Assembly (NCBI GenBank): GCA_025059945.1
Contig: JANXDC010000005.1
Location: forward strand, 1 to 64,000
Direction: 5' to 3'
Source of the DNA: Bacteroidota bacterium
GTDB taxonomy: Bacteria; Bacteroidota; Rhodothermia; JANXDC01
Length of the DNA stretch: 64,000 nt
Part shown: one piece after another, positions 1 through 64,000 of the stretch
How positions within the stretch are numbered: the stretch's first letter is position 1
Layout of the letters: each line of letters begins with the position of its first letter
The notes under the pieces: model-generated
Databases searched by the model: none
What the model saw: the letters and a program-made list of their open reading frames with translations, nothing else
Told to the model about the DNA's origin: nothing
Position numbers and translations under genes: made by a program

Positions 1-183
1 ACGATAATTGCCGTTCACATCGGCCGTGGCGCCCAACGTGAGCGCCTCAATGAAAACGTTCGCCCCCGGCAAAGGCTCGTTGTTCACATCCCGCACCGAA
101 CCCCGAATCACCAAGTTCTGCGCCATGAGCCCTAGGGGCCATAAGCAGAGAAACATCCACAGCAGCGTAGCGCGACGTGGCAT
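1..183 (-). CDS. TonB-dependent outer-membrane receptor, N-terminal fragment
   Basis: Only the first 61 codons lie in the window; the rest runs off the left edge. The start is ATG at 183, preceded by an excellent AGGAGG ribosome site at about 190-196. Residues 1-22 form a signal peptide ending in LMAQ, and the following 40 residues match the start of a CarboxypepD_reg-like domain (IRGSVRDVNNEPLPGANVFIE, then GATADVNGNYR). That arrangement opens SusC/RagA-type and other TonB-dependent receptors of Bacteroidota. Because the plug and barrel are not visible, another secreted protein with the same beta-sandwich domain is possible. A strong sigma70-like promoter lies upstream at 266-294. Confidence 0.72.
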   Translation of the reverse strand, partial: MPRRATLLWMFLCLWPLGLMAQNLVIRGSVRDVNNEPLPGANVFIEALTLGATADVNGNYR

Positions 184-226
184 GTGCTCTCCTCCTATGC
201 TGATGTTGCGATGCGTGAGGGACTTT

Positions 227-240
227 TCCCCCTAGGGGGA
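227..240. promoter_or_regulatory. 14-bp perfect palindrome in the receptor leader
   Basis: TCCCCCTAGGGGGA is fully self-complementary. It lies about 25 bases downstream of the -10 element of the minus-strand promoter, inside the predicted 5' leader of the receptor gene. It could be an operator; with no loop it is a poor RNA hairpin. Function is inferred from position only. Confidence 0.4.
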
Positions 241-265
241 TCTAGCCGACCCCGCGTCACGGAGC

Positions 266-294
266 ATAATACAATATGAACGATCGTTTGTCAA
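266..294 (-). promoter_or_regulatory. Sigma70-like promoter for the TonB receptor gene
   Basis: On the minus strand the -35 TTGACA (289-294) and the -10 TATTAT (266-271) are separated by exactly 17 bases, near-perfect against the general sigma70 consensus. The spacer contains the 10-bp palindrome AACGATCGTT (279-288), placed where a repressor would block polymerase. The predicted transcription start is near 259, giving a leader of about 75 bases. Confidence 0.65.
279..288. promoter_or_regulatory. 10-bp palindrome in the promoter spacer (candidate operator)
   Basis: AACGATCGTT is a perfect palindrome directly adjoining the -35 hexamer of the minus-strand promoter. The position suits a dimeric repressor. 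No regulator gene is adjacent, so the binding protein is unknown. Confidence 0.35.
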
Positions 295-310
295 GCCCGA
301 CTTTTATCTC

Positions 311-330
311 CGCGGGGCAAGGGCCCCGCG
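311..330. other. Strong GC hairpin upstream of the HD phosphohydrolase gene
   Basis: An 8-bp perfect stem, CGCGGGGC with GCCCCGCG, closes on a 4-base loop. Neither strand has a T-tract after it, so it is not a standard intrinsic terminator. It lies 55 bases before the ATG at 385 and could act in the leader RNA of that gene. Confidence 0.35.
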
Positions 331-384
331 ACAGGGGTCAGCTGCATAAGTTTGTGCGATATGCCGACAGTTCAGGGATCCGCT

Positions 385-1635
385 ATGAGCCGCTACAAGC
401 TATCGGCTGACCCCGTGCACGGGTTCATCAGCATTCCCCGGGGCCGGGTGCTAGAATACGTCGATCATCCGTACACGCAGCGCTTAAGGCGCATCCGCCA
501 GCTGGGCCTGGGCTTTCTGGTCTTCCCAGGAGCCGAACACAGCCGGTTTCAGCACGCCCTGGGCGCGATGGCGCTCATGCAAGAGGCCCTGCAGACGTTG
601 CAGGAGAAGGGAACCGAGATTAGCCCCCCGGAGCATGAGGCGGCGCTTCTGGCGGCGCTGCTACATGATCTAGGCCATGGGCCGTTTTCGCATGTGCTGG
701 AGGCCGTGCTGCTGCCGGGGTTTTCGCATGAACGGCTCACCCGGGCTCTTTTGGAACGCCTGGCTCTTCGGGATCCAGAGCTCAGGCTCACGATCGCCAT
801 CTTCACGGGCGCCTACTCGCGGCGCTTCCTGCACCAGCTCGTCTCCAGCCAGCTGGACATGGACCGGTTGGACTACTTGCGCCGGGACTCCTTCTACACC
901 GGCGTGGCCGAGGGGGTGATCGGCGTAGAACGGATCATCAAGACGATGCGGGTGGAGGCCGAGGAGCTCGTCATCGAGCAAAAGGGCGTATACGCGCTTG
1001 AGAACTACATCATCGCCCGGCGTCTTATGTACTGGCAGGTGTACCTGCACAAGACCGTGCTGGCCGCCGACAAGCTGCTTTTGGCCCTCCTGGAGCGGGC
1101 CCGCAGGCTGGCCTCGGAGCACGGGTCCGCGCTGGAGGGGCTTTCGCCGGCGCTACGCTTCTTCCTGGAGCGACCCCCGCAAGAGCTATCCGAGGAAGTC
1201 CTGGAGGCCTTCGTGCAACTGGACGATGCGGACGTGCTGGGGGCCGTTAAACGCTGGGCATTGGGACGGGAGCCCGTACTGCGGGATCTGGCCCGGAGGC
1301 TTTTGGAACGCCGCCTATTTCGAACGATCTTCTTGGATCACCCGCCCACGGAGGCGGAACTAGCCCGCTGGCGCGAGGCCGTTCGAAGGTGGCTCAGAAC
1401 GAAAGGGCTACCCGATGACTCCGACACGGTGTCGGCTTACTTGCAGTTGGACAACTCCCGGAACAGCGCCTATCAGCTCGGACACGAGGGTATATGGGTC
1501 TGGTATCCCGACGGCCGACGGGTGGAATTTTCCCGTGCCACGGACACGCCCGCGATCGAGGTTCTAGCCCATCCCGTAGTCAAGCACTACGTTTGCCTGC
1601 CCAAGGAGGTGGCCAGCGATGTGGGCCTGCTGTGA
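385..1635 (+). CDS. HD superfamily phosphohydrolase (dGTPase-like)
   Basis: This 416-residue protein belongs to the SAMHD1/dGTPase-like HD phosphohydrolases, which hydrolyse nucleotides or other phosphoesters with a bound metal; the substrate here is unknown. The metal-site motifs are RFQHALG (His57), HDLGHGPFSH (His94-Asp95) and the later SSQLDMDRLDYLRRD stretch typical of the family. The ATG at 385 is chosen because AGGGA lies 6 bases upstream and the product then begins with the usual family N-terminus (SRYKLSADPVHGFI). TTG at 352 and ATG at 361 are in-frame alternatives. It is monocistronic and converges on the deoxyhypusine synthase-like gene with 12 bases between them. Confidence 0.87.
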   Translation: MSRYKLSADPVHGFISIPRGRVLEYVDHPYTQRLRRIRQLGLGFLVFPGAEHSRFQHALGAMALMQEALQTLQEKGTEISPPEHEAALLAALLHDLGHGPFSHVLEAVLLPGFSHERLTRALLERLALRDPELRLTIAIFTGAYSRRFLHQLVSSQLDMDRLDYLRRDSFYTGVAEGVIGVERIIKTMRVEAEELVIEQKGVYALENYIIARRLMYWQVYLHKTVLAADKLLLALLERARRLASEHGSALEGLSPALRFFLERPPQELSEEVLEAFVQLDDADVLGAVKRWALGREPVLRDLARRLLERRLFRTIFLDHPPTEAELARWREAVRRWLRTKGLPDDSDTVSAYLQLDNSRNSAYQLGHEGIWVWYPDGRRVEFSRATDTPAIEVLAHPVVKHYVCLPKEVASDVGLL

Positions 1636-1647
1636 ACCGAGGCCGAA

Positions 1648-2703
1648 TTACGAGCGGGCCGTCAACTCGGCCGAGGCCAACCACTCCTGCCAGCGCCGGC
1701 GGGGCCGCTCTCGCCAAGCCCCTTTGCGCCAAGCGTAGTTCACCAAAAGCGGCATGGCCAAAGTAGCCTCGGCGAAGACCATCTGCTCATATGTTGTGGC
1801 CACCTTGCCCCAGGAGCTGGCCTCCTTGAGCGTGGAGCCCGATAGCCCGCCGTCGCGCTCATCGGCCACCGTGATCTGCACGGCGTACTTGTGCATGGGG
1901 GCCTCTGCGCCGAGGATGTCGGCCGCCACGACAACGTCCTGAGCGAAGTTCTTAGGCGCGCCGCCCCCGATCATGAGCAGGCCTGTTTCGCGTGCCGCGA
2001 TTTTCAGCTGCGTTAGCTCCCGAAAATCCGCCGCCGAATCGATCGTCACATGCTGCTCCGGCCGCTGCGTTTGGTGGTAGACGAGCCCAAAGCCCGCTGA
2101 GCAATCCGAAAAGGCGGGCACGAAGATGGGCACCCCGTACCGATAGGCGGCATACACGACGGAGTCTTCCACCTTAGGCCCTCCTTGGGCCTCTAGATAT
2201 CGGCCCATCTCGTAGAGGAACTCGCGGGACGAATACGGCCGGGGTTCAAGTTGATCGGCGATCCGCGCGATCGTAAAATCGCACTCCCGCAACTCGTCTT
2301 CGTCGATGTATGTATCGTAGATCCGGTCGATGTGCAGAGCGCGCAGTTCCTCGTCGTCCACCCAAGGGCTTCCTTTGTAGTGCCGAAAGCCCAGAGCCTC
2401 AAAGAAGTCTTGATCGACCATGATCGCGCCCGTAGAGACGATCGCGTCGACCATGTTGTAGCGGATCATGTCATAGACGAGCCGCTTTAGGCCGGCGCTA
2501 AAAAGCGATCCGGCCAAGGTCAGGATCACCGTGCAGTCGGTATCCCGGAGCATCTGCTCGTAGATCTTGGCGGCTCGGGCCAGGTTGCGGGCCTGAAAGG
2601 CCATGTGTTCCATGGCCTCTATTAGAGGCACCGCATCGAAGGTGCTCATGTCCAGATGTCGAATCGGCTCCCGCAGATAATCGGCCTTGGTTCGCTGCGG
2701 CAT
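1648..2703 (-). CDS. Deoxyhypusine synthase-like protein
   Basis: This 351-residue protein is a full-length member of the deoxyhypusine synthase family, which moves the aminobutyl group of spermidine in an NAD-dependent reaction. Family features are the GSLFSAGLKRLVYDMI and DAIVSTGAI segments near residues 70-95, the GGGAPKNF NAD loop, and the C-terminal GSTLKEASSWGK block carrying the lysine that forms the imine intermediate. Bacteria have no eIF5A, and bacterial members are usually thought to make homospermidine or related polyamines; which applies here is not shown. ATG at 2703 has GGGAG 7 bases upstream; GTG at 2709 lies too close to that site. It stands alone. Confidence 0.85.
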   Translation of the reverse strand: MPQRTKADYLREPIRHLDMSTFDAVPLIEAMEHMAFQARNLARAAKIYEQMLRDTDCTVILTLAGSLFSAGLKRLVYDMIRYNMVDAIVSTGAIMVDQDFFEALGFRHYKGSPWVDDEELRALHIDRIYDTYIDEDELRECDFTIARIADQLEPRPYSSREFLYEMGRYLEAQGGPKVEDSVVYAAYRYGVPIFVPAFSDCSAGFGLVYHQTQRPEQHVTIDSAADFRELTQLKIAARETGLLMIGGGAPKNFAQDVVVAADILGAEAPMHKYAVQITVADERDGGLSGSTLKEASSWGKVATTYEQMVFAEATLAMPLLVNYAWRKGAWRERPRRRWQEWLASAELTARS

Positions 2704-2816
2704 GCTCACTCTCCCGCCCGAAAATGTTAGAGGGGGCGAGGCCTATATCCTCGTCCCCTGCAAGCGAAAGTCGCAGATCTTTATATGCCCCGGTCCTTAG
2801 GGAGGTTCCCCCGGTT

Positions 2817-3458
2817 TTAGCGGCTCTGCCGCAGCAGGCCCCCCAGCTCCCGCGCCAGCCGCCGCGCCGCAGCCCGCAGCGCGTAGCGCTGCTCGTAGTC
2901 CGGGCTCGTAAAAAAGCCGGATAGGGAGAAATGGTTTTGCGCAAAGGCGCTTCCCATCCACAGCACGTTGCCCCCAGGGAGCGCGTAAAGGCGCAGGCCG
3001 AGGCCGGCATATTGGCGGGCCTCAAGCCCTTGGGTTTGGGTACGGATCTCCTGCACCGGACGCCCTTTCTCGTAGACGCGCGTGACGGTCTCGATGGGAA
3101 CGGATTCCAGACGCTGCCCCTGTGTGAGCAGCTGCACGTGCGCAAGGGCCTCAAAGCCCTGCGCCTTTAGGTGCTCCAGAAGGGACTCCTGAGTCCACGT
3201 CCGCGTAGGCGGGGCCACCTCAAGAGCTAAGAGGGCCTCAAGACCTGCTCGGCTGAGCTCCTCTGCTGTGGCCCGCTCTACGCTTTGGCGCCAGGCCAGA
3301 TCCTGCAGATCCGCCAGCACCACGACGCGCTTGGGGGGCGTAGCCTCCCGATATGCGGGATCCACGTAGGAGCTTACGCGCACGCTGGTGCATCCAAACC
3401 CTCCCACCAGGAGCAGCCCCACGACTGCGGCATTCGCAAGGCGAGTGTGAATGGGCAT
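2817..3458 (-). CDS. Hypothetical lipoprotein
   Basis: The 213-residue product starts with a lipoprotein signal peptide (hydrophobic residues 9-20, lipobox GGFGC with Cys23). The mature part has repeated RVVVLADLQDLAW and YAGLGLRLYALPGGNVLW-like strands, reminiscent of the periplasmic domains of DUF4136/CsgG-like outer-membrane lipoproteins, but I cannot assign a family. It is the last gene of the minus-strand array beginning at the cysteine desulfurase, 18 bases after the methyltransferase stop, with a GGAGGGA ribosome site. Envelope location is well supported; function is unknown. Confidence 0.7.
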   Translation of the reverse strand: MPIHTRLANAAVVGLLLVGGFGCTSVRVSSYVDPAYREATPPKRVVVLADLQDLAWRQSVERATAEELSRAGLEALLALEVAPPTRTWTQESLLEHLKAQGFEALAHVQLLTQGQRLESVPIETVTRVYEKGRPVQEIRTQTQGLEARQYAGLGLRLYALPGGNVLWMGSAFAQNHFSLSGFFTSPDYEQRYALRAAARRLARELGGLLRQSR

Positions 3459-3476
3459 CTGTCTATCCCTCCGTTC

Positions 3477-4286
3477 TTAAGGGTCCTCCCATCCGAAACG
3501 CACGCGCATGCCGCGTTTGTCCGGCTCGAAACGCAGCCAAAAGCGATCGGCGCGGCGCCAAGTCCACACATACGACCAATTCGGGCACTCTCCGGCACGG
3601 CAGATGGGCAGCTCATCGTGCAGGACTTCCATCGCGAAGAACACCACCTCCCCTTCAAGTCCCTCCAGGTTGCCATGAATATAGGAGAGGGTTTCGCCAA
3701 AGCGCCACCGGCAGAGCTGGCGCTGTGGCCGCAGACCCCTTTCAGCAAAAAGGCCTGAGACGAGCAGCCCGTCGAGCCGACTGAGCACGTCCAGAGACAC
3801 GGTGCGATCGGCTATGAGCGCGGCCCGCACGGTCCCCACAAGCAGCCGCCCCCCGTTGGGCAAAACCAGCCGAGGCCGAATCGGCAGCTGGGAGAGCACA
3901 TGCAGGTCCTCGTCGTACAGCAGCTGTCCGTATAGGTCGTGTACGAGCACGTCGATGGGTTCAGGCGCTTCGAAGTCCCGCAGGTCGGCCCGCAGAACGC
4001 GCACCTGGGGAAAAGCCCGCAGCCGCTCGCGGGCCAGCCCATACAGCAAGGGGTTGGACTCGACCGCGTACACGCGCCGAGCGCCCAAACGGGCCAGGTA
4101 GGCGCTAAAGATCCCCAGCCCGCAGCCGGCCTCCAGGCAGACGGCCCCTCGGATGCGATCCCTGTGTCGGCGCAGCAGGCGCTTGTAGGCCCACTCGCGA
4201 CGGCGATCGTCGTAGATGCTGATAAACGTCAGAAAGTCGTCGTACTCGGCAAACCGCTTCGGAGGCAGGTAATTGAGGATGTCCAT
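3477..4286 (-). CDS. SAM-dependent methyltransferase, PRMT-like Rossmann fold
   Basis: A class I methyltransferase of 269 residues. The SAM site is clear: motif I CLEAGCGLGIFSAYLARLGA at about residue 50, the acidic motif II in VYAVESNPL, then LRADLRDF. The substrate is not evident. The Glu-rich VHDLYGQLLYDEDL region and the later strands recall protein arginine methyltransferase-like proteins, which is only a suggestion. ATG at 4286 is chosen because it lies 7 bases after the stop of the DCC-family gene with AGGGG before it; an upstream extension to 4370 would overlap that gene. It sits in the Fe-S operon. Confidence 0.72.
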   Translation of the reverse strand: MDILNYLPPKRFAEYDDFLTFISIYDDRRREWAYKRLLRRHRDRIRGAVCLEAGCGLGIFSAYLARLGARRVYAVESNPLLYGLARERLRAFPQVRVLRADLRDFEAPEPIDVLVHDLYGQLLYDEDLHVLSQLPIRPRLVLPNGGRLLVGTVRAALIADRTVSLDVLSRLDGLLVSGLFAERGLRPQRQLCRWRFGETLSYIHGNLEGLEGEVVFFAMEVLHDELPICRAGECPNWSYVWTWRRADRFWLRFEPDKRGMRVRFGWEDP

Positions 4287-4293
4287 GGGACCC

Positions 4294-4653
4294 CTACAGG
4301 GGGCATTCGCACTGCGGTGCGGCACGACCCAGCCGGTATCGACGACGGGCGATGAACCGATAGAGGGCATCGCGCCAAGGTCGGGGGATCCAGCGACCTA
4401 GGGAGAAGACGCGCCACGGCCAGGGCAAAAGCCCCAGAACCCGGAAGACCGCCTCAGAGGCCGTCCATCGATGGCCCGCAAAGCGCACGATAAGGCTAGA
4501 CATCTTAGCCTGTTCTGCGGGGGCCAAAGTGGAGATCGGAACGAAGCGAAACCGCCCCGGCGCGCGGCGCTCTAGCCACCGGCGAAAGCTTGAGCACAAC
4601 GCGCAGCCATCGTCGTAGAACACCTCGGCGATCTTTAGCGGGGGCGTCTCCAT
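4294..4653 (-). CDS. DCC family thiol-disulfide oxidoreductase (DUF393)
   Basis: A 119-residue protein with the signature that names the DCC family: YDDGCALC near the N-terminus, with Cys17 and Cys20 forming a CxxC pair in a thioredoxin-like setting. A second family block, RFVPISTL, and the amphipathic VLGLLPWPWRVF/ALYRFIARRRYRL segments follow. A redox role on thiols is predicted for the family, but partners are not known. The start overlaps the DUF2480 gene by 19 bases, so the two are translated together. The CxxC chemistry and neighbours suggest a link to Fe-S or sulfur handling (inference). Confidence 0.82.
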   Translation of the reverse strand: METPPLKIAEVFYDDGCALCSSFRRWLERRAPGRFRFVPISTLAPAEQAKMSSLIVRFAGHRWTASEAVFRVLGLLPWPWRVFSLGRWIPRPWRDALYRFIARRRYRLGRAAPQCECPL

Positions 4654-5153
4654 AGGGGCACGGCGGAGCAGGGTTCCCCGTAGAGGAGTTTATCGCAGAC
4701 CGCAAGCAGCCGTTGGGTGGCCTCTACGTAGGCAGAGGCGGGCACATGGGGGCTGGCGCAGCCCCGGAGCACGACCTTGCGCCCGGCGTACTGGGCCCAA
4801 TCCACCTGGGCCAGGGCGCGCACGTAGTAGTCGCGCAGCAGCTCCTCGCGAGAGCCCAGGCAGATCGAGCGCGCGTAGGGGGCCAGATGCGCGCACAAAA
4901 GCGGGTAGGCCCACTGCGGCACGATGGCCGCTGTGGAGCAGTACAGGTGCACGTGATGGCCCGCATATTGGTTCCAGTCGTGCGCGGCCAGGGCCTGGCG
5001 AAACTCCCGCTCCCGTAATAAGAGCCCCATGTGCAGGAAGTCCCGCAGGTCTATGCCCGTAATAGGGGCCCCATCGAAGAGCGCCTCCAGGTCGAAGACG
5101 AGCAGCCCCGAGCGGGCCACGCGGTTTTGCGGTTCGGGCTCTAGGCGCGGCAA
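4635..5153 (-). CDS. DUF2480 family protein
   Basis: This 172-residue protein matches DUF2480, a family I know mainly from Bacteroidota: NRVARSGLLVFDLE at the start, LLREREFRQAL.HDW..Y in the middle, PQWAYPLL, and the closing VVLRGC block followed by VEATQRLL and YGEPCSAVPLW. The conserved cysteines in LRGC and GEPCS are present. Function is not established for the family. The start is an unusual TTG at 5153, supported by a strong GGGAGGGA site 5 bases upstream and by alignment of the family N-terminus. It lies 18 bases after the A-type carrier gene and overlaps the DCC gene. Confidence 0.85.
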   Translation of the reverse strand: MPRLEPEPQNRVARSGLLVFDLEALFDGAPITGIDLRDFLHMGLLLREREFRQALAAHDWNQYAGHHVHLYCSTAAIVPQWAYPLLCAHLAPYARSICLGSREELLRDYYVRALAQVDWAQYAGRKVVLRGCASPHVPASAYVEATQRLLAVCDKLLYGEPCSAVPLWRRPR

Positions 5154-5171
5154 GGCGTCCCTCCCGCTTTT

Positions 5172-5498
5172 TTAGACGGCGAAGGACTCTCCACAGGCGC
5201 AGGTGCGGGCTGCGTTGGGGTTTCGGAAGTGAAAGCCCTTGCCCTCTAGCCCGTCGGAGAAGTCCAGCTCGGATCCGGCCAAGTACAGGAAGCTGCGAAA
5301 ATCGACAAAAAGCCGAATCCCCTTGTCCTCGAACACCTGATCGTCGGGGCCCGCTGCGCACTCGAATTCCAGCTGATAGGTCAGCCCAGCGCATCCGCCG
5401 CCGATGATACGGACCCGAACGCCGTACTCGGGCCCCTTGCCCTCTTTTTCCCGGATCCTGCGGATCTGGGCTGCGGCGCGCTCGCTAACGGTGATCAT
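5172..5498 (-). CDS. A-type iron-sulfur cluster carrier (IscA/SufA/ErpA family)
   Basis: A 108-residue A-type carrier that receives and delivers Fe-S clusters to apoproteins. The three ligand cysteines are in place: Cys36 in GGGCAGLTY, and Cys100 and Cys102 in the TCACGESF tail. The internal LFVD..SFLYL.GSELDF block is also typical. ATG at 5498 gives the normal family length; the much longer frame upstream lies inside the desulfurase gene. It follows the desulfurase stop by 35 bases, so sulfur donor and carrier are co-expressed. Which subtype (IscA, SufA or ErpA) cannot be fixed from sequence by eye. Confidence 0.92.
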   Translation of the reverse strand: MITVSERAAAQIRRIREKEGKGPEYGVRVRIIGGGCAGLTYQLEFECAAGPDDQVFEDKGIRLFVDFRSFLYLAGSELDFSDGLEGKGFHFRNPNAARTCACGESFAV

Positions 5499-5533
5499 GT
5501 CCCCAGGACCTCGTCTTTTGAAGGACCGGTTTT

Positions 5534-6685
5534 TTACACCGAAGCCGCCGCAGCAAGTTCCGGCACCACGGCCGCAAAGCGGGCCTGGGCGAAGGCGATC
5601 TCCTCCGGCGTCGTAAAACGGCCCAAGCTGATCCGTATGGACTCGGTGGCCTCTTTTCCCGAAAGCCCCATCGCGCGCAGCACGTGACTGGGCAAGGAAA
5701 GGCCCGATGAACAGGCCGAACCCGTGGAGAAGGCCAGTTCGGGAAGAGCTCGAGCCAGTTGATCGTTGCGTATCCCCGGAAAACGGACGTTGAGCACGTG
5801 CGCAAGCCGGGGCTCGCGCGCCCCGTTGCGCTGCGCCCCCAGCGCCAGCAGGGCCTCCTCTAGCTGGTCGCGTAGCGCGCACAGTCGCATCGCTTCGGCC
5901 TCCATCTGCAGGCGGGCGATCTGGGCCGCATAGCCTAATCCGACGATGGCCGGGGTGTTGGGCGTGCCGCTTCGCAGCCCGCCTTCATGCCCGCCGCCGT
6001 GCAAGAGCGGTTCAATGCGGATCCCGCGCCGAACGTACAGAAAGCCCGCCCCCTTGGGGGCGTAGAACTTGTGCCCCGAGGCGGCCAGCAAGTCCACGCC
6101 CGTGCGCCGAACGTCGACGGGGATTTTGCCCACGGCTTGCGTGGCGTCCGTAAGCACGTACAAGCCGCGCGCGTGGGCGATCCGGACCACGTCCGCGATC
6201 GGGTAGATAAGCCCCGTTTCGTTGTTGGCCCACATGACAGCCACGAACAAGGTCTCAGGCCGCAGGGCGGCCTCCAGGGCTTGCAGATCGACATGCCCCT
6301 GCCGATCCACCCCCAGCACGGTCAGGGACCAGCCTTGGCGTTCCAGCCAGCGGCAGGCCTCTAGCACGGCCTTGTGCTCGGTGGCGATCGTAACGCAGTG
6401 CCGGCGCTCCGGATGCGCCCAGGCCAATCCCTTAATGGCCCAGTTTACGGCTTCTGTGGCCCCGGCCGTAAAGCAGATCTCCGCGGGATCGGCGTTGATG
6501 AGCTCCGCCACCTGGGCGCGCGCCCGCTCTATCGCCTCGGCGGCTACACGACCGAGGCGGTGCAGCCGGCTTGCGGGGTTGCCGAAATGCTCGCAGAAGT
6601 AGGGCCGCATGGCCTCCCAGACGCGGCTGTCGACGGGCGTGGTGGCGTTGTAGTCCAGGTACACAAGACAGTCCGCGTTGGCCAT
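5534..6685 (-). CDS. Cysteine desulfurase (NifS/IscS family)
   Basis: A 383-residue PLP enzyme that takes sulfur from cysteine for Fe-S clusters and other thio-cofactors. Visible catalytic residues are His104 (ATEHK), Asp180 and Gln183 (TDATQAVGK), the PLP lysine Lys206 (SGHKFYAPKG) and the active cysteine Cys325 in STGSACSSG. The length and the class I-type loop fit the NifS/IscS group and not SufS. It is the first gene of a six-gene minus-strand operon ending near 2817, with its own promoter at 6729-6757 and a hairpin in the leader at 6709-6728. Confidence 0.95.
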   Translation of the reverse strand: MANADCLVYLDYNATTPVDSRVWEAMRPYFCEHFGNPASRLHRLGRVAAEAIERARAQVAELINADPAEICFTAGATEAVNWAIKGLAWAHPERRHCVTIATEHKAVLEACRWLERQGWSLTVLGVDRQGHVDLQALEAALRPETLFVAVMWANNETGLIYPIADVVRIAHARGLYVLTDATQAVGKIPVDVRRTGVDLLAASGHKFYAPKGAGFLYVRRGIRIEPLLHGGGHEGGLRSGTPNTPAIVGLGYAAQIARLQMEAEAMRLCALRDQLEEALLALGAQRNGAREPRLAHVLNVRFPGIRNDQLARALPELAFSTGSACSSGLSLPSHVLRAMGLSGKEATESIRISLGRFTTPEEIAFAQARFAAVVPELAAAASV

Positions 6686-6708
6686 CTGGATCCCCCTTGT
6701 AAGTTGGG

Positions 6709-6728
6709 GTGAGCCTCTCCTTGCTCAC
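6709..6728 (-). promoter_or_regulatory. Hairpin in the leader of the Fe-S operon
   Basis: GTGAGC and GCTCAC form a 6-bp perfect stem around an 8-base loop containing AAGGAG. It lies between the predicted -10 (6729-6734) and the desulfurase start, close to the transcription start. It might be an operator or an RNA control element for Fe-S synthesis. No T-tract follows. Confidence 0.35.
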
Positions 6729-6757
6729 AAAATAGGGCTTAGATGGGCCGAATACAA
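6729..6757 (-). promoter_or_regulatory. Sigma70-like promoter of the Fe-S operon
   Basis: Minus-strand TTGTAT (6752-6757) and TATTTT (6729-6734) are 17 bases apart. They lie in the 85-base gap between the rfbC stop and the desulfurase start, so the Fe-S genes can be transcribed separately from the dTDP-sugar genes upstream. Confidence 0.5.
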
Positions 6758-6770
6758 CTAGGGACGGGGC

Positions 6771-7250
6771 TTAGTCCATTCGAAAAGGGCTCTCGGGATC
6801 GAGCTCATGCCGGATTTCATCGACCGGCTCGCTTCGACCCCAGCCTCGGTATAGGCGATTGGGACAGTTGATGATGAGGCCGTCTACAGATCCCACATTT
6901 CGGTAACCGTGCACCACACCCGGGGGCACGAAAAAGGCCAGCGGACGGCTTGCGCCGGCCAGCCAACGTTCCTGTTGTCCGTAGGCGGGCGATTCCGGCC
7001 GGTTATCCCAGAGCCGCACCTCGAAGTTGGAGGGCCCCGGAAAGCAGAACAGGTCCGCCTGCTCCCGGTGCTCGTGCGGCCCTCGGGCCACACCCGGACG
7101 GGTCACGGAAACGTAGGCCATCACGGGATAGGCGGCCGGATCGGCGAGCTCATCTTGCCGGAAGAGCTCCATGAGCCAGCCGCGCTCGTCTTCATATCGC
7201 ACAAGCTCCCAGACGCGCACCCCGGGAATGCGCGAACGCAGCTGCCGCAT
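6771..7250 (-). CDS. dTDP-4-dehydrorhamnose 3,5-epimerase-like protein (RmlC-type cupin)
   Basis: A 159-residue cupin of the RmlC superfamily. The recognisable parts are the N-terminal DERGWLMELFR, the ARGPHEH loop that carries the active-site histidine, the QADLFCF strand and the FVPPGVVHGYRN segment. The classical RGLH(F/Y)Q motif is altered to RGPHEHREQ, so it may act on another dTDP-sugar or be an isomerase of the same fold. Its ATG follows the rfbA stop codon with no base between, and it is third in the rfbB-rfbA-rfbC operon. A reductase (rfbD) is absent nearby. Confidence 0.72.
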   Translation of the reverse strand: MRQLRSRIPGVRVWELVRYEDERGWLMELFRQDELADPAAYPVMAYVSVTRPGVARGPHEHREQADLFCFPGPSNFEVRLWDNRPESPAYGQQERWLAGASRPLAFFVPPGVVHGYRNVGSVDGLIINCPNRLYRGWGRSEPVDEIRHELDPESPFRMD

Positions 7251-8027
7251 TTACGTTTCCCGCCCTTCGGATTGGCGTGCGTAGTAGGCCCAAAGCTCGG
7301 CGTCGTTCATGCGACCGGAGACGAGCTCGTTGGCCAGGTAGTAGGACTCGAAGGTGCCCGCGTCCGTCCACCACCCCTCCAGCACATCGTAGGTAAGCTC
7401 TCCCCACCGAATATAGGCGTTGTTGACGTCGGTGATCTCTAGCTCTCCGCGGGCGCTGGGCTTAAGGCCCCGGATGACGTCGAAGACGCGCGAGTCGTAA
7501 AAGTAGATGCCCGTAACGCAGAAGGAGGACTTGGGCGCAAGGGGCTTTTCCTCGATGCCCAGTATGCGGCCATCCGGGCCCAGTTCCGGCACCCCGTATC
7601 GGCTGGGGTCCGGCACCCGTTTGATCAAAATCTTGGCCCCCGAGGGCTGCATCCGATACCGCTCCGCGTAGGGCGCTAAGGAGGCCTCGAAGATGTTATC
7701 GCCTAGGATCACGACCATGCGGCTTGTTCCCACAAAGCCCTCGGCCAGCCCGAGCGCTTGCGCGATGCCGCCAGGCTCATCCTGCACCTTGTACGTAAAA
7801 CGGCAGCCGAACTCCCGACCGCTGCCCAGCAGCTGCACCACGTCGCCCATGTGTTCGGTTCCGGTGACGATCAGGATGTCCTCGATGCCGATCTCCCGAA
7901 GCTTCTCGATCGGGTAATAGATCATGGGCTTGCGGCCGACGGGCAGCAGGTGCTTGTTCGTGACCTTGGTCAGGGGATACAGCCGAGAACCTGTGCCGCC
8001 GGCCAGGACGATACCCTTAAGCTCCAT
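7251..8027 (-). CDS. rfbA: Glucose-1-phosphate thymidylyltransferase
   Basis: A 258-residue nucleotidyltransferase that makes dTDP-glucose from dTTP and glucose 1-phosphate. The signature GIVLAGGTGSRLYPLT (residues 5-20) with PVGRKPMIYYPIEKL, the metal-binding LGDNIFE and the EEKP motif are all visible. It is shorter than the approximately 290-residue E. coli RmlA and so belongs to the short form common in many phyla; related enzymes use UTP, so the sugar base is inferred partly from the adjacent dehydratase. It overlaps the rfbB gene by 11 bases and has GGAAG before its ATG. Confidence 0.9.
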   Translation of the reverse strand: MELKGIVLAGGTGSRLYPLTKVTNKHLLPVGRKPMIYYPIEKLREIGIEDILIVTGTEHMGDVVQLLGSGREFGCRFTYKVQDEPGGIAQALGLAEGFVGTSRMVVILGDNIFEASLAPYAERYRMQPSGAKILIKRVPDPSRYGVPELGPDGRILGIEEKPLAPKSSFCVTGIYFYDSRVFDVIRGLKPSARGELEITDVNNAYIRWGELTYDVLEGWWTDAGTFESYYLANELVSGRMNDAELWAYYARQSEGRET

Positions 8028-9099
8028 AGGCTCTTCCCTCGGCGATGCGTTGGGCGTATTGACGCGCGTAGTATTCGCGGTAGGCTCCGCTGGTTACGCG
8101 CTCTAGCCAATCCTGGTTGGCCAGATACCAACGGATAGTCTCCCGAAGCGCCTCCGCAAACGCATAACGCGGCCGCCAGCCCAGCTCCCGCTCCAGCTTG
8201 CTCGGATCGATTGCGTAACGCCGATCATGCCCGGGCCGATCGGGCACAAAGCGAATCAGAGAGCGGCCCATACCCGGCGGACGGCCCAGTTCCGCATCGA
8301 GCAAATCGCAGAGCAGCTCCACAAGGTCGCGATTGCGCCACTCGTTGCGCGCCCCCACGTTGTAGGTTTGCCCCACGCGGCCGGCGTGGTAGATCAGCTC
8401 GATGGCCGCTACGTGGTCGCGCACGTAGATCCAATCCCGCACGTTTTCGCCGCTTCCGTAGATGGGCAGGGGCTCAAGCCGGATCAAGTTACGGATCATA
8501 AGCGGAATGAGCTTCTCCGGAAACTGGTACGGACCGAAGTTGTTGGAGCAGTTCGAGATCACCACCGGAAGCCCGTACGTATGATGCCAAGCCCGCACCA
8601 GATGGTCGCTAGCGGCCTTGGAGGCCGCATAGGGGCTCGTAGGCCGGTAGGGGCTTTCCTCGGTAAAATAGCCTGTCGGCCCCAGGGAGCCATAGACCTC
8701 ATCGGTTGAGATGTGATAGAAGCGCACTTCGTTCTCGGAGCGCCCTTCCCAATGCCGCTGGGCCACCTTGAGGAGCGTGAGCGTGCCCAGAACGTTCGTG
8801 TGCAAAAAGGCGTCGGGCTCTAAAATCGAACGATCTACGTGCGATTCGGCCGCCAGATGGATGACGCCGGTTAGGCCGAAGTCCCGGAAAAGCCGATCGA
8901 TGAGCTCAGCATCCGCCACGTCGCCTCGGACGAAGACGTAGTTGGGGGCTGATTCTATGGGGCGCAGGTTCTCCAGGTTGCCTGCGTAGGTGAGCTTGTC
9001 GAGGTTCACAAACAGATAATCCGGATACCGGGGTACGAGCTCAAGCAAAAGGTTGGAGCCGATAAAGCCCGCACCACCGGTAACGAGAATACGTCGCAT
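8017..9099 (-). CDS. rfbB: dTDP-glucose 4,6-dehydratase
   Basis: A 360-residue extended short-chain dehydrogenase that converts dTDP-glucose to dTDP-4-keto-6-deoxyglucose with bound NAD. The GGAGFIGSN nucleotide site is at residues 8-16, with HLAAESHVDRSI, the STDEVYGSLG block with the active-site Thr-Asp-Glu, and YAASKAASD carrying the catalytic Tyr and Lys. Length and motifs are standard. It is the first gene of the minus-strand dTDP-sugar operon and is divergent from the aldolase gene across a 133-base gap. Confidence 0.95.
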   Translation of the reverse strand: MRRILVTGGAGFIGSNLLLELVPRYPDYLFVNLDKLTYAGNLENLRPIESAPNYVFVRGDVADAELIDRLFRDFGLTGVIHLAAESHVDRSILEPDAFLHTNVLGTLTLLKVAQRHWEGRSENEVRFYHISTDEVYGSLGPTGYFTEESPYRPTSPYAASKAASDHLVRAWHHTYGLPVVISNCSNNFGPYQFPEKLIPLMIRNLIRLEPLPIYGSGENVRDWIYVRDHVAAIELIYHAGRVGQTYNVGARNEWRNRDLVELLCDLLDAELGRPPGMGRSLIRFVPDRPGHDRRYAIDPSKLERELGWRPRYAFAEALRETIRWYLANQDWLERVTSGAYREYYARQYAQRIAEGRAYGA

Positions 9100-9164
9100 A
9101 GGGGGCTCCCGTCTCCCGGGCGTGTGCTATTTACGCACGTCCGAGCCTGGCTGTCCAGTCGAAC

Positions 9165-9193
9165 TTGGCAGTTTCGCGCGTAGGGTCTATTTT
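9165..9193 (+). promoter_or_regulatory. Sigma70-like promoter for the aldolase operon
   Basis: TTGGCA (9165-9170) and TATTTT (9188-9193) with a 17-base spacer. The predicted start near 9200 leaves a short leader that contains GGGAGG (from about 9219) before the aldolase ATG at 9233. Confidence 0.6.
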
Positions 9194-9232
9194 TGGGCTG
9201 TAGAAACCGACGCAGAAAGGGAGGTTTAGGTC

Positions 9233-10315
9233 ATGTCGACGCTTGAAGTGCGCACCGACACGCTAGACGGCATCGTCCAGCTGCTGGGCGATCAGGCTGA
9301 GTATTTGCTAGGGCATGTCTGTCAGACGGTTCCCAAGGAGATGCTGCATCTGCCCGGACCGGACTTCGTGGATCGGGTTTGGGCCAACTCGGATCGCAAC
9401 AACCGCGTCCTGCGCAGCCTGCAGGCGCTTTTCGGGCATGGCAGGCTAGCGGGCACCGGATATCTGTCGATTTTGCCTGTAGACCAAGGGGTAGAGCATT
9501 CCGGCGGCGCCTCTTTTGCCCCCAATCCCCTGTACTTTGACCCCGAGAACATCATACGCCTGGCCCTTGAGGGCGGCTGCAACGCGGTGGCCTCCACTTT
9601 TGGGGTGCTCGGCGCCGTGGCGCGCCAATACGCGCACAAGATCCCCTTTATCGTGAAGATCAATCACAACGAGCTGCTTACCTATCCCAACAAGTACGAT
9701 CAGATCCTCTTTGGCACGGTCGAGCAGGCCTATGAAATGGGCGCTGTGGCCGTGGGGGCGACCGTTTACTTCGGCTCCGAGGAATCAAGCCGCCAGATTC
9801 AAGAGATCGCGGAGGTCTTCGCCTACGCGCACGAGCTCGGCATGGCCACGGTTTTGTGGTGCTATCTGCGCAATGCGGCCTTCAAAAAAGACGGGATCGA
9901 CTATCACACGGCGGCCGATCTGACCGGACAGGCCAATCACCTGGGCGCCACGCTGCAGGCGGATATCATCAAGCAAAAGCTGCCCACGACCAACGGCGGC
10001 TATACGGCACTCAACTTCGGCCGCACGCACAAAAAAGTCTACGAGGCGCTCACCTCTGAGCACCCAATCGACCTGTGCCGCTATCAGGTGGTGAACAATT
10101 ACATGGGCCGCGTGGGGCTTATCAACTCCGGCGGGGAATCCAAGGGGGCAAGCGATCTAGCGGAGGCGGTTTGGACGGCCGTCGTCAACAAGCGCGCTGG
10201 CGGCATGGGCTTGATCTCGGGCCGCAAGGCCTTCCAACGCCCCATGGAGGAGGGCATCCGGCTTCTGCACGCGATCCAGGACGTGTACCTGAATCCCGAA
10301 ATCACCGTGGCCTAG
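9233..10315 (+). CDS. fbaB: Fructose-bisphosphate aldolase class I (FbaB/DhnA type)
   Basis: A 360-residue DeoC/FbaB-type class I aldolase, which cleaves fructose 1,6-bisphosphate through a lysine Schiff base. Family features are [18 protein letters not shown] (residues 78-95), the [12 protein letters not shown] strand, the Lys in ADIIKQK near residue 247 as the likely Schiff-base lysine, and the C-terminal NSGGESKG phosphate loop. No zinc-binding class II motif is present. A GGGAGG site lies before the ATG. It is followed after one base by the BtpA-like gene, so the two are certainly co-transcribed. Confidence 0.92.
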
Positions 10316-10316
10316 G

Positions 10317-11144
10317 GTGACGCACGCAGAACAAGCGCGGCCCGTGCTGGGGCTGGAGCGCCCGGTCTTCGGCATGGTGCACCTGAAACCGCTTCCCGGA
10401 AGCCCCCGCTACGGAGGGTCCGTGGCGGCCATCCTGGAGGCCGCGCTGCAAGACGCCGAGGCGCTCATCACAGGCGGCGTCGACGGGCTAATGGTCGAGA
10501 ACTTCGGCGATATCCCCTTTCTCAAGTCCCAGATTCCGCCCGAGGCGCTTGCCGTGATGCGGGAGGTGCTGCGCGCCTTAAGGGAACGCTTTTCCTGCCC
10601 GATTGGGGTGAACGTGCTGCGCAACGACGCGCTGGCCGCCTTGGAGCTGGCCACCGCCTGCGGAGCGCAGTTTATTCGGGTCAACGTCTACGTGGGCGCC
10701 CGCCTGACCGATCAGGGCCTGATCGAGGGGTGCGCGGCCCATGTGCAACGCCGCAAAGCCGAACTGGGCAGCCCGGTGCAGATCTTCGCGGACGTGAACG
10801 TAAAACACTCCGTTCCCATCGGCCCCTATGGCGTCGAGCAAGAAGCCCAAGACGCGGCCGAACGCGGGCTGGCCGACGCTTTGTTGGTTACGGGCACGGC
10901 TACGGGACAAGCGGCGGAGCTAGCCGAACTGCGACGCGTACGAGAATCCACATCCCGGCCTGTGCTCGTCGGCAGCGGCCTTAGCCCTGAGAACTTGCCG
11001 CACTTCTTCCCCCAAGCCGACGGCTTTATTGTGGGCACCTGCTTTAAGCGTGGCCGACGTCCGGAGGCCCCCGTCGAGGTGGAGCGGGTGGCGCACTTTA
11101 TGGAGGTGATTGCTCGTCTGCGACGGCTGTACGCTCAGCCCTGA
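10317..11144 (+). CDS. BtpA/SgcQ family TIM-barrel protein
   Basis: A 275-residue member of the BtpA family. The opening [19 protein letters not shown], then [14 protein letters not shown], and later [18 protein letters not shown] and [12 protein letters not shown] blocks match the whole family length. BtpA was named for a role in photosystem I assembly in cyanobacteria, but many non-phototrophs carry it, and the beta/alpha-barrel with a phosphate-loop-like GSGLS end suggests a sugar-phosphate or nucleoside enzyme. The start is GTG one base after the aldolase stop. Co-expression with aldolase supports a carbohydrate role here (inference). Its 3' end overlaps the convergent phosphatase gene by 10 bases. 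Confidence 0.85.
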
Positions 11145-11803
11145 TAGGGCACCTGCACCAGGCGCCGCTCGGGCAGATACAAGCCCGTAAGCCGACCCAG
11201 TCCGGGCACGGCCGCGTACACGCAGCCCGTATCGAGACCGATGCGCCGCTCCTCTAATAAGGGCTCCGGAAGCGGTGTGTGCCCGAATACAACCGGCTTT
11301 TCCCAGACCAGCGCCTCATGGGGGACCTTTAGATGCTCTCGCGACCACAGCCAGAGCTCCGGATCGGGGTTTTCCAGATGCCATGCGATGGATCGCTCTG
11401 GACGCAGGCCCCCATGGACAAAAAAGTACTCGGCCGTATCGTAGTACAGTCGCGTGCGGCCCACCAGATCGATATGAGCCTCGGGGAAGTACAGTCGGCC
11501 GTAGCGGGCTTGATAGGAGCGCCAGGTGGACTCCGCGCCGTTGAGCCCCCACAGCACCGGATCGCCGTCTTGCCAGTACTCGAGCATGAGTTGTTCGTGG
11601 TTGCCCCTTAAGAGCACTAGATCCGGCCGCTGACGCTCTAAGTCCGCGAGAAACTCCAACACACCGGCCGGATCGGGGCCACGGTCGATGTAATCCCCCA
11701 GAAAGACCAGCACGCGATCCGGCTCCGGCTGGGCCCGATCTAAGAGGGCTTTGAGCGTCCGCAGGCAACCATGCACGTCGCCAATGACGAAGTATTTATT
11801 CAT
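11135..11803 (-). CDS. Metallophosphatase, PP2A/ApaH-like serine/threonine phosphatase family
   Basis: A 222-residue calcineurin-like phosphoesterase with the full metal-site order: GDVHG (residues 8-12), GDYIDRGPD, RGNHE, then HGG and GHTP. Together they bind two metal ions and hydrolyse phosphoesters; members dephosphorylate proteins or split Ap4A-type dinucleotides, and sequence alone does not choose between these. It shares a four-base ATGA overlap with the nusB stop, so it is translated with NusB, and its end overlaps the BtpA gene. Confidence 0.88.
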   Translation of the reverse strand: MNKYFVIGDVHGCLRTLKALLDRAQPEPDRVLVFLGDYIDRGPDPAGVLEFLADLERQRPDLVLLRGNHEQLMLEYWQDGDPVLWGLNGAESTWRSYQARYGRLYFPEAHIDLVGRTRLYYDTAEYFFVHGGLRPERSIAWHLENPDPELWLWSREHLKVPHEALVWEKPVVFGHTPLPEPLLEERRIGLDTGCVYAAVPGLGRLTGLYLPERRLVQVPYQG

Positions 11804-12270
11804 TCCGGAGAGGTCTCAATAAGCCCCCGACCCGTTTTGCGCAGCTGGCCCGTGGTGCGCAACTCCTCCAGAATGCTATCCAGGACACCATTAACGAATC
11901 GGTGGCTTTCCTCCGTACTGAAGCGCTTGACTAGCTCGATAGCCTCGTCCAGGGAGACCTTGGGGGGAATATCCTCGAAATAGAGCAACTCCGCGATCGC
12001 CATACGCAACGCAACGCGGTCGATGACGGCGATGCGCTCCAAATCCCAGTTCGTCGCATGCCGGCTGATGTAGCGGTCCAGCACCTCCAGGTGCTCAAGA
12101 ACGCGCCGATAAAGCCTCTGGGCAAACTCGAGCCCTATCGGATCATGCTGAAGACGGGAGGCGATGAGGTCTTGGTAAACGTAGACGGGATCCTGGCGAC
12201 CCACCTCGTAGGCGTATAGCGCCTGTAGGACGAGTTCCCGCAACGCGTGACGATCTAAGAGTTCTGGCAT
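11800..12270 (-). CDS. nusB: Transcription antitermination factor NusB
   Basis: A 156-residue NusB, which with NusE (S10) binds boxA RNA for rRNA antitermination. The all-helical pattern is typical: RHALRELVLQALYAYE at the start, then the diagnostic NWDLERIAVIDRVALRMAIAELLYFEDIPPKVSLDEAIELVKRFS region and FVNGVLDSI. ATG at 12270 gives the usual N-terminus; a GTG at 12300 would add ten residues with no better ribosome site. It follows the amino-acid dehydrogenase by 37 bases and overlaps the phosphatase start. Confidence 0.93.
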   Translation of the reverse strand: MPELLDRHALRELVLQALYAYEVGRQDPVYVYQDLIASRLQHDPIGLEFAQRLYRRVLEHLEVLDRYISRHATNWDLERIAVIDRVALRMAIAELLYFEDIPPKVSLDEAIELVKRFSTEESHRFVNGVLDSILEELRTTGQLRKTGRGLIETSPE

Positions 12271-12307
12271 GCCGCATCCCGCTACCCAAAGGGAGGGCAC
12301 AGATAGC

Positions 12308-13465
<1,158 letters not shown>

Positions 13466-13604
13466 GCTTGCTCCAGTCGTGTAGTACAAGGGAACGGGGG
13501 TGTCCCACCATTGGCGCTGCGAAAATACACTACCCCCTCGGGTGTACGCTACCTCAACCTGAGCTCCACCGGACGCCTTCTTGTAGGAGGCCCTAATAAG
13601 AACT

Positions 13605-13627
13605 GGGGACGCCTTGTGGGCGTCCCC
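13605..13627 (-). terminator. Intrinsic terminator-like hairpin after EF-G2
   Basis: A 9-bp perfect GC-rich stem (GGGGACGCC with GGCGTCCCC) and a 5-base loop lie 34 bases beyond the stop of the EF-G2 gene. On the minus strand it is followed by AGTTCTTATT, a weak T-rich run. It separates EF-G2 from the downstream dehydrogenase operon. Confidence 0.6.
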
Positions 13628-13660
13628 TGCATCTGTCCGAGGCAAGAAAAACACACAACC

Positions 13661-15799
13661 CTAAGCGTCCTCGAGCACCATCTCTTCGCGGGCCTCGGCG
13701 ATGAGCTTTTCCTGTAGCTCTCGGGGCACGGGTTCGTAATGGCTTAAAGCCGCCCGATGCACGCCTCGGCCCTGCGTGAGGGAGCGCAGGGCGCTGGCGT
13801 ACTTGTACAGCTCGGCCAGTGGCACCTTGGCCCGAACGCGCTGCAGATGCCCATCGGGCTCCATGCCCAGAATCTTGCCCCTACGCGTGGACAAGTCCCC
13901 GATTACGTCGCCCATATAGGCCTCCGGCGTCCACACCTCCACATCGTAGATGGGCTCCAGCAGAATCGGCTGCGCCTCCAGAAAGCCCTGCTTGAAGGCC
14001 ATGCGTGCGGCGGTCTTAAAGGCGGCCTCGTTAGAGTCGACCGGATGCATGAGCCCGCCGTGTACGGCTACGCGCACATCTACGACGGGATAGCCGGTCA
14101 GCGGCCCGCGCTCCATGATCTCCATGATGCCCTTCAGAATAGCGGGCATAAACTTGGCGTCGATGGCGCCACCCACGATGGCGTTCGTGAAAAGCAACTT
14201 GCCCCCCCACTTGAGCTCCAGTAGCTGCTCTTCGCGCACCGTAATGTCCGGCGGATAGGGGGCGCCCTCCTGGTAGGGGTCGATCAGGAAATGCACCTCG
14301 GCGAACTGCCCGGCGCCGCCGGTCTGCTTCTTGTGCCGGTACTGCGTGCGCACGGACTTGCGGATCGTCTCCCGATACGGCACGCGGGGCTTTACGAGCT
14401 CCACCTCTAGACCAAAGCGCGCGCGCAGCCGGTCCTGCGCCACAATAAGCTGCATCTCCCCTTGACCTTCCAGGAGCAGCTGCCGGAGCTCGTGATCATG
14501 CCGAAAAATCAGCGTGGGGTCTTCTTCGTGCAGCTGGTGCAGGGCTTGGGCCATCTTCTCCTCATCGCCTTTGCCCCGGCTGCGAATGGCCACTGTAATG
14601 CGCGGCTCCGGCAAGGGAGTGGGCGGGATGCCCCAGTCGACGGTCTTGTCACGGAGCGTATGGCCGGTGCGCGTATTCTTGAGCTTGACCACGGCCCCGA
14701 GATCGCCCACAAGCAGGCGGGGGACCTCCTCGCGGCGCCGGCCGTTCATAACGTACAGAGCGCCCAAGCGCTCCACGGCCCCGTTCTGATGGTTGACCAG
14801 ATCCATGCCGGGCTCCACCGTGCCCGAGTAGACGCGGAAAAAGGCGTACTCGCCCATCTTGGGCTCGATCATGGACTTGAAGACATACAGCACAACCGGC
14901 CCCGACGGATCCGCAACCAGCCTCCGGCCCTGCTCCAAAAGCGGAGGGGGCACCTCCTGGGGCGAGGGGGCCACTTGTTGCAAAAACTCCACCAGCGGCC
15001 CCACGCCGATCGCGCTGGAGGCGGCAGTGCAGAAAACAGGAAACAGAGAGCGCTCCAGCAGCTCATGGCGCATGCCCGCGCTCAGCTCTTCGAACGTGAG
15101 CTCACCCTTCTCGAAGTAGCGCTCCAGAAGCGCATCGTCGTGTTCGGCCACGTTCTCTACGAGCTCCCTGTGCAACGCCTCGGCCCGCTCGGCTAGCGCC
15201 TGAGGGATCGGCTCCACCCGAACCGGATCGGGCTTTCCGGGCTCGAACACAAGCAACTTCATGCGCAGCACATCGACGATTTGCCGAAAACCCGGCCCCT
15301 CTTGTACGGGGAACTGCATCGCCGTTACCGCCCGCCCTAGGCGCTGGCGAAGCATCGATACAGTTTGCTCAAAGCGCGCATGCTCCTTGTCCAGTTGGTT
15401 GAGGACAATCACCACAGGCTTCTGCTGACGTTCCAGCTCACGCCAAACGTTCTCGGCGCCCACCTCCAGCCCCTCGACCGCGTTGATGACAAGCAGCGCC
15501 GTGTCGGCTACCCTGAGCGCCCCCAGTTGCTCGCCCAAGAAATCCGGATACCCAGGGGTGTCAAGCAGGTTGAGCTTGTACCCACCTCGCTCCGCATGCA
15601 GCATCGAGGTGAAGATCGAGAACTTGCGCTGCACCTCGGCCTCATCGAAGTCCGCCGTCGTGTTGCCCTCTGGCACGCTACCCATCCGGGCGATAGCGCC
15701 GCAGGCGAATAGCATGGCCTCGGCCAGCGTGGTTTTGCCCGAACCCGCATGGCCCACCAATACGAGGTTGCGCACCCGCTGGGGATCGTAGACCGGCAT
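13661..15799 (-). CDS. Elongation factor G-like GTPase (EF-G2 type)
   Basis: A 712-residue translational GTPase with EF-G architecture: G domain, domain II, III, then IV and the C-terminal V. The P-loop GHAGSGKT is at residues 16-23. The switch II motif reads DTPGYPDF, with Tyr where canonical EF-G has the catalytic His of DTPGHVDF, and the G4 motif is NQLDKE and not NKMD. These changes mark the EF-G2/EF-G-like subfamily (as in Thermus EF-G-2), whose role is not settled, and not the essential fusA. The start ATG at 15799 has an ideal AAGGAGG 5 bases upstream; a farther ATG is out of register with that site. Confidence 0.88.
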   Translation of the reverse strand: MPVYDPQRVRNLVLVGHAGSGKTTLAEAMLFACGAIARMGSVPEGNTTADFDEAEVQRKFSIFTSMLHAERGGYKLNLLDTPGYPDFLGEQLGALRVADTALLVINAVEGLEVGAENVWRELERQQKPVVIVLNQLDKEHARFEQTVSMLRQRLGRAVTAMQFPVQEGPGFRQIVDVLRMKLLVFEPGKPDPVRVEPIPQALAERAEALHRELVENVAEHDDALLERYFEKGELTFEELSAGMRHELLERSLFPVFCTAASSAIGVGPLVEFLQQVAPSPQEVPPPLLEQGRRLVADPSGPVVLYVFKSMIEPKMGEYAFFRVYSGTVEPGMDLVNHQNGAVERLGALYVMNGRRREEVPRLLVGDLGAVVKLKNTRTGHTLRDKTVDWGIPPTPLPEPRITVAIRSRGKGDEEKMAQALHQLHEEDPTLIFRHDHELRQLLLEGQGEMQLIVAQDRLRARFGLEVELVKPRVPYRETIRKSVRTQYRHKKQTGGAGQFAEVHFLIDPYQEGAPYPPDITVREEQLLELKWGGKLLFTNAIVGGAIDAKFMPAILKGIMEIMERGPLTGYPVVDVRVAVHGGLMHPVDSNEAAFKTAARMAFKQGFLEAQPILLEPIYDVEVWTPEAYMGDVIGDLSTRRGKILGMEPDGHLQRVRAKVPLAELYKYASALRSLTQGRGVHRAALSHYEPVPRELQEKLIAEAREEMVLEDA

Positions 15800-15856
15800 A
15801 TGCACCTCCTTGCCCAATTGCTCTTGAGCCCGACCCGAGACCGGTCGGGAGGGGTC

Positions 15857-15884
15857 AATATAGGGGGCGGCTCATTATTGTCAA
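15857..15884 (-). promoter_or_regulatory. Sigma70-like promoter for EF-G2
   Basis: Minus-strand TTGACA (15879-15884) and TATATT (15857-15862) with a 16-base spacer, in the 151-base gap shared with metG. The -35 is a perfect match to the general consensus. Confidence 0.6.
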
Positions 15885-15892
15885 GTCTCCGG

Positions 15893-15922
15893 TTGCTCGG
15901 GCCCCAATGGAGCCGCTAAATT
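15893..15922 (+). promoter_or_regulatory. Possible promoter for metG
   Basis: TTGCTC (15893-15898) and TAAATT (15917-15922) with an 18-base spacer, placed back to back with the EF-G2 promoter. The -35 is poor, so this is tentative. Confidence 0.33.
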
Positions 15923-15950
15923 CTGCCACTACGAATCCGCTCCATACCGT

Positions 15951-18002
15951 ATGGCTGATCGCATCCTGATCACCGCTGCCCTTCCGTACGCGAACGGCCC
16001 CCTGCATATTGGGCATCTAGCGGGCGCCTATCTGCCGGCCGACATGTTTGCGCGCTACCAGCGCCGGCGGGGCCGCGAGGTGCTCTTCATATGCGGCTCC
16101 GACGAACACGGGGTGCCCATCACGCTCAGAGCCGATCGCGAGGGGGTCTCGCCCCGCGAAGTGATCGACCGATATCATGTGCTCATCCGCGATACGTTTG
16201 CGGCCTTCGGCATCGCCTTCGATCACTACAGCCGCACCTCCTCGGCCCTGCACCATCGCGTTGCGCAGGAGTTTTTCCTAACCCTACACCGAAAGGGGGT
16301 ATTGCGGCAAAAGACCGAAGCACAGCTTTACGACGAGCAGAAGGGCATGTTCCTGCCCGACCGCTACGTGGTGGGCACCTGCCCAGTCTGCGGCTTTGAG
16401 CAGGCCTACGGAGACCAGTGCGAGCGTTGCGGCTCGACGTTGAGTCCGCTTGAGCTGCGCAACCCGCGCAGCATGCTGACGGGCTCCACCCCCGTGTTGC
16501 GCCAGACCACGCACTGGTACTTCCCGTTGAGCCGATATCAGGAGGCGCTCGAAAAGTGGCTGGCCAGCAAAACCTACTGGAAGCCCAACGTATTGGGGCA
16601 GTGCCGATCCTGGCTGGAGGCGGGGCTACAGGACCGGGCCGTCACACGCGATCTCAGCTGGGGAGTGCCCGTGCCCCTGCCGGATCACCAGGGCAAGGTG
16701 CTCTACGTCTGGTTTGAGGCCCCGATCGGGTACATCTCCGCCACACAGGAGTGGGCTCAGCGCATTGGGGACCCGGACCGGTGGCGGCGCTACTGGATGG
16801 ACCCCCAGACGCGACTGGTGCACTTCATCGGAAAGGACAACATCGTCTTCCACTGCCTTATTTTCCCCGCCATGCTCATGGCCCACGGGGGCTATGTGCT
16901 GCCGGACAACGTGCCGGCCAACGAGTTTCTCAACCTCGAGGGCCAAAAGATCTCCACCAGCCGCAACTGGGCCGTTTGGCTGCACGAGTACCTAGAGGAG
17001 TTCGAGCCAGACCTGCTGCGCTACGTGCTGGCCGCGACGATGCCCGAGACCAAGGATGCGGACTTTTCCTGGCGCGAATTTCAAGCCCGCGTAAACGGCG
17101 AACTGGCGGACGTGCTGGGCAACTTCATTCATCGCACGCTCACGTTCGCGGCCCGTTTCTTCGAGGGCCGGGTTCCGGAGCTGCGCGAGCCGAGCCCCCG
17201 GGATACGGCCATGTTGCTGAGCCTACTGGAATATCCGGAGCGGATCGGAGCGCTGTATGAGTCGTTTCGCTTCCGGGAGGCGGTCTTCGAGACGCTCGCC
17301 CTGGCCCGCATGGGCAACAAATACTTCAACGACACCACCCCGTGGGCCACGCACACGACCGATCCACAGGCCTGCGCCAACACGATCTTCGTAAGCCTGC
17401 AGGTGTGCGCGGCTCTGGCCGTGCTCCTGGAGCCCGTGCTGCCGTTTACCGCCGAGCGCATGCGGCGCATTCTGCGCCTAGATTCAGGGGCGTTGCGCTG
17501 GGAGGCCGCCTCGCGGCCCCTGCTGGAGCCTGGCCACAGGCTGGGCGAGCCCGAGGTACTGTTTCGCAAAATCTCCGATGCGGACATCGAACGCCAACTT
17601 GCCCGCCTACACGCTATGCAGCAGACCAGACAAGCCGACACCGGATCGGCCTCACCGGCCCAGCTTGTACCCCTAAAATCGGAGCCGATCAGCTACGAGG
17701 AGTTCTCGCGCCTGGATCTGCGCGTGGGCACGGTGCTGGAGGCCGAACGCGTGCCCAAAGCGGATAGGCTCTTGCGTCTTGTGGTGGACCTAGGCCTGGA
17801 GCGGCGTCAGGTGATCGCCGGGATCGCCGAACAATACGACCCGGAGGCGCTCATCGGCCGCAAGGTGATCGTGGTGGCCAACCTAGCCCCCCGCAAGCTG
17901 CGCGGCTTGGAATCACAGGGCATGATCCTCGTGGCCGAAAACGCCGACGGCAGGCTGGAGCTGCTGACCACGGAGGCGGAAAACGGAGCAGTGGTGCGCT
18001 GA
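15951..18002 (+). CDS. metG: Methionine--tRNA ligase
   Basis: A 683-residue class I aminoacyl-tRNA synthetase. The HIGH motif is at residues 19-22 (PLHIGHLAGAY), a zinc knuckle follows with CPVCGFEQAYGDQCERCGSTL, and the KMSKS element appears as KISTSR. The C-terminal 110 residues form an EMAP/Trbp111-like tRNA-binding domain (SRLDLRVGTVLEAERVPKADRLL), as in E. coli MetG. All catalytic parts are intact. It overlaps the downstream lipoprotein by one base, so translation is coupled, and it is divergent from the EF-G2 gene. No convincing Shine-Dalgarno site precedes the ATG. Confidence 0.96.
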   Translation: MADRILITAALPYANGPLHIGHLAGAYLPADMFARYQRRRGREVLFICGSDEHGVPITLRADREGVSPREVIDRYHVLIRDTFAAFGIAFDHYSRTSSALHHRVAQEFFLTLHRKGVLRQKTEAQLYDEQKGMFLPDRYVVGTCPVCGFEQAYGDQCERCGSTLSPLELRNPRSMLTGSTPVLRQTTHWYFPLSRYQEALEKWLASKTYWKPNVLGQCRSWLEAGLQDRAVTRDLSWGVPVPLPDHQGKVLYVWFEAPIGYISATQEWAQRIGDPDRWRRYWMDPQTRLVHFIGKDNIVFHCLIFPAMLMAHGGYVLPDNVPANEFLNLEGQKISTSRNWAVWLHEYLEEFEPDLLRYVLAATMPETKDADFSWREFQARVNGELADVLGNFIHRTLTFAARFFEGRVPELREPSPRDTAMLLSLLEYPERIGALYESFRFREAVFETLALARMGNKYFNDTTPWATHTTDPQACANTIFVSLQVCAALAVLLEPVLPFTAERMRRILRLDSGALRWEAASRPLLEPGHRLGEPEVLFRKISDADIERQLARLHAMQQTRQADTGSASPAQLVPLKSEPISYEEFSRLDLRVGTVLEAERVPKADRLLRLVVDLGLERRQVIAGIAEQYDPEALIGRKVIVVANLAPRKLRGLESQGMILVAENADGRLELLTTEAENGAVVR

Positions 18003-18475
18003 TGCGCCGTATCATCGGAGCGGGCCTCTGCGCCCTTGTGGCCTTCAGCTGCGATCACGGCATTAGCCCGCCCCCGCCGCCGGAATACGGGGCCATTCGG
18101 GGTTCGGTGCGGGTGCGCTCCCCATGGCCCCCTCGGGACTCCGTGCGCGATCTGCGCTTTGTGGCCTTCCGGATCCTGCCCCGCGACACCGCCGATTTTC
18201 TCAACCTCAACAACTTCATCTACAGCCCCTCGCTGCTGAGCTACTTCGGAGCGGATTCGTTCGCGTTTTTCGTCGACTCCGTGCCGGCCGGCTTGTACCT
18301 CTACTCGGGCATCGCCCAGCGGTTCGGCCCGGGCCTGTTGGATTGGCGGCCGGTGGGCTTGTACGCCGATGATCCGGCCGCGCCGAAAGCCTTCCGCGTC
18401 GAAGGCGGCCTTGTGAGGCGGGACATCCAGATCACGGTGGATTTTTACCGACGTCCCCCCTTTCCACCCCGATAG
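18002..18475 (+). CDS. Hypothetical lipoprotein
   Basis: A 157-residue protein with a lipoprotein signal peptide: Arg2-Arg3, hydrophobic stretch, lipobox AFSC with Cys17, then a proline-rich linker (SPPPPPEY). The remainder has a beta-rich pattern starting AIRGSVRV, similar in style to carboxypeptidase-regulatory-like or DUF4382-type envelope domains, but no family is certain. Its ATG shares the A of the metG TGA. It is followed after 7 bases by a TonB-dependent receptor, so it may be the surface or periplasmic partner of that receptor, as is common in Bacteroidota (inference). Confidence 0.65.
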   Translation: MRRIIGAGLCALVAFSCDHGISPPPPPEYGAIRGSVRVRSPWPPRDSVRDLRFVAFRILPRDTADFLNLNNFIYSPSLLSYFGADSFAFFVDSVPAGLYLYSGIAQRFGPGLLDWRPVGLYADDPAAPKAFRVEGGLVRRDIQITVDFYRRPPFPPR

Positions 18476-18482
18476 CATCACG

Positions 18483-20711
18483 ATGCGCGCCGCCGCCCTG
18501 ATACTGCTCTGCTGGACCTTGCGCGCCTGGGCGCAACAGCCGGCCTACGGGGTCCTCGAGGGGGTGGTGCGCACGGCCTCGGGTGAACCCCTGCCGGGCG
18601 CGAACGTCTTGCTAGAGGGCACGCTGTGGGGCGCGGCCGCTCGGGCGGACGGCAGCTTCCGCATCGAACGCGTTCCGGCGGGCCGCTATACGGTGCGCGT
18701 CTCCATGGTGGGCTATGAGACCTATCAGCGCCTGGTGGAGATCCGCCCCGGAGAGGTGGTGCGGCTGGAAGTGCAGCTGCGGGAGCGCGTCTATCAGAGC
18801 CCCGATGTAGTCGTAACGGCCACGCGCCGCGAACAGCGCCTGCTAGAGGCCCCGATTAGCGTGAGCCTGCTGGCCCTGCGGGATCTAGAGGCGCGCAACG
18901 CGCTCAAGCTCGATGAGGCCCTGCGCTATGTGCCCGGGGTATACCTGACGGAAAACCAGATCAACATCCGGGGTTCAAGCGGCTTCAGCTACGGCGTCGG
19001 CAGCCGCGTGGCCGTGCTCTTCGACGGCATCGCCCTGCAGGCCCTGGATCGCGGGGAGACCTCCTTTGACGCCTTTCCCCTGGATCAGGTCGAGCGCATC
19101 GAGGTCGTAAAGGGAGCCGGTTCGGCTCTTTACGGCTCCTCCGCCCTAGGGGGCGTGGTGAACCTGATTACGCGCACGCCCTCGGATGCACCCCAAACGA
19201 CGGCGCGCCTTTACGTGGGGGCTTATGAGCCTGTGCGCTACGCGGAATGGAAACAAGCCTGGCCGGGGGCGCGCCGGTTTCGCTTCTTCTCCGGGCTTGT
19301 GCTCGGCCACAGCCACCGGCCCCGTCCCGAGTTCGGCTACTGGGCCTCGCTTACGGTGCAACGCGACGAGGGGTTCCGCAAGGACAACGACGAGTTCCGG
19401 CTTCGGGCCTACGGCCGACTCACCGGCCGGTGGGGGCCACGCTGGAAATGGGACCTTTACGGCTCGGCCATCCGCAGCCAGGCGCGGACCTTCTACTTCT
19501 GGGACAACGCCCGCAACGCCCTAGTCTACGAAACCGATCGGGCCACGGGGGGCAACAACCACAACCGCACCGTGCAGAGTAGCCTCATACCCGTGCTCAC
19601 CTGGCTGCCCAACGCCAGAACCTTCCACCTGCTGCGCCTGCGCTACTACTTCAACTGGGTCACGCCTTTGAACTCGCCCGATCCGGCGCGCCGGGACTCC
19701 AACGCGACCCGACTGCACGTGCTCGGCTTCGATGAGCAGAGCACCTGGCAACCGGAGCGACTGGGCACCCTGACGGCCGGCCTGAGCGGCGAGGTGGGCT
19801 TTGTGCGATCAGGTTTTTATCGGGGCCAGGAGGGCCTCCGATTCCGCACCCAACCGAATCTGGCCGCCTTTCTGCAGTGGGAGCTGCCGGAGCTTGGCCC
19901 TGCGCTCAAACCCACTTTCGGGATCCGCCTGGACTGGTACCCTACGGGGGAGCTCACGTATACGCGCCTCAGCCCCAAAGCTTCCCTCGTGTGGACAGCC
20001 TCAACGGCCTTGGCCCTGCGGGCCTCTTACGGACATGGCTTTCGAGTCCCCTCGATTGCGGAGCGTTACGTAAAAGATGAGGGCTTCCTTCCGCTGGCCC
20101 CCAACCCTCGGTTGCGACCCGAACGGAGCCTCTCCTGGGAACTCGGAGCCCGCTGGACCCCCGCCCCCTGGCTGCAGGCCGATCTGGCCGGCTTTTGGAA
20201 CGTGTACCGCGACCTCATCGAAGCCCGGTTTCAACGGGGGCTTGCCGGGCTGCGCGGCGGAGCCTTCCAGTTTCAAAACGTCACGCAGGCCCGTATTCGG
20301 GGCCTGGAGGCGGAGCTTGAGGCCTCCCCCCGAACCTGGCTGCGCACGCGCCTGGGCTATACGTACATGGACCCCGTGGACCGGTCCGGGCCCATCGAGC
20401 AAGCGCTGGCCTTCCGATCCCGCCATCTGCTCCTCTGGACGCTCGAAGCCGAAAGCAAGCCCTGGAGCCTGGGGATGGACTTCCGATACCTGAGCAAAAT
20501 GGAGCGCGTGGACGCCGAGTTCGCCCGCTTCGTGGAGGACGTACAGGTGATCGTGCCCATCCGCGTCCTGGACCTGCGCCTGGGCTATGGCCGAGGGCCC
20601 TGGACGATGAACCTGATCGTGCGCAACGCCCTCGAATACTACTACGTGGAGCGGCCCGCTCTGCTGGCGCCGCCGCGCAACTATGTCGTGCAGGTCCGCC
20701 TGCGGCGGTAG
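18483..20711 (+). CDS. TonB-dependent receptor
   Basis: A 742-residue outer-membrane receptor. Residues 1-18 form a signal peptide; 22-105 a CarboxypepD_reg-like domain (LEGVVRTASGEPLPGANVLLEG); 115-225 the plug (VVVTATRREQRLLEAP, RYVPGVYLTENQINIRGSSGFSYG, then EVVKGAGSALYGSSALGGVVNLIT); the rest a 22-strand barrel ending in a terminal aromatic-containing strand, YVVQVRLRR. The substrate is unknown: it is the BtuB/FepA-sized type and not SusC-sized, so metal chelates, vitamins or siderophores are likelier than polysaccharides. It sits 7 bases after a lipoprotein gene and 19 bases before an M23 peptidase. Confidence 0.92.
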   Translation: MRAAALILLCWTLRAWAQQPAYGVLEGVVRTASGEPLPGANVLLEGTLWGAAARADGSFRIERVPAGRYTVRVSMVGYETYQRLVEIRPGEVVRLEVQLRERVYQSPDVVVTATRREQRLLEAPISVSLLALRDLEARNALKLDEALRYVPGVYLTENQINIRGSSGFSYGVGSRVAVLFDGIALQALDRGETSFDAFPLDQVERIEVVKGAGSALYGSSALGGVVNLITRTPSDAPQTTARLYVGAYEPVRYAEWKQAWPGARRFRFFSGLVLGHSHRPRPEFGYWASLTVQRDEGFRKDNDEFRLRAYGRLTGRWGPRWKWDLYGSAIRSQARTFYFWDNARNALVYETDRATGGNNHNRTVQSSLIPVLTWLPNARTFHLLRLRYYFNWVTPLNSPDPARRDSNATRLHVLGFDEQSTWQPERLGTLTAGLSGEVGFVRSGFYRGQEGLRFRTQPNLAAFLQWELPELGPALKPTFGIRLDWYPTGELTYTRLSPKASLVWTASTALALRASYGHGFRVPSIAERYVKDEGFLPLAPNPRLRPERSLSWELGARWTPAPWLQADLAGFWNVYRDLIEARFQRGLAGLRGGAFQFQNVTQARIRGLEAELEASPRTWLRTRLGYTYMDPVDRSGPIEQALAFRSRHLLLWTLEAESKPWSLGMDFRYLSKMERVDAEFARFVEDVQVIVPIRVLDLRLGYGRGPWTMNLIVRNALEYYYVERPALLAPPRNYVVQVRLRR

Positions 20712-20730
20712 GCCCCCCTGTTAGCACACC

Positions 20731-22629
20731 ATGCGGATGCGTATTGCGGCTCTGTTTTTACTTCTTGCCAGCGCAGACCTATACGCCCAATCCCTGCTGT
20801 GGCCCACCGACGCCAGCCGGCTGCTGGGATCCGGGTTTGGCTCGGACCGGGAAAACCGTTTCCATATGGGCATCGACATCCGCACCAATCGGCACACAGG
20901 GTATCCGGTCTACGCCATAGCCGACGGTTACGTCGACTCCGTGGCCGTAAGCCCGTACGGTTACGGTAAGGTGCTCTACATCACGCATCCTGACGGCTAC
21001 CGCTCCGTGTACGCGCACCTGGAGCGGTTCGCCGGGGAGTTGGATTCGCTGGTGGCGCGCCTGCAGCGGCAGAGCTGGAGCTACCGGGTGGCGCGCAAAC
21101 TCCCCCCTTACGCCTTCCCGGTCCGGGCCGGTCAGGTGATCGCCTACTCCGGGGATACGGGATCGGGCCCCCCGCATCTGCACCTGGAGTATCGCGCCCC
21201 CGGGGATGTGGCCGTTGACCCGTTGCGCTACGGGCTAGGCGGCGTGCGCGACCGCATGCCGCCGGTCTTCTACAGGCTGGCTGTGCTACCGCTTTCGGAC
21301 TCCTCGCGCGTGATGGGGACGACGGAACCATACGTTTGGACGCTGCGCAGAAGCCGTTTTGCTCCGATTCGCCCTGCTCCGCCGCTGCGCGTACAGGGGG
21401 CCGTGGGGCTGGCCGTGGAGGTCATCGACTACATGGAGCATTCCGGATATCGGTTGGCCGTTCCGGAACTGGAGCTCTGGGTGGAGGGCCGGCGGGTTTT
21501 CGCCCGCAACCTCCATCAGATCCCCTACCGCCATCAGGCGGCTTATGATCTGGATCGCGACTACGGATTGCGCGTGCGCACAGGCCGTCCGTTTGTGCGC
21601 CTGTGGCGGCATCCGGCCAACCCGCTTGCGGCTTACGTGGGCACGGGCGTGCTCCGGTTGCCCCCGGGCAGACATCGGTTGCGCATCATCGCCCGCGACG
21701 TCTGGGGAAACGAAAGCGCGCTTGAGGGCCTGCTGGAAGTCGCCGATCCCATCCCTCCGGAGGTCCCCCCGGCGGACTGGGGGGCTCGGACGCTCCGGCC
21801 GCAAACGGGCCCCGGTCCGCTCATAGAGGCGACAGAGCAGGAGCTAGCCTGGATCACGCTTCCGGAGGCGAGCCCTGCGCTTGTGGTCGTATACGCCGAC
21901 TCCAGCCGACGCCTGTACCGACCGACCAACGGGCGGGCGCTACTGCGCTGGCCCGTTCATCCGAGGCCCGTAGCCCTGGAGTGGACGACCCTAGATGGCG
22001 AACGCCGCCGACTGGACCTGCGGCTGTTTCCGGTTCCGGCTCAGCGCGAGCTCACGATTCCAAGCTTTGAAGGCCAGGGGTGGGTGCGCTTTTTCCGGCC
22101 CTCCCTGTTCGGAGAAGGCTTAATCGGGCTGCACAGCGCAGAGCCCAATGAGCTGCTGGTGGAGTTTCCCACACCGCTTCTGGCGGACTCCTTCCAGGTC
22201 ATCCTACGGCCCGAGGGAGCCGCAGCAGGTGATCGGAGTTGGGGCCTATACCGTCAGGTGGGATCGGGCTGGCGCTACGTGGGCTCCCGCTGGGAGGGAG
22301 AAACGCTTGTGGCGGCCAGCTCGCTTCCGGGCCGCTTCCGGGCCATGCGCGACACCCTGCCCCCGCAGGTCCGCTTCCGCCCTCCTCCTAGAGCGAGCGC
22401 GCAGCCCCTGCTTGTACGCATCTGGGATGAACGCTCCGGGATCGACGACAGGGCCCTAGGCCTCTGGATCAACGGAAGACGCCAGATCCCCGTGTACGAC
22501 CCCGAAGCCGGGGGGATCCGGCTTCCGCCCCCGAGGGAATGGCCGCCGGGCCGGCATGAGATCCGCGTGCGCATCTCGGATCGGGCGGGCAATACGGTGG
22601 AACGGACTTTCGGCTACAGCCGCCCCTAA
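20731..22629 (+). CDS. M23 family metallopeptidase with C-terminal beta-rich extension
   Basis: A 632-residue secreted protein with a signal peptide ending near residue 19 (LYAQ). The LytM/M23 domain covers roughly residues 20-170: HMGIDIRT supplies the first zinc ligands, and PHLHLEYR the HxH pair. Such domains cut or bind peptidoglycan cross-links. The first motif reads HxGxDI, so zinc binding looks intact and activity is plausible. The remaining 450 residues look like tandem immunoglobulin-like strands (IRDRMPP, PPEVPPADW, DTLPPQVRFRPPPRAS), as in Bacteroidota M23 proteins. It converges on porX with a four-base overlap. Confidence 0.87.
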   Translation: MRMRIAALFLLLASADLYAQSLLWPTDASRLLGSGFGSDRENRFHMGIDIRTNRHTGYPVYAIADGYVDSVAVSPYGYGKVLYITHPDGYRSVYAHLERFAGELDSLVARLQRQSWSYRVARKLPPYAFPVRAGQVIAYSGDTGSGPPHLHLEYRAPGDVAVDPLRYGLGGVRDRMPPVFYRLAVLPLSDSSRVMGTTEPYVWTLRRSRFAPIRPAPPLRVQGAVGLAVEVIDYMEHSGYRLAVPELELWVEGRRVFARNLHQIPYRHQAAYDLDRDYGLRVRTGRPFVRLWRHPANPLAAYVGTGVLRLPPGRHRLRIIARDVWGNESALEGLLEVADPIPPEVPPADWGARTLRPQTGPGPLIEATEQELAWITLPEASPALVVVYADSSRRLYRPTNGRALLRWPVHPRPVALEWTTLDGERRRLDLRLFPVPAQRELTIPSFEGQGWVRFFRPSLFGEGLIGLHSAEPNELLVEFPTPLLADSFQVILRPEGAAAGDRSWGLYRQVGSGWRYVGSRWEGETLVAASSLPGRFRAMRDTLPPQVRFRPPPRASAQPLLVRIWDERSGIDDRALGLWINGRRQIPVYDPEAGGIRLPPPREWPPGRHEIRVRISDRAGNTVERTFGYSRP

Positions 22630-24182
22630 GGCCCGCGTGGCTCCAGAACGGCCACCGGCAGGAGCATCTCCTCCAGAGACACCCCGCCGTGCTGAAAGGT
22701 GTCGTAGTACTGCTGCTGATACCGGTGGTACTGCGTCGGATACACGAAGTAGTAGTCCTCTTTGGCCAAGATGTAGTTCGTGTTGACACCGCGCCGGGGC
22801 AGCCGGTACGTGAAAGGATCCTTAACGAAGATGGCGTGTTTCGGGTCGCATTTGAGGTTGCGGCCGTACTTGTAGCGGAGGCTTGTGCTCGTGTCCCGGT
22901 CCCCGATGACCTTTGTGTCGCGCAGGGCGCGCACGGCCCCGTGATCGGTCGTGATCACCAGATGCACCTTCTGCTCGGCAAGCCACCGCAAGAGCTCATA
23001 GAGCCAGGAGTGCTCCAGCCACGTGCGCGTCAGATTCCGATAGGCGCGCTCATCCGGCAGGAGCTCGCGCAGCACGTTCGAATCGGCCCGGCTGTGGGCC
23101 AGGATGTCCAAAAAGTTCACCACAACCGCGGCCAGTTCCCCCTGTAACAGCGCGGAGGCCTGTTGCAGGAGGCTTTTGCCCTCGGCGGAGCTCAGGACCT
23201 TCTCATAGCGTGCGCGCACCCCTATGCGCAGCCGCTTGAGCTGATCCTCCAGGAGCGCGTCTTCGCGGCGGTTTTGGCTCCATTCGTCCTCTTCGGCGCT
23301 CCGCCAAAAATCCGGAAACCGACGTTCGATGTCGGCCGGAAAAAGACCGGAAAAGAGCGCGTTTCGCGCATAAGGCGTGGCCGTGGGTAGAATGCCCAGA
23401 TAGAGCTCCCGCTGAATGCGAAAGTACGGTTGCAAAAGCTCCTCGAAAACGAGCCACTGATCGTAGCGCAGGCAATCGATCACAAACCACACCACGGGCC
23501 AGCCCCGACCAAGCAGGGGCGCAACCCAGCGCCGCAGCACATCCGGAGACATGGGAGGGCGTCTGTCCGAATCCGCATGCACCCACTCCGGATAGACCCG
23601 CTCTATAAAGCGCCCGAAGGCTCGGTTGGCCTCTGCGCGTTGCTCCTCCAGCACCTGTCGAAGAGCCTCGTCTCCGTGCTCCAGCTCCAGATCGCGGCGC
23701 ACCAGACGTTGGTATAGCTCCGCCCAGGCGGCAAAGGAGTCGGCCTCTTCAATAGCCGCGCTTAACTCGGCGAACTCCTGCCGATACGAGAAGAGCACCC
23801 GCTCCTGCTGCAGCCGATGCCGCTCCAGAAGGCGTTTGCAGACAAGCAGCAGCTGGTTGGGGTTGACGGGCTTGATGAGGTAATCGGCGATCTGCGCCCC
23901 GATGGCGGCGTCCATGAGATGCTCTTCTTCGCTCTTCGTGACCATCACGACCGGAACACCCGGCCGGCGGCGCTTGATCTCCTCCAGCGTTCTTAGCCCC
24001 CCCCATCCGGGCATCTGCTCATCGAGCAGGATGAGGTCAAAGGGCTCCTGTTCTACGAGCACGACCGCGTCCTGGCCGTTGGAGGCGGTGCGCACGCCGT
24101 AGCCCTTGGATTCCAGGAACAAAACGTGCGGCCGCAGCAGTTCGATCTCATCGTCGACCCATAACAGACGCCAACGGTCCAT
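22626..24182 (-). CDS. porX: PorX-like response regulator with PglZ phosphatase-like domain
   Basis: A 518-residue protein. The N-terminal receiver domain has Asp10-Asp11 and the phospho-acceptor Asp54 (ILLDEQMPG), with the Lys in YLIKPVN. A helical linker leads to a PglZ/alkaline-phosphatase-like domain from about residue 190 (VVWFVIDCLRYDQWLVFEELL; TTDHGAVRA near 430). This arrangement and length are those of PorX, which with the kinase PorY regulates the type IX secretion system in Bacteroidota and binds zinc and nucleotides. ATG at 24182 is set by GGAGG 6 bases upstream. No porY or T9SS structural gene lies in the window. Confidence 0.9.
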   Translation of the reverse strand: MDRWRLLWVDDEIELLRPHVLFLESKGYGVRTASNGQDAVVLVEQEPFDLILLDEQMPGWGGLRTLEEIKRRRPGVPVVMVTKSEEEHLMDAAIGAQIADYLIKPVNPNQLLLVCKRLLERHRLQQERVLFSYRQEFAELSAAIEEADSFAAWAELYQRLVRRDLELEHGDEALRQVLEEQRAEANRAFGRFIERVYPEWVHADSDRRPPMSPDVLRRWVAPLLGRGWPVVWFVIDCLRYDQWLVFEELLQPYFRIQRELYLGILPTATPYARNALFSGLFPADIERRFPDFWRSAEEDEWSQNRREDALLEDQLKRLRIGVRARYEKVLSSAEGKSLLQQASALLQGELAAVVVNFLDILAHSRADSNVLRELLPDERAYRNLTRTWLEHSWLYELLRWLAEQKVHLVITTDHGAVRALRDTKVIGDRDTSTSLRYKYGRNLKCDPKHAIFVKDPFTYRLPRRGVNTNYILAKEDYYFVYPTQYHRYQQQYYDTFQHGGVSLEEMLLPVAVLEPRGP

Positions 24183-24250
24183 CTTGCGCCTCCGCACCGA
24201 CTTGTGTCTTCTTCGTCTGAAAGATCGCGCAGGTTTCCGGAGCACGCGAT

Positions 24251-24910
24251 ATGCTGCAAGTCGAGGTTTTCACTTACAACCCCTTTGCCGAAAACACCCT
24301 GCTCGTCTGGGATGAGACCCGAGAGGCTGTGATCATCGATCCGGGTTGCTGGACAGCCGAAGAACGCAGGCGTCTGCTCGGCCGGATCCAGGAGCTAGGC
24401 CTGCGGCCCGTGCGCCTGCTCAATACGCATGGGCACTTAGACCACGTGCTGGGCAACCGCTTCATCGCCGAAAGCTTCGGCCTGAGCCCGGAGCTGCATC
24501 CGGAGGACGCCCCGCTACTGGAGCAGCTGGAGGAGATCGGCCGTCTTTACGGCCTTCAGGTGGAGGCCTCGCCCCCCGTTGGCCGCTGGCTTGCCGAAGG
24601 GGAGCATATTTGCTTTGGTCGCACCCGCTGGCAAGTCCTGCACACCCCGGGGCATTCGCCGGGCAGCGTATGCTTTTTCGACCCCGAAAATCAGCTGCTG
24701 ATCAGTGGCGATGTGCTCTTTCAAGGCAGCATCGGGCGCACGGACCTTTGGCGGGGCTCATACGAGCAGCTTCTGGAGAGCATCGTGCGCAAGCTGCTGC
24801 CCTTGGGGGATGCCGTGCGGTTCTATCCCGGACACGGCCCCCCGAGCACAATCGGGGCCGAACGCCGCCACAACCCGTTTATCTTGGAAGCCTTGGCCGC
24901 GCTTCGCTAA
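24251..24910 (+). CDS. MBL-fold metallohydrolase (glyoxalase II-like)
   Basis: A 219-residue metallo-beta-lactamase fold hydrolase. The HGHLDH motif (NTHGHLDHVLG), the second His in HTPGHSPGS, the Asp in ISGDVLFQGSIGRTDL and the final GHGPPST complete the two-metal site. The length and motif order fit the small glyoxalase II-like family common in Bacteroidota; substrate may be a thioester or other acyl compound. The gene is divergent from porX, 68 bases away, with GGAG before its ATG. It is coupled to the lipoprotein gene that follows 4 bases after its stop. Confidence 0.9.
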   Translation: MLQVEVFTYNPFAENTLLVWDETREAVIIDPGCWTAEERRRLLGRIQELGLRPVRLLNTHGHLDHVLGNRFIAESFGLSPELHPEDAPLLEQLEEIGRLYGLQVEASPPVGRWLAEGEHICFGRTRWQVLHTPGHSPGSVCFFDPENQLLISGDVLFQGSIGRTDLWRGSYEQLLESIVRKLLPLGDAVRFYPGHGPPSTIGAERRHNPFILEALAALR

Positions 24911-24914
24911 ACGG

Positions 24915-25616
24915 ATGGGCCCGCGCCCGCTTATCGCGCTCTTAAGCCTCAGCGCGGGGGCGTGCCTTTATGAGGCGGGCACCCCCGCCTTTACGGGTTT
25001 CGATCAGCCCCTGCACCGGGAGCTGGCGCGCGTGCGGCTGCTACACCTGGCCGACTTTCTGGGACCCATAGAGGCGCGCTGGGAGGCGGCGCTCTGGGCG
25101 GAGGCGCTGCCCCCCGGTGGGGCCTCCCGATATCTTTCGGTGCCCGCAGGCGCGCACCAAATCGAGCTGCGCCGGGTCCGGGGGGAACCGGTGTTGCGCC
25201 AGGCGCTCTGGATTCCGGATACGACCTGGCGGGCCGCGTACGCCGTTATGCTATACCGCCGAGGGGGTGAGCCCGCGCTGCGCCGGTTCGATGAGCGGCG
25301 GCTTCTGGAGGCGCGCGAAGCGCACCTGTTGGTGCAGGTCGTGCACCTAGCCGATGGAACCCCACCGCTACAGGTGCACTTTGAGACGGGCTACGGATCC
25401 CTAAAGACACCCACGCTACGCTTTGAGGAGGCCGCCCCTCCTGTGGACTTCTACGGCTTCGGGGAGGACGACCTTTCGGTTCGGGTGCGCATATACCTTC
25501 CCAATGGCTCCCTGTGGGCCCAGAGCGCGCAGACGTTGCGGCGCGGGCAGGCTTACTGGCTTCTACTCGGCCCGGAGCGAACGTACTGGTTTCTTGTGCC
25601 CCGGCCCTCCGGATAG
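24915..25616 (+). CDS. Hypothetical lipoprotein, DUF4397-like
   Basis: A 233-residue lipoprotein: hydrophobic signal LIALLSLSAG followed by Cys17. The body repeats short beta units: RVRLLHLADFLGPIEARWEAAL, YLSVPAGAHQIELR and VQVVHLADGTPPLQVHFETGYG, which is the style of DUF4397 and similar surface domains. Function is unknown. The ATG at 24915 begins 4 bases after the MBL stop with no ribosome site, so translation is probably coupled to the hydrolase. It converges on the isochorismatase-like gene with an 8-base gap. Confidence 0.65.
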   Translation: MGPRPLIALLSLSAGACLYEAGTPAFTGFDQPLHRELARVRLLHLADFLGPIEARWEAALWAEALPPGGASRYLSVPAGAHQIELRRVRGEPVLRQALWIPDTTWRAAYAVMLYRRGGEPALRRFDERRLLEAREAHLLVQVVHLADGTPPLQVHFETGYGSLKTPTLRFEEAAPPVDFYGFGEDDLSVRVRIYLPNGSLWAQSAQTLRRGQAYWLLLGPERTYWFLVPRPSG

Positions 25617-25624
25617 GGCCCTCT

Positions 25625-26659
25625 TTAAGCGAAGAGCTCCTTGATCGGGCCCGGCCAGTCCTCCATGGGCGTGGTGCTGCGAACCAGGTGCGCGCCGGCC
25701 TCGGCAAAGCGCCGATAAGCAGCCTCCGCGGCCTCGGTGTAATCGATCGCGCCTGGTACCACGACGGGCGAGGCGCAGTCTTCAAGAAGATATACCCGCT
25801 GGGCCAAGGCCGGATCCGGAAGGCGTGCTAGCAGGTCCTCTACCGTCCAGGCCACGCAGTGGCTTTTGGCCTGTCCTGCGACCAAGATGGCGTCAAAACT
25901 CAAGAGCCGATCGATGAGCTCCTGATCCACCGCGCCCAAGGGCTCCCCGTCGGCTCCCGTGTGCACCTCGGGGCCGAAAGCCGAGTAGTGCTCCGTAAGG
26001 GGATGCCGACCCTTGATACGGAAGTCGGGTTGGCTGTAGCGCGCAACAGCGTGAAAGAAGACCGCCTCCTCCACGGCCGGCACCAGGGCATGTCCCACTC
26101 CGCCCAGCATGGCGTGATAGGGCCAGATCGTGAGCACGTACTTGCCTGCGCGCTCCAGGGCCTCCGTATAATACCGGGCATGTCGCGCTAGGCGCTCCTC
26201 CTCCACTCCCAGAACAGGAGCCAAGGCCGCATTCGGACGCCAACGGCCGCTTCGCACCTCCTCGGCCGTCACCTGCGTGTAGGGGTCCGGATGCCGACCC
26301 TCGGCATCCACCCAGAAGAGGCTGTGAAAGATCTGCGCCGCCTGGTGCGTATCGAGCGTGAGCACAACCTGCGTGACGCAAGGCAGGCACCGGTACAAGA
26401 ACGCGACCAACCGGCGGTTGTCCTCCACCGCCCCCATGCCGGAGGGGCCGCGGACGAAGAGTTCGAAGTCCGGCAAACAGAACGTGTTCTGCACATCCAC
26501 CAGAAGCAGCGCCACACGGAACCGATCTTCGACCGCCGGCCGGATTCCGTAGGCGCGGGCCCACTGGCGCGCGGCCTGCGCCAGGGCCTCGTAGTCGACT
26601 TTCCAAAGCGCCCCCACGCGCTCCGGATCAAAGTGCGGGGGCAAGGGCAGCGCTCGCAT
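25625..26659 (-). CDS. Isochorismatase-like cysteine hydrolase
   Basis: A 344-residue member of the isochorismatase/nicotinamidase fold. Asp55 in LLVDVQNTF opens the catalytic triad, and the nucleophile cysteine is in [11 protein letters not shown] near residue 267, with the adjacent Lys-Ser-His typical of the hydrolase subfamily. It is about 150 residues longer than PncA, carrying a large insertion (about 120-240) with [14 protein letters not shown] and SYSQPD-like segments. The substrate is unknown. A clear AAGGAGG site precedes the ATG. It follows the prenyltransferase gene on the same strand after a hairpin, so it may be separately transcribed. Confidence 0.82.
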
Positions 26660-26687
26660 TCTTGTTGCCTCCTTCTATTGTTGTAGG

Positions 26688-26705
26688 AAACGCCTTTCGG
26701 CGTTT
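26688..26705 (-). terminator. Short hairpin terminator after the prenyltransferase gene
   Basis: AAACGCC and GGCGTTT form a perfect 7-bp stem with a 4-base loop, 16 bases beyond the prenyltransferase stop codon. On the minus strand the stem itself ends in TTT, followed by CCTAC. It is a modest terminator or attenuator ahead of the isochorismatase-like gene. Confidence 0.5.
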
Positions 26706-26720
26706 AGGTTCCCTCAGCTT

Positions 26721-27608
26721 CTATGTCAGCAGCACGTCCAGAATCGTCCAAGCCCCGATCCACAGGCTAGCCCATCCGTTGGCCGTAAAGAAGGCTTGAT
26801 CCAGGCGCGAGAGGTCCTCCGGGCTCACAAGCCGATGCTGGCGCAGAAGCGCCAAGAGGAAGCCTGCATATCCGATCCAGAAGTACAGGCCAAGCTGGGC
26901 CTGCAGCCCGAAGCCGGCTAGCAGAAGCGCACAAAGCCCATGCGACGCGGCCGAGATGCGCAACGCCGGCCGGATCCCGATTCGGGCCGGCACGCTGTAA
27001 AGCCCCGCTTGCCGGTCGAAATCCACATCCTGCAGGGCGTAAAGGATGTCGAAACCTGCTACCCAGAACAACACGGCCGCCCCCAACAGCGCGGGCGCGG
27101 GCTCTAGGCGCCCCATCGCAGCTAGCCACGCCCCGACTGGGGCTAAACCCAAGGCGGCGCCCAACAGGAAATGGGAGAGCGCGGTAAAGCGCTTGCTATA
27201 GGAATAGCCCAGCAACACCGCCAAAGCGACGGGGGCGAGCGCCAAACACAGGGGGCTGATGAGCGCCGCGGCCAGAAGAAAACCCGCCGCGTTTATGGCA
27301 AAAAACCCCCAGGCCGCACGCAAAGACAGCCGGCCCGAGGGCAGCTCTCGCATGGCCGTCCGGGGGTTTCGCCGGTCGTATTCGCGGTCTACGATGCGGT
27401 TGAAGGCCATGGCCGCGCTGCGGGCCGTCACCATGGCCAAAAGCACCAGCGCAAGCACGCGCCCCTCAAAGGGCCTTCCCCGAAAGGCCACAGCCAAGCT
27501 GGCCAGCGCGAAGGGCAAGGCGAAAACGGTATGCGAAAACCTCACAAAAGAGCCCCAAAGGCGCAGGCGGGCCCACCATGCAAGGCCCGTGAGCTCAGGC
27601 GAATGCAT
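26721..27608 (-). CDS. UbiA-family polyprenyltransferase (probably menaquinone MqnP type)
   Basis: A 295-residue integral membrane prenyltransferase with about eight hydrophobic helices. Both aspartate-rich metal sites are present: NRIVDREYDRRNPRT near residue 75 and DILYALQDVDFDRQAG near 190. Family members attach a polyprenyl chain to an aromatic or related ring. The close form of NxxxDxxxD with YDRRNPRT is that of the UbiA-like MqnP proteins found with the futalosine route of menaquinone synthesis. ATG at 27608 has AGGGAAG about 7 bases upstream. The adjacent amidohydrolase, 11 bases upstream, is the likely pathway partner. Confidence 0.85.
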   Translation of the reverse strand: MHSPELTGLAWWARLRLWGSFVRFSHTVFALPFALASLAVAFRGRPFEGRVLALVLLAMVTARSAAMAFNRIVDREYDRRNPRTAMRELPSGRLSLRAAWGFFAINAAGFLLAAALISPLCLALAPVALAVLLGYSYSKRFTALSHFLLGAALGLAPVGAWLAAMGRLEPAPALLGAAVLFWVAGFDILYALQDVDFDRQAGLYSVPARIGIRPALRISAASHGLCALLLAGFGLQAQLGLYFWIGYAGFLLALLRQHRLVSPEDLSRLDQAFFTANGWASLWIGAWTILDVLLT

Positions 27609-27619
27609 CGCAGTCTTCC

Positions 27620-28840
27620 CTAGCTGTTCGTCCCCAGATGTAGCGCCCTTGCCTGCACGGCCCCGGGTTCGCGCCAGTGCTTTAGATCGCCCTCCAAGGC
27701 CACCAACCCCGGTCGGCGCCCTACGCGCAGCGCGCCCAAGATACGCCCCAGCCCCAAAGCACGGGCCCCATTCCAGGAGGCCAACCGGATAGCCTGCTCC
27801 AGCGTGAGCTCCGTGAAGGCCTGTCCGAGCTCCTGCAGTTCGGCCCATACCGAAAGCCGGCTATTCGAGGCCAGGCTGTCGGTTCCCACCGCCACCCCAA
27901 CACCCCGGTCCAGAAGGGCCGTAAGCGGAGGCATGCGGCCTTCGATGTAGCGATTGGAACGCGGACACAGCACAACGGCCACGCGAGGAAAACGCCTCAA
28001 AAGATCAAGCTCCTCCGGTTGGGCCACGGTCATGTGCACAAGCAAAAGGCGCTGTCGAGGGTGCACCCACCGCAGAAGCCAGAGAAGCGGGCTCTCTCGG
28101 GGCGGACGCCAGCCGCTCAGATCGGCCCCCAGCGCCCGAAGCAACTCGGCCAGGGAGCCCCCGCCCGAGGTGAAGAGCTCGCGTTCGGCTTCGGATTCGA
28201 GCATGTGCAGGCTACAGGGAAGCCCAAGGCGGGCGTTTTCGGCCAGAATACGCCTAATCAGGAGCTCCGAGGTCGAGTAAAGGGCATGCGGCGTTAAGGC
28301 GTATCGGCGCCCCGGATCTCCTCTTAGGCATCCGGCCCGCAGCTGCTGCCGGGCCTTCCGGAAGATTTCTTGAGCCCGCTCTGGGTCCCAGCCGAAGCGC
28401 TCCAGAAAGAAGACCCCGCGCATGCCCAGCGCACAGGCCGGACCCCAGGCCTCAACCCCGTTGCCGATGTCCCCAACGGCCACCACGCCTTCGGCCTGCA
28501 AGGCTCGAATGGCCTCCTCTATGGCGGCCCGGCGCACCTCAGAGGCCGCGCCATCGCGTTGAGCCTGCAGAGAGCGGATAAAGCCGGCCAAACCCAGGCC
28601 GGCCGGAATGCGACCGCGCAGATGGGATAGCTCCAGGTGCACGTGCGCGTTCACAAACCCCGGCGCCAGCGCGCCCTCCACCGGACAAACCGAGGCGCCC
28701 GAGAAACGGCTCCGAAGCGCGCGATAAGGCCCTACGGCGAGCACGCGGCCTTCGGAGTCCAACAGCACCGCGCCCTCCCGAATCGGGGCCCTGTCGCCCG
28801 GAAACACCCACGGCGCATACCAGAGCGTAGTTGCGCGCAT
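27620..28840 (-). CDS. Amidohydrolase family protein, likely aminodeoxyfutalosine deaminase-like
   Basis: A 406-residue metal-dependent amidohydrolase with the fused beta-sandwich plus TIM-barrel layout. The metal site is visible as His66 and His68 in NAHVHLELSH, a further His in HMLESE and HMTVAQP, and the aspartate in GTDSLASN near residue 325. The deaminase-like SHLRG..GLGLAGFI region resembles the S-adenosylhomocysteine/aminodeoxyfutalosine deaminases (MqnX/MtaD-type). The futalosine assignment rests on the MqnP-like prenyltransferase next to it, 11 bases away, so it is inference. A guanine or SAH-type deaminase is the alternative. Confidence 0.72.
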   Translation of the reverse strand: MRATTLWYAPWVFPGDRAPIREGAVLLDSEGRVLAVGPYRALRSRFSGASVCPVEGALAPGFVNAHVHLELSHLRGRIPAGLGLAGFIRSLQAQRDGAASEVRRAAIEEAIRALQAEGVVAVGDIGNGVEAWGPACALGMRGVFFLERFGWDPERAQEIFRKARQQLRAGCLRGDPGRRYALTPHALYSTSELLIRRILAENARLGLPCSLHMLESEAERELFTSGGGSLAELLRALGADLSGWRPPRESPLLWLLRWVHPRQRLLLVHMTVAQPEELDLLRRFPRVAVVLCPRSNRYIEGRMPPLTALLDRGVGVAVGTDSLASNSRLSVWAELQELGQAFTELTLEQAIRLASWNGARALGLGRILGALRVGRRPGLVALEGDLKHWREPGAVQARALHLGTNS

Positions 28841-28994
28841 CAAGGCAAAGATAGCGGCCGAAGCTGCCTCGGTTCCCGAAGGACGTATTATCTTCGAAGC
28901 TCGGTGCGCGCCCTCTGGGCCGGCTACCGGATCTAGAGGGCGTCCGTCGGGCTGCGGCTTAGGGGGTTGCGCACAGATTGTATGCGCTTGTGCC

Positions 28995-30140
28995 GTGATT
29001 CGTATGGTAACGGGGGCACCTCGATCCCGTCCGCGAGCCGTTTTGCTCGGCCTGGGGCCTGCGCTCCGCGACAGCCGCACCCTGCGGGAGGCGGAGCTGC
29101 TAGAGGCCTTGGGATGGGAGGTGCATCTAGTGGGCTACGACGCGGCCCAGGCTCAAGGCCCTTGGCCCGTACACCGGCTTACGACGCGCTTTGACCGGGG
29201 CCCAGCCCGTTTCTGGGCCCACGATCGGGCCGCGCGGCGGCTGCTAGGCGCCCTGCCGGCTGAGCTGTATCAGGCCCTGGACCTATACAGCCTTCCGGCC
29301 TGCGCCTGGGCCGCAGACCGATGGGGTGCTGCGCTCACATACGATGCGCGCGAGCTATATCCGGACGTCGCGGCTACGGTCGGCCGCCCCTGGGTGCGGG
29401 CCTTTTGGCGCGCCCTGGAGGCACGCTACATCAGACGCGCCCATTGGGTTTTCACCGTAAGCGAAGGCATCGCCGAGCTGCTTGCGCTTCGGTACGAGAT
29501 CCCCAAGCCGCTTGTGGTGCGCAACGTTCCAGCTTACCGCCCTGTCCCTCCGAGCCGGCGGTTGCGGGAGCGCCTCCGGCTGCCCTCGGAGGCCTTCCTG
29601 TTTCTGCATCAAGGGCATATGCAGCGCGGCCGCGGCCTGGAGCGGCTCCTTGTGGCCTTCGGGCGGGCTAATCTAGCCGATGCCCACCTGGTTTTACTTG
29701 GCGAAGGCCCTCTGAGGGGCCCTCTACAAGAGCGGGCCCGGCGCCTGGGCTTAAGCGGACGCGTGTGGTTTTTGGACCCTGTTGCCCCCGCGGAACTGCT
29801 CGCGTACACGGCCTCAGCCGACGTGGGCGTCAGCCTGCTTGAGGACACCTGCTTAAATCACCGCTACGCGCTGCCCAACAAGCTGTTTGAATACCTCATG
29901 GCCGGTCTGCCCGTGTTGGCCAGCGATCTGCCCGAAATCCGCGCCATAGTGGCGGGTTTCGACGTGGGGCTGCTTGTCGACCCGCGTGATCCGGAGATGC
30001 TGCGCGAGGCCATAGAGCGCATGCGGACCGATGATGCCGCCCGTCGGCGCTGGCGCGAGCGCACCCGAGCCGTCTTCGACGTCTACCGATGGGAGTTTGA
30101 GGCGCGCCTGCTACAAAGCGTCTACGAGCGGCTGCCCTAG
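28995..30140 (+). CDS. Glycosyltransferase family 4 (GT-B fold)
   Basis: A 381-residue GT-B glycosyltransferase. The C-terminal domain carries FLFLHQGHMQRGRGLERLL at about 200, LVLLGEGPLRG, the VWFLDPVAPAELLAYTASADVGVSLLED segment, and the nucleotide-sugar binding NKLFEYLMAGLPVLASDLPE. Donor and acceptor are not evident; lipopolysaccharide, exopolysaccharide or glycolipid synthesis are possible. A GTG at 28995 is used; ATG at 29004 is a credible alternative and neither has a strong ribosome site. It converges on the Gfo/Idh/MocA gene with a four-base overlap. Confidence 0.85.
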   Translation: MIRMVTGAPRSRPRAVLLGLGPALRDSRTLREAELLEALGWEVHLVGYDAAQAQGPWPVHRLTTRFDRGPARFWAHDRAARRLLGALPAELYQALDLYSLPACAWAADRWGAALTYDARELYPDVAATVGRPWVRAFWRALEARYIRRAHWVFTVSEGIAELLALRYEIPKPLVVRNVPAYRPVPPSRRLRERLRLPSEAFLFLHQGHMQRGRGLERLLVAFGRANLADAHLVLLGEGPLRGPLQERARRLGLSGRVWFLDPVAPAELLAYTASADVGVSLLEDTCLNHRYALPNKLFEYLMAGLPVLASDLPEIRAIVAGFDVGLLVDPRDPEMLREAIERMRTDDAARRRWRERTRAVFDVYRWEFEARLLQSVYERLP

Positions 30141-31165
30141 AGGGCCGCTATAGGTTCTGTGCGGCCCGTCTGCAGGGAGCGCTTGGCGGCCTCCAGCACC
30201 TGCACTACGCGCAGGCCGTCGTAGACGTCGCTCTTGGGCCGCAGGCGCTCCCGCACGCAACAGACGAAGTGCTCGCACTCCAACCGAAGCGGCTCCTGCA
30301 TGGGGATACGGGGGATGTAGATGTCCCCGTCGCGCACCGTCATGGCCTCCGTATAGGTGGCGTAGGGCTTAGGCTCCGTAGGCTGCACGTCCACCCCTTT
30401 GTCGTATATGCGGACCTTCTCCACGGCCTCCACGTCGTCTATGACCAGCATCTTGCGGCTGCCCACAAGCGTAACGCGCCGGATCTTGTGGGGATCCAGC
30501 CAAGAGGTATGCAGGTGCGCGATGCGACCGGATTCGAAGTACAGCGTGGCGAAGACCACATCCTCTATGCCGGGCTGCAGAAAGCTTTGCCCGTGCGCGG
30601 AGATGGCCACGGGGCGGTCCCGCAGGTAGCGGAGGGCTAGCGCGATATCGTGCGGGGCCAGGCTCTGGAAGGCGTTTTCGTGCCGGCGCACGATGCCCAG
30701 GTTCACCCGCGTGCTGTACAGGTAATACAAAAGCCCCAGCTCGCCTCGCTCGATAAGGGATTCGGCGTACACAAAAGCCGGATGATACAGTAGCAGGTGG
30801 CCCACCATGAGGATCCTCCCCGTGCGCTCGACAAGCTCCACCAGGCGCTGGGCCTCTTCTACGGTGAGCGTCATGGGCTTTTCCACGAACACATCGCGGC
30901 CGCTTTCCAGGGCGCGTCGGGCCATCTCAAAATGCCACTCCGTGGGCGCGGCGATGGAGACGGCCTGCACGCGCGGGTCCGCCAGCACGTCCTCAAAGCG
31001 GCTAGTAACGCGCACCTGTGCGCGCTCACCGAGCTGCTCCCGGAGGCGATCCAGATTCAGATCGCAGACCCACAGGAGCTCCACCTCCGGCAAGGCGGCG
31101 AAGTTGCGCAGCACCTGACGCCCCCAATAGCCCATCCCCACATGGGCCAATCGCACCCGATCCAT
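30137..31165 (-). CDS. Gfo/Idh/MocA family NAD(P)-dependent oxidoreductase
   Basis: A 342-residue sugar dehydrogenase with the N-terminal Rossmann fold (LAHVGMGYWGRQVLRNF, residues 6-22) and the family EKPMTLT motif carrying the lysine near residue 95. Later HDIALALRYL has the usual metal-free active-site His region. Members oxidise sugars such as nucleotide-linked hexuronates. The gene ends 2 bases after the DegT-type aminotransferase begins, in the same operon, a pairing familiar from WlbA/WbpB plus WbpE steps that make UDP-linked 3-amino sugars (inference). Confidence 0.85.
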   Translation of the reverse strand: MDRVRLAHVGMGYWGRQVLRNFAALPEVELLWVCDLNLDRLREQLGERAQVRVTSRFEDVLADPRVQAVSIAAPTEWHFEMARRALESGRDVFVEKPMTLTVEEAQRLVELVERTGRILMVGHLLLYHPAFVYAESLIERGELGLLYYLYSTRVNLGIVRRHENAFQSLAPHDIALALRYLRDRPVAISAHGQSFLQPGIEDVVFATLYFESGRIAHLHTSWLDPHKIRRVTLVGSRKMLVIDDVEAVEKVRIYDKGVDVQPTEPKPYATYTEAMTVRDGDIYIPRIPMQEPLRLECEHFVCCVRERLRPKSDVYDGLRVVQVLEAAKRSLQTGRTEPIAAL

Positions 31166-31167
31166 GG

Positions 31168-32295
31168 TCAGCGCCCGTAGAAGGCCCGGATGCTATCTGC
31201 GATGTGCTGCAGCTGCGCTTCGTTGAGCTCCGTGTGCATGGGCAGCGAGAGCACCTCGCGCGCCGCGCGCTCGGCCTGGGGGAAATCCCCCTCGGCGTAG
31301 CCGTGGTGCCGGTAGGCGGGCTGTAGGTGCAGGGGAAGGGGATAGTAGATCATAGTGGGCACGCCGCGCGCCTCTAAAAAGGCCCGAAGCCGGTCGCGAT
31401 CAGAGGCCCGAATCGTGTACTGGTGAAACACATGCCGGGCGCGCTCGTCCCGAAACGGCAAGACGATCTCCGGGATATCCGCCAGCAGGGCGTCGTAGCG
31501 GGCGGCTGCCTCCTGGCGGGCGGCCAGGTAAGCCTCCAGATATCGCAACTTAACGTCCAGCAGGGCCGCTTGCAGCGTGTCAAGCCGGGAGTTGAGCCCC
31601 ACAAGTTCGTGGTGATACTTGATGCGCGCCCCGTGGTTGGCGATCATGCGCATACGCTGGGCTAGCCCAGGGTCGTTTGTCACGACCGCGCCGCCATCGC
31701 CGAGGGCGCCCAGGTTTTTGGAGGGGAAGAAGCTGATACAGCCAACGTGCCCCAGGGTGCCCACCTTACGGCCCCGCCATTCGGCCCCTATGGCCTGGGC
31801 CGCGTCTTCGATCACATACAGGCCATGACGGGAGGCCAAATCCAGGATGGCGTCCATATCCGCCGGCTGCCCGTAGAGGTGCACGGGAATGATAGCGCGC
31901 GTACGCGGGCCAATGCGCGCGGCCACATCGGCCGGATCCAGGTTGAAGGTGCGCGGATCGATGTCCGCGTATACGGGCCGCGCCCCGAGCAGGGCGATCA
32001 TCTCGGCCGTGGCCACGAAGGTAAAGGGCGTCGTGATGACTTCTTCCCCCGGCCTTAAGCCGATGGCCATAAGCGCGATCAACAGCGCGTCTGTGCCGCT
32101 AGCGCATCCGATCGCATACCGGCAGCCCAGATAGGCGGCCAAATTCGCCTCAAAGCGCTCGCACTGGGGACCCCGGATGTATTGCCCCCCGTCGAGCACC
32201 TCCTCGATGGCCCGTAAGAGTTCATCGCGGATGCGGCGATGCTGCCCCAGGAGATCCACCATCTGAATTTGAGGCGCGGTAAGGGGTTTATCCAT
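31168..32295 (-). CDS. DegT/DnrJ/EryC1/StrS family sugar aminotransferase
   Basis: A 375-residue PLP-dependent aminotransferase that transfers an amino group to a keto sugar on a nucleotide carrier. The family features are GCASGTDALLIAL near residue 70, the VIEDAAQAIGAEWRGRKVG block and SFFPSKNLGALGDGGAV with the PLP lysine near residue 190. The full length and C-terminal PLPLHLQPAYR region are typical. The Gfo/Idh/MocA gene follows 2 bases later on the same strand; together they form a likely 3-keto oxidation plus amination module for a surface sugar (inference). Confidence 0.9.
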   Translation of the reverse strand: MDKPLTAPQIQMVDLLGQHRRIRDELLRAIEEVLDGGQYIRGPQCERFEANLAAYLGCRYAIGCASGTDALLIALMAIGLRPGEEVITTPFTFVATAEMIALLGARPVYADIDPRTFNLDPADVAARIGPRTRAIIPVHLYGQPADMDAILDLASRHGLYVIEDAAQAIGAEWRGRKVGTLGHVGCISFFPSKNLGALGDGGAVVTNDPGLAQRMRMIANHGARIKYHHELVGLNSRLDTLQAALLDVKLRYLEAYLAARQEAAARYDALLADIPEIVLPFRDERARHVFHQYTIRASDRDRLRAFLEARGVPTMIYYPLPLHLQPAYRHHGYAEGDFPQAERAAREVLSLPMHTELNEAQLQHIADSIRAFYGR

Positions 32296-32369
32296 CGGCA
32301 GATCCTATATTCGCAGAGGCCCTTTGGCCGCGCCCAAGATAGCCACAAGCCGCGCCCGGGGGAAAGTCT

Positions 32370-32828
32370 ATGCGACAGGCCGTTCTGCTCCTTTGGGGAC
32401 TTGGGTTGCTGGGCTGTTCGGGATCCGCACCCCGAACGCTGAGCCCGTGGGAAGCCGAACGGCTGCTCTTGCGCGCCGAGCTAACCGTCTCGGAATGCCT
32501 GCGGCTGATCGAAGATCGGCTGCCTGAGCTGCGGGGGCGGTTGCGGCTGCCCCCGGATTGGTCACCGCAACTGCCCACGACCCGACTGGTGCTAGCTGTC
32601 CTGGGCGCTCAGGCGATCGAGCGGCTCCGGATTCCGATCTCAGAGCGGGCGCTTCCGGAGCCGCTCGATGTGCCCGCCGAACATCCTCACCGCAAGGCTG
32701 TGCTGCTCACTTTACGGGCCGGGCTATTGGAGTTTTTTCCGAACCAGACCTTTCGGGCTGGTCTTGCGGTGGACGGCTATGAGCTCGAGCGCTTCCTAGA
32801 ACGCCTTATGAGGCTTCGGGGCCGATAA
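32370..32828 (+). CDS. Small lipoprotein with a possible single SLH-like motif
   Basis: A 152-residue protein with a lipoprotein signal (LLLWGLGLLGC, Cys16). The C-terminal 40 residues, LLTLRAGLLEFFPNQTFRAGLAVDGYELERFLERLM, follow the pattern of an S-layer homology repeat (a helix, GLL, then PNxTFR, and a helix beginning with a polar turn). Only one copy is visible, whereas working SLH modules usually have three, and Bacteroidota do not normally use them. The rest is unassigned. It diverges from the aminotransferase gene (74-base gap) and is convergent with the S9 peptidase gene. Confidence 0.6.
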   Translation: MRQAVLLLWGLGLLGCSGSAPRTLSPWEAERLLLRAELTVSECLRLIEDRLPELRGRLRLPPDWSPQLPTTRLVLAVLGAQAIERLRIPISERALPEPLDVPAEHPHRKAVLLTLRAGLLEFFPNQTFRAGLAVDGYELERFLERLMRLRGR

Positions 32829-32833
32829 AACGG

Positions 32834-35251
32834 CTACTGGCCGCCTGATCCGATCGGGCTACCGCGCACGAAGCGGTCCATCCATTCGATCATCTCCTGA
32901 ATCACGTGCAAAACAGACTCCCGCGCCGCATAGCCGTGGCTCTCTAGGGGCAGTTGCACCAGACGCGCCGTCTTGCCCAGGCCCTTAAGCGCATGGTACA
33001 TGCGCTCCGACTGAATAGGGAAGGTGCCCGCGTTGTTGTCGGCATCCCCGTGGATGAGCAGCAGGGGCTCGTTGATTTTATCTGCGTGCATAAACGGAGA
33101 CAGGCGCACGTAGAGCTCGGGCGCCTCCCAGAGGGTTCGCTCTTCGTTTTGAAAGCCAAACGGGGTCAGCGTGCGGTTGTAGGCGCCGCTGCGGGCGATC
33201 CCCGCTCGAAACAGCTCCGAGTGCGCCAGCAGATTGGCCGTCATGAAGGCGCCGTAAGAATGCCCTCCCACCCCGAGGCGGCGCGTATCGGCTACTCCCA
33301 GGCTGTCGAGGGCACGGATGGCAGCCTCGGCGTTCAAGATGAGCTGCTCAAGGAAGGTGTCGTTAGCTCGCTGCCCGCCCAAAATGGGCATGGCGGCGTT
33401 ATCCAAGACCACGTACCCTTTGAGCACCAGGAACAGGTGGGAAGCCCCAGATACGCGCGTAAACCGGTTCGGGGATCCAGAGACCTGCGCGGCCGCATCG
33501 GCCGTGGCGAACTCGATGGGATAGGCCCAAATGAAGGCCGGGCGACGTTCTCCGGGCTGGTAGTCGGGGGGCAGGTACAAGGTGCCCGAAAGCTGGATGC
33601 CGTCTTTGCGTCGGTACGTGATGAGCTGCTTGCGGACCTTGCGGAAAATTGGCTGCGGATCGGGAAAATGCGTCAAGGCCACCGCGGTTCGGCTTCTCAG
33701 ATCGCGCAGGAAGTAGTTCGGGGGCTCCGAAGCGGACTCGCGGCTGGTGAGCAGAAGGCGCTCATCGAGTAGCGCGATGGGCATCTCGTAGTAGGGATCG
33801 GCGCTGCGGAAGAGTTCCTCGGTTCGAAACGTGCGCAAATCGATCCGGCGCAGAAACGGATACTCTCCGCGTGGCGTGGCCCCGGCCCCGATGAGGTAAG
33901 CGTAGCGGCCGTCGGGGGATTGCCGGATGAAGCGTTGTCCGTCAGGCCGGGTGCGCATCACCCATTGGCCGGGGTCGTTATAGCGGTCCTCCGTGAGCCG
34001 GTCAAAAAGCAACCGGGGCGGAGCGGACAGGTTGCGCGGATCGTACCAGAAGGTGCGCGTTTTGCGCGTAGGCCGGTCCAGCTCAGTGACCAAAAGCCCA
34101 TCGCCTCGTTCGGTCCACTGTAGGCCGGTGAGCCGAAACTCCGTGCGCAGCCACTCCTGGGGCTGAGCTTCGAAGGGCGCCTCCCAGGCCACCAGCCGAT
34201 CCCGGTGGGGGACGCGACGACGCGGATCCCCCTCATCAAGGGCCTCCACATAGAGCAGCCGGGCCGGATGCGTGGGATCCCAGCGCACCTGACGGGGCCC
34301 TTTGCGCACCCCCCCGATCGGAGTGTCCTCAGCTAAAGGCAGCAGAGCCAGGGTGCGCAGTCGCACGCCCCCGGGGCGCGTCCAGATCTCAAGCTGGCGC
34401 GGAAAGCTGCCGTAGGGGACAAAGTAGCTGTACGGCCGCAGGATGCGGGCCACAAACAGATATCGGCCATCCGGAGAGGGCTCAACCTCATCAAAGATGC
34501 CCGGCTCTCCCAGCAAGGAAACGCGCTCTGTAGCAAGGTCGAGCTCCAGGAGCTGAGCGGTAAAGTAGTACTCAAAGAGGGCCTCATCATACGGAGAGCT
34601 GAGTAGATCTTGGAAGGTACGCACCGGGGCCTGCCGGCCGGCCGTTTCCTGCACGCGCGGCCCCTCAGGCACTTCAGGCGGCGCAGGCGGCTTTCCGCGG
34701 CCCTCGGGCACCACCCAGCACAGAAGCCGATCCCCGCCGAGCCACTGATACGGCTGCCCAAGCGAGCCGTTTAAACGCCCGACCTCCAAACGTCGGGAGC
34801 GGCCCGTAAGGGGGTCGGCTACGTACAAGGCTAGCCCTTCGGAGTCCTGCTGTACGAAGGCGATCCGGCGTCCGTCGGGGGACCAAGACACAAAGCCGAT
34901 CCGGGGCTCTGGCGGAAGCTCCACCGGCTGCATAAGGCGGCGCTGCAGGTCCAGAAGCGTAAGACGCACGATGAATTGCGTCTGAAAGGTCCCGTTTGTG
35001 CGGGGGTTTATGCGCACACCGGCCAGGCGCAGCATCGGCTGGGCCAAGTCCCCGATGGTGGGCATCGTCGGGCGTTCCATGAGCAGAAGCCATCGCCCAT
35101 CTGGGCTCAGCTGCACCGAGGGCGGTGAAGGCGCCTCCAATAGCGCCACGATGTCCGAAGAGGGCTGTTTGTATCGGGAAACCTCCTGGGCCCCTGCAGA
35201 TGATCCCCACAGAAAGCCCACAAGCAGCATGCACCCGATGCGCGCGCGCAT
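32834..35251 (-). CDS. S9 family (prolyl oligopeptidase-like) serine peptidase, secreted
   Basis: An 805-residue peptidase. A signal peptide precedes the QEVSRYKQPSSDIVALLEAPS segment at residue 22-42, an N-terminal beta-propeller with LSPDGRWLLLMERP and VSWSPDGRRIAF repeats spans to about 520, and the alpha/beta hydrolase domain holds the nucleophile in VGGHSYGAFM, the Asp in IHGDADNNAGT and the catalytic His in LPLESHGY. The propeller start resembles the glutamyl endopeptidase-type S9 family known from plant plastids and many bacteria. ATG at 35251 has AGGAG about 10 bases upstream; the longer upstream extension is not family-like. Confidence 0.88.
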   Translation of the reverse strand: MRARIGCMLLVGFLWGSSAGAQEVSRYKQPSSDIVALLEAPSPPSVQLSPDGRWLLLMERPTMPTIGDLAQPMLRLAGVRINPRTNGTFQTQFIVRLTLLDLQRRLMQPVELPPEPRIGFVSWSPDGRRIAFVQQDSEGLALYVADPLTGRSRRLEVGRLNGSLGQPYQWLGGDRLLCWVVPEGRGKPPAPPEVPEGPRVQETAGRQAPVRTFQDLLSSPYDEALFEYYFTAQLLELDLATERVSLLGEPGIFDEVEPSPDGRYLFVARILRPYSYFVPYGSFPRQLEIWTRPGGVRLRTLALLPLAEDTPIGGVRKGPRQVRWDPTHPARLLYVEALDEGDPRRRVPHRDRLVAWEAPFEAQPQEWLRTEFRLTGLQWTERGDGLLVTELDRPTRKTRTFWYDPRNLSAPPRLLFDRLTEDRYNDPGQWVMRTRPDGQRFIRQSPDGRYAYLIGAGATPRGEYPFLRRIDLRTFRTEELFRSADPYYEMPIALLDERLLLTSRESASEPPNYFLRDLRSRTAVALTHFPDPQPIFRKVRKQLITYRRKDGIQLSGTLYLPPDYQPGERRPAFIWAYPIEFATADAAAQVSGSPNRFTRVSGASHLFLVLKGYVVLDNAAMPILGGQRANDTFLEQLILNAEAAIRALDSLGVADTRRLGVGGHSYGAFMTANLLAHSELFRAGIARSGAYNRTLTPFGFQNEERTLWEAPELYVRLSPFMHADKINEPLLLIHGDADNNAGTFPIQSERMYHALKGLGKTARLVQLPLESHGYAARESVLHVIQEMIEWMDRFVRGSPIGSGGQ

Positions 35252-35339
35252 GATGGCTCTCTCCTGACGCGTTTGGATACGATCACAAACAAGCCCTCTA
35301 GGCGCACAAAAGGCAACTGTAACGGGCTCGCAACGAACC

Positions 35340-35957
35340 TCACAGATCCCAAAACGGCCCCTCCAAGCCCGCGGCGAAGCGCTCCCGCAGGGCCTCCAAG
35401 CGCAGGGCCAGGGCGTTGCGCAGCTCCAGAAGCGCCTCGGCCCAGCTCCGATATCGGGCCCGGTCGATGCGGCCGGGTCGCTTCGGGAGCTCATGGAGCC
35501 CCTCTAGGGCCCCGTTGGCGTGCTCTAGGGCTCGGCGGTGATAGGCGATCACCCCGCCCAGCACCTCTCGCTCCCATCCCAACCCGTAGGCGGCCGCCAG
35601 TCGGGCGGCGATCTGCAGGACTTGATCGACGAAGTGCACAAAGGGCCCATCTTTGTGCGCGATGGGCTGTCGGTACGCCCATCGGAGCACGGCCGCGCCC
35701 AGCGCTTGGGCCTGCTGGTAGAGCGGATCCCGCGCCGGGCCCCACTGGAGCAGGTCTTCCTCCTCTGCTTCGGCAAACCGAGGCGGCTCTTCAGGGGGGA
35801 GCTCAAGCCAGCGGCGCCAGCTTGGACCTAAGCCGAGCAGCTCCAGCGGATCACTGCCCTCGGGCGCGCCCCAGTGGCGTTCGCGACGCGATTCAAGCTG
35901 GCGCAGAAACGCCTCCCATTGCGCCTCGTCCCAGATCTCATCCTCGAAGGGGCGCAT
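35340..35957 (-). CDS. Hypothetical protein, acidic N-terminus and helical core
   Basis: I do not recognise this 205-residue protein. The N-terminus is acidic and Trp-rich (FEDEIWDEAQWEAFLRQLES), a proline/glutamate-rich linker lies near 55-70, and the rest is predicted helical with many alanines and leucines (LRWAYRQPIAHKDGPFVHFVDQVLQIAARLAAAYGLG). No signal peptide or membrane segment is present, so it is probably cytoplasmic. Its ATG shares one base with the amidinotransferase stop (TGATG), so it is translated with that enzyme, and it precedes the S9 peptidase by 88 bases. It could be a small partner or chaperone (inference). Confidence 0.65.
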   Translation of the reverse strand: MRPFEDEIWDEAQWEAFLRQLESRRERHWGAPEGSDPLELLGLGPSWRRWLELPPEEPPRFAEAEEEDLLQWGPARDPLYQQAQALGAAVLRWAYRQPIAHKDGPFVHFVDQVLQIAARLAAAYGLGWEREVLGGVIAYHRRALEHANGALEGLHELPKRPGRIDRARYRSWAEALLELRNALALRLEALRERFAAGLEGPFWDL

Positions 35958-36850
35958 CAGTAGACCATCATCTTCATGCAGAAAACCGAACCGCCGGATT
36001 TGAGGTACTCGCTTGTGTCCACTTCAATGACCGCAAAACCGTGCTGCGTGAGCATGCGCGCGGTCTCCGAGCAGCCGCGCTGGATAAGCACGTGTCGGCC
36101 GTCTGGCGTGTGCGCGTTGCAGGCGAAAAGACGCCTTGCCTCCGACTCCGGGGCCTCCAACAGACGCGGCCAGAGCCGCCGCATGAGGGCAAGCCCCTCA
36201 GCGCTGAAGGCCCCCGGGTAGAGCAGAACCGTCTCCTCATCGAGCACGCAAAAGCAGGTATCCAGGTGGTAAAAGTCCGGATCCCGAAGCTCCAAGGCCA
36301 CCACGGGCACCCCCCAGCGCCGGCTGATCTCCTCGTAAGCCCGCAGACTGGAGCGAAACCCGTATCCCCCCCAAAGCAACATGCGCCCCGGATGCCAGAT
36401 CGCATCTCCCATCCCTTCGAAGTCCGACACCTCGGGGTCGGAGAAGTGATCGACTTCGTAGCCCTCGCTTCGATACCAGGCCTCGATGTGCGGCACCTCG
36501 GGTCGACGCTGGGGGGCGTGCATGCGGCTCATCCAGACCCGGCGCCGGCCCTCCGGACTCTGAAACGGCAGGCTCTGGTTGGCTGCAAAAACCATGTCCG
36601 GAAGTCCGGGCACGGGCTCCAGGACCACAACCGAAAAGCCCAGGCGCTCGTATGCGGCGCGCAGGGCCTCCCACTGCTCCAAGGCCCGGGCGCGGTCCAC
36701 CTTGCCGAGCTGACCCTGCATATGGGGATTGATCACGTAGGCGACCTCGAAGTAATCGGGCCGCACCATGAGCACGCGCCCGGGCTCAGCCCGGCGAGGT
36801 AGATCAGTCAGGTGAAAATCTATCTCGGCCGCGCTTCGGTATACGCGCAT
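35957..36850 (-). CDS. Amidinotransferase-family hydrolase (dimethylargininase/arginine deiminase-like)
   Basis: A 297-residue enzyme of the guanidino-modifying superfamily. The conserved positions are seen: DMVFAANQS near residue 84, the catalytic Glu/His region in DPEVSDFEGMGDAIW and DPDFYHLDTCFCVL, and the nucleophile cysteine in GGSVFCMKM at the C-terminus. Reactions known for this family include hydrolysis of arginine or dimethylarginine to citrulline. The exact substrate is not shown by sequence. It follows the LSm-like gene by 15 bases and shares its stop with the next gene, so it is in a four-gene operon headed by mscS. Confidence 0.85.
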   Translation of the reverse strand: MRVYRSAAEIDFHLTDLPRRAEPGRVLMVRPDYFEVAYVINPHMQGQLGKVDRARALEQWEALRAAYERLGFSVVVLEPVPGLPDMVFAANQSLPFQSPEGRRRVWMSRMHAPQRRPEVPHIEAWYRSEGYEVDHFSDPEVSDFEGMGDAIWHPGRMLLWGGYGFRSSLRAYEEISRRWGVPVVALELRDPDFYHLDTCFCVLDEETVLLYPGAFSAEGLALMRRLWPRLLEAPESEARRLFACNAHTPDGRHVLIQRGCSETARMLTQHGFAVIEVDTSEYLKSGGSVFCMKMMVY

Positions 36851-36865
36851 AAGAAGGGTCTCCCG

Positions 36866-37093
36866 TTAGAAAGCCGCCACAACATCCCATATGAGCTCGC
36901 GCAGCTCCTGCCAGGGGACCGGATGCCGTCGCCCGCGCAGGTCCCGCAGCGTAAGACCGGCCTCCGAAGCCTCCACCAGACGCCCCCGCAGCACCCGACG
37001 GTCCTGCAGCACGGCGTTCACCTCCGAGCCGATCAGCTCCGGCGCGAGTTCCCGGGCCGTCTGAGGGTCCATCCGCACCTGTCGTCTTCCCAT
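36866..37093 (-). CDS. Small LSm/Hfq-like protein (putative)
   Basis: A 75-residue basic protein. The segment NAVLQDRRVLRGRLVEASEAGLTLRD followed by PVPWQELRELIWD has the strand spacing of an LSm or Hfq-like fold (short polar strand, G-x-L turn, L-x-L strand, then an I/W-rich last strand). I cannot confirm the fold by eye, and it might instead be a SH3-like regulator. The ATG at 37093 is 2 bases after the mscS stop, in-frame start to the operon middle. If it binds RNA it would be an unusual neighbour for a mechanosensitive channel. Confidence 0.6.
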   Translation of the reverse strand: MGRRQVRMDPQTARELAPELIGSEVNAVLQDRRVLRGRLVEASEAGLTLRDLRGRRHPVPWQELRELIWDVVAAF

Positions 37094-37095
37094 CG

Positions 37096-37965
37096 CTACT
37101 CCCGAATCCGGAAATCCGGCTGTTGTTCGTGCACGTAGACCATCCTGCGTGGAAACGGGATGTCCACGTTGTGCGCGGCGAAGGCCTCCCGAATGCGGCG
37201 GCGCAGCTCCAGCTCCGCCTCAAATTGCGTCCCAGGCTTTACCTTCGCGCTCAGGCGCAAGCGCATACCCGAATCGCCGAACTGCAGAATGCCCTGCACG
37301 ACCGGCGGTTCCAGCACGATCTCGGCGCGCTCCTGGGCCCAACGCGTGGCCACGGCGTTTAGGATTTGCATGATGCGCTCCACGTCCTGCTCGTAGGCCA
37401 CGTCCAACTCCACAACGGCCCGCATAAAGTCGCGGTTCCGGTTGCCGAAAAACCGCAGCTCCTCGTTGGGCACAATGAGCAGCTCGCCGTTGAACTTGCG
37501 GATCTTCGTTACGCGAAGCCCGATCTCTTCTACGACGCCGATCTCCCCGCGCAGGTTGATCAAGTCGCCTACGGCGATAAGGCGCTCGAAGAGAAGGAAA
37601 AAGCCCGCGATGACGTCCTTTACGAGCGTTTGGGCCCCGAAGCCGATGGCCAGCCCCGCAACGCCGGCGCCGGCCAGAATCGGGCCGATGTTGATCCCGA
37701 TGGCGGCCAAAACGGAAAGCAGGGCCAAAATGCCCACCAAATAACGGCCCAGGCTCCGCAGCAGGGTCACGATCGTGTAGATGCGCTGCCGCTCCGGATC
37801 CACAGCCGAAAGCCCGGCCGCACGACGCTCATAACGTCGAAGCAGCCGGATCAGGGCGCCGTAAAGGGCCCAGGCCAAAAGCAGGATCACGGCCACCTGA
37901 AGGGCACCCCAGAGGAGCCGCTCCCAGAAGTTTGCATCAAGCAGCGCGCGCCCAACCTCCATCAT
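37096..37965 (-). CDS. mscS: Small-conductance mechanosensitive channel (MscS family)
   Basis: A 289-residue channel that opens under membrane tension to release solutes during osmotic downshock. Three N-terminal hydrophobic helices are visible (about 18-40, 65-95, 100-118); the pore helix TM3 lies in IGPILAGAGVAGLAIGFGAQTLVKDVIAGFF. The downstream beta domain begins LINLRGEIGVVEEIGLRVTKIR and the C-terminal carries the typical alpha/beta domain. Length matches E. coli MscS. It leads the minus-strand four-gene group; ATG at 37965 is followed at once by a second in-frame ATG. Confidence 0.93.
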   Translation of the reverse strand: MMEVGRALLDANFWERLLWGALQVAVILLLAWALYGALIRLLRRYERRAAGLSAVDPERQRIYTIVTLLRSLGRYLVGILALLSVLAAIGINIGPILAGAGVAGLAIGFGAQTLVKDVIAGFFLLFERLIAVGDLINLRGEIGVVEEIGLRVTKIRKFNGELLIVPNEELRFFGNRNRDFMRAVVELDVAYEQDVERIMQILNAVATRWAQERAEIVLEPPVVQGILQFGDSGMRLRLSAKVKPGTQFEAELELRRRIREAFAAHNVDIPFPRRMVYVHEQQPDFRIRE

Positions 37966-38038
37966 AGAGTTGGTTTTCCGGTTAGGGGCTCCGAACTTAG
38001 GGCGGCTTGCCTTTTTTGCGCAAACCTCGGAAGGACCT

Positions 38039-38581
38039 ATGCCCCAACCCTGGCAGGTGCTAAAGCGCCGCTATCTTGTTCGGCGTTGGTGGATGAACGT
38101 GCGCGTAGATCGGCTTCGGCTGCCCAGCGGAGCCGAAATCGCGGAGTTTCACGTGATCGAGCAGCCGGACTTCGCCAACGTGCTGGCCATCACTCCGACG
38201 GGGGAAGCGGTCTTGCTGGAGACCTATCGGCACGGCATGGGCGAAATCGCCCTGGAGCTTCCGGGCGGTGTGGTGGACCCAGGAGAGACGCCCCTGGAGG
38301 CCGCACGGCGCGAGCTGCGCGAGGAGACGGGCTACGAGGCCGAAGCGTGGCTCCCTCTGGGGCGCGTAGCGCTCAACCCCCACACGCACACAAACTGGGT
38401 CCATCTGTTTCTGGCCCGCGGCGCACGGGCCACTTCGAGCGCAAAACGCGATCCGATGGAGGATTTCAGGCTTGAGCTCGTGCCGGCGCACGCGCTGCCG
38501 AAACTCGTCGAACAAGGCCGCATCATCCAGGCCACCATGGTGAGCGCCATCTTCTGGGCCGCTTACCGGGGGCTGCTCTGA
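38039..38581 (+). CDS. Nudix hydrolase (ADP-sugar pyrophosphatase-like)
   Basis: A 180-residue Nudix enzyme. The complete box GX5EX7REUXEEXGU is seen in GGVVDPGETPLEAARRELREETGYEA at about residues 76-101. The N-terminal PQPWQVLKRRYLVRRWWMNVRVDRLRLPSG and the LALGxxxPN(P/H)xxH-like end fit ADP-ribose/ADP-sugar pyrophosphatases. The substrate is inferred from family resemblance only. ATG at 38039 follows a clear AAGGA; an in-frame GTG/ATG region upstream to 37970 lacks such a site. It is divergent from mscS and followed by the cytochrome gene 44 bases on. Confidence 0.88.
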   Translation: MPQPWQVLKRRYLVRRWWMNVRVDRLRLPSGAEIAEFHVIEQPDFANVLAITPTGEAVLLETYRHGMGEIALELPGGVVDPGETPLEAARRELREETGYEAEAWLPLGRVALNPHTHTNWVHLFLARGARATSSAKRDPMEDFRLELVPAHALPKLVEQGRIIQATMVSAIFWAAYRGLL

Positions 38582-38625
38582 AAAAGCGCCTTGTAGGGCA
38601 GACTGCGAGCGCATAACTTCTCTTC

Positions 38626-40656
38626 GTGCGCTGCACCGCAAGCCAGCCTATCGGCCTGTTGGGCTTGCTCTTTCTGCTTTGGGCGGGCTGCCGGGGAGCG
38701 CAACCCGATGCACCCCCGGAAAGCGTAGATGCGTTCGTGGGGGATTCGGTCTGCGCCTCTTGCCACGGCGATATCGCGGCCCTGTACCGGCGCACCCCCA
38801 AGGCGCAGGCCCTCTACCGGCTCGCCCCGGATCGGGTGGTGGAGGATCTCAGCGGCCAAGAGGCCGTCTATGAGCCCCGAACGGGGTTTTACTACCGTGC
38901 CTTCCGTCAGGGAGATGCGTTTTTTCAGGAGGAATACCGGCTAGATGCCCGAGGCCGCAAAACGCATCGGCTCGTCTATCCCATGCAATACGTGGTGGGC
39001 TCGGGCAACGCCGCGCGCACATACCTATACGAGGAAAACGGATACCTCTTCCAGCTGCCCCTGAGCTGGTATGCGCAGAGCGGCCGCTGGGGCCTAAGCC
39101 CAGGCTATGAGCGGGCCAACGCGCGTTTTTTCCGCCCAATCCGGCAGGCTTGCCTGGGCTGCCACACGGGCCATTTTAGGCCTGTTCCGGAGACGAGCAA
39201 TCGATACGAGGCCTTTAGCCTGGGCATCGGCTGCGAACGCTGCCACGGACCGGGGGCACGACATGTGGCCCTGCACCGAGGGGGCAAGCGGTCCAGAAGC
39301 GGACCCGACACCACGATCCTCAACCCCCGGCGTATTCCCCCGGAGCGGCGCCTGGACCTCTGCCAACAATGCCATCTGGAGACAACCGTATCCTTCTATC
39401 GGGAGGGCAAAGGGCCGCTGGACTACCGACCGGGTCGGAGGCTTTCGGATTACTGGGTCGCCTTCGTCGACTCTGCCCTTTCGGCGAGCACGGTGCAGGT
39501 CGCAAGCCATGTGGAGCGCATGCAGCAGAGCGCCTGTTTCCGAGGCAGCCGAGGGCGGCTGGATTGCCTGAGCTGTCATGACGCGCATCGCGCAAGCCGC
39601 GAATTAGGTCCGGAGCACTTCAACCGGATCTGTCAGGGCTGTCACGACCTCGGGCGCCTCTCGCGGGGCCCGCTCGCCGCCACGCACGGGCCTGAGGCCC
39701 CGTGTACTTCCTGCCACATGCCCCGGATCCGGCCCAGCGCCGTGCCCCATGCGGCCTTCACGGATCACGCCATCCCGCGCCGACCCGATCGGCCCCCCTC
39801 CGGGACACCTCCGCCCCAGAGGACCAGCGGGCAGCTTACGCCGGTCTTCGCGGAACTCAGGCGGGATCCGGCTTATCCGGTCTACGAGGGCATCGCCTAT
39901 CTTGCCTACGCCCGCGAACATCCCGAAACGAGGGCCCTAGAGCGGGCCATCGACCGCCTGCTGCGCGGGCTACGGGAGGTCCCCGGCCATGCCGAAGGAT
40001 GGTACCTGCTGGGATACGCCTACGAATGGCGGGGTGAGCGAAGCCGGGCTCGCGCGGCCTACGCCCGGGCCGCGGCGCTTGAGCCCACAGCGGAGCGGCT
40101 GCTGGCCCTGGCGCGCCTGGCGGAATGGGACGGAGACTGGAAGGAAGCGGAACGGTGCTATCAAGAGGCGCTACGACGCCAGCCCGAGCTTCCGGAGGCG
40201 CTCACGAACCTGGGCCGGCTTTTGGAGCTGAAAGGACGCCTTGCGGAGGCGCGCACCTGTTACGAACAGGCCGTGCGCCTGCGGCCCAGCTTAGCGGAGG
40301 CGCGCTTCAACCTCGGCACTTTGCTTGTTCGGCTGGGAGCGCCCCAAGAGGCCGAAGCGCACCTTCGGCGGGCTGTTGCGCTAGAGCCCGATTACGCCAA
40401 GGCGCGCAACAATTTGGCCGTTCTGCTCGCCCAAACGGGCCGCCTTCAGGAGGCCATCGCCGAATGGGAGGAGGTGGTGCGCCTGGAGCCGGCGCATGCG
40501 GACGCGCTTTTCAATCTGGCCCTCGCCTACGCGCAAAACGGCCGGCTGCGCGAGGCCCGCAGGATGGCGGAGCGCTTTCTGCAGCGCTACCCCGATGAGC
40601 CCCGATCCGATCGGCTGCGCGCCCTGTTGGGGGGCTCCTCCTCCGGATCCCAGTGA
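38626..40656 (+). CDS. Seven-heme c-type cytochrome lipoprotein with C-terminal TPR domain
   Basis: A 676-residue lipoprotein: lipobox WAGC gives Cys22. Seven CxxCH sites are seen in order: CASCH (Cys43), CLGCH, CERCH, CQQCH, CLSCH, CQGCH and CTSCH, all within the first 370 residues, so the protein binds seven hemes c outside the cytoplasm. From about residue 405 onward it carries a run of TPRs (YEWRGERSRARAAYARAAALEP, then LEPDYAKARNNLAVLLAQTGRLQEAIAEWEEVV). The first half resembles NapC/cytochrome c554-type multiheme proteins. It may pass electrons to a TPR-bound partner. The GTG start at 38626 is the best lipoprotein start. Confidence 0.88.
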   Translation: MRCTASQPIGLLGLLFLLWAGCRGAQPDAPPESVDAFVGDSVCASCHGDIAALYRRTPKAQALYRLAPDRVVEDLSGQEAVYEPRTGFYYRAFRQGDAFFQEEYRLDARGRKTHRLVYPMQYVVGSGNAARTYLYEENGYLFQLPLSWYAQSGRWGLSPGYERANARFFRPIRQACLGCHTGHFRPVPETSNRYEAFSLGIGCERCHGPGARHVALHRGGKRSRSGPDTTILNPRRIPPERRLDLCQQCHLETTVSFYREGKGPLDYRPGRRLSDYWVAFVDSALSASTVQVASHVERMQQSACFRGSRGRLDCLSCHDAHRASRELGPEHFNRICQGCHDLGRLSRGPLAATHGPEAPCTSCHMPRIRPSAVPHAAFTDHAIPRRPDRPPSGTPPPQRTSGQLTPVFAELRRDPAYPVYEGIAYLAYAREHPETRALERAIDRLLRGLREVPGHAEGWYLLGYAYEWRGERSRARAAYARAAALEPTAERLLALARLAEWDGDWKEAERCYQEALRRQPELPEALTNLGRLLELKGRLAEARTCYEQAVRLRPSLAEARFNLGTLLVRLGAPQEAEAHLRRAVALEPDYAKARNNLAVLLAQTGRLQEAIAEWEEVVRLEPAHADALFNLALAYAQNGRLREARRMAERFLQRYPDEPRSDRLRALLGGSSSGSQ

Positions 40657-40982
40657 AAGGCATGCAGAAAACGGTGTACAAGGGGACTTAACAGCACCGC
40701 GGCCGTGACCAGAAACAGAAGCCCCGAGAAAAGGGCGTAGCATCCGGCGAAGATCTTCGCGGCTGGAGAACGCAGTTCGGCCACTGGACCCATACCCCCC
40801 AGGATCATAGCGGCATTCAAAAAGGCGTCCACCCAATCAAGCCCGACGAAAACGCGATACCCCCACATACCCAGGCCCAGCGCAGCCCCCACCAGCAGAG
40901 CCGCCCCGCTGGCATGCCAGAGCATGCGCATCAAAAAACGCATACGGGGCAGCGGGGGATCGCGGCGACGCTCGTAGATCAC
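40587..40982 (-). CDS. Small integral membrane protein, possible ion-channel fold
   Basis: A 131-residue protein with three likely transmembrane helices (ALLVGAALGLGMWGYRVFV, VDAFLNAAMILGGMGPVAEL, IFAGCYALFSGLLFLVTAAVLL). The VDAFLNAAMILGGMGP and KIFAGCYALFSG blocks match a small membrane-protein family I have seen in Bacteroidota annotations, sometimes tagged as potassium-channel-like, although no selectivity filter (TVGYG) is present. Its 3' end overlaps the cytochrome gene on the other strand by 70 bases. The start shares an ATGA overlap with the P1 peptidase stop, so it is last in the rhomboid operon. Confidence 0.62.
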   Translation of the reverse strand: MIYERRRDPPLPRMRFLMRMLWHASGAALLVGAALGLGMWGYRVFVGLDWVDAFLNAAMILGGMGPVAELRSPAAKIFAGCYALFSGLLFLVTAAVLLSPLVHRFLHAFHWDPEEEPPNRARSRSDRGSSG

Positions 40983-42124
40983 GGTAGCCTCCCGTAACGC
41001 CTGAGCACCTCTCGGACGCGCTCAATCGGGATGGCCTCCACAGTGCGGCCCCGATAGCCCGTCACCGTTACGGCCCGAAACAGGCTGTTGTAGATGGCCT
41101 CTTCGGTAGCCTCGACTACAGCCAAAAACAAGGGGTTGAGCACCTCCGGATGCAGGCTCGGGATCTGTATCACAGGGGGGTTGGGCGCCTGATGTGGAAT
41201 CCGATAGGCCGTGCTGAAGGCGATGACGAAGTCACCGGACCCATTAGCCATAAAGGAGCCCGTTCGGGCCATGCCGAGGATGGCCCGATGGGCCATGCGC
41301 TCCAGCGTGGCCCGGTCTACGGGGGCGTTTGTGGCCACCACGATCATGCAGGAGCCATCGGGCGGATCATAAGGCACCTCGCCCTGCATGAAAAACCGCC
41401 CCAGCTCACGGCCCACCGGAACGCCATCGACCTGCAGCAGGCCGCCGAAGTTCGTCTGCACAAGCACCCCCACCACGTACCCCCCATAGCGGGCCGGCAG
41501 CACGCGCGAGGCCGTGCCGATGCCGCCCTTCCAGCCAAAGCACACGGTGCCCGTTCCGGCGCCCACAGCGCCCTCCTCCACGGGTCCGGAGCGGGCGTTG
41601 GCGATGGCCTCCCAGACGTGCTCCGGCCGCACATGCCCGCCTCGGATATCGTGCAAAAACCCGTCGTTGGTCTCCCCGACCACGGCGTTGACGCTGCGCA
41701 CCTCGGCGTTGCCGGGCTGCCGGAGCGTCCACTCGACAAGCGCATCCCACGCGATTCCGACAGAGCGCGTGTTCGTGAGCGCAATTGGGGTCTCGAGCGT
41801 CCCCAGCTCGCGCACCTGCAGAAAACCGGCCGCCTTGCCAAAACCGTTGCCCACCCAAACGGCGGCCGGAACCTTCTCCTCGAACAGGTTGCCCTCATGG
41901 GGCAAGATTACGGTCACTCCCGTGCGCACGTCCTGCCCCTCCCAGATTGTGCGATGCCCGACCCGAACACCCGGCACATCCGTGATGGCGTTCCATCGGC
42001 CGGGGCTCAAAATCCCCGGGCGCAGCCCCAAATCCCTCGCCCGGGGTCGCTCGCCTTGTCCTGTGGCCTCCATAGCCAACCCCATGCATAGCAGCATGCC
42101 GACCAGATCGCGATGCCAGGGCAT
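40979..42124 (-). CDS. P1 family peptidase (DmpA/L-aminopeptidase-D-esterase type)
   Basis: A 381-residue member of the DmpA family, which are autoprocessed N-terminal nucleophile-type aminopeptidases. Cleavage at Gly257-Ser258 in PPDGSCMIVVATNAP would create the catalytic serine as the new N-terminus. The upstream NAITDVPGVRVGH and RSVNAVVGETNDGFLHDI and VGAGTGTVCFGWKGGIGTASR blocks are all typical. A short signal peptide (residues 7-24) suggests export. ATG at 42124 is preferred to ATG at 42130, because AGGAGG lies 6 bases before it; that ribosome site overlaps the stop of the SDH-type protease gene. Confidence 0.88.
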   Translation of the reverse strand: MPWHRDLVGMLLCMGLAMEATGQGERPRARDLGLRPGILSPGRWNAITDVPGVRVGHRTIWEGQDVRTGVTVILPHEGNLFEEKVPAAVWVGNGFGKAAGFLQVRELGTLETPIALTNTRSVGIAWDALVEWTLRQPGNAEVRSVNAVVGETNDGFLHDIRGGHVRPEHVWEAIANARSGPVEEGAVGAGTGTVCFGWKGGIGTASRVLPARYGGYVVGVLVQTNFGGLLQVDGVPVGRELGRFFMQGEVPYDPPDGSCMIVVATNAPVDRATLERMAHRAILGMARTGSFMANGSGDFVIAFSTAYRIPHQAPNPPVIQIPSLHPEVLNPLFLAVVEATEEAIYNSLFRAVTVTGYRGRTVEAIPIERVREVLRRYGRLP

Positions 42125-42134
42125 CTTCATCCTC

Positions 42135-42953
42135 CTACGCGCGGGAAGTGCGCGGCTCAGGCAGGTACTCCACCGAAGGACGCTGACGCACCGGTTGCGG
42201 ATAAAGCGCCATAAGCTGGTAGACCAGGGGGGGAAGGTCCGTGGAAACAGGCAGACCGAGCTCCCGAGCGGCCTTTGGGGTGATGGGGTAATCGTGCGTC
42301 CAGTGTCCCTCGGTCAGCCGCCGGGCCACTTCGTGGGCGTGCTCTGCGGACATGTGTTCCCCGAGCAGCTCAACAATAGCCTCCTGAAGTTGTCGGGTGG
42401 CCTTCTCGGCCAAATCGGCGAGCACCAGCGTATGATCGTCGATCTCCGAAAGGGGCTTCTGCTGCACCACGCGCAGCAAGGAGGGCGCGGGATACTGCCC
42501 CAGTTGCGGGTCCAGGGGGCCCAGCACGGCATGCGGGCTCATGACGATCTCATCGGCCGCCAGGGCGATGAGCGTGCCGCCCGACATGGCGTAATGGGGC
42601 ACAAAAACGGTCACCTTGGCCGGATGGGCCTTAAGAGCCCGCGCGATCTGCAAAGAAGCGAGCACAAGCCCCCCGGGGGTGTGCAGCACCAGATCCAGGG
42701 GCACGTCGGGATCGGTCATATGGATGGCCCGCAGCACCTCCTCGGAGTCTTGGATGTCGATGTAGCGCACGAGGGGAAAGCCAAGTAGGCTCATCGTCTC
42801 TTGCCGATGCACAAGCAGGATCACGCGCGAGCCGCGTTCGGCCTCAAGTCGGGCGATCATCCGCTGACGGGCCGCATCCAGCATGCGCTGCCGGATCACA
42901 GGCTGCAAAGCCCCGAAAAGCACAAATAGCCAAAAGAGCTCCCCAATCCCCAC
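42135..42953 (-). CDS. SDH-type membrane-anchored serine protease, Clp-like
   Basis: A 272-residue protein with one N-terminal membrane helix (ELFWLFVLFGALQPVI) and a Clp/crotonase-fold protease domain, the serine dehydrogenase proteinase (SDH) family. The DLVLHTPGGLVLAS strand supplies the oxyanion loop and the nucleophile Ser124 lies in VPHYAMSGGTLIALAADEIVM. Related NfeD-type proteases act at the membrane with stomatins; none is adjacent here. The start is taken as GTG at 42953, with AGGAGGG 9 bases upstream; a TTG at 42959 is the alternative. It follows the rhomboid gene by 13 bases. Confidence 0.82.
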   Translation of the reverse strand: MGIGELFWLFVLFGALQPVIRQRMLDAARQRMIARLEAERGSRVILLVHRQETMSLLGFPLVRYIDIQDSEEVLRAIHMTDPDVPLDLVLHTPGGLVLASLQIARALKAHPAKVTVFVPHYAMSGGTLIALAADEIVMSPHAVLGPLDPQLGQYPAPSLLRVVQQKPLSEIDDHTLVLADLAEKATRQLQEAIVELLGEHMSAEHAHEVARRLTEGHWTHDYPITPKAARELGLPVSTDLPPLVYQLMALYPQPVRQRPSVEYLPEPRTSRA

Positions 42954-42966
42954 AGTCAAGACCCTC

Positions 42967-43692
42967 CTACCGCGGATACAGATACCGAATCGGGATGTGC
43001 TCGTCTCGAAAATACGGCCTATAATAGCGCCGACGCCGGCGCATCGGAGGCCCAAGCAGCGCCCCGGCCAGAAACCCCCCTACGTGGGCCCACCAGGCGA
43101 TCCCACCGCCTTCGCCAGGCGCCAAGATCGAAAACGCACCCGAGAAAAGCTGCATCAAAAACCAGGCACCCAAGTACACGATGGCGGGCAGCTCCAGGAA
43201 ATACGGGATAAAGAAGAGGGGGAAAAGCGTAATCACCCGCGCCCGGGGAAACAGCAGAAGATAAGCCCCCATGACCCCCGATATAGCCCCCGAGGCTCCT
43301 ATAGCGGGAACCGTCGAGTTGGGATGCAGCAGAATATGCGTCCAGCTCGCCGCCAATCCGCACAGCACATAAAACAGCAGATAACGCCCATGACCTAGCC
43401 GATCCTCGACGTTGTCCCCAAAGATCCAGAGCATCCACATGTTGCCGATCAGATGCATCCAGCCCCCGTGCAAGAACATGTTGGTCAGCAGAGGCCAGTA
43501 GTTGGCGACCTCCGCCGTCCAGCCCGGCTGCGTGTAACGGGCCGGGACAACGCCGAGGGCGTGCACCAGGGCCTCTAGGGCGGGCTCGGGCAGGGCCAGC
43601 TCTATCAGAAACACCCCCGCGTTAAGCGCAATCAGAACCCAAGTCACAAAGGGGCTCTCTCGCCGGGGGATAGTGTCGTGCAAGGGAAACAC
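42967..43692 (-). CDS. Rhomboid family intramembrane serine protease
   Basis: A 241-residue rhomboid with six to seven hydrophobic segments. The catalytic pair is Ser134 in GASGAISG and His203 in WWAHVGGFLAGALLG; the supporting Asn84 and His80 are in HGGWMHLIGNMWMLWIFG. These residues cut substrates inside the membrane. A GTG start at 43692 is used, with a GAGG ribosome site about 10 bases upstream. It is the first gene of an operon continuing through the SDH protease, the P1 peptidase and a small membrane protein, and is divergent from the substrate-binding lipoprotein across a 210-base gap. Confidence 0.92.
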   Translation of the reverse strand: MFPLHDTIPRRESPFVTWVLIALNAGVFLIELALPEPALEALVHALGVVPARYTQPGWTAEVANYWPLLTNMFLHGGWMHLIGNMWMLWIFGDNVEDRLGHGRYLLFYVLCGLAASWTHILLHPNSTVPAIGASGAISGVMGAYLLLFPRARVITLFPLFFIPYFLELPAIVYLGAWFLMQLFSGAFSILAPGEGGGIAWWAHVGGFLAGALLGPPMRRRRRYYRPYFRDEHIPIRYLYPR

Positions 43693-43902
43693 GCCGTATG
43701 CCTCGTTTCGACTCGAGTGTGGCGTCGGTTCACATTGAGACCCTAAGCAGGCCTCGTTAAAATAACCGCCTCCGCCCAGTGGTAAGCAAGAAAGCGACCA
43801 GTGGGGGTTCGGGGTTCCGATTTTACCTTAAAGGGCGCGCTCTGCGGTGCAGAAACCGAGCTGAGCAGGGGCGGCATACGGTTTGTTAATCGGCATCCTA
43901 AA

Positions 43903-44892
43903 ATGTCAACCAAAAATTGCATCATTGGCTTTCTTCATAAAAGGATCGAACTCCGGTTGCCCCTGGCGGCGCTTGTCGCGTTCGGATGCGCACCCTCCGG
44001 CCCGCGGGCTACGGAGCTAGAGGTGGGCTGGACAACTTCGGTCCTGGCTGCTCCCCTGCTCTGGGCGCAGGCTGAGGGGTTGCTGCCTGAGGGAGCCGCG
44101 CTGCGGTTTCGGCGCTTTCCGTCGGAGGCCGCCCTGCTTGAGGCCCTGCGCTCTGGGAGGCTGCAGGCCGGATTAGTGGACTTCCTGGAGGCCGTTCGGA
44201 TGCAAAGCGAGCGTCCGATTTGGCGCGTTCCGCTCGTGCTCGGCATGGCATCCCGGCATCCGATCCTAATCGGTCGGGCCGTAGAATGGTCGGATCTGGC
44301 GCGACATCGCATCCCTGTGGTAGCCGGAGGCCGAGAGCATTTTTGGGCGGAACGCCTGCTTCTGGAACGCGGTCTGCTGCCCAGCCGCGCCGCGGCCCTG
44401 CTGGATCCGCTGCCGCCGGATCGGTTTGGCCCGCTTGCGGAACGCGCGCCGGTGCGCTTTGCGCTCTTGGACAGCGTGCCACCGGGCTGGAGCGTGCTGG
44501 CGCGCGCAGAGCGGTTGCGCACCCCGCCGATGTGGGTGCTGCTGATCTCCGACTCTGCGGCGCACCGATACCGCCGCGAGCTTCTGGCCTTGCTTGCGGG
44601 CTGGGCCAATGCGCTGGTCCGATGGGAGGCCGCACCTGAGGTCGCCTCTGCCCGATGGGCCGCGCTTATGAACGGCTCCGCTGAAGCCATGCGGCGCGCT
44701 GTGGCTCTGTATCGACTGGGCACGCCCCGACTGAACGAGGAGCTCTTAAGTCCCGGCGGGCCCCTATGGGCCTATCAATGGGCCGCGCATCGGTTCTGGG
44801 TCCGCCAGGGCCGCATAGCGCGCGACGCCCCGGTGCGGCCCCTACCGGACCCCGAGGGGTGGCGGGCGCTTTCTAGAGGAATACGGCGTTGA
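43903..44892 (+). CDS. ABC-type substrate-binding lipoprotein (NMT1/SsuA-like)
   Basis: A 329-residue (from ATG 43903) protein with a lipoprotein signal ending in LVAFGC. The mature part is a two-lobed periplasmic-binding fold: LEVGWTTSVLAAPLLWAQAEGLLP at the start, then FPSEAALLEALRSGRLQAGLVDF (the loop seen in NMT1/SsuA sulfonate and nitrate binders). The ligand is not evident and no permease or ATPase is adjacent. ATG at 43903 has no ribosome site; TTG at 43957 with AAGGA upstream is a possible start. It overlaps the kinase gene by four bases, so a sensor-partner role is plausible. Confidence 0.72.
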   Translation: MSTKNCIIGFLHKRIELRLPLAALVAFGCAPSGPRATELEVGWTTSVLAAPLLWAQAEGLLPEGAALRFRRFPSEAALLEALRSGRLQAGLVDFLEAVRMQSERPIWRVPLVLGMASRHPILIGRAVEWSDLARHRIPVVAGGREHFWAERLLLERGLLPSRAAALLDPLPPDRFGPLAERAPVRFALLDSVPPGWSVLARAERLRTPPMWVLLISDSAAHRYRRELLALLAGWANALVRWEAAPEVASARWAALMNGSAEAMRRAVALYRLGTPRLNEELLSPGGPLWAYQWAAHRFWVRQGRIARDAPVRPLPDPEGWRALSRGIRR

Positions 44893-47189
44893 ACGGCCCG
44901 TTTCGCCATAGCCTCTACTACCGGATCGCGATCGGATGGCTGTTGCCCATCACGATCGGCCTGGTGGCGTTCGTGGTTGTTCACTGGCAGGGCGTCTATC
45001 GCGCCTTTTTGGAGGAGGCCCGCGGGCGGGCCGAACAGCTAGCCGTCTCCTGGAACACGCTTCGACTCGGGAATGGAACGCAAGAGCTCAGCGGTTATGC
45101 GCTGGAGCTGGTCTCCCGACACGGCCTTAAGCTGCTTTGGGAGGTCGACTATCGATACCGGATTCGCTACAGCCATCGACCGGCCGAGCGGCTTCGGCCT
45201 GTTCCGGATTCCTATCGGGGCCTTGTCGCGCAGGTATTGGCCCTCCGCACGCCTTATTGGGGTCGCTCTCCAGAGGGCGATCTGCTCTACGCTTATCCGC
45301 TTTGGGGGGTGGAACCCGACGTCGACCCTCAAGACCCGGTCGGGGTGCTGCTCGTAGAGCAGCCTCGATCAGCCCTCCGAGGCGCCTTTTGGGGCTATGT
45401 GGCCCGCAGCTTGCCCCTCGTGGCGGGCATCTGGTTGTTCGTGGTCGGAGCGCTGATGCTGTTTACACACCGACGGCTTGTGCGGCCGGCCGAACGCGCC
45501 CTCTCCCTGGTAGAGGCGCTTCAGGCTCGGCGCGCCGTCGAGGGGCCGGCCCCGAGGGAGCCGGCCCGAGATGAACTAGAGGGCCTGCTTGCGCGGCTCT
45601 ACGCGCTAGCCCAGCAGTGGAGCCAAGCGCCCGAAGCGGAGTACGGACGTTGGTTTGCGGCGCTGCCCGTACCCGTCTGCGTGCTGGATGCGGAGCTGCG
45701 CATACGAGAAGCCAACGAGACGCTGAGCCGCTGGCTCGGTCTGGAGCCCGCCCAGTTGCGGCAAAAACCCCTGGATCAACTTGTGGCCGGGCCCGATTGG
45801 TCCGGCTGGCTAGAGCCCTTTGGGGGCGAAACCCCTTATGCGACCGCCCCGGAGCCGTGGCAACTGCCCAACGGCAGACGCGCCTATGTGCTCGCGATAG
45901 GCCGCGCACTGCCCTCAGAGGGACGTTATCTGGTCGCCTTGGTGGACGCAAGCGAACAAAAGCGCCTGGAACATCAGCTGCGCAGCTACGCCGATCACCT
46001 GGAGCAACTGATCGAGCAGCGCACCCGAGAGCTCAGCGAAGCCCAGACCTTCTTGAACAACCTTATCGAAACCGCGCAGGTCGCCATTTTCGCCTTCGAT
46101 GAAGCGGGCACGACGCAAATCTGGAATCGAAAGGCCGAACTGCTTACGGGCTACAGTCGGGCCGAGGTCCCCTCGCTGGAGGTCTTTCTGGAGAAGACGG
46201 CGGCCGAGCCGGAGGCCATTGCCGCGCTTTCGAAACTGTTTCGGCCCGCTGAGGGGCATGCGGATTTCCAGATGCGCCTGCGAAGCCGAACAGGCCGAGA
46301 GCGCGTGCTGGCCTGGTCCTCAAGCCGCATTGTGGACCGGAGTCGACCCACGGGGGCCTTTGTGGCCGTAGGCGTGGACGTTACGGAGGCCAAGGAGCTA
46401 CAGGCCAAGCTTGAAGCCCAAACCGAAAACCTAGAGCAGTTAGTGCGGGCCCGAACGGCGGAACTGGAGGCCAAAAACCAGCAGCTGGCCGCCCTTGTGG
46501 AGGAGCTCGACGACTTCACGTACATCGTCTCCCACGATTTGCAAACCCCGCTGCGCAACATCTTGGGCTTTATCTCCCTACTTGGAGAAGAGCAGATCGA
46601 ACGGCTCGACGAACACGGCCGGGAGCTGCTTGAGCTGATCAAGCAGTCCGCACAGCGTATGAGCCGCCTCATCACGGACCTGCTGGAACTGTCCCGCATC
46701 GGACGCACGCAAGCCCCGTTTATGGAGGTAAACTTAGAGGAGCTTGTGCGCACGCTTGTGCAAGAGGACTTTCCCCAGGCGCTGGCCAAGGAGCGACCGT
46801 TTGAGATCGACATCCTCACCCCCTTGCCTACGGTTTGGGGCGATCCGCTGCGCCTGCGCCAGGTGCTGCACAACTTGATCACGAACGGCCTGAAATACAA
46901 CCGTAGTCCTCTACCGCGCGTGCAGATCGGTGCATCGGAGTCGGAAAATGAGTATATAGTATATGTGCGGGACAACGGAATCGGAATCGACCCCAAACAC
47001 CATGAGCGGATCTTCAAGATCTTTCAGCGCCTGCACCCCCAAGAGGAATTCGAGGGCACGGGCGCGGGGCTGACCATCTGCCGGAAGATCGTCGAGCAAC
47101 ACGGGGGCCGTATCTGGGTGGAATCCGCCCTTGGAGAGGGAGCGACGTTTTACTTCACGCTGCCCAAGGAACGACCCGCTAGCGTATGA
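44889..47189 (+). CDS. Membrane PAS-containing sensor histidine kinase
   Basis: A 766-residue kinase. Two membrane helices (about 12-33 and 174-194) flank a periplasmic sensor region, then a HAMP-like helix, two PAS domains (about 252-370 and 387-510), a coiled coil, the dimerisation domain with phospho-acceptor His549 (YIVSHDLQTPLRN) and an intact catalytic domain (ITNGLKYNRS, DNGIGIDPKHHERIFKIFQRL, GTGAGLTICRKIVEQHGG). The start is TTG at 44889, supported by AGAGGA upstream and by overlap with the binding-protein stop. It is co-expressed with the substrate-binding lipoprotein and the REC-DHp protein. Confidence 0.93.
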   Translation: MNGPFRHSLYYRIAIGWLLPITIGLVAFVVVHWQGVYRAFLEEARGRAEQLAVSWNTLRLGNGTQELSGYALELVSRHGLKLLWEVDYRYRIRYSHRPAERLRPVPDSYRGLVAQVLALRTPYWGRSPEGDLLYAYPLWGVEPDVDPQDPVGVLLVEQPRSALRGAFWGYVARSLPLVAGIWLFVVGALMLFTHRRLVRPAERALSLVEALQARRAVEGPAPREPARDELEGLLARLYALAQQWSQAPEAEYGRWFAALPVPVCVLDAELRIREANETLSRWLGLEPAQLRQKPLDQLVAGPDWSGWLEPFGGETPYATAPEPWQLPNGRRAYVLAIGRALPSEGRYLVALVDASEQKRLEHQLRSYADHLEQLIEQRTRELSEAQTFLNNLIETAQVAIFAFDEAGTTQIWNRKAELLTGYSRAEVPSLEVFLEKTAAEPEAIAALSKLFRPAEGHADFQMRLRSRTGRERVLAWSSSRIVDRSRPTGAFVAVGVDVTEAKELQAKLEAQTENLEQLVRARTAELEAKNQQLAALVEELDDFTYIVSHDLQTPLRNILGFISLLGEEQIERLDEHGRELLELIKQSAQRMSRLITDLLELSRIGRTQAPFMEVNLEELVRTLVQEDFPQALAKERPFEIDILTPLPTVWGDPLRLRQVLHNLITNGLKYNRSPLPRVQIGASESENEYIVYVRDNGIGIDPKHHERIFKIFQRLHPQEEFEGTGAGLTICRKIVEQHGGRIWVESALGEGATFYFTLPKERPASV

Positions 47190-47902
47190 CCGGACCTACG
47201 TCGCTGCGGATCTTGCTGGTCGAAGACAACCTGGGCGACACGATGCTCGTCCGCCATACCATTGAGCGGACGATGCCGGAGGCCAAGCTGGAGACGGTCT
47301 CCACGGTCTCGGCATGCCTGCAGCGGCTGCTTTCAGGCCCTTCTGTGGATTTGATCCTCACCGATCACAACTTACCCGACGGAGACGGGCTAGAGGTCAT
47401 CGCGCACGTGCGGGAGCTGGGCCACGTAACGCCCGTGGTGGTGCTGACCGGCGTGGGGCGCGAGGACGTGGCCGTGGCCGCTATGAAGGCCGGCGCTTAC
47501 GACTACCTGACTAAAGCGCCGGATCTGAGCCATCTGGAGAAGCTGCCCCTTGTGCTGCAGGACGTGCTGCGGCGGCGGGAGCTGGAGCGGCAGCTAACTG
47601 AGCTAGAGCAACAGCGGGCCGAGCTCGAAAAGCTGAGGCTTCTGCAGCAGACCATAGCGGCGATCAATCACGAGATCAACAACCCCCTCTCCATTATTAC
47701 GGGCTACGTGCAGATGCTTCTCAGCCTGGCCTCTAGTTACCGCCTGGATCCGGAGGTGGTGCACGCCCTGGAGGCCATCAACGAGGCGGCGGAGCGGATC
47801 GCGGAGATCACCAGGCGCTTGGCGGCGCTCAAGAAGATCGTGCTCACGGATTACGTCGATACGAGCATCCTGGACATCCGGCGCTCGGCCGAAGAGAATT
47901 AG
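47186..47902 (+). CDS. Response regulator with DHp domain and no catalytic domain
   Basis: A 238-residue protein: a receiver domain (residues 7-125) with acidic pair Glu13-Asp14, phospho-acceptor Asp60 (DLILTDHNLP), Thr88 and Lys110, then a helical DHp domain with the H-box INHEINNPLSIITGYVQML, His162. There is no ATP-binding domain and no DNA-binding output. It has an ATGA overlap with the kinase gene. A plausible role is phosphorelay: phosphate from His549 of the kinase to Asp60, and maybe on to His162 (inference). It could also be a scaffold or a remnant kinase. Confidence 0.85.
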   Translation: MTGPTSLRILLVEDNLGDTMLVRHTIERTMPEAKLETVSTVSACLQRLLSGPSVDLILTDHNLPDGDGLEVIAHVRELGHVTPVVVLTGVGREDVAVAAMKAGAYDYLTKAPDLSHLEKLPLVLQDVLRRRELERQLTELEQQRAELEKLRLLQQTIAAINHEINNPLSIITGYVQMLLSLASSYRLDPEVVHALEAINEAAERIAEITRRLAALKKIVLTDYVDTSILDIRRSAEEN

Positions 47903-48462
47903 GCCCGGCGCGCCAGTCCCAGGCGCTCGGCCTCCGCGCGCAGGGCCGCGATGACGTGTCCGATGTGCTCCTCGAGCGGCAACCCCAACTCCTCTGCGCC
48001 CCGCCGAAGCTCCTCCCGACCTACGGCCGCCGCAAAGGCCTTGTCTTTCATCTTCTTGAGCACAGAAGAGGGCTGCAGGTCTTCTATTCCTTGAGGCCGC
48101 ACGTAGGCGCAGGCCAATACGAAGCCGCTCATCTCATCGACCGCGTACAGCGCTCGGGCCATAAGGCTCTGACGGGGCACACCCGTGTAATCGGCGTGGG
48201 CCAAGATGGCCTCCAGCCAAGACTCCGGAAGCCCTAAGGTGCGCAGATAGGCCACGGCCACGTAGGGATGCTCCTCTGGCGAGGGATGACGTTCATAGTC
48301 CAGATCGTGCAGCACCCCTACGATACGCCAGCTTTGCTCATCTTGGCCGAAATGGCGGGCGTAATAGCCCATGGCGGCCTCCACGGCGTATAGGTGCCGC
48401 CTGAGAGACTCCGCCTGAATCCAACTTTCCATAAGACGGCGAGCCGCCTCAAGCGAAAACAT
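47899..48462 (-). CDS. HD domain-containing protein
   Basis: A 187-residue HD-fold protein. The metal-site motif is GVLHDLDYERHP (His-Asp near residue 64), with AILAHADYTGVPR and LYAVDEMSGFV completing the set. Such proteins hydrolyse nucleotides or other phosphates; the substrate is unknown. ATG at 48462 is preferred: an upstream in-frame start lacks family sequence. It is convergent with the REC-DHp gene (four-base overlap) and is the last gene of the nine-gene envelope array, 67 bases after the TonB-like gene, so it may be loosely coupled. Confidence 0.82.
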   Translation of the reverse strand: MFSLEAARRLMESWIQAESLRRHLYAVEAAMGYYARHFGQDEQSWRIVGVLHDLDYERHPSPEEHPYVAVAYLRTLGLPESWLEAILAHADYTGVPRQSLMARALYAVDEMSGFVLACAYVRPQGIEDLQPSSVLKKMKDKAFAAAVGREELRRGAEELGLPLEEHIGHVIAALRAEAERLGLARRA

Positions 48463-48529
48463 CACACCTGGCTCCCCTGCTGCTGGTGGCCTCAAAGGTA
48501 GGGGCGCGCAACGGCCGGAGCAAAGGGCT

Positions 48530-49195
48530 TCACTGGCCGAATTGAAAGGTGATCACCGTATAGGTCTGCACCCGCTCGCCTCGGTGTTCAGCCGGCCGAA
48601 AAAGCCAGCGCAGCGCGGCGTTTAGGGCGGCCTCTTCAAGCCCGTAGCCCAGGCGTTCGACTTCCTGGGGGATGTTCTGGCGGCCGTATAGAAGCCGCCG
48701 CAGAATTACGGGTTCGCTTACGCGTCCTTTCTCGTCCACAAGCACGCGCACGATGATCTCGGCCCGGATGCGGCGCCGACGCGCCTCAGGCGGATACTCG
48801 GGTTCCACCACCCGAATGGGCTGGGGGCTCACCTCCGCCTCCTCCACCAGCAGCGGCTCGGTGCGGCCGGCTGGCCCAGACCCGACAGGACCTGAGCCCG
48901 CCATTGGGGACGGCGAAACCGGATCCGGCAAGGGGATCGGCTCCTCCTCCAGAAGCCGATCATCCGGCACCACGATCGGCGGAAGCGGCACCACAGGAGG
49001 GGGAAGAGGGACGCCTAGGGTGGTCTGCGGGACGTCTTCCAGGCGCACAAGCTCCTTGACCTGAGGGTCCACAAAGCGCGGCGGCTCGGCGAGGGGCTGT
49101 AGGGGCCAAAGACGCACCACGAGCCAGGCCGCTATCAGCACCAAGTTCAGAGAGGCGAGCAAAAGCAACGACGCATCGGGCCTTTGACGGCGCAT
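48530..49195 (-). CDS. TonB-like energy-transducer protein
   Basis: A 221-residue protein with one N-terminal membrane helix (LLLLASLNLVLIAAWLVVRLW), a proline-rich periplasmic stretch (LPPPVVPLPPIVVP) and a C-terminal TonB domain: EPEYPPEARRRRIRAEIIVRVLVDEKGRVSEPVILR, ending in a strand that would pair with the receptor TonB box. This is the standard TonB layout that transmits proton-motive energy to outer-membrane receptors. ExbB and ExbD genes are not adjacent. It is 3 bases after the GWxTD gene on the same strand. Confidence 0.87.
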   Translation of the reverse strand: MRRQRPDASLLLLASLNLVLIAAWLVVRLWPLQPLAEPPRFVDPQVKELVRLEDVPQTTLGVPLPPPVVPLPPIVVPDDRLLEEEPIPLPDPVSPSPMAGSGPVGSGPAGRTEPLLVEEAEVSPQPIRVVEPEYPPEARRRRIRAEIIVRVLVDEKGRVSEPVILRRLLYGRQNIPQEVERLGYGLEEAALNAALRWLFRPAEHRGERVQTYTVITFQFGQ

Positions 49196-49198
49196 GGC

Positions 49199-51553
49199 CT
49201 ATTCCAGATACAGACGGCGCATGGCCTCGCGCACCTGACGGCTGACTAGATCGCGTACGCGCAGCGTGAGCTCATACAAGCCGGGATCCAGGCGGCTTAC
49301 GTCGATCTGCACGTATCGGGCCGCATCGGGTCTCTCCGTGGTGTACTCGAAGCGCACCGCAACCCCGCCTGGGGCGCCAAAGAGCGCGCGCCAGAGCCTG
49401 CGAAGCCCCCTTGTGCGCTCTAGAGGCCGCACGATCGCCTCGACTTGATAAGCACCTCGACCCCCCTGAAGCCCCAGCTGATAGAGCTCAAAATAGGCAT
49501 ATAGGAGCTGTTCGCGCGCAAAAACCGGCCAAGGGGCGGGCAGTATCCGAAACCCGTTTCGCCACAGCGACGCCTCGCCCGATCCGGGGGGATCGGCCTC
49601 CTCCACGTGATAGGCGAGCAGAAGATCGCTCATCTGCAAACGCGGGGCGTCGTAGTCGGGCACCTCCAATGCGGTCCGCTCCAGCGCCACGGCCTGTGTG
49701 GTGCTCTCCTCGAATTCCAGCGAAAGCTCATATCGGCCCGGAGGGGCGGAGATAAGCTGTGCGTCGATCCAGAGGGCGGCTCTCTTAAAGCGCACGAGCT
49801 TATCGGGCCGAAGCCCGTAGAACGTGCTGCGCCGCTCGGCGCGCACCGTGCGCTGCGCATCCACCAGAAAAAGCCCCTGCTGGGCCACGAGCACCTGCCG
49901 CGCAAGCGCATCCGGATTCGTAATCGGCACCCCATAAGGGACGACGACGTCGGCTTGCCCGTTCTGACCTCGAAAACGAGCTACGACATAAGGCATCTTA
50001 AAAAGCCTTCCCGGTGGATCGAACCGATACTGCTCCGGAAGGCTTCGGAACGTCTCGCGGGCCTTGATCGCGTAGTCCACCAGCCAGGGGTTTTTGTGCG
50101 AAGCCGGCGGGGTGTAGAGGATGAAGTTGCCGTTGCGCATCTCATCGACGAAGACGAACCGAAAGCGACCGTAGTCCCAGATATCAAAGGTGCGCATCTG
50201 CTCCGGGAGGTTGGCCCTCTGCTCCGAGGCCGCCATCCAGGGCAGCAGCTTCATGCTGCGAGACGGGGGACCGTAGCGAACCAAAATCCGCCCCCGTTCG
50301 GTCTGCCAGCCCCGGAGTTGCAGGGGCTCTACCCGGAACAGCAGATCGGCGTAGACCATGCGCGCAAAGTGTTCCAGCTTGCGCTCGTTGTAGAGCACCA
50401 GCAACCGAGGCTTTTTGCTCGCCCAGAAGCGCGCCGTATACCCTTCGGGGTCCGCTTCGTAGGCTTTGCGCTCCGGCTCCGGTACCAAATACGAGACGTC
50501 CTCGAAGACGGCCTTTAGGCTTGGATCGTAGTGGAAGGCGGTCTGAAAGGCCTTATCCGCCTCCTCGTAGCGCTTGGCCCGGTAATGCAGAAGCCCCATG
50601 TAGAGCCATGTCTGAGGATCCTGGCCGAAGAAAACATACATTTGGCGGATGAGCTCATAGGCGGGCTCCAGCTCATGCCGCAGCATGTAGAGGCGAAAGA
50701 GCTTGTCGTAAGCTTGCCGGCGCATGGGGTCGCGCGCAAGGGCGCGCTCTAGGAGCCCGCGCGCCATCCGATAGGCCCGCTCTCCCCGCGCGCGCCAATC
50801 CGAAAGGGGCTCGCCCTGCTGGCGCAACAATTCCAGATCAAAGGGGTCCTCGACGAAGGCGGCGCGGACAAGACGCTGGGTCATTTGGGCGATTTGCTCC
50901 CCCTGCAAGCCAAAGGCCTCCAGAAAAGAGAGCCCGCGTTCGACCTCCACCCCGCCAGGCCCCGGCGGTTCGTCGGGGGGCCGGGTTTGCTCTCGGCCTA
51001 CGGTCTCATCCAGGCGGCGAAACGGGTTGCTTTCCGGGTTCTCCTCCTGCCGGAGGGGAAAGTCGTATAACTCCGTGGCGACCAGAGAAACGGCGTCGCG
51101 GTAGCGCCAGTAATCGTTGGCGTAGGATTCCCCTAAAGCCTCCAGAGCGAAGGCGTTTTCGGGGTCCAATTGGAGGATCCGACGTGCCAGGTCGCGGCGT
51201 TTGGCCTCATTGAGCAGATCCCAAAGGTTAAAGCCGCTATCCTGGCGCAGGTGCTCGAGTCGGGCCACAAGGTAGCGCACGTTCTGGGGATCCAGCTCCA
51301 GGGCCCGGTCCAGCTCTCGGCCGGCGGCGCGGCGATCCCCCATCTCCCAGTAGACGCGGGCCAGCTGATAGTGGGCCTCGGCGTTTCGCTCGTTTATCGC
51401 CAAGGCCTGACGAAAGGCCCGCTCCGCAGCGCTCCAGTTTCTCGCCCGAAAGGCCTCCTGCCCCTGCCGCAGATAAAGCGAATCGCTTTGGGCATACGCC
51501 AGAGCCGCGCCCCAAAACGAAAAGCAAAGCAAGCAGAACCCGCCTGCGCGCAT
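49199..51553 (-). CDS. GWxTD domain-containing protein with TPR repeats
   Basis: A 784-residue secreted protein. A signal peptide (residues 1-22) precedes TPR-type repeats (RQGQEAFRARNWSAAERAFRQALAINERNAEAHYQLARVYWEMGDRR; later YMGLLHYRAKRYEEADKAFQTAFHYDP). The motif that names the GWxTD domain is seen as LRGWQTERGRILVRYGPP. GWxTD proteins occur widely in the FCB group with unknown function; the long C-terminal part is beta-rich. It lies directly upstream of the TonB-like gene and 38 bases after the VWA-type gene, so it is in the envelope array. Confidence 0.87.
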   Translation of the reverse strand: MRAGGFCLLCFSFWGAALAYAQSDSLYLRQGQEAFRARNWSAAERAFRQALAINERNAEAHYQLARVYWEMGDRRAAGRELDRALELDPQNVRYLVARLEHLRQDSGFNLWDLLNEAKRRDLARRILQLDPENAFALEALGESYANDYWRYRDAVSLVATELYDFPLRQEENPESNPFRRLDETVGREQTRPPDEPPGPGGVEVERGLSFLEAFGLQGEQIAQMTQRLVRAAFVEDPFDLELLRQQGEPLSDWRARGERAYRMARGLLERALARDPMRRQAYDKLFRLYMLRHELEPAYELIRQMYVFFGQDPQTWLYMGLLHYRAKRYEEADKAFQTAFHYDPSLKAVFEDVSYLVPEPERKAYEADPEGYTARFWASKKPRLLVLYNERKLEHFARMVYADLLFRVEPLQLRGWQTERGRILVRYGPPSRSMKLLPWMAASEQRANLPEQMRTFDIWDYGRFRFVFVDEMRNGNFILYTPPASHKNPWLVDYAIKARETFRSLPEQYRFDPPGRLFKMPYVVARFRGQNGQADVVVPYGVPITNPDALARQVLVAQQGLFLVDAQRTVRAERRSTFYGLRPDKLVRFKRAALWIDAQLISAPPGRYELSLEFEESTTQAVALERTALEVPDYDAPRLQMSDLLLAYHVEEADPPGSGEASLWRNGFRILPAPWPVFAREQLLYAYFELYQLGLQGGRGAYQVEAIVRPLERTRGLRRLWRALFGAPGGVAVRFEYTTERPDAARYVQIDVSRLDPGLYELTLRVRDLVSRQVREAMRRLYLE

Positions 51554-51591
51554 GGCACCCTCCTACGGCCCCACTTTGTTGTATCGCCGGA

Positions 51592-53733
51592 TCAAGGAAG
51601 GCTGTTCCGCCGACGCCAGAGCCACTCGGCCGTAAGCAGAAGCAGGACCAAGGCCAGCAGCGCGGGATGCTGCCAGAGGGCGATACGCCGGATCCGCTCC
51701 TGGCTCTGCGCAAGACCATGCCGGGATAGCAAAAGGGCCCGCAAGGAGTCAAGCTCTTCGGGGCCGAAGACGGCGCCTCCCGTTCGGGCCGCGAGCTGAC
51801 GCAAAAGGGGCAAGTTGAGCCCGATGTCGCGGCGCTCCAGGTCCAAGGGTGCTACAAGAAACTCCCCCTCATCCACCCCGATCTGCTCCCCTCGACGGCG
51901 CCCCTCAGCCCGGTACCGATATAGGCCCGGGGGCAGGGGTTCTGTGCGGCCCTCGTAGCGCCCTTCTCCGCGCGGCTCCAGCAGCAGGCGCCGCTCCAGC
52001 CCAGCGGGACCGCGTATCGAAAGCCTAAGCTCGGCATCGGATACGGGCTCAAGGCTTTCGTTGTAGACGTGCCCCAGAAAGTCGATCGGCTCTTGGGGAT
52101 CGAAGCCAAGCTGTGCGGGTCGCACGCGCACCAGGCGTTCATCGCGCACGGCCGACACCCAGCTTAGCAGGTTGCGCATGAGCGCATCGTAGGCCGATCC
52201 GATCCCGGCCGTCCCTTCGCCTACCGTTTTCCAGCGCCACCAATCCCAACCCAAGAGAGCAGCCGTGCGCAGCCGGCCCAGCTGCTGCACCAGCACGAGG
52301 GGATCGGGCAGGCGCACGTCTCGGATCCGCATCGAGGCCAAGACGCGAGCGGAAGCCCGGGGCTCAAAGGCCCCCTCGAAGGTGGAGACGGGCGGCAGCC
52401 GTTCCCAGATGGCTCCGCTCTGCTCCGGGGCCAGTTCCAGCACCGGGTGCGCGAGGCCCAGGCCCGTGGGCTCGAAGAAAACGGTCGTCTCCTGCCGAGC
52501 CTGCGGGCGCACAAGGCGGGCCGGGAAGGCCCCCCCGAAGCTCGCCTCCAGGCCTCTGAGATCGGATTGCCGGCTCAAGATGAAGACCGCCGGCAGCTGC
52601 TCTTCGCGCACGGCCCGGCTTAAGCGCTCCAGAGCCCCCTCCATGGGCACGGGGCCCGGAAAGCCCACCAAAAACAGCGCCTGGAAATCTTGCAGGCGTT
52701 CCGGAAGCGGCCCCTCGTAGAACTCAGCGGCGTTTTTCTGCGTGCGCGCCTCCACCTGCAGGTCCGGATCGAGCGCTAGGACGTGCCGCAGCAGGGCCAG
52801 GTCTGGGCTCGGAGCCCCGGCCACCACGAGCACGCGGCGGCGGCGTTCGAGCACTTCCAGCGCGAAGGCCGCCTCGTTGTTGGCGTAGGTGCGCTCCCCG
52901 CCGATGCGATCGATTCGCACCCGATATAGCTGCCGGCCGGGCCGCTCCGGAACAAGGCGAAACTCAGCTAGCCCGCTGTGGCCGGGCTGCAGGGGCACGA
53001 CTTGACGGGCTAGCTCTCGGCCGTCGCGCTCCAGGCGCACGGTTAGCTGAAGGAGCTCCGGAGCCCCTTCGGCGCGCACGGACACCGAAACCGGCATCTC
53101 AGCCCCCACGTAGGCGATCGGGCCGCTAAGCACGCGTTCGATGCGCAGATCCCGATAGGGCATGGTATCCCCCACGGCCACCACGTAGACGGGTAGGCCC
53201 AGGCGTTCGGCCACGTACAAGGGGCTGGGGCCGCTGTTGTGGTTGCCGTCTGTAACGAGCACGAGGGCTTTGAGCCGGTCCCGCTGGGCCGAGGCGGCCT
53301 CCAGGGCCCGAGACAGGTTGGTGCGCCGTCCTTCAAAGCGCAGCGAGTCCGGATGCGGCAGGCGGGCCGTGTCCTCGGCAAAGCGAAACGCTACGGGCTC
53401 GATCGGGGACCAATTTCGGCTCCACAGGGCGCGGGCTATGTTTCGAGCCGCCTCTGCGGGGCGTCCGGATGGGCTCTGAACGTCTAAGCTTTGGGTGTCG
53501 TCAAAGAGCCAGGCGATCTGAGGATACAAGATGAGCCGATGTCGATAGCTCCAGACGGGCTCCAGCAGCAGCATGCCCAACAGGGTGATCGCGCCCGCCC
53601 GCAGAGCCGCCATGCCCGCGCGCTTCCAGGTGGGCAGCTCGGGTTCTGTTCGGCGGTAAAGCCAGTACGCCACTCCGATGCCCAGGCCGAGCCAAAGGAG
53701 CCCCCACCAGAGGGCGTGCGCCGTATACAGCAT
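51592..53733 (-). CDS. VWA-like membrane protein (BatA-type organisation)
   Basis: A 713-residue protein with two N-terminal membrane helices (about 5-23 and 44-62), a C-terminal helix (ALLALVLLLLTAEWLW), and between them a von Willebrand factor A-like domain. The metal site is only partial: IAWLFDDTQSLDV replaces a clear DxSxS, and LVLVTDGNHNSGP supplies the last Asp. A beta-rich periplasmic region follows, then a glutamine amidotransferase-like stretch (RVLVVAGAPSPDLALL). This matches large VWA membrane proteins seen with MoxR ATPases. The MoxR gene sits two genes upstream in the same array. Confidence 0.82.
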   Translation of the reverse strand: MLYTAHALWWGLLWLGLGIGVAYWLYRRTEPELPTWKRAGMAALRAGAITLLGMLLLEPVWSYRHRLILYPQIAWLFDDTQSLDVQSPSGRPAEAARNIARALWSRNWSPIEPVAFRFAEDTARLPHPDSLRFEGRRTNLSRALEAASAQRDRLKALVLVTDGNHNSGPSPLYVAERLGLPVYVVAVGDTMPYRDLRIERVLSGPIAYVGAEMPVSVSVRAEGAPELLQLTVRLERDGRELARQVVPLQPGHSGLAEFRLVPERPGRQLYRVRIDRIGGERTYANNEAAFALEVLERRRRVLVVAGAPSPDLALLRHVLALDPDLQVEARTQKNAAEFYEGPLPERLQDFQALFLVGFPGPVPMEGALERLSRAVREEQLPAVFILSRQSDLRGLEASFGGAFPARLVRPQARQETTVFFEPTGLGLAHPVLELAPEQSGAIWERLPPVSTFEGAFEPRASARVLASMRIRDVRLPDPLVLVQQLGRLRTAALLGWDWWRWKTVGEGTAGIGSAYDALMRNLLSWVSAVRDERLVRVRPAQLGFDPQEPIDFLGHVYNESLEPVSDAELRLSIRGPAGLERRLLLEPRGEGRYEGRTEPLPPGLYRYRAEGRRRGEQIGVDEGEFLVAPLDLERRDIGLNLPLLRQLAARTGGAVFGPEELDSLRALLLSRHGLAQSQERIRRIALWQHPALLALVLLLLTAEWLWRRRNSLP

Positions 53734-53734
53734 C

Positions 53735-55426
53735 TCAGAGCCCAGCCTTTAGGAGCTTACGCCAACTTACGCGGCCGTCTATAGAAACGCGCAGCAGATA
53801 CAGGCCCGGAGCTACAGGCCGGCCGTCCGCCGCGCGGCCGTCCCAGTACAAGGCCGCCTCCGAGCCAAGGGCGGTGGGCTGTTCAAGCCTCCGAAGCCGC
53901 TCTCCGGTAAGAGAGAAGACCTCCGCCCGCACGGATCCCGCGCTTCGCAGGGGTATCCATACGCCCCTTTGAAACGGGTGCGGATACGGCGCACCTAACT
54001 CCTCTTCCGGCTCGAGGGGCGCCTCCGCGGAAAGAGCCGTGGCTTGGGCGAGCAAGCGGGCCGCGTCTAGAATCCCATAGCCGTAGTCGTTGTTGGGGCG
54101 ATCGGCCAAGTGAGCGGATCGGCGCGCCAGCGCGATTAACTCGCGCGGACGCAGGCCGGGGGACCGTTCAAGCAGCAGCGCTAGAATCCCCGTTACAATC
54201 GGGGCGGCAAAGGAGGTGCCGCTACCCTGGGCATAACCACCCGAAGGGGTGGCCAGGACGACGCCTACGCCCAAGGCGCAGACGTCGGGCTTGATGCGAC
54301 CATCGTACGTAGGGCCCCGGCTGCTGAAGGGGGCCAAGGAGCTATCGGCCCGCACGGCTCCGACGGCGATCACGGAGTCTCCGTCGGCGGGGGCCACTAT
54401 GTAGCGCCACGGACGCGCCCCCTCGTTGCCCGCGGCGTTGATCACGAGCACCCCGCGGGAGGCGGCCCGCTGGGCCGCGCGCGTAACCAAGGTGGTTCGC
54501 CCGTCCATGTGGGTGTAGCTGTAATCGCCGATCCCGCCGTCAAAAGTCGTATAGCCCAGCGAGGAGTTCACCAGCCGGGCCCCTTGAGCCTCTAGCCACT
54601 CCAGCCCAGCTACCCAGAAGTCCTCCTCTTGGCGCGTTTCCGAGCTGACGTCCTCGGTGCGGGCCAAGAGGACCTCCGCTCCGTAGGCCGGGCCGATAAG
54701 ACGGCCCGGATGATAGCCTACGGCCACCGAGAGCACGGCCGTGCCGTGGCTAGGGGTGTTGGAGACGTCCGCGTCTCCCTCTACAAAGTCCCGCGCGCCC
54801 TTTAGCCGCCCCTCGGCCAGCAGGGCGCGAAAGGCAGGACTGGTGCGCACCTCAAAACCGGCATCCAAAAACCCGATACGCACCCCCCTACCCGAAAGAC
54901 CCTGCGCGTGCAACCGGAACACGTTCGAGAGGGCCAGTTGCGCCCAGGAGGGCCCGTAATCGAGCCCCGTAGCCCCGCGCGAAAGCCCTTTGGGAAGCGC
55001 CTCCTCCGGAAGCGGACGCAGCTCCACGGGATCGGGTCTGACAAAGCGGGCCACGGGCCGCACGGCGCGCACGAAGGGCAGCCGCTCCACCTGAGCGCGC
55101 TGCGCCTCCGACAGAACGGCCGATACGGCGTTAAACCACCGGCTCTGCGCCACAGGCTCGACGCCGATTGCCTGCAAGGCCCTTACGTACTGCGAACTTA
55201 CGGGCAGGTCTTCTTCCGACCATAGCGGCCCCTCACCGGCCTGCAGGCGTCGAGCTAGCGCCTCCGGGGTAAGCCAACGCAGATCCGCACTAGCCGACCC
55301 GGATAGCGTCTCCGGTTTGTCCTGAAAGAAGATCCAATAGCGCGTCTGGCCCCAAAGAGGCTGCGCGACCCACAGCACGGCCAGCAGCGACCAGGACCTC
55401 CAACGCCCAGACACGCTGGCGATCAT
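53735..55426 (-). CDS. Subtilisin-like serine protease with a C-terminal sorting domain
   Basis: A 563-residue secreted S8 protease. A signal peptide precedes a propeptide; the catalytic triad is Asp188 (IGFLDAGF), His227 (NTPSHGTAVLSVA) and Ser405 (GSGTSFAAPI), with Asn333 of AAGNEG as the oxyanion residue. The last about 80 residues (PYPHPFQRGVWIPLRSAGSVRAEVFSLTGERL, then GLYLLRVSIDGRVSWRKLLKAG) form a type IX secretion-like sorting domain. Together with PorX this suggests secretion through T9SS. The gene overlaps moxR by four bases, so it is translated after it. Confidence 0.93.
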   Translation of the reverse strand: MIASVSGRWRSWSLLAVLWVAQPLWGQTRYWIFFQDKPETLSGSASADLRWLTPEALARRLQAGEGPLWSEEDLPVSSQYVRALQAIGVEPVAQSRWFNAVSAVLSEAQRAQVERLPFVRAVRPVARFVRPDPVELRPLPEEALPKGLSRGATGLDYGPSWAQLALSNVFRLHAQGLSGRGVRIGFLDAGFEVRTSPAFRALLAEGRLKGARDFVEGDADVSNTPSHGTAVLSVAVGYHPGRLIGPAYGAEVLLARTEDVSSETRQEEDFWVAGLEWLEAQGARLVNSSLGYTTFDGGIGDYSYTHMDGRTTLVTRAAQRAASRGVLVINAAGNEGARPWRYIVAPADGDSVIAVGAVRADSSLAPFSSRGPTYDGRIKPDVCALGVGVVLATPSGGYAQGSGTSFAAPIVTGILALLLERSPGLRPRELIALARRSAHLADRPNNDYGYGILDAARLLAQATALSAEAPLEPEEELGAPYPHPFQRGVWIPLRSAGSVRAEVFSLTGERLRRLEQPTALGSEAALYWDGRAADGRPVAPGLYLLRVSIDGRVSWRKLLKAGL

Positions 55427-56427
55427 GCCAACGCCAAAAGCTTCTCCACGATGTGCTCGGGCCGGATCCCATCGGCCTCGGCGTTGAAATTCGTCACGAT
55501 CCGATGCCGTAGCACGGGCACGGCCACGGCCCGCACATCCTCGATATCCGGGGTGAAGCGGCCCTGCAGGAGGGCGCGCGTCTTGGCGCCCAGAATCAGG
55601 TACTGCGAGGCACGGGGCCCTGCCCCCCAGCTAACCCAGGTGCGCACAAAGTCCGGCGCCTCCGGAAGCGAGGGACGCGTTCGGGCCACAAGGCGCACGG
55701 CGTAGCGGATTACGTTTTCCGCTACAGGCACGCGCCGCGCCAAGCGCTGAAAAGCCAGGATCTGCTCGGCGTTCAAAACAGGGACAAGCTGCACCTGTCG
55801 ATCCCCGGTGGTCTGACGCACCACTTCGAGCTCCTGTTCGAAGCTGGGGTAGTCCAGCCACAAGTTGAACATGAACCGATCCAGCTGCGCTTCCGGTAGC
55901 GGGTAGGTGCCCTCTTGCTCGATGGGGTTCTGAGTGGCCAACACAAAGAACGGCTCGGGCAATTCATAGGTCTGGCCGGCCACCGTAACGCGATGCTCTT
56001 GCATGGCTTCCAGGAGCGCGGCCTGGGTCTTGGGGGGCGTGCGGTTGATCTCATCGGCGAGCACGATGTTGGCGAAGATGGGGCCGCGGACGAACTTGAA
56101 GTACCGGCGGCCGGAGGCGACGTCCTCCTCGATGATCTCCGTGCCCGTAATGTCGCTTGGCATCAGATCCGGGGTGAACTGGATGCGGCTAAAGCCTAAA
56201 TCCAGCACCTGCGCCACGGTGCGGACCAGTAGCGTTTTAGCCAAGCCGGGGACACCGATTAGCAGGCAGTGCCCGCGCGCCAAGAGTCCGATGAGAAGCT
56301 GCTCGATAATGGCCTCTTGGCCCACGATGACGCGCGCGATTTCGCGGCGAAGCTGGGCATAGGCCTCGCTCAGGGCTTCGGCTTGGGCCACCTCGGCGGA
56401 AGCCCAGCGGTTAGGCTCAGCGCTCAT
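55423..56427 (-). CDS. MoxR family AAA+ ATPase
   Basis: A 334-residue AAA+ protein of the MoxR group. Walker A is GVPGLAKT (residues 58-65), Walker B is VLADEINRTPPKTQAALLEAMQEHRVT, and sensor/finger motifs FFVLATQNPIEQEGTYPLPEAQLDRFMF follow. MoxR proteins are chaperone-like ATPases that often activate VWA proteins or metal enzymes. It overlaps the end of the surA-like gene by 11 bases and the S8 protease start by four, so it is locked into the operon. No DUF58 gene is present, although MoxR genes commonly have one. Confidence 0.94.
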   Translation of the reverse strand: MSAEPNRWASAEVAQAEALSEAYAQLRREIARVIVGQEAIIEQLLIGLLARGHCLLIGVPGLAKTLLVRTVAQVLDLGFSRIQFTPDLMPSDITGTEIIEEDVASGRRYFKFVRGPIFANIVLADEINRTPPKTQAALLEAMQEHRVTVAGQTYELPEPFFVLATQNPIEQEGTYPLPEAQLDRFMFNLWLDYPSFEQELEVVRQTTGDRQVQLVPVLNAEQILAFQRLARRVPVAENVIRYAVRLVARTRPSLPEAPDFVRTWVSWGAGPRASQYLILGAKTRALLQGRFTPDIEDVRAVAVPVLRHRIVTNFNAEADGIRPEHIVEKLLALA

Positions 56428-57769
56428 GGTTGCTTATCCAGGGAATGGGGGTTGACAGCGGAACACGGACTTCCACGTAGATGCCGCGCGCGGCCCGGCG
56501 TACGAGTTCCTGCAAGAGCTCCTGGCGCCGTTGGACCAGGAAAACCTGTTCGATCTGGGGGTAGTCCTGCTCCAAGTTAGCCCGGTGGGCCTCGACCCGA
56601 CGCTGCAGCCAGACGATGTGATAGGCCCGGGAACCGTCGAGCATCTGAAAGGGAGCCGGTAAGCTAATCGAGCCCACCTGAAGCGTGTCGACCGTCTCCC
56701 GAAACAGGGGATCCAGCGCCTCCAGGGGCAGGCCCCGCTGGCCGGTTTGCGGGTTGAGGATCTGCCCGCCCAGGGGGGCCGATTCCGGATCCTCGGAGTG
56801 CCGACGCGCCATCTCATGAAAGGGGCGCTTATGTAGGAGGATCGAGTCCCGGATAGCCTGCAGCTTTCGTATGGCGGGCTCCGGATCGAGCGCCTCCGGC
56901 CCGAGCCGGATCAAGATGTGGCTGGTGTTGATCAGGTCGCCGCGCTTCGCATTGAGCCGAATGATGTGAAATCCGAAGGAGGTTTCGACAACCTCCGAGA
57001 TCTGGCCCGGCTCCAGGGCCGCAGCCGCAGCCGAGAACTCGGGCACGAGCTCGCTTAAGTGGAACTCCCCCAAGTAGCCGCCTTCAGCGGCGGTAGCGGG
57101 ATCTTGAGAATAGCGGCGGGCTAGTTCGGCGAAATCTCGGCCCCTCAGGAGGCTATCCCGAAGCGCCCGGGCCAGATGCAGAGCCCGGTTTCGCGCCTCC
57201 GGGTTCAGACGGGGCTTGGCCACAATGTGGGCCAGCTCCACCGTCGTGGGCACGATCGGCAAGCTGTCCTCAGGTATAGAGCGAAACCAGGCCTCCACCT
57301 CGGGCCGAGTGACGCGGATCGAGCCCAGGCGCTGCCGCTGATACTGCTGCACCAACAGCTGGTTGCGCACCTCCTCGCGGAACTCGCTTTTAAGCTGCAC
57401 AAGCGGCTTGCCGTATACTTGCTGCACCCGATCCTCCGAGCCCAGCTGGCGGACCAGCTGCGCCAAGCGCTGCTCTAGCTCCCGATCCACTTCGGCCTCG
57501 GAGACCTTAACCAGCGTATCCTCCCTGGCGCGAAGCAGCAGGATGCGCTCCTGGATCAGGTCCTGAAGCGCCCGCTCCCAGAGCGCCTTCGAGTAGGGAT
57601 AGCCGTTTTGCATGTACAAAAACGATCGGGTATCGACCTCGGAGCGCAAGATGGGCTGATCCTCCACCATGGCCACGATCTGATCCAGTATGCGCGGTTG
57701 GGACAGGACCATGGACGAAGGCCACAGGGCCAAGGCCAGCACAAGACCCCAGTTTTGAACCATCCTCAT
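56417..57769 (-). CDS. surA: Peptidyl-prolyl cis-trans isomerase, SurA-like
   Basis: A 450-residue periplasmic foldase. A signal peptide (about 1-23) precedes the SurA N-domain (LDQIVAMVEDQPILRSEVDTRSFLYMQ), and two parvulin-type rotamase domains follow (VELAHIVAKPRLN to FGFHIIRLNAKRGD; TSHILIRLGPEAL to LGGQILNPQTGQRGLPLEALDPLF). Chaperones of this type carry outer-membrane proteins to the BAM complex. ATG at 57769 forms an ATGA overlap with the stop of the upstream foldase gene. It lies between two foldase genes and moxR. Confidence 0.87.
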   Translation of the reverse strand: MRMVQNWGLVLALALWPSSMVLSQPRILDQIVAMVEDQPILRSEVDTRSFLYMQNGYPYSKALWERALQDLIQERILLLRAREDTLVKVSEAEVDRELEQRLAQLVRQLGSEDRVQQVYGKPLVQLKSEFREEVRNQLLVQQYQRQRLGSIRVTRPEVEAWFRSIPEDSLPIVPTTVELAHIVAKPRLNPEARNRALHLARALRDSLLRGRDFAELARRYSQDPATAAEGGYLGEFHLSELVPEFSAAAAALEPGQISEVVETSFGFHIIRLNAKRGDLINTSHILIRLGPEALDPEPAIRKLQAIRDSILLHKRPFHEMARRHSEDPESAPLGGQILNPQTGQRGLPLEALDPLFRETVDTLQVGSISLPAPFQMLDGSRAYHIVWLQRRVEAHRANLEQDYPQIEQVFLVQRRQELLQELVRRAARGIYVEVRVPLSTPIPWISNHER

Positions 57770-58620
57770 CCTCTGTTTCTGAGCGTATCCGCCACCCGGA
57801 CCGGTATCTGCCGGCGTAGCTCTTGAACGAGCGCATCGAGTTGCTGTTTCCGCCGGAGCAGTTCCAGCCGCTGTCGCACGTCTTGACGCACCCAATCCCA
57901 CTCCGGTTCGCTTCCGGCGGGGCGTCGTTCCACAAGCTGGAGCACGTGGTAAAGACCCTCTAGCTCCACAACGGGCGCCACCTCCCCAGGTCTTAGGACC
58001 TGCACGAGGCGGTTTAGGGACTCGTAGGGACGAAGCAGGCGGCTAATCGGATGAAATGCCCGGGAGACGGCCCAGGCTGCGGCAGTATCGGCTGCATAGC
58101 GACGCACGATCTCCGGCCAGGGACGCCGTTCAAGCAGGGCGCGGCGGGCCTGTTCAGCCTGTTCTCGCGTAAAGGTAGCAAGATACCGGACCAAGGCGTA
58201 GTCCTCGCGCAGCCGAAACTCCTCGCGATGAGCCGCAAAGTAGGCGCGCACTTCCTCATCGCTAAGCTCTATAGGTTGCTTGCGAGCCCACTGCGTCAAG
58301 AAAGCGCCCACGACGATCGCCCGCTCGGCCTGCTGCACCCTTCGGCGCACAGAGGGGCTATCGGCAATCCCTTGCCGCCGCGCGGCCTGGTAAAGCAATT
58401 CGTTTTGAATCCACTGCTCCACGTAGGCGGCCACGTAGCGGACGCTATCGGACCCCGACAGGCCCTCTGGCCACTCAGCTCGAAGCATGGAGAGCGTGAG
58501 CCGGGCTTCGCCCACCTCCGCTAAGACACGCTCCGCAGTTGGCTTTGGCGGGCGACAGCCCCACCACGACAAAACCGCAAGCCCCGTGCAGAGGATTAGG
58601 AGTTCCGACGAACGGCCCAC
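57766..58620 (-). CDS. Lipoprotein foldase of the parvulin/SurA type
   Basis: A 284-residue lipoprotein (lipobox SWWGC, Cys22) with a SurA/PrsA-like fold: a helical N-domain ending LIQNELLYQAARRQGIADSP, then a parvulin-like region, VRAYFAAHREEFRLREDYALVRYLATFTREQAEQARRALL, with weak rotamase motifs. Isomerase activity is not assured: no clean GGDLG motif is present. The GTG start at 58620 overlaps the previous gene by 25 bases. It is the second of three foldases in a row. Confidence 0.75.
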   Translation of the reverse strand: MGRSSELLILCTGLAVLSWWGCRPPKPTAERVLAEVGEARLTLSMLRAEWPEGLSGSDSVRYVAAYVEQWIQNELLYQAARRQGIADSPSVRRRVQQAERAIVVGAFLTQWARKQPIELSDEEVRAYFAAHREEFRLREDYALVRYLATFTREQAEQARRALLERRPWPEIVRRYAADTAAAWAVSRAFHPISRLLRPYESLNRLVQVLRPGEVAPVVELEGLYHVLQLVERRPAGSEPEWDWVRQDVRQRLELLRRKQQLDALVQELRRQIPVRVADTLRNRG

Positions 58621-60578
58621 CGCGCAAACGCCCTGTGCGCGCGATCGGAATAAACGGCGACCCCGTAGCTACGGCGCAGGTGCGCAACCCAGAGCCGCTC
58701 CAGATGCTCTTGGTACTCGGAAATGACCTGAGCCAGCGCCTCCTCATAGCGCTTGGGGCGGGCGGGCTCAAAGCGTTCCCGACGCAGCACGACCCAACCC
58801 TCCCCGTACCGGTGAGGGCCGCTTGTGGCCCCATCGGGCAAAAAGAGCATCTCATCTTGCGGAGCCCCCACGGGCCGCTCCACGTACAGCGTCTCGACCC
58901 GGAGCCGCAGCACATCATCTCGTTGATAGCGAGCCCGCAGGGAGTCAGGCGCAAGACCTGCGTGCAGAGCCTTGAGCACCTCCACGGCCAGGGAGGAATC
59001 CGGCGTCGTACAGCGAATGATCTGTACCCGATCCGGGAATCGGTACCGTTCTCGATGCCGCGCATACCAGTCCCGAAGCGCCGCTGTATCCCGTTGGGCT
59101 CGGTTCCAGACCTCACGCTCCGTAAGGGCAAACACAAGCAGCCCCTCTTCGTACTCCCGCATCAGCCGGCCGAATTCGGGGTAACGCTTCTCCAGCTGTC
59201 CCTCCAGGTACCGCAGCACGACCTCTTGGCGGAACTCCGCGGCCAGCTCCGGAAGCTGCTTGCGCACCCGGGGATCGCCCCAGACCATGAAAACGGGCCG
59301 CGACAGGATGTAGGTGAGCAGGTCTTCGGCACTAAATGCGAGCGTATCCAAACGCATCAACACGGCCCGTCGCAGGGAATCGGGCCACTCTTGAGCCCGC
59401 CAGCTCCCGACGCGCGCGCTGGTATCGGTGGCCTCCACAAGGCGCGCCAGCACGTCATCGTAAAAAAGGCCGTCCGCCTCATCCCAGGTTCGCTCGATGA
59501 GCGCCCGCTCCTCTTCGCGGCTTTGGGGCAGGCGCTGGGCTAGCTCCCGAAGCTCCGCCACCGCCTCCTCGTAACTGGGACGCGGCAGCCGCTCCAGGAG
59601 TTTCACGATGTGCCATCCATACGGGCTCTGAAAGGGACGCGAATACTGGCCGGGCTCGTGCAGGGCGAAGGCCTCGCGTTCGAATTCCCTGACCGGAAAC
59701 TCCCCGAAGCCGATCACCCCTAGCTCCCCCCCCTGCTCGGCCGAGGCCCGATCGTCGGAGTACAGCCGCGCCAGGGTGGCGAAGTCCTCTCCGCGCTGCA
59801 GCCGCTCATATAAGGCCCAGATGCGCCGGCGCGCCTCAGCGGTGTCGGCCCTGATCGTATCCTGGGGGGTGCGCACCAAAATGTGGGCCACGCGGATGTC
59901 GGGCGTCCGCGGCCGACGATCCAGAACCATCAGAAAATGATAGCCGAAGCGAGTTCGGAAAACGGGCGAGACCCCTCCTACGGGGGTGCGGTAGGCCATT
60001 TCCTCGAATTCCCGCACCATGCGGCCGCCCGTGAAGTAGCCCAAATCCCCTCCGTTCTGACGGGCGGAGGGGTCTTCGGAGTAGCGTCGCGCGATCTCGG
60101 CAAACGGGCGCCCCGCGAGCACGCTATCGCGCAAGGCCTGGATGCGGCGCCAGGCCTCAAGCGTATCCTGCGGGTTGGGCAGGCGCACGAGCACGTGACT
60201 GGCCCGGATCTCCTCTTGCCGTTTCCGATACAGATCGCGCATGATGGGCTCCAGCACGGCCCTCTCCAGCAGATACGGACGGGCCAGCTGCTGACGGTAC
60301 TCCCGAAGCTCCTGCGCAAGCTGAGGATCCCGGTCCAGCCCCTGTCGGCGGGCCTCGAGAACCTTGAGCCGGTAATCGACGTAGCGCTCCAAAAACTCCA
60401 CAAAGGCCGCAGCCGAATCCACCCGCGCCTCAGCCGACCGCAGATACCGCGCCTGGACCTCGGAGAAACGCAAAGGCGTTCCGGCAATGCGGGCCACGAC
60501 GGGATCGGACCCCGACCGCAGGAAGGCGCAACCCGAACCCAAAAGCCAGAGCGCCCCCGCCCAGGGAAACAAGCGCAT
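58596..60578 (-). CDS. Multidomain parvulin-type peptidyl-prolyl isomerase lipoprotein
   Basis: A 660-residue lipoprotein (lipobox GSGC, Cys17). After a helical N-domain it holds two parvulin domains with the classical motifs: ASHVLVRLPNPQD... NGGDLGYFTGGRMVREFEEMAY and VAHILVRTPQDT... QGGELGVIGFGEFPVREFE; a third partial repeat follows near residue 300-400 with LVEATDTS, and a C-terminal region of about 200 residues has no motif I recognise. It folds proteins in the periplasm or at the inner face of the outer membrane. ATG at 60578 gives the lipobox; ATG at 60602 and 60620 are alternatives. The promoter lies upstream at 60639-60668. Confidence 0.82.
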   Translation of the reverse strand: MRLFPWAGALWLLGSGCAFLRSGSDPVVARIAGTPLRFSEVQARYLRSAEARVDSAAAFVEFLERYVDYRLKVLEARRQGLDRDPQLAQELREYRQQLARPYLLERAVLEPIMRDLYRKRQEEIRASHVLVRLPNPQDTLEAWRRIQALRDSVLAGRPFAEIARRYSEDPSARQNGGDLGYFTGGRMVREFEEMAYRTPVGGVSPVFRTRFGYHFLMVLDRRPRTPDIRVAHILVRTPQDTIRADTAEARRRIWALYERLQRGEDFATLARLYSDDRASAEQGGELGVIGFGEFPVREFEREAFALHEPGQYSRPFQSPYGWHIVKLLERLPRPSYEEAVAELRELAQRLPQSREEERALIERTWDEADGLFYDDVLARLVEATDTSARVGSWRAQEWPDSLRRAVLMRLDTLAFSAEDLLTYILSRPVFMVWGDPRVRKQLPELAAEFRQEVVLRYLEGQLEKRYPEFGRLMREYEEGLLVFALTEREVWNRAQRDTAALRDWYARHRERYRFPDRVQIIRCTTPDSSLAVEVLKALHAGLAPDSLRARYQRDDVLRLRVETLYVERPVGAPQDEMLFLPDGATSGPHRYGEGWVVLRRERFEPARPKRYEEALAQVISEYQEHLERLWVAHLRRSYGVAVYSDRAHRAFARWAVRRNS

Positions 60579-60638
60579 AGGGCTTCTTCCGGCGAATGGC
60601 ATGCTGAACTGAGGGCTCAATGCCGCTAGAGGCGGATG

Positions 60639-60668
60639 ATTTTACGGCCCCCAGGGCGCCAAACGCAA
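60639..60668 (-). promoter_or_regulatory. Sigma70-like promoter of the envelope operon
   Basis: Minus-strand TTGCGT (60663-60668) and TAAAAT (60639-60644) with an 18-base spacer lie just before the first foldase gene, so the nine-gene array could be read from here. The flavin reductase gene ends upstream at 60688. Confidence 0.48.
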
Positions 60669-60687
60669 GGCTGGCCTAGAAGAACCG

Positions 60688-61725
60688 CTAGGGGCGCGCC
60701 ACCTGGATCGGGTCGCCGTAGCAGAACCGCTCCGAGGGGCTCCAGTAACGCTCCCGGATCCGCTTCCAGACGGCATGGGCGGTGTTGAAGGCGTAGATGA
60801 TAGAGCCCCCCTTCATGTTCGCGCACAGATCCCCCACCAAGAACAGACCCGGCTGGTTGGTCTCGAAGGCCTCATCCAGGACGGGCGTTTTATCTTGAAA
60901 GGCGATGCCGGCCGAACGCAGGAAGTTCTCCGGGGTCGTGCCCCCTAAGGCGTAGACGATGTGATCGAAAACGGGCTGATCGAACTCCGGCTCTGCAAAC
61001 ACGACCCGGGGCCGTCCGTCCGGGGTCGGCTCCAGGCGTGTGATGTTGGAGCCGAGCCAAAGCCGGATACGGCCCTCGGCGGCCAGGCGCAGGACCGCCT
61101 CCCGGTTTTGCTCCAGCATGCGCACGATCTGCTTGCGCCTATAGGAGAGCGTGACCCGGCAGCCGTCCTGCGCTAGGTACTGCACGTACTCGCCGGCTGA
61201 ATCGCCTCCGCCTACGACGAGCACCTCCAGGCCGGGTTCGGGCTTCCAGGAGGTCAGATCAAAATGCACGCGCGCCTTGAGCGCCCCCGGGATGGGGTAA
61301 TCCGGCTTGTTCGGACGCCCGAATATGCCGATTGCAATGGCCACCAGACGGGCTCGATACTCGCCTTTCGTAGACTGTACGAGGTATCCACCCTGGGACC
61401 AAGGCCGGATAGCCCAGACCTCCTCTGCATATCGGATCGGGACTTGGTACTGAGCTATGAGCCGATCAAAGAAGGCGATCGTATCCGCTTTGCTCATGTC
61501 CTCGATCGTCAGCAAGCCCCGGGCCTCGGCCGTGTAGCCTTTGTAATTAGCGGTCGTGAGCTTGTTGTCCGGATACAAGGCCCGAATCGACCAGATGGGC
61601 TGCTCGGCCTTCTCTAAAACAAGCAGTCGGTCTCGAGGGAACCCTCCCTGTAGGGCTTCTACGGCCAGCCCCAGACCACCCGGACCAGCCCCCACGATCA
61701 GCAGATCGCAATCGAACTGCGTCAT
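60688..61725 (-). CDS. FAD/NAD(P)-dependent oxidoreductase, thioredoxin-reductase-like without CxxC
   Basis: A 345-residue flavoprotein. The FAD site is LLIVGAGPGGLGLAVEAL (residues 8-25), the NAD(P) site is LEVLVVGGGDSAGEYVQYLA (near 160), and PGLFLVGDLC with a closing GGSIIYAFNTAHAVW binds the FAD ribityl. No CxxC disulfide is present, so it is not a true thioredoxin reductase; it resembles ferredoxin-NADP+ reductases or YpdA-type disulfide reductases. ATG at 61725 has GGGAG before it and an ATGA overlap with the yraN stop. The Nfu-type and YraN genes upstream form its operon. Confidence 0.83.
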   Translation of the reverse strand: MTQFDCDLLIVGAGPGGLGLAVEALQGGFPRDRLLVLEKAEQPIWSIRALYPDNKLTTANYKGYTAEARGLLTIEDMSKADTIAFFDRLIAQYQVPIRYAEEVWAIRPWSQGGYLVQSTKGEYRARLVAIAIGIFGRPNKPDYPIPGALKARVHFDLTSWKPEPGLEVLVVGGGDSAGEYVQYLAQDGCRVTLSYRRKQIVRMLEQNREAVLRLAAEGRIRLWLGSNITRLEPTPDGRPRVVFAEPEFDQPVFDHIVYALGGTTPENFLRSAGIAFQDKTPVLDEAFETNQPGLFLVGDLCANMKGGSIIYAFNTAHAVWKRIRERYWSPSERFCYGDPIQVARP

Positions 61726-62093
61726 GACATCTCCCACAGCGCATCTTCGAGGTGTTCGATACTGGGTTGCCCTCCGGGGGGCCATACGATGGCGAGGATA
61801 TCAAAGCGAATCGGAGCCCCCCACATCCGACGCTCCTGCAACCAGGCTTGCGCCACACGGTACAACTGCCTCTGCTTATGGGCCGTGACGGCCTCCTCCG
61901 GATAGCCCATATCGAGTGAGGCGCGCGTTTTAACCTCTACGAACACGATCTCGCGCCCGTCGGTGGCCACCAGATCGACCTCAGCCCGCTCAAAGCGGTA
62001 GTTGCGATCCAGAATGCGCCAGCCCTTGCGCTCCAAGTATGCCGCCGCAAGCGCTTCGCCCTGGCGGCCCAGCTCCCGGGGATTGCGCCTCAT
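61722..62093 (-). CDS. YraN family (UPF0102) endonuclease-like protein
   Basis: A 123-residue protein with the full UPF0102 pattern: ELGRQGEALAAAYLERKGWRIL at the start, the nuclease core EVDLVATDGREIVFVEVKTR (Asp and Glu-x-Lys) and the closing GAPIRFDILAI. It has a restriction-endonuclease-like fold, and members occur in most genomes with little known function. The gene is sandwiched by two ATGA overlaps, with the Nfu gene before and the flavin reductase after. Confidence 0.9.
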   Translation of the reverse strand: MRRNPRELGRQGEALAAAYLERKGWRILDRNYRFERAEVDLVATDGREIVFVEVKTRASLDMGYPEEAVTAHKQRQLYRVAQAWLQERRMWGAPIRFDILAIVWPPGGQPSIEHLEDALWEMS

Positions 62094-62365
62094 GGGCCCT
62101 CAAAATACCGCTCCAGGATCTCCCGAAGAGCGGGCAGAAGACGGTCCCAGTCCTCCTGAGGCATCTTCGTCACCGTCAGAAATTGAGGCATAATGAAGAC
62201 GCTATAGATGCCCCCCAGAGCGAAGATGGGCTCCGCTAGGGGATGGCCAGCCGCCTTCTCCGGTGAAGTGAAGGACAAGCTGCCGGATTCCAGAAACGGC
62301 CTATCGGCCGTAATTTTGACGCTGTTAGGATTCGGCGTTGGGGAGAACAGTAGCTGCACCGCCAT
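62090..62365 (-). CDS. Nfu/NifU N-terminal domain protein
   Basis: A 91-residue single-domain protein of the Nfu_N type: TPNPNSVKITADRPF at residues 9-23, the ALGGIYSVFIMPQFLTVTK block and the WDRLLPALREIL helix. It lacks the CxxC-containing NifU C-terminal domain, so it cannot by itself hold a cluster; it may assist Fe-S targeting. ATG at 62365 is used although no strong ribosome site precedes it; TTG at 62395 is a possible longer start. It leads an operon with yraN and the flavin reductase. Confidence 0.8.
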   Translation of the reverse strand: MAVQLLFSPTPNPNSVKITADRPFLESGSLSFTSPEKAAGHPLAEPIFALGGIYSVFIMPQFLTVTKMPQEDWDRLLPALREILERYFEGP

Positions 62366-62474
62366 GACGCACTCATCAGGGTCCTCGGGAAGCAATAACA
62401 GTACCAGACTATTAAGTGGACCCGGCGAAAGGTAGAATGCTTCCAGAACGGGCGCAAGCGCATCCTGAATGTTC

Positions 62475-62480
62475 TATATA
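62475..62480 (+). promoter_or_regulatory. TATATA element just before rsmE
   Basis: A TATATA hexamer ends 4 bases before the rsmE ATG. If used as a -10, transcription would begin at or near the start codon, giving a leaderless message. No good -35 is visible. Confidence 0.25.
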
Positions 62481-62484
62481 GCGA

Positions 62485-63207
62485 ATGGAGCGATTCTTCT
62501 GTCCGGCATCTAACATCAGCCCCCCGGTGTTGCGGTTTCCCCCGGAAGAGACCCAGCATCTGATGCGGGTGCTTCGGCATCGGGTGGGGGATCTGGTTGA
62601 GGTCACCGACGGACAAGGAGCCGTCCACACGGTGCGCCTGCGCCGCCTCTTGGGCCCGGAGGCCGAGGGGGAAATCCTCGAGACCCGGCGCGATTTAGGA
62701 GAGCCCCCCTACGAGTTGAGTTTAGCCGTGGGGGTGCTTAAACAAGAGGAACGTTTTGCCTGGCTGGTGGAAAAGGCCACCGAACTGGGGGTGCGGCGCA
62801 TCGTGCCGCTGCGCACACGACGCAGCGAACGCCAACAGATACGCCCGGAGAGGCTAAAACGCGTGGCCATAGCAGCCCTCAAACAGAGCGGCCGCAGCCG
62901 CCTGCCTGAGCTTTGGCCCCTCACCCCTTTTGAGCGGTGGCTGGAGCGGGACCGATCGCGCTGGCGCTACATAGCCCACGGCCCCGGCTTCGAATTCCCG
63001 TCATTGGGGCAACTGCTACCCCTTCCGCTTCCTCAAGGAGCCACCTTGAGCGTGCTGATCGGGCCCGAAGGGGGGTTCACTCCAGAGGAGTTCAATCAAG
63101 CCTGCGCCCATCGGGTGACCCCCTGTGGCCTGGGACCACGCCGGCTGCGCACAGAAACCGCCGCCCTTGTGGTGGCTTCGCTCCTGCTCGGGGCCAGTCG
63201 CGACTAA
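62485..63207 (+). CDS. rsmE: 16S rRNA (uracil-1498-N3)-methyltransferase
   Basis: A 240-residue SPOUT methyltransferase that methylates U1498 of 16S rRNA. The N-terminal PUA-like domain starts MERFFCPASNI, and the SPOUT knot shows KATELGVRRIVPLRTRRS, the IGPEGGFTPEEF SAM-binding loop and the closing LGPRRLRTETAALV. The length is normal. It diverges from the Nfu gene; no Shine-Dalgarno site is visible. Its last 4 bases overlap a small ORF on the opposite strand. Confidence 0.94.
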   Translation: MERFFCPASNISPPVLRFPPEETQHLMRVLRHRVGDLVEVTDGQGAVHTVRLRRLLGPEAEGEILETRRDLGEPPYELSLAVGVLKQEERFAWLVEKATELGVRRIVPLRTRRSERQQIRPERLKRVAIAALKQSGRSRLPELWPLTPFERWLERDRSRWRYIAHGPGFEFPSLGQLLPLPLPQGATLSVLIGPEGGFTPEEFNQACAHRVTPCGLGPRRLRTETAALVVASLLLGASRD

Positions 63208-63344
63208 ACCCGTCCATCTGGCGGCGGAGGCGACGGGGGTTCTGGATCCCCGCCGCCAGAGCTCCCTCCCCCAGAGCCTCCTTTGCCCTTTCCTCCCCCG
63301 GATGCCTCATCTTCGTCATCAAAACGTTCCCAAAGCAGCTCCAT
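63204..63344 (-). CDS. Small acidic, Gly/Ser/Pro-rich protein (46 residues, putative)
   Basis: A short ORF with an acidic, aromatic head (MELLWERFDDEDE), then a low-complexity Gly-Ser-Lys stretch and a proline-rich tail ending in DGRV. GGAGGCAGGGG lies just before the ATG at 63344, which is good support for translation. No family is known to me. It converges on rsmE and overlaps its stop by four bases, and the low-complexity run makes chance possible. Confidence 0.42.
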   Translation of the reverse strand: MELLWERFDDEDEASGGGKGKGGSGGGSSGGGDPEPPSPPPPDGRV

Positions 63345-63429
63345 GGGTCCCCTGCCTCCATTTCGGTTTGGGCCATAAGCCCCCTATATTAGCTTGGGGT
63401 GTGTCTTTACAAAGACGCCTAACGTCAGC

Positions 63430-64000
63430 ATGACGCAACAGGTCCGCAAGGGGCTTCCAGCAGCGGTGGGGCTATTGTTGTGCCTCTCTGGGCCCATGCA
63501 GGCACAGGTCTCCCCAGACATCCTCCAGGAGCTGCCTGAGGAGCTTAGGGCTGAATACGTAGCCATCCGCCAAACGCTGCAAGAAAGACCCTATGAGGCC
63601 CTGGTGCGCAGTCAGCGCTTTCTGCGCCGCGCTCAGCTTCTAGACCATTCCATGGCGCAGGTGCACGGCCATTCCGTACAAACGCAGGCCTACATAGCCA
63701 TGGGGCTTTGGGAGCCTGCTTGGGAAGCCGGTCAGCGGGCGCTGGCGCTTTACTTAACTCAAAAACGCAAGCGGCCCCGCCTGCTTTACAGCCTGCATTA
63801 TCGGCTCGGGTACGTGCTGCAGCAGCTGGAGCGCTATGGGGACGCGCTAGAACAGTATCTAGCGGCCGCGCAGCAGGCTGCGCAACTCAGGCCTCCCGAT
63901 CCGAACGAGCTCGTGCGCAGCCAGAACGCCGTCGCCAGCGTGTATCTAGTCCTCTCCGACACGGCCCGCGCGATGCGGTGGCTAAGCCGGGCAGAACAGG
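63430..64000 (+). CDS. TPR-repeat protein, partial (continues past the right edge)
   Basis: The first 190 residues of a secreted or exported protein. A signal peptide covers about residues 1-26 (LPAAVGLLLCLSGPMQAQ). TPR-type repeats begin with LHYRLGYVLQQLERYGDALEQYLAAAQQA and QNAVASVYLVLSDTARAMRWLSRAEQ. The C-terminal part is not visible; such an N-terminus is found in tetratricopeptide-containing sensor kinases and surface proteins of Bacteroidota (inference). No strong ribosome site precedes the ATG at 63430. Confidence 0.7.
   Translation, partial: MTQQVRKGLPAAVGLLLCLSGPMQAQVSPDILQELPEELRAEYVAIRQTLQERPYEALVRSQRFLRRAQLLDHSMAQVHGHSVQTQAYIAMGLWEPAWEAGQRALALYLTQKRKRPRLLYSLHYRLGYVLQQLERYGDALEQYLAAAQQAAQLRPPDPNELVRSQNAVASVYLVLSDTARAMRWLSRAEQ

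Follow-up and report, generated by a model that had tools for sequence, protein, structure and literature searches.

The heptaheme-TPR gene and its surroundings

The window, by which we mean the whole stretch of 64,000 nucleotides that was analyzed, contains at 38626..40656 on the forward strand an open reading frame of 676 amino acids with a GTG start (stop codon included in the coordinates). The preliminary description of this DNA had read it as a cytochrome with seven CxxCH sites in one half, TPR repeats in the other and a lipobox at its start, and had named a frameshift among the findings that would speak against it. The frame was found to be single and intact with no internal stop codon, ruling out a frameshift or a pseudogene, and the other parts of that description held: the seven CxxCH motifs begin at residues 43, 176, 203, 246, 314, 336, and 360 and all lie between residues 43 and 364; the TPRs lie within the last 260 residues, where Pfam TPR_2 matched six stretches above its cut-off (118 bits) and a superhelix was modeled; and a lipobox, LWAGC, is present with its Cys at residue 22. 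The features of the locus are as follows.

37970..38581 (+): NUDIX hydrolase gene, 44 bp upstream of the cytochrome gene, possibly co-transcribed
38626..40656 (+): heptaheme-TPR lipoprotein gene (predicted; ORF conserved in 127/127 aligned relatives)
38626..38691 (+): signal peptide and lipobox LWAGC, residues 1-22 (called from the sequence and the aligned Cys in relatives, without a dedicated predictor)
38752..38766 (+): heme motif 1, CASCH, residues 43-47 (aligned in 136/136)
38800..38802 (+): Lys59, the Met/His/Lys position, proposed axial ligand (M 111, H 16, K 9 of 136)
38812..39096 (+): beta subdomain between hemes 1 and 2, residues 63-157 (predicted models)
39151..39165 (+): heme motif 2, CLGCH, residues 176-180 (aligned in 136/136)
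39232..39246 (+): heme motif 3, CERCH, residues 203-207 (sequence; PF13435 match at 173-208)
39361..39375 (+): heme motif 4, CQQCH, residues 246-250 (sequence; aligned in relatives)
39565..39579 (+): heme motif 5, CLSCH, residues 314-318 (sequence; PF09699 match at 313-341)
39631..39645 (+): heme motif 6, CQGCH, residues 336-340 (sequence; aligned in relatives)
39703..39717 (+): heme motif 7, CTSCH, residues 360-364 (sequence; aligned in relatives)
39874..40587 (+): TPR superhelix, residues 417-654 (Pfam, model, and matches to TPR structures)

Cys22 was aligned with a Cys in 44/44 sequences of the class set and in 114/127 sequences of a wider set, a count affected by several uncertain called starts; a strict lipobox pattern matched 78 of the 127. 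By the criterion of a signal peptide with a lipobox Cys, the window protein is a bacterial lipoprotein, with lipidation predicted. A scan for promoters and terminators around the gene returned nothing above shuffled controls that bears on it.

In G001, the only genome of the same genus that we found, the ortholog likewise has an ORF ahead of it on its own strand. This ortholog (L021:8584-10615) is divided into two frames within a C-rich run; both parts are conserved (70% and 62% identity to the window protein), and the split may be a real mutation or a sequencing error. In the window, no redox or reductase gene adjoins the cytochrome gene, as had been observed before: the neighbors are the NUDIX gene and, on the opposite strand, MscS-type, S58 peptidase, and SDH-protease genes. 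Positions 60688-61785 (-), 20 kb off, encode a pyridine-nucleotide oxidoreductase, which we take to be YpdA-like; in many loci of Rhodothermales, a homolog stands immediately beside the heptaheme gene.

The window genome, from a bacterium of hot-spring type (a 2.14-Mb assembly in 16 contigs), carries a second copy of the gene (L041, about 149.9-152.0 kb of contig C1), which has seven motifs and falls in a different clade of the tree. TGA codons in the match to this paralog had raised the suspicion of a selenoprotein, an idea that was rejected, as the paralog is an intact 702-aa frame and the match overran its end. The genome also contains cytochrome c assembly genes (two PF01578 matches) and three COX1 genes, the latter suggesting that the organism probably respires oxygen. 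Searches of this genome for NapC/NrfH and NrfA (PF03264, PF02335) gave no match, with a positive E. coli control, and a search for a P460-like gene, run without a positive control, gave none.

Conservation of the heme motifs and of position 59

When residues 1-400 were shuffled 20,000 times, no shuffle contained more than two CxxCH motifs, ruling out a chance origin of the seven. All seven were aligned in 127/127 TPR-type relatives, though this set had been preselected for at least seven CxxCH and more than 400 aa, so that full retention there partly reflects selection, and in 9/9 TPR-less relatives from Bacteroidia (L146-L154), which were hand-picked from the phylum domain-profile matches; the total is thus 136/136. 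The class set, selected for at least six CxxCH, likewise had the seven motifs aligned in 44/44 sequences. The 127 sequences include 123 distinct ones, some loci having been fetched twice (L038/L068, L040/L066, L044/L071), and L118, in which the cytochrome is split across two ORFs, was left out. Four of the 127 have an eighth CxxCH. The eight-CxxCH relatives L054, L055, L056, and L057 form a separate branch with Ser in place of Cys at 304 and Ile at 295.

Outside the motifs, His213, His321, and His381 are invariant (136/136). Cys304 is present in 132/136 sequences, including 9/9 of the TPR-less ones, whereas His375 is found in 121/127 TPR-type and 0/9 TPR-less sequences. His114 and His295 were set aside as distal ligands, being absent from 28 and 17 of the 127 relatives, respectively. 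Residue 59, which lies 12 residues after the His of heme 1, showed a different pattern: among the 136 sequences, 111 have Met here, 16 have His, and 9 have Lys, and none has anything else. Lys is found in the window protein and its genus, and the TPR-less relatives have His; the most parsimonious history on the FastTree phylogeny (127 sequences) has seven changes of identity, and a profile alignment places a His at this position in both OcwA and cytochrome c554. Because the position is restricted to side chains that bind iron, residue 59 is best read as a putative distal axial ligand, to one of the hemes, whose identity would have switched.

Predicted structure and the TPR arm

Three alignments were built, with 30 of 43 class sequences (A1), 57 of 79 sequences (A2), and 69 of 83 sequences (A3), each with the window protein added, and structures were predicted with AlphaFold2. 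The whole-protein model (58 sequences) had a mean pLDDT of 88.9 and a pTM of 0.87. In the C-terminal part it showed an N-terminal helix pair, then six regular TPR helix pairs (456-654), and then a capping helix. A fold search with the whole protein returned TPR structures only, among them the TPR pilotins PilF and PilW, and the heme domain was therefore modeled separately (70 sequences; pLDDT 86.6, pTM 0.85). In the models, the subdomain inserted between hemes 1 and 2 is mostly beta.

The predicted heme domain resembles OcwA and OmhA

A profile search of solved structures ranked 6i5b first (E 1.8e-18), followed by 6r2q, c554, 6qvm, MccA, and NrfA. Structural comparison of the predicted model gave the same first match: OcwA was aligned over 297 residues (Z 16.3, rmsd 3.9, 21% identity) and OmhA (6qvm) over 244 residues (Z 12.3, rmsd 4.1), followed by MccA (Z 8.8), NrfA-type proteins (5.6), and c554 (5.0). 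Foldseek also returned OcwA (E 4e-10), with the next protein at 4e-3. As modeled, the fold of the heme domain is thus like that of OcwA and OmhA, two extracellular terminal reductases of the kind by which some microbes deliver electrons to minerals, and the match is well above those to MccA, NrfA, and cytochrome c554. Within the NrfA/HAO/c554 superfamily, the predicted domain is most like the OcwA/OmhA branch.

OcwA, a cell-surface nonaheme terminal reductase of Thermincola potens (PDB 6I5B), matches over nearly the whole heme domain, and a profile alignment gives a similar order of heme motifs. OcwA is reported to carry nine hemes, two of which (hemes 2 and 5) are open on the distal side close to HH281/282 and HH380/381; it contains a three-helix bundle and acts on shuttles as well as on nitrite and hydroxylamine (PMC6703420). 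OcwA and OmhA are classed as terminal reductases (PMC6703420, PMC12203936). The window protein differs in having seven hemes and a TPR arm where OcwA has nine and a C-terminal three-helix bundle, and in having a lipobox and a diderm host. The aligned stretch, including that of heme 2, has no His-His pair of the OcwA kind; Arg298, which is Arg in 112/127 relatives, lies near the aligned place. From the alignment, hemes 1-4 would pair with the hemes of the same number in OcwA, and the likeliest counterparts of hemes 5-7 are OcwA hemes 6-8, because CxxCHxxH and CHMP then align; a second alignment block had a different register. With this assignment, OcwA hemes 5 and 9 and the helix bundle would be missing, and the TPR arm would stand in the place of the bundle.

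OmhA of Carboxydothermus ferrireducens (PDB 6QVM), the second structural match, is an S-layer undecaheme protein of a Gram-positive organism, with eleven hemes and, to our knowledge, no TPR. Cytochrome c554 of Nitrosomonas europaea is likened to the window protein by a PF13435 match (29.9 bits against a cut-off of 20.8), a CxxCHGPG motif, and an alignable N-terminal CxxCH, but it is much smaller (a solved chain of 211 residues), lacks TPRs, and matched weakly in structure; the NCBIfam equivalog for c554 (NF043010) scored 33.2 of 400 bits, below its cut-off. The octaheme sulfite reductase MccA, third in rank, and the NrfA-type nitrite reductases belong to the same superfamily but differ in heme number, and the NrfA active-site CxxCK is absent from the window protein, whose seven motifs are all CxxCH. 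Scores for the decaheme families DmsE (40.4 bits, NCBIfam cut-off 192.2) and GSU2203 (58.4 bits, cut-off 325) were too low, and the window protein has seven motifs, not ten. The TPR-less heptaheme lipoproteins of Bacteroidia share the seven motifs and Cys304 with it (9/9) but are about 400 aa long and have no TPR arm; we found no published name for them.

Family spread and gene neighbors in relatives

Among 394 sampled genomes of the phylum, 125 matched the domain profile, many of them weakly; by manual count, about 31 of the same-class genomes among those listed had E below 1e-100. A pattern scan of GTDB genomes, in which the alignment query was productive and a single-protein query gave no match, confirmed at least 532 relatives, the best 80 of which come from Bacteroidetes (including Rhodothermales), Calditrichia, Marinimicrobia, Ignavibacteria, Gemmatimonadetes, and Planctomycetes. 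The heptaheme-TPR fusion is a large and widespread family, not a local oddity. In a literature search covering titles and the openings of abstracts, we recognized no paper describing it.

We then considered the genes beside the cytochrome in these relatives. Genes were called with a simple longest-ORF script, which overlooked real ones beneath antisense ORFs (L027, L028), a defect repaired with tblastn for the TonB/T9SS-tail/PorV trio only, and the counts below are raw counts from a phylum where TonB and SusCD genes are common. The clade holding the best matches of the window protein (tree support 0.997) comprises 32 distinct loci by manual count, several of which end at contig edges. T9SS-tail and PorV-family genes lie upstream on the same strand in 14 of the 32 (L025-L028, L030, L031, L034, L040, L059, L060, L062, L064, L065, L070), with PorV within roughly 200 bp of the cytochrome gene in about 11 of these. 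A TonB receptor is present in 13 of the 14, the exception being L027, where the contig ends first. The window pair itself falls outside the clade, where the node has weak support (0.37). In the window genome, the trio lies at about 259-267 kb of contig C4 without a cytochrome, followed by a GWxTD-domain gene, and another T9SS-tail/PorV pair lies on C15. In the extracted C4 locus (L145, C4:255500-275300), the TonB receptor, T9SS-tail, PorV-family, and GWxTD-domain genes stand in a row at 3640-12752.

Other clades have other neighbors. In a sister clade, a P460-like lipoprotein with a single CxxCH is encoded directly downstream in 4 of about 11 loci; its P460 score, 21.9 bits, falls short of the Pfam cut-off of 27. 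The four genes are:

L085:12017-13057: P460-like lipoprotein gene
L043:7993-8943: P460-like lipoprotein gene
L045:7937-8995: P460-like lipoprotein gene
L092:7773-8975: P460-like lipoprotein gene

At the G001 locus L038, the order is TonB (SusC-like)-SusD-lipoprotein-lipoprotein-cytochrome. Part of the nine TPR-less loci have SusCD, UnbV/FG-GAP, and PAP2-type genes nearby, and Bacteroidia relatives have housekeeping neighbors, for instance tyrS and mltG. At L151:10629-13528 and L153:6632-9522, TPR-less heptaheme genes stand beside a PAP2-type gene (presumably haloperoxidase-like), a one-CxxCH FG-GAP protein, and a long VCBS-like protein. A clade-C heptaheme-TPR paralog in G001 (L046:7855-10904) overlaps by 4 bp a VIT1-domain gene with a weak rubrerythrin match, a possible link to iron. 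Homologs with the same fusion, which the preliminary description had proposed to look for together with their neighbors, are numerous, and the candidate partner genes near some of them are TonB/T9SS-tail/PorV, SusCD, or P460-like genes.

Possible function in the cell envelope

The reading that we prefer, with a probability of about one half, is that the gene encodes a member of the OcwA/NrfA/HAO/c554 superfamily with seven hemes, a lipid anchor, and a TPR docking arm, and that this cytochrome transfers electrons in the envelope to a partner or an extracellular acceptor. After export, the protein would receive a lipid at Cys22, and the cytochrome c maturation machinery of the cell itself would attach its seven hemes. 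In the outer envelope, electrons would pass from heme to heme and then to a docked outer-membrane partner or to an acceptor that is a mineral or a small molecule, while the TPRs would tether the cytochrome to an envelope complex, for which the TonB receptor/T9SS-tail/PorV genes of relatives are the candidate module. Placement at the outer membrane is suggested by the lipobox and by gene linkage; heme occupancy, the direction of electron flow, the TPR partner, and the acceptor are proposals. Because the heme domain is OcwA/OmhA-like, the cytochrome could itself be a terminal reductase, and a separate reductase would not be required. The preliminary description had proposed an electron carrier that docks on a partner; this fits as a putative role, but the terminal-reductase possibility and the candidate partner genes had been missed.

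In favor of the envelope electron-transfer reading are the seven motifs in 136/136 sequences, the structural match to OcwA and OmhA, the PorV/T9SS-tail linkage, and the genome's own heme-assembly genes and trio. Against it, the protein has only seven hemes, lacks the C-terminal bundle of OcwA, and shows no His-His pair in the aligned stretch; many relatives belong to ordinary-looking Bacteroidota genomes with no sign of mineral respiration in this analysis; the three COX1 genes make oxygen respiration probable in the organism itself; and in the window genome the trio is unlinked to the cytochrome and a similar T9SS-tail/PorV pair occurs elsewhere, with the window pair outside the operon-bearing clade.

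The same observations bear on three other readings. The protein might convert or remove nitrite, hydroxylamine, or NO at a reactive heme, for instance heme 2, as c554, OcwA, and HAO relatives are able to do. The Pfam Cytochrome_C554 match above cut-off, the P460-like neighbors in the sister clade, and the reported reduction of nitrite and turnover of hydroxylamine by OcwA (PMC6703420) all agree with this, but the sub-threshold P460 score, the missing P460-like gene in the window genome (in the search without positive control), the lack of CxxCK, and the absence of the NrfA and NapC/NrfH families from that genome lead us to think it unlikely. A role in outer-membrane import, in which the cytochrome would reduce a ligand or metal such as iron for TonB or SusCD uptake, or feed electrons to surface oxidative enzymes, would account for the TonB-T9SS-PorV linkage, the SusC-SusD-lipoprotein-lipoprotein order in G001, the SusCD, UnbV/FG-GAP, and PAP2-type genes near TPR-less relatives, and the overlap with the VIT1/rubrerythrin-like gene. 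TonB and SusCD genes are common in the phylum, however, and the linkage varies between clades, down to tyrS and mltG in Bacteroidia, so that we doubt this role too. That the TPRs are the main function, as in envelope assembly lipoproteins, with hemes that merely sense redox state or stabilize the protein, is in our view very improbable: the TPR half is well modeled and pilotins are among its matches, but the heme half is the conserved part, and the retention of seven motifs in 9/9 TPR-less relatives argues that the hemes are not accessory.

We know of no accepted extracellular electron-transfer machinery in Bacteroidota or Rhodothermota. Multiheme cytochromes themselves are already known; what is new here is the likeness to OcwA and OmhA, the Met/His/Lys position, and the PorV/T9SS-tail linkage. 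As a conserved lipoprotein that joins a predicted OcwA-like fold to a TPR arm and is present in at least 532 genome stretches, the protein is a concrete candidate for extracellular electron transfer, with partners that can be tested. We suggest, tentatively and with more doubt than conviction, that the diderm Rhodothermia and many Bacteroidota may have an OcwA-type outer-membrane conduit of their own, a heptaheme terminal reductase held by a lipid anchor, docked through TPRs on a TonB/T9SS/PorV surface complex and tuned in potential by an axial ligand near heme 1 that changes between Met, His, and Lys in evolution. The Met/His/Lys position would offer a natural series for how an axial ligand sets heme potential.

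Follow-up and report, generated by a model that had tools for sequence, protein, structure and literature searches.

A possible phosphorelay built on a REC-DHp protein without a catalytic domain in a binder-kinase operon of the Bacteroidota

A three-gene operon in the window, that is, the whole stretch of 64,000 nucleotides of Bacteroidota DNA that was analysed, encodes a divergent solute-binding protein, a membrane sensor histidine kinase, and a protein that joins a receiver (REC) to a DHp hairpin but has no catalytic domain. Our leading reading, which we hold tentatively and at just under an even chance, is that these genes specify a ligand-sensing multi-step phosphorelay resembling a fusion of Spo0F and Spo0B, in which phosphate would pass from the kinase to Asp60 and then His162 of the REC-DHp protein, and from there to a separate NtrC-type regulator. 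Related proteins that likewise lack catalysis, some of them reduced to a helical hairpin of 85 residues, are found across the phylum and look like a class of relays or phosphatases that has been overlooked.

The three open reading frames were confirmed at positions 43903-47902, all on the + strand, and for the second and third Pfam returned the domain content that had originally been predicted, namely a sensor kinase, and REC plus DHp with neither a catalytic nor an output domain. The features referred to below are as follows.

43903..44892, + strand: divergent NMT1/TauA-type binder, 329 aa (ORF, Pfam, hhalign)
44889..47189, + strand: membrane sensor histidine kinase, 766 aa, TTG start (Pfam; 70% identical in the sister species)
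Within the kinase, + strand (residues): TM1 at about 11-31, outer domain at about 32-169, TM2 at about 170-194, then two PAS domains, HisKA and HATPase_c
46533..46535, + strand: kinase phospho-acceptor His549, in SHDLQTPLRN (H-D-x-x-T box)
47186..47902, + strand: REC-DHp protein, 238 aa, lacking a catalytic domain (Pfam, AF2; 85% identical in the sister species)
47207..47539, + strand: receiver domain, residues 8-118, with an intact set of active-site residues and most similar to the Rcp1/LvrB receivers
47363..47365, + strand: Asp60, REC phosphorylation site predicted from the sequence
47636..47896, + strand: DHp hairpin, residues about 151-237, formed by the end of the long helix 115-185 and helix 189-237
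47669..47671, + strand: His162, phospho-acceptor of the H-E-I-N-N box predicted from the sequence
47681..47683, + strand: Asn166, at +4, a residue of the type that serves phosphatase activity in HisKA domains (role from PMC3510030)

Gene order and strand were conserved in the sister species, where the binder is 59% identical. The four-base overlaps that had been noted between the genes are present at both junctions in the window (TTGA between binder and kinase, ATGA between kinase and REC-DHp gene), but only the second was kept in the sister species, along with a four-base overlap, tail to tail, with the HD gene that lies downstream, whereas the binder and kinase genes are separated there by a gap of about 10 bases. 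The kinase is complete. Pfam found two PAS domains, HisKA and HATPase_c in it, and the N, G1 and G2 boxes are present.

In the REC-DHp protein, Pfam detected only Response_reg (5e-19) and HisKA (3e-11), and we found no HATPase_c, no degenerate catalytic-like domain and no known DNA-binding or enzymatic output domain. The AF2 model (pLDDT 92) shows a REC domain and a complete DHp hairpin joined via a long helix. The active-site set comprises D60, the acid pair E13/D14, T88 and K110, plus H162, E163 and N166, and the residues of the allosteric switch, T88 and Y107, are also retained. The protein can probably carry phosphate at two sites and cannot use ATP. Its architecture is that of LvrB minus the catalytic domain, as would be expected if it were the decaying remnant of a REC-kinase and only the binder and kinase still worked. 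This view is extremely improbable. The REC-DHp gene is not a broken gene, because the sister protein is 85% identical and the dN/dS ratio of about 0.09, which is lower than those of the kinase and the binder, indicates purifying selection. Moreover, the protein has equal length in several families, and no catalytic-domain remnant follows it, as the convergent HD gene overlaps it and ends at its stop codon. A frameshift or assembly error behind the missing catalytic domain was rejected on the basis of the sequence at the locus and of the sister species.

NMT1-type binders usually serve ABC transporters. The window binder scored below the Pfam gathering cut-off for NMT1_2 (19.7 and 20.6 bits versus 24.7), and its single-sequence AlphaFold model, with a pLDDT of 39, was replaced by a profile-profile comparison for assessing the fold. 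In this comparison against NMT1_2 proteins, hhalign gave 96.7% over 269 columns (E-value 3.8e-10 for one comparison), with controls at 3.6% or less. By this full-length profile similarity, the protein is classified as a divergent NMT1/TauA-type solute binder. Matches to LysR_substrate and 2-Hacid_dh_C were rejected, as they were missing from the sister protein. It is plausible that the binder is a lipoprotein: residue 29 is a candidate lipid Cys within a G-C pair that aligns in both species. A hydropathy scan revealed no strong signal helix.

The original description of a transport-type binder without a transporter was borne out, as none of the nine permease matches in the genome was of the TauC/SsuC type; no second NMT1-type binder was found in the genome either. 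In other members of the class, genes for binders of this kind immediately precede those for unrelated sensor kinases, in several cases overlapping them by four bases. Because these transporter-free couples recur in the class and the genome holds no matching permease, the best reading is that the binder would feed the kinase, as had been suggested. One iron-type permease, on contig C3, has no adjoining binder and could be taken to indicate that the binder works with a distant ABC transporter rather than with the kinase, but the absence of a TauC/SsuC-type permease, the recurrent couples and the linkage of binder and kinase in each of the genus's two species make this quite improbable. Periplasmic binders that act on a sensor kinase and not on a transporter are known from the binder-plus-kinase sensors LuxP-LuxQ, TorT-TorS, ChvE-VirA and AioX-AioS; unlike in these systems, the window binder is of the NMT1/TauA type. 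Weak NMT1_2 matches in genomes G206-208 and related ones look like a different, THI5-like family, and neither of those inspected (L266, L269) adjoins a kinase gene.

The best PDB match of the REC-DHp protein, by both sequence and fold, was LvrB of Leptospira (8vc9). Like LvrB and other Rec-controlled histidine kinases, it has an N-terminal REC with an intact site, a long signalling helix and a DHp with its His, in the same order, and it is likewise encoded downstream of a partner kinase (LvrA in the case of LvrB). However, LvrB, unlike the window protein, possesses a catalytic domain and is able to autophosphorylate. The receiver is also close in sequence and fold to the Rcp1 phytochrome response regulators, but these are single-domain proteins without a DHp. 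As to the proposed role, the dimeric histidine phosphotransferases ChpT and Spo0B, which are pseudo-kinases, perform DHp phosphotransfer without ATP, and the window protein shares with them, on sequence grounds, a DHp with a conserved His and no ATP use; in contrast to it, they retain a degenerate catalytic-like domain and lack a REC. The order kinase, receiver, DHp, regulator that we propose is that of SdrG-PhyT-PhyR in Sphingomonas, which differs in being a two-protein, HisKA_2-type and membrane-bound arrangement, whereas the window operon encodes one soluble fused protein.

In the phosphorelay that we tentatively favour, the periplasmic binder, tied to no transporter, would offer its ligand to the kinase at the outer domain, and the kinase would autophosphorylate at His549 and then phosphorylate Asp60 of the REC-DHp protein, as suggested by the gene linkage and the Rcp1-type receiver. 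Within the REC-DHp dimer, the phosphoryl group would move from Asp60 of the same chain or of the partner chain to His162 with no ATP-binding domain being involved, so that one chain would combine the two-protein jobs of Spo0F and Spo0B, or of SdrG and PhyT. From His162 it would finally reach the receiver of a regulator whose gene lies elsewhere; judging by relatives, the likeliest candidate is an orphan sigma-54 activator of the NtrC type. Relays via a DHp that lacks an active catalytic domain are known from ChpT and Spo0B (PMC9981736) and from PhyT, a DHp protein formerly taken for a phosphatase (PMC5898713).

The role of phosphorelay intermediate that had been assigned to the REC-DHp protein is made plausible by the two intact predicted phospho-sites and by conservation: of the 29 REC-DHp relatives that lack a catalytic domain, 26 keep the His and 22 have Glu at +1, and all four DHp-only relatives, which have lost REC, retain the His and an acidic +1 residue. 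The +1 Glu/Asp is dispensable for the phosphatase activity of HisKA domains, but needed for phosphorylation of the His by the kinase (PMC3510030), and because this acid is retained though phosphatase activity can dispense with it, a phosphorylatable His is favoured. This role is nevertheless challenged by a REC-gated phosphatase, the main rival, which fits almost as well although we consider it unlikely on balance. Here, phosphorylation of D60 by the kinase would change the coiled coil and thereby turn on or off the phosphatase activity of the DHp hairpin (H-E-x-x-N) towards a separate response regulator, with no phosphate passing through H162. Such an activity needs no ATP, and the +4 Asn that it requires (PMC3510030) is kept as strictly as H162, being found in 25 of the 29 relatives with Gln in two more; one clade (f42) has His in place of the +1 Glu; and LvrB, the closest solved relative, switches its DHp/CA core by REC phosphorylation (PMC13269768). 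The retention of T88 and Y107 also counts against the relay, because intermediate receivers have been argued not to need the residues of the allosteric switch (PMC9981736). On the other hand, a pure phosphatase needs no +1 Glu and the His only weakly, while both are mostly kept; a +4 Gln destroyed the phosphatase activity of CrdS (PMC3510030), yet occurs in two relatives; and the target would require a kinase of its own.

Two further roles would leave the relay aside. If the protein were a plain response regulator, its DHp would be a mere dimerisation or docking module for a partner and its His chemically unused. This would agree with the loss of the His, in places together with the whole box, from three relatives; that two small groups lack the His completely also speaks against the relay. 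Such a regulator is rather improbable, however, in view of the otherwise widespread retention of the His, in the DHp-only relatives as well, alongside the +1 and +4 residues. Alternatively, the catalytic domain of the operon kinase could phosphorylate H162 in trans or in a mixed dimer. Such split kinases exist (PMC3591291), and the adjacent, partly overlapping genes and the +1 Glu would suit one. Still, this is very unlikely, as many REC-DHp relatives have no kinase gene nearby and the operon kinase itself possesses a complete DHp, whose box (HDLQT) is a different one.

The observation that the final target is missing from the operon proved correct, and no NtrC-type gene was found near it, which also weighs against the relay. 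The relatives point to an orphan NtrC-type regulator as the candidate target: in four families, REC-DHp genes adjoin genes for NtrC-type regulators without an adjacent kinase gene. The orphan regulators of the window genome include NtrC types on contigs C1, C3, C9 and C4, a PorX-like one at 22626-24245, and single receivers. An NtrC-type regulator on contig C1 of the window genome was the best BLAST match for all seven queried NtrC-type neighbours of REC-DHp genes. However, in a tree with a poor outgroup, the genome's own NtrC-type paralogues grouped together, and the C1 regulator, being only half supported as an orthologue of these neighbours, is not a resolved one, a further point against the relay.

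Many response regulators in the phylum are without an obvious kinase. A conserved, ATP-independent REC-DHp family would, if real, explain the phosphorylation or dephosphorylation of some such regulators encoded beside it, and network maps would be wrong wherever they rest on REC-DHp proteins annotated as kinases. Our literature search found no paper describing REC-DHp proteins without the catalytic domain, although at least 12 of the phylum's families have them. The REC-DHp module is ancient and broadly distributed, while matches to the binder and to the kinase's outer domain were confined to this genus. A kinase gene also adjoins a REC-DHp gene in a different family within the class, and among the kinases of the window genome this kinase best matched that of the operon (204 bits; next 103). 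It is possible, if a little short of an even bet, that DHp proteins devoid of a catalytic domain are histidine phosphotransferases (or receiver phosphatases) of a class so far unrecognised at the level of the Bacteroidota, feeding orphan NtrC-type and other regulators, and that the window operon has placed this module under a binder-coupled kinase. The class would include REC-DHp, pseudo-REC-DHp and stand-alone DHp forms, among the last a Salinibacter-like protein of 83-89 aa, and this series lends itself naturally to testing the abilities of a DHp hairpin deprived of its catalytic domain. In one lineage REC has decayed, with 48% identity between two species as compared to 79% for DHp, and related species have at this locus nothing but a DHp of 83-89 residues, with the His kept.

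The operon comprises three genes:

43903-44892, + strand, solute-binding protein (binder)
44889-47189, + strand, sensor kinase
47186-47902, + strand, REC-DHp protein (receiver plus DHp hairpin, 238 residues)

The original prediction of three overlapping genes was borne out, with open reading frames at these positions and a 4-base overlap at each of the two junctions. The sister species, which is of the same genus and the only other genome of the order compared, shares all three genes and their arrangement, the binder-kinase overlap not being kept. Protein identity to the sister climbs along the operon, from 59% for the binder to 70% for the kinase and 85% for REC-DHp, with dN/dS values of about 0.25, 0.18 and 0.09, respectively (NG86; dS is near saturation). 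According to Pfam, the kinase has two PAS domains, HisKA and HATPase_c. The third protein has a receiver and HisKA and nothing else, which agrees with the earlier description of a receiver plus a DHp histidine without a catalytic domain (CA). Its predicted phosphorylation sites D60 and H162, the acid pair E13/D14, T88 and K110 are all intact. The AlphaFold model (20 aligned rows, pLDDT 92) places the receiver before helices 115-185 and 189-237, which form a complete DHp hairpin. By sequence and fold, the closest PDB match is LvrB of Leptospira, and for the receiver Rcp1; however, LvrB is REC-DHp-CA, whereas the window protein lacks CA. The gene 3' of REC-DHp is convergent and overlaps the REC-DHp stop codon, as in the sister. 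It encodes an HD-domain-like protein (47899-48495, - strand; recognised by eye, without Pfam support), and the two stops overlap tail to tail in both species. Altogether, the observation of the operon was confirmed and its interpretation was partly supported.

Since REC-DHp is without ATP binding, it cannot autophosphorylate. In HisKA domains, kinase activity but not phosphatase activity depends on an acidic residue at +1 from the phospho-acceptor histidine, and the reverse holds for Thr or Asn at +4 (PMC3510030). Of the 29 CA-less REC-DHp proteins compared, 22 have Glu and 4 have His at +1, 25 have Asn and 2 have Gln at +4, and 3 have lost the histidine. Of 41 REC-kinases, 40 carry Glu or Asp at +1, and at +4 there are 27 with Thr and 10 with Asn. 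The counts do not represent independent events. Gln or Asp replaces the histidine in the relatives at loci L214, L220 and L230, and the f42 family proteins (L211, L215, L217) have an AHHINN box, with His for Glu at +1. The retention of +1 and +4 fits a DHp that would still be phosphorylated and still interact with receivers. Because both are kept, we rank the predicted phosphorelay intermediate first, as a tentative choice to which the intact D60 and H162 also point. A phosphatase gated by the receiver, for which the kept +4 residue would be needed, comes second, as the less likely of the two. The two readings are easily confused, as PhyT was at first taken for a phosphatase and later shown to be a phosphotransferase (PMC5898713).

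The wider family of CA-less DHp proteins is a more interesting result than the operon. In a profile scan of 85,000 species genomes, the best 80 loci among the matches listed were almost throughout REC-kinases with a catalytic domain; one was a clear CA-less REC-DHp, from the window's class, and a few were truncated or ambiguous. When 395 genomes from across the phylum were searched with a profile, CA-less REC-DHp proteins turned up in families f24, f27, f30, f35, f41, f42, f47 and f56 and, within the window's class, in f1, f12, f15 and f18. Members from this class form one clade in the tree (support 100/96), and the CA-less proteins as a whole require at least three changes; they may all share a single origin.

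Within the class, the gene lies 3' of a kinase in G158 (f12), and the best window-genome match of that kinase is the window kinase. No kinase adjoins it in G206-208 (f18) and G165 (f15), where the receiver has lost the acid pair and Thr, and in G165 also Asp, with the H-E-[IV]-N-N-P-L box intact. At the equivalent locus, flanked by a metallo-beta-lactamase-fold gene on one side and a PorV-like gene on the other, other f18 species encode DHp-only proteins of 83-89 residues:

L225:6003-6260, DHp-only protein
L241:6396-6647, DHp-only protein
L242:6008-6277, DHp-only protein
L243:6043-6300, DHp-only protein

These proteins keep the histidine, the acidic +1 residue and Asn at +4, and between two f18 species compared, identity is 48% for the receiver and 79% for the DHp. 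The DHp is preserved by selection.

The neighbours of the relatives bear on the final target. In f35 (L218, L219, L221), ftsA-ftsZ is directly followed by REC-DHp and then by a REC-sigma54-Fis (NtrC-type) regulator, a gene order that suggests a link to cell division. A single receiver and a regulator of the NtrC type are divergent from REC-DHp in families f24, f30 and f56. In f27 the REC-DHp gene lies 3' of a hybrid kinase, and in f42 it is 5' of the heat-shock repressor gene hrcA, with grpE and dnaJ beyond hrcA in L217. No kinase adjoins REC-DHp in f24, f30, f35, f42 and f56, except for the f24 relative without the histidine (L214). Several NtrC-type regulators of the window genome have no adjoining kinase, and the search for a matching orphan receiver gave a candidate among them: each of the seven NtrC-type neighbours used as queries matched the regulator on contig C1 best (354-372 bits, against 275-320 for the runner-up). 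The regulator tree leaves its orthology to these neighbours unsettled, and as a possible target it counts as a lead and no more. Another candidate orphan receiver is encoded at 22626-24245 (- strand), a receiver plus PglZ-like protein that resembles the type IX secretion regulator PorX and has no adjoining kinase. A subtilisin-like protein (53735-55426, - strand) has a C-terminus resembling a type IX secretion sorting domain.

The binder matches Pfam NMT1_2 (a solute-binding protein type) at a borderline level, under the cut-off in both species. A profile-profile comparison against NMT1_2 proteins (17 from the class) put the match at 96.7% probability across 269 columns, and none of nine controls exceeded 3.6%. 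No further NMT1_2 protein was found in the window genome at E 0.001. Its nine permease matches are two oligopeptide-type, two sugar (with their own binder), two phosphate, one amino-acid permease fused to its binder, and one iron-type protein counted twice. None is TauC/SsuC-like, the matching permease type, which upholds the view of a transport-type binder without a transporter. The iron-type double-permease gene (contig C3, 52548-53912; L175:4510-6117) has no adjoining binder or ATPase gene. In several genomes from other families of the class, sensor kinase genes are immediately preceded by genes for NMT1-type binders (L252, L254, L255, L258-L262), several of the pairs overlapping by 4 bases. 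The recurrence of such couples across the class makes NMT1-type binder-to-kinase coupling a recurring design here. Their kinases are of a different kind from the window kinase, apparently HisKA_2-like, and the couples are without a transporter. The window binder was not found outside its genus among the 395 genomes, nor was the N-terminal part of the kinase in any other genus of the class, bar one marginal match (E 7e-4, 32% over about 70 residues); the input side is young or fast-evolving. Elsewhere in the window, a multihaem cytochrome-TPR gene that is a single open reading frame at 38626-40656 appears as two overlapping frames in the sister (L069:14072-16115), possibly through a frameshift there.

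Follow-up and report, generated by a model that had tools for sequence, protein, structure and literature searches.

MoxR systems and periplasmic foldases

MoxR proteins are thought to be chaperones that function with VWA cofactors (PMC3893208). The RL3499 operon of Rhizobium leguminosarum, which encodes MoxR, DUF58 and VWA proteins, affects envelope integrity and cell shape, as cited in PMC3893208 and PMC5700661. Such MoxR-proper (MRP)/DUF58/VWA systems share with the locus described here a MoxR AAA+ ATPase, a DUF58 protein and a VWA membrane partner, but here DUF58 is encoded elsewhere and the MoxR and VWA genes lie beside those for SurA and two PpiC foldases. The Bat operon, for example of Riemerella (PMC11834572), draws on the same MoxR, DUF58 and VWA superfamilies, although its MoxR clade and DUF58 subfamily differ from those found here and it is without foldases. 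RavA-ViaA of Escherichia coli offers a functional parallel, in which a MoxR ATPase works with a VWA co-chaperone; however, it represents the RavA subfamily, has neither a membrane VWA/Ig protein nor foldases, and gives only a weak sequence match (34 bits). Makarova and colleagues predicted an archaeal secretion complex from GldG-like, MoxR-type (COG0714) ATPase and vWA genes (PMC5898192). The predicted complex likewise joins an ATPase of the MoxR type to vWA and Ig-like proteins that are secreted, but has no foldases, and GldAFG genes are not linked to the locus in the genus studied here, though a GldAFG cluster in one other family (f17) echoes it. The MoxR/DUF58/VWA set is an established kind of system, and the parts of the locus belong to known families (PMC5700661, PMC11834572).

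Periplasmic foldases of the SurA and PpiC types are likewise familiar, the former with a SurA-type N-terminal region and two parvulin domains and the latter as PpiC parvulins; what differs here is that three foldase genes follow one another next to that of an AAA+ ATPase. A search of the open-licence literature found no paper on linkage of MoxR with SurA or peptidylprolyl isomerases in Bacteroidetes, and a phylum-wide link of the MoxR/DUF58/VWA set to SurA/PpiC foldases appears to be undescribed in the literature searched. Outer-membrane proteins fold where ATP is absent, and SurA is regarded as ATP-independent. An AAA+ system that is co-inherited across the phylum and encoded with SurA would provide a testable route for energy into outer-membrane protein folding, and would assign a function to one uncharacterised MoxR/DUF58/VWA branch. 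The pairing of foldases with MoxR across the phylum suggests that energy may be used to control folding outside the cytoplasm.

Organisation of the locus

The window analysed comprises 64,000 nucleotides of a contig (C5) from a Bacteroidota bacterium of the class Rhodothermia. Nine open reading frames, all on the minus strand (47899-60620), were confirmed where a first-pass annotation had placed them, in the order (60620 to 47899) PpiC1, PpiC2, SurA, MoxR, S8 protease, VWA, TPR-GWxTD, TonB-like and HDIG. The names given in that annotation were backed directly by Pfam or NCBIfam for eight of the nine, and that of the VWA protein was secured by other means. The tight packing that it had described was also borne out: the first four junctions overlap (PpiC1/PpiC2 by 25 nt, PpiC2/SurA by 4 nt, SurA/MoxR by 11 nt and MoxR/S8 by 4 nt), and the later ones are gaps of 1 nt (S8/VWA), 38 nt (VWA/GWxTD), 3 nt (GWxTD/TonB) and 34 nt (TonB/HD). 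A congener (AP024675.1, locus L037) retains the whole row in unchanged order, together with both flanks, at protein identities of 67-87%, and this was the sole match returned by a contig scan. Downstream, a response regulator gene (47186-47902, plus strand) converges on the HD gene with a 4 nt overlap of the stop codons, which is kept in the congener. At the other end, a gene for a large TPR protein begins at 63394-64000 and runs beyond the window to C5:66078 (L059 3395-6079); the C-terminal half of its product resembles a CHAT (caspase-like) domain.

Transcription from one promoter had been proposed, and a promoter-like element upstream of PpiC1 makes a single main promoter plausible. The element (60639..60668, minus strand) consists of TTGCGT (60668-60663), 18 nt and TAAAAT (60644-60639), and the congener has identical hexamers and spacing within a gap that has otherwise diverged. 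A strict sigma-70 consensus scan gave no minus-strand match, this element included. Against the proposal, a separate Bacteroidota-type promoter-like motif (TTTG-N20-TACCTTTG; 48493..48524, minus strand) lies in the TonB/HD gap, so that the HD gene may perhaps be transcribed on its own; 0.13 matches to this motif are expected per window, and it does not align in the congener. Terminator-like sites are close to chance in number (18 observed and 13 expected, sd 3.4).

Foldases, ATPase and membrane partner

The first gene, PpiC1 (58596..60620, minus strand; likely start ATG 60578 or 60602), encodes a large parvulin foldase with two clear Rotamase domains (Rotamase_3, 160 bits), which matches the parvulin region of SurA in the PDB and is possibly a lipoprotein. 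Its place upstream of SurA is conserved, as is the position of PpiC2 (57766..58620, minus strand). The latter is a small parvulin-like protein whose only Pfam domain is of the Rotamase_2 type (44 bits), and it is likely to be a lipoprotein, given the cysteine that ends its signal peptide. SurA (56417..57769, minus strand), whose start ATG at 57769 overlaps the PpiC2 stop (ATGA), is a SurA-like foldase with a SurA_N-like region and two parvulin (Rotamase) domains, the layout of a SurA protein. Its SurA_N match of 23.3 bits is below the Pfam cut-off of 30.8, yet nearly the full profile is aligned, and PDB searches returned SurA (E=8e-26) and the peptidylprolyl isomerase 8hm4 (E=2.7e-57).

The fourth gene (55423..56427, minus strand) encodes a MoxR-family AAA+ ATPase of a SurA-linked subfamily (AAA_3, 217 bits against a cut-off of 27), with intact Walker A and B, sensor 1 and arginine-finger regions. 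In a tree of 53 MoxR proteins, 40 of them foldase-type, the foldase-type (SurA-linked) sequences form a single clade (support 92/82), separated from Bat MoxRs at 100/100; SurA-linked MoxR is a branch apart from that of the Bat operon. The locus also differs from a Bat operon in composition, having neither a Bat-clade MoxR nor an adjacent DUF58-BatD-BatA(-BatB) run. The genome possesses a separate Bat-like operon (DUF58-BatD-like-BatA, with no adjacent MoxR) outside the window at about C5:68607-71436 (L059 8608-11437), approximately 8 kb beyond the start of the array. To read the array as a modified Bat (aerotolerance) operon is very improbable, despite the MoxR, VWA and DUF58 superfamilies in common, since both its MoxR clade and the subfamily of the co-occurring DUF58 differ. 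The window MoxR was also considered as a Bat ATPase displaced from the Bat operon, but the tree instead groups a solo MoxR of the same genome, on contig C8, with the Bat MoxRs. This solo gene adjoins an S1/P1-nuclease-like gene (L036).

The VWA membrane protein (51592..53733, minus strand), encoded two genes downstream of MoxR, has two N-terminal transmembrane segments, a VWA domain with MIDAS, Ig-like domains and a C-terminal transmembrane segment. The window sequence alone scored 13 bits for VWA, under the Pfam cut-off; nevertheless, the family profile matches solved VWA domains in the PDB, BatB included, and Ig-like domains. The MIDAS is complete (D78, S/T80, S82, T138 and D162) in every row of a 12-sequence family alignment, with T80 in the window protein. 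Family members carry a positively charged loop between the two N-terminal helices and a positive tail after the C-terminal one, and hydropathy and positive-inside reasoning predict that the VWA and Ig-like domains would lie in the periplasm. A paralogue of the protein carries GATase1_like. Structure prediction from two sequences gave a pLDDT of 42, too poor for use.

Between MoxR and VWA lies the gene for an S8 subtilisin-like protease (53735..55426, minus strand; Peptidase_S8, 136 bits), with an intact catalytic triad (D188/H227/S405) that is conserved in the alignment, and a C-terminal sorting-like domain. Five orthologues carry a type A T9SS sorting domain (TIGR04183) above cut-off. The window protein itself falls short of the TIGR04183 cut-off and of that for FlgD_ig (19.5 bits, below 27), and its C-terminus aligns with the orthologues. 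The protease is plausibly exported, on the grounds of these sorting domains and of the SprA encoded in the genome. The same observations would fit a module for the maturation of surface proteins related to type IX secretion or gliding, in which the foldases hold clients, S8 processes them and MoxR/VWA assembles the surface machine. In family f17, PpiC1 is immediately preceded by GldA-GldF-GldG and DUF4340 genes; this arrangement, and the prediction that archaeal GldG-like, MoxR and vWA proteins form a secretion complex (PMC5898192), also point in this direction. Nevertheless, such a module is unlikely, as the GldAFG linkage is found in f17 only and most genomes are without S8 beside MoxR.

Conservation of gene order

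A survey of gene order, which the first-pass annotation had listed among its checks, shows that PpiC1-PpiC2-SurA-MoxR is kept throughout the class and in much of the phylum, and so disposes of the objection that the order is not conserved. As a unit the row fared less well: the four-gene core is conserved, but among the loci read the full array of nine is confined to this genus. The row is made up of three layers, namely the foldase-MoxR core, the MoxR partners (VWA/Ig and often a protease) and a GWxTD-TonB-HD tail. Within the class, the core order was found in all 19 loci read besides that of the window, the congener included, except that PpiC2 was undetected in L054 and PpiC1 lies beyond the contig end in L043. 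A MoxR of the SurA-linked subfamily, counted at E<=1e-95, is carried by 83 of 118 sampled Bacteroidota genomes. In 61 of these (60 by script, plus the window genome, which the script had set aside for its overlapping genes) MoxR directly follows SurA on the same strand, comprising 29 of 29 in the class and 32 in other families, and the linkage spans 17 families. Five further genomes have a pair of M16 peptidase genes separating SurA from MoxR; two of these loci were read directly (L070 6753-9436; L078 9201-11815), and the pair is inferred for the other three, which show the same spacing. The M16 pairs look as if different families fill one protease slot.

Downstream of MoxR, VWA follows directly in families f2, f4 and f23, and S8 intervenes in f1, f17 and f28. 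Outside the class, f17 has the window order PpiC1-PpiC2-SurA-MoxR-S8-VWA (L061, L064, and L063 with two S8 copies). That the first six genes keep their order in families outside the class refutes a chance gathering of unrelated neighbours for the core, and as an account of the row chance is scarcely credible; it is possible for the tail, which is genus-specific in the loci read.

Linkage to SurA is not universal. MoxR lies away from SurA in 17 of the 83 genomes, and 35 of the 118 carry SurA without a MoxR of this subfamily, so any coupling between the two would not be obligatory. These unlinked genes, together with families in which the foldase genes are grouped without MoxR (f18, f23, f26, f27, f30 and f35) and the diverse clients of known MoxR systems (PMC3893208), favour shared transcription only, with MoxR/VWA/DUF58 acting as a general envelope-stress chaperone on unrelated clients and both sets being needed for envelope upkeep. 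Linkage over 17 families exceeds what loose convenience would be expected to produce, and the junction repeatedly holds proteases as well as foldases; this explanation is a serious contender, albeit on balance a doubtful one.

Co-inheritance with a stand-alone DUF58

The locus had been described as MoxR without DUF58. There is indeed no DUF58 gene in the array, next to MoxR or otherwise, but the description misleads, because a distinct DUF58 elsewhere in the genome co-occurs with MoxR and VWA. Of the two full DUF58 genes in the genome, one is part of the Bat-like operon and the other stands alone on contig C15; the latter belongs to a subfamily spread across the phylum and different from the Bat DUF58. 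No obvious membrane segment is present in its sequence, and the stand-alone protein would be cytosolic. Among the 118 Bacteroidota genomes, which are not 118 independent trials and were searched with E-value cut-offs that differ among the three proteins, MoxR, VWA and the stand-alone DUF58 are all present in 77, all absent from 34 and mixed in seven (MoxR and DUF58 in four; MoxR and VWA, MoxR alone, and VWA and DUF58 in one each). One family accounts for 26 of the 34 genomes with none. Families f16 and f19 each include genomes with all three and with none, and f32 adds to these two states genomes with MoxR only. In f15 MoxR is present but no VWA was detected. The three genes have been gained and lost together. 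In genome G009, a paralogous operon joins the genes for DUF58, MoxR, BatA/VWA and VWA/GATase proteins in a single run, which is the assembled form of the set that is split in the window genome. The MoxR of this run branches just outside the foldase-type clade, although on a long branch that calls for caution.

In seven loci from several families (L060 8707-9252, L102, L104, L108, L109, L112 and L118) the gene immediately before the stand-alone DUF58 encodes a related TPR lipoprotein. As a BamD candidate this lipoprotein gives no more than a weak YfiO match, and the clear YfiO match of the genome is elsewhere, at C5:91816.

Proposed mechanism

The first-pass annotation had proposed an envelope export and surface-assembly module. 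Its envelope theme and the pairing of MoxR with foldases hold, but a dedicated export machine is not supported. The reading preferred here, which stands at about an even chance of being correct, is a MoxR/DUF58/VWA chaperone encoded in separate places, with its ATPase and periplasmic arm alongside SurA/PpiC, that acts on envelope-protein folding. It builds on the observed gene order, linkage, co-inheritance and intact active sites, from which topology, physical coupling and clients are inferred. The core would be a Bacteroidota envelope-folding operon in which SurA and two probable lipoproteins supply the three parvulin foldases. MoxR would form an AAA+ ring in the cytosol, with the soluble DUF58, encoded elsewhere, as its putative co-chaperone, and the VWA protein would cross the inner membrane so that its MIDAS-bearing VWA and Ig-like domains face the periplasm beside SurA/PpiC. 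ATP turnover by MoxR could then cause the VWA arm to bind or release envelope clients, alongside holding and prolyl isomerisation by SurA/PpiC. The S8 protease, or the M16 pairs of other families, may remove or process clients, and GWxTD, TonB and HD would be genus-level additions to the transcript. A stronger form of the proposal is a trans-envelope chaperone in Bacteroidota, without an E. coli counterpart, that serves outer-membrane protein assembly and in which cytosolic ATP drives a MoxR/DUF58 ring that acts through the VWA/Ig protein on clients shared with SurA/PpiC; this is tentative and, on present evidence, rather unlikely.

The GWxTD-TonB-HD tail

In the loci read, GWxTD, TonB and HD genes follow VWA in this genus only, and the nine genes were rejected as a single conserved module for this reason. 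The TPR and GWxTD-domain protein (49199..51553, minus strand; TIGR04514, 46.3 bits against a cut-off of 28) carries the motif GWQTE at residue 415; outside the window, the congener alone has it in this position. The TonB-like protein (48530..49195, minus strand) has one N-terminal transmembrane segment, a proline-rich linker and a TonB_C domain (PF03544, 46 bits against 24.6), and no ExbB or ExbD partner is encoded within the nine-gene array. The last gene (47899..48495, minus strand; likely start ATG 48462) encodes an HDIG-type metal phosphohydrolase-like protein (TIGR00277, 30.4 bits against 27.6), of which an orthologue lies 2-3 kb upstream of PpiC1 on the opposite strand in two f4 loci (L051 and L055). 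GWxTD-domain proteins are missing from about 40% of the sampled phylum genomes, and the window genome contains six copies (C11, C4, C12 and C3 among those listed).
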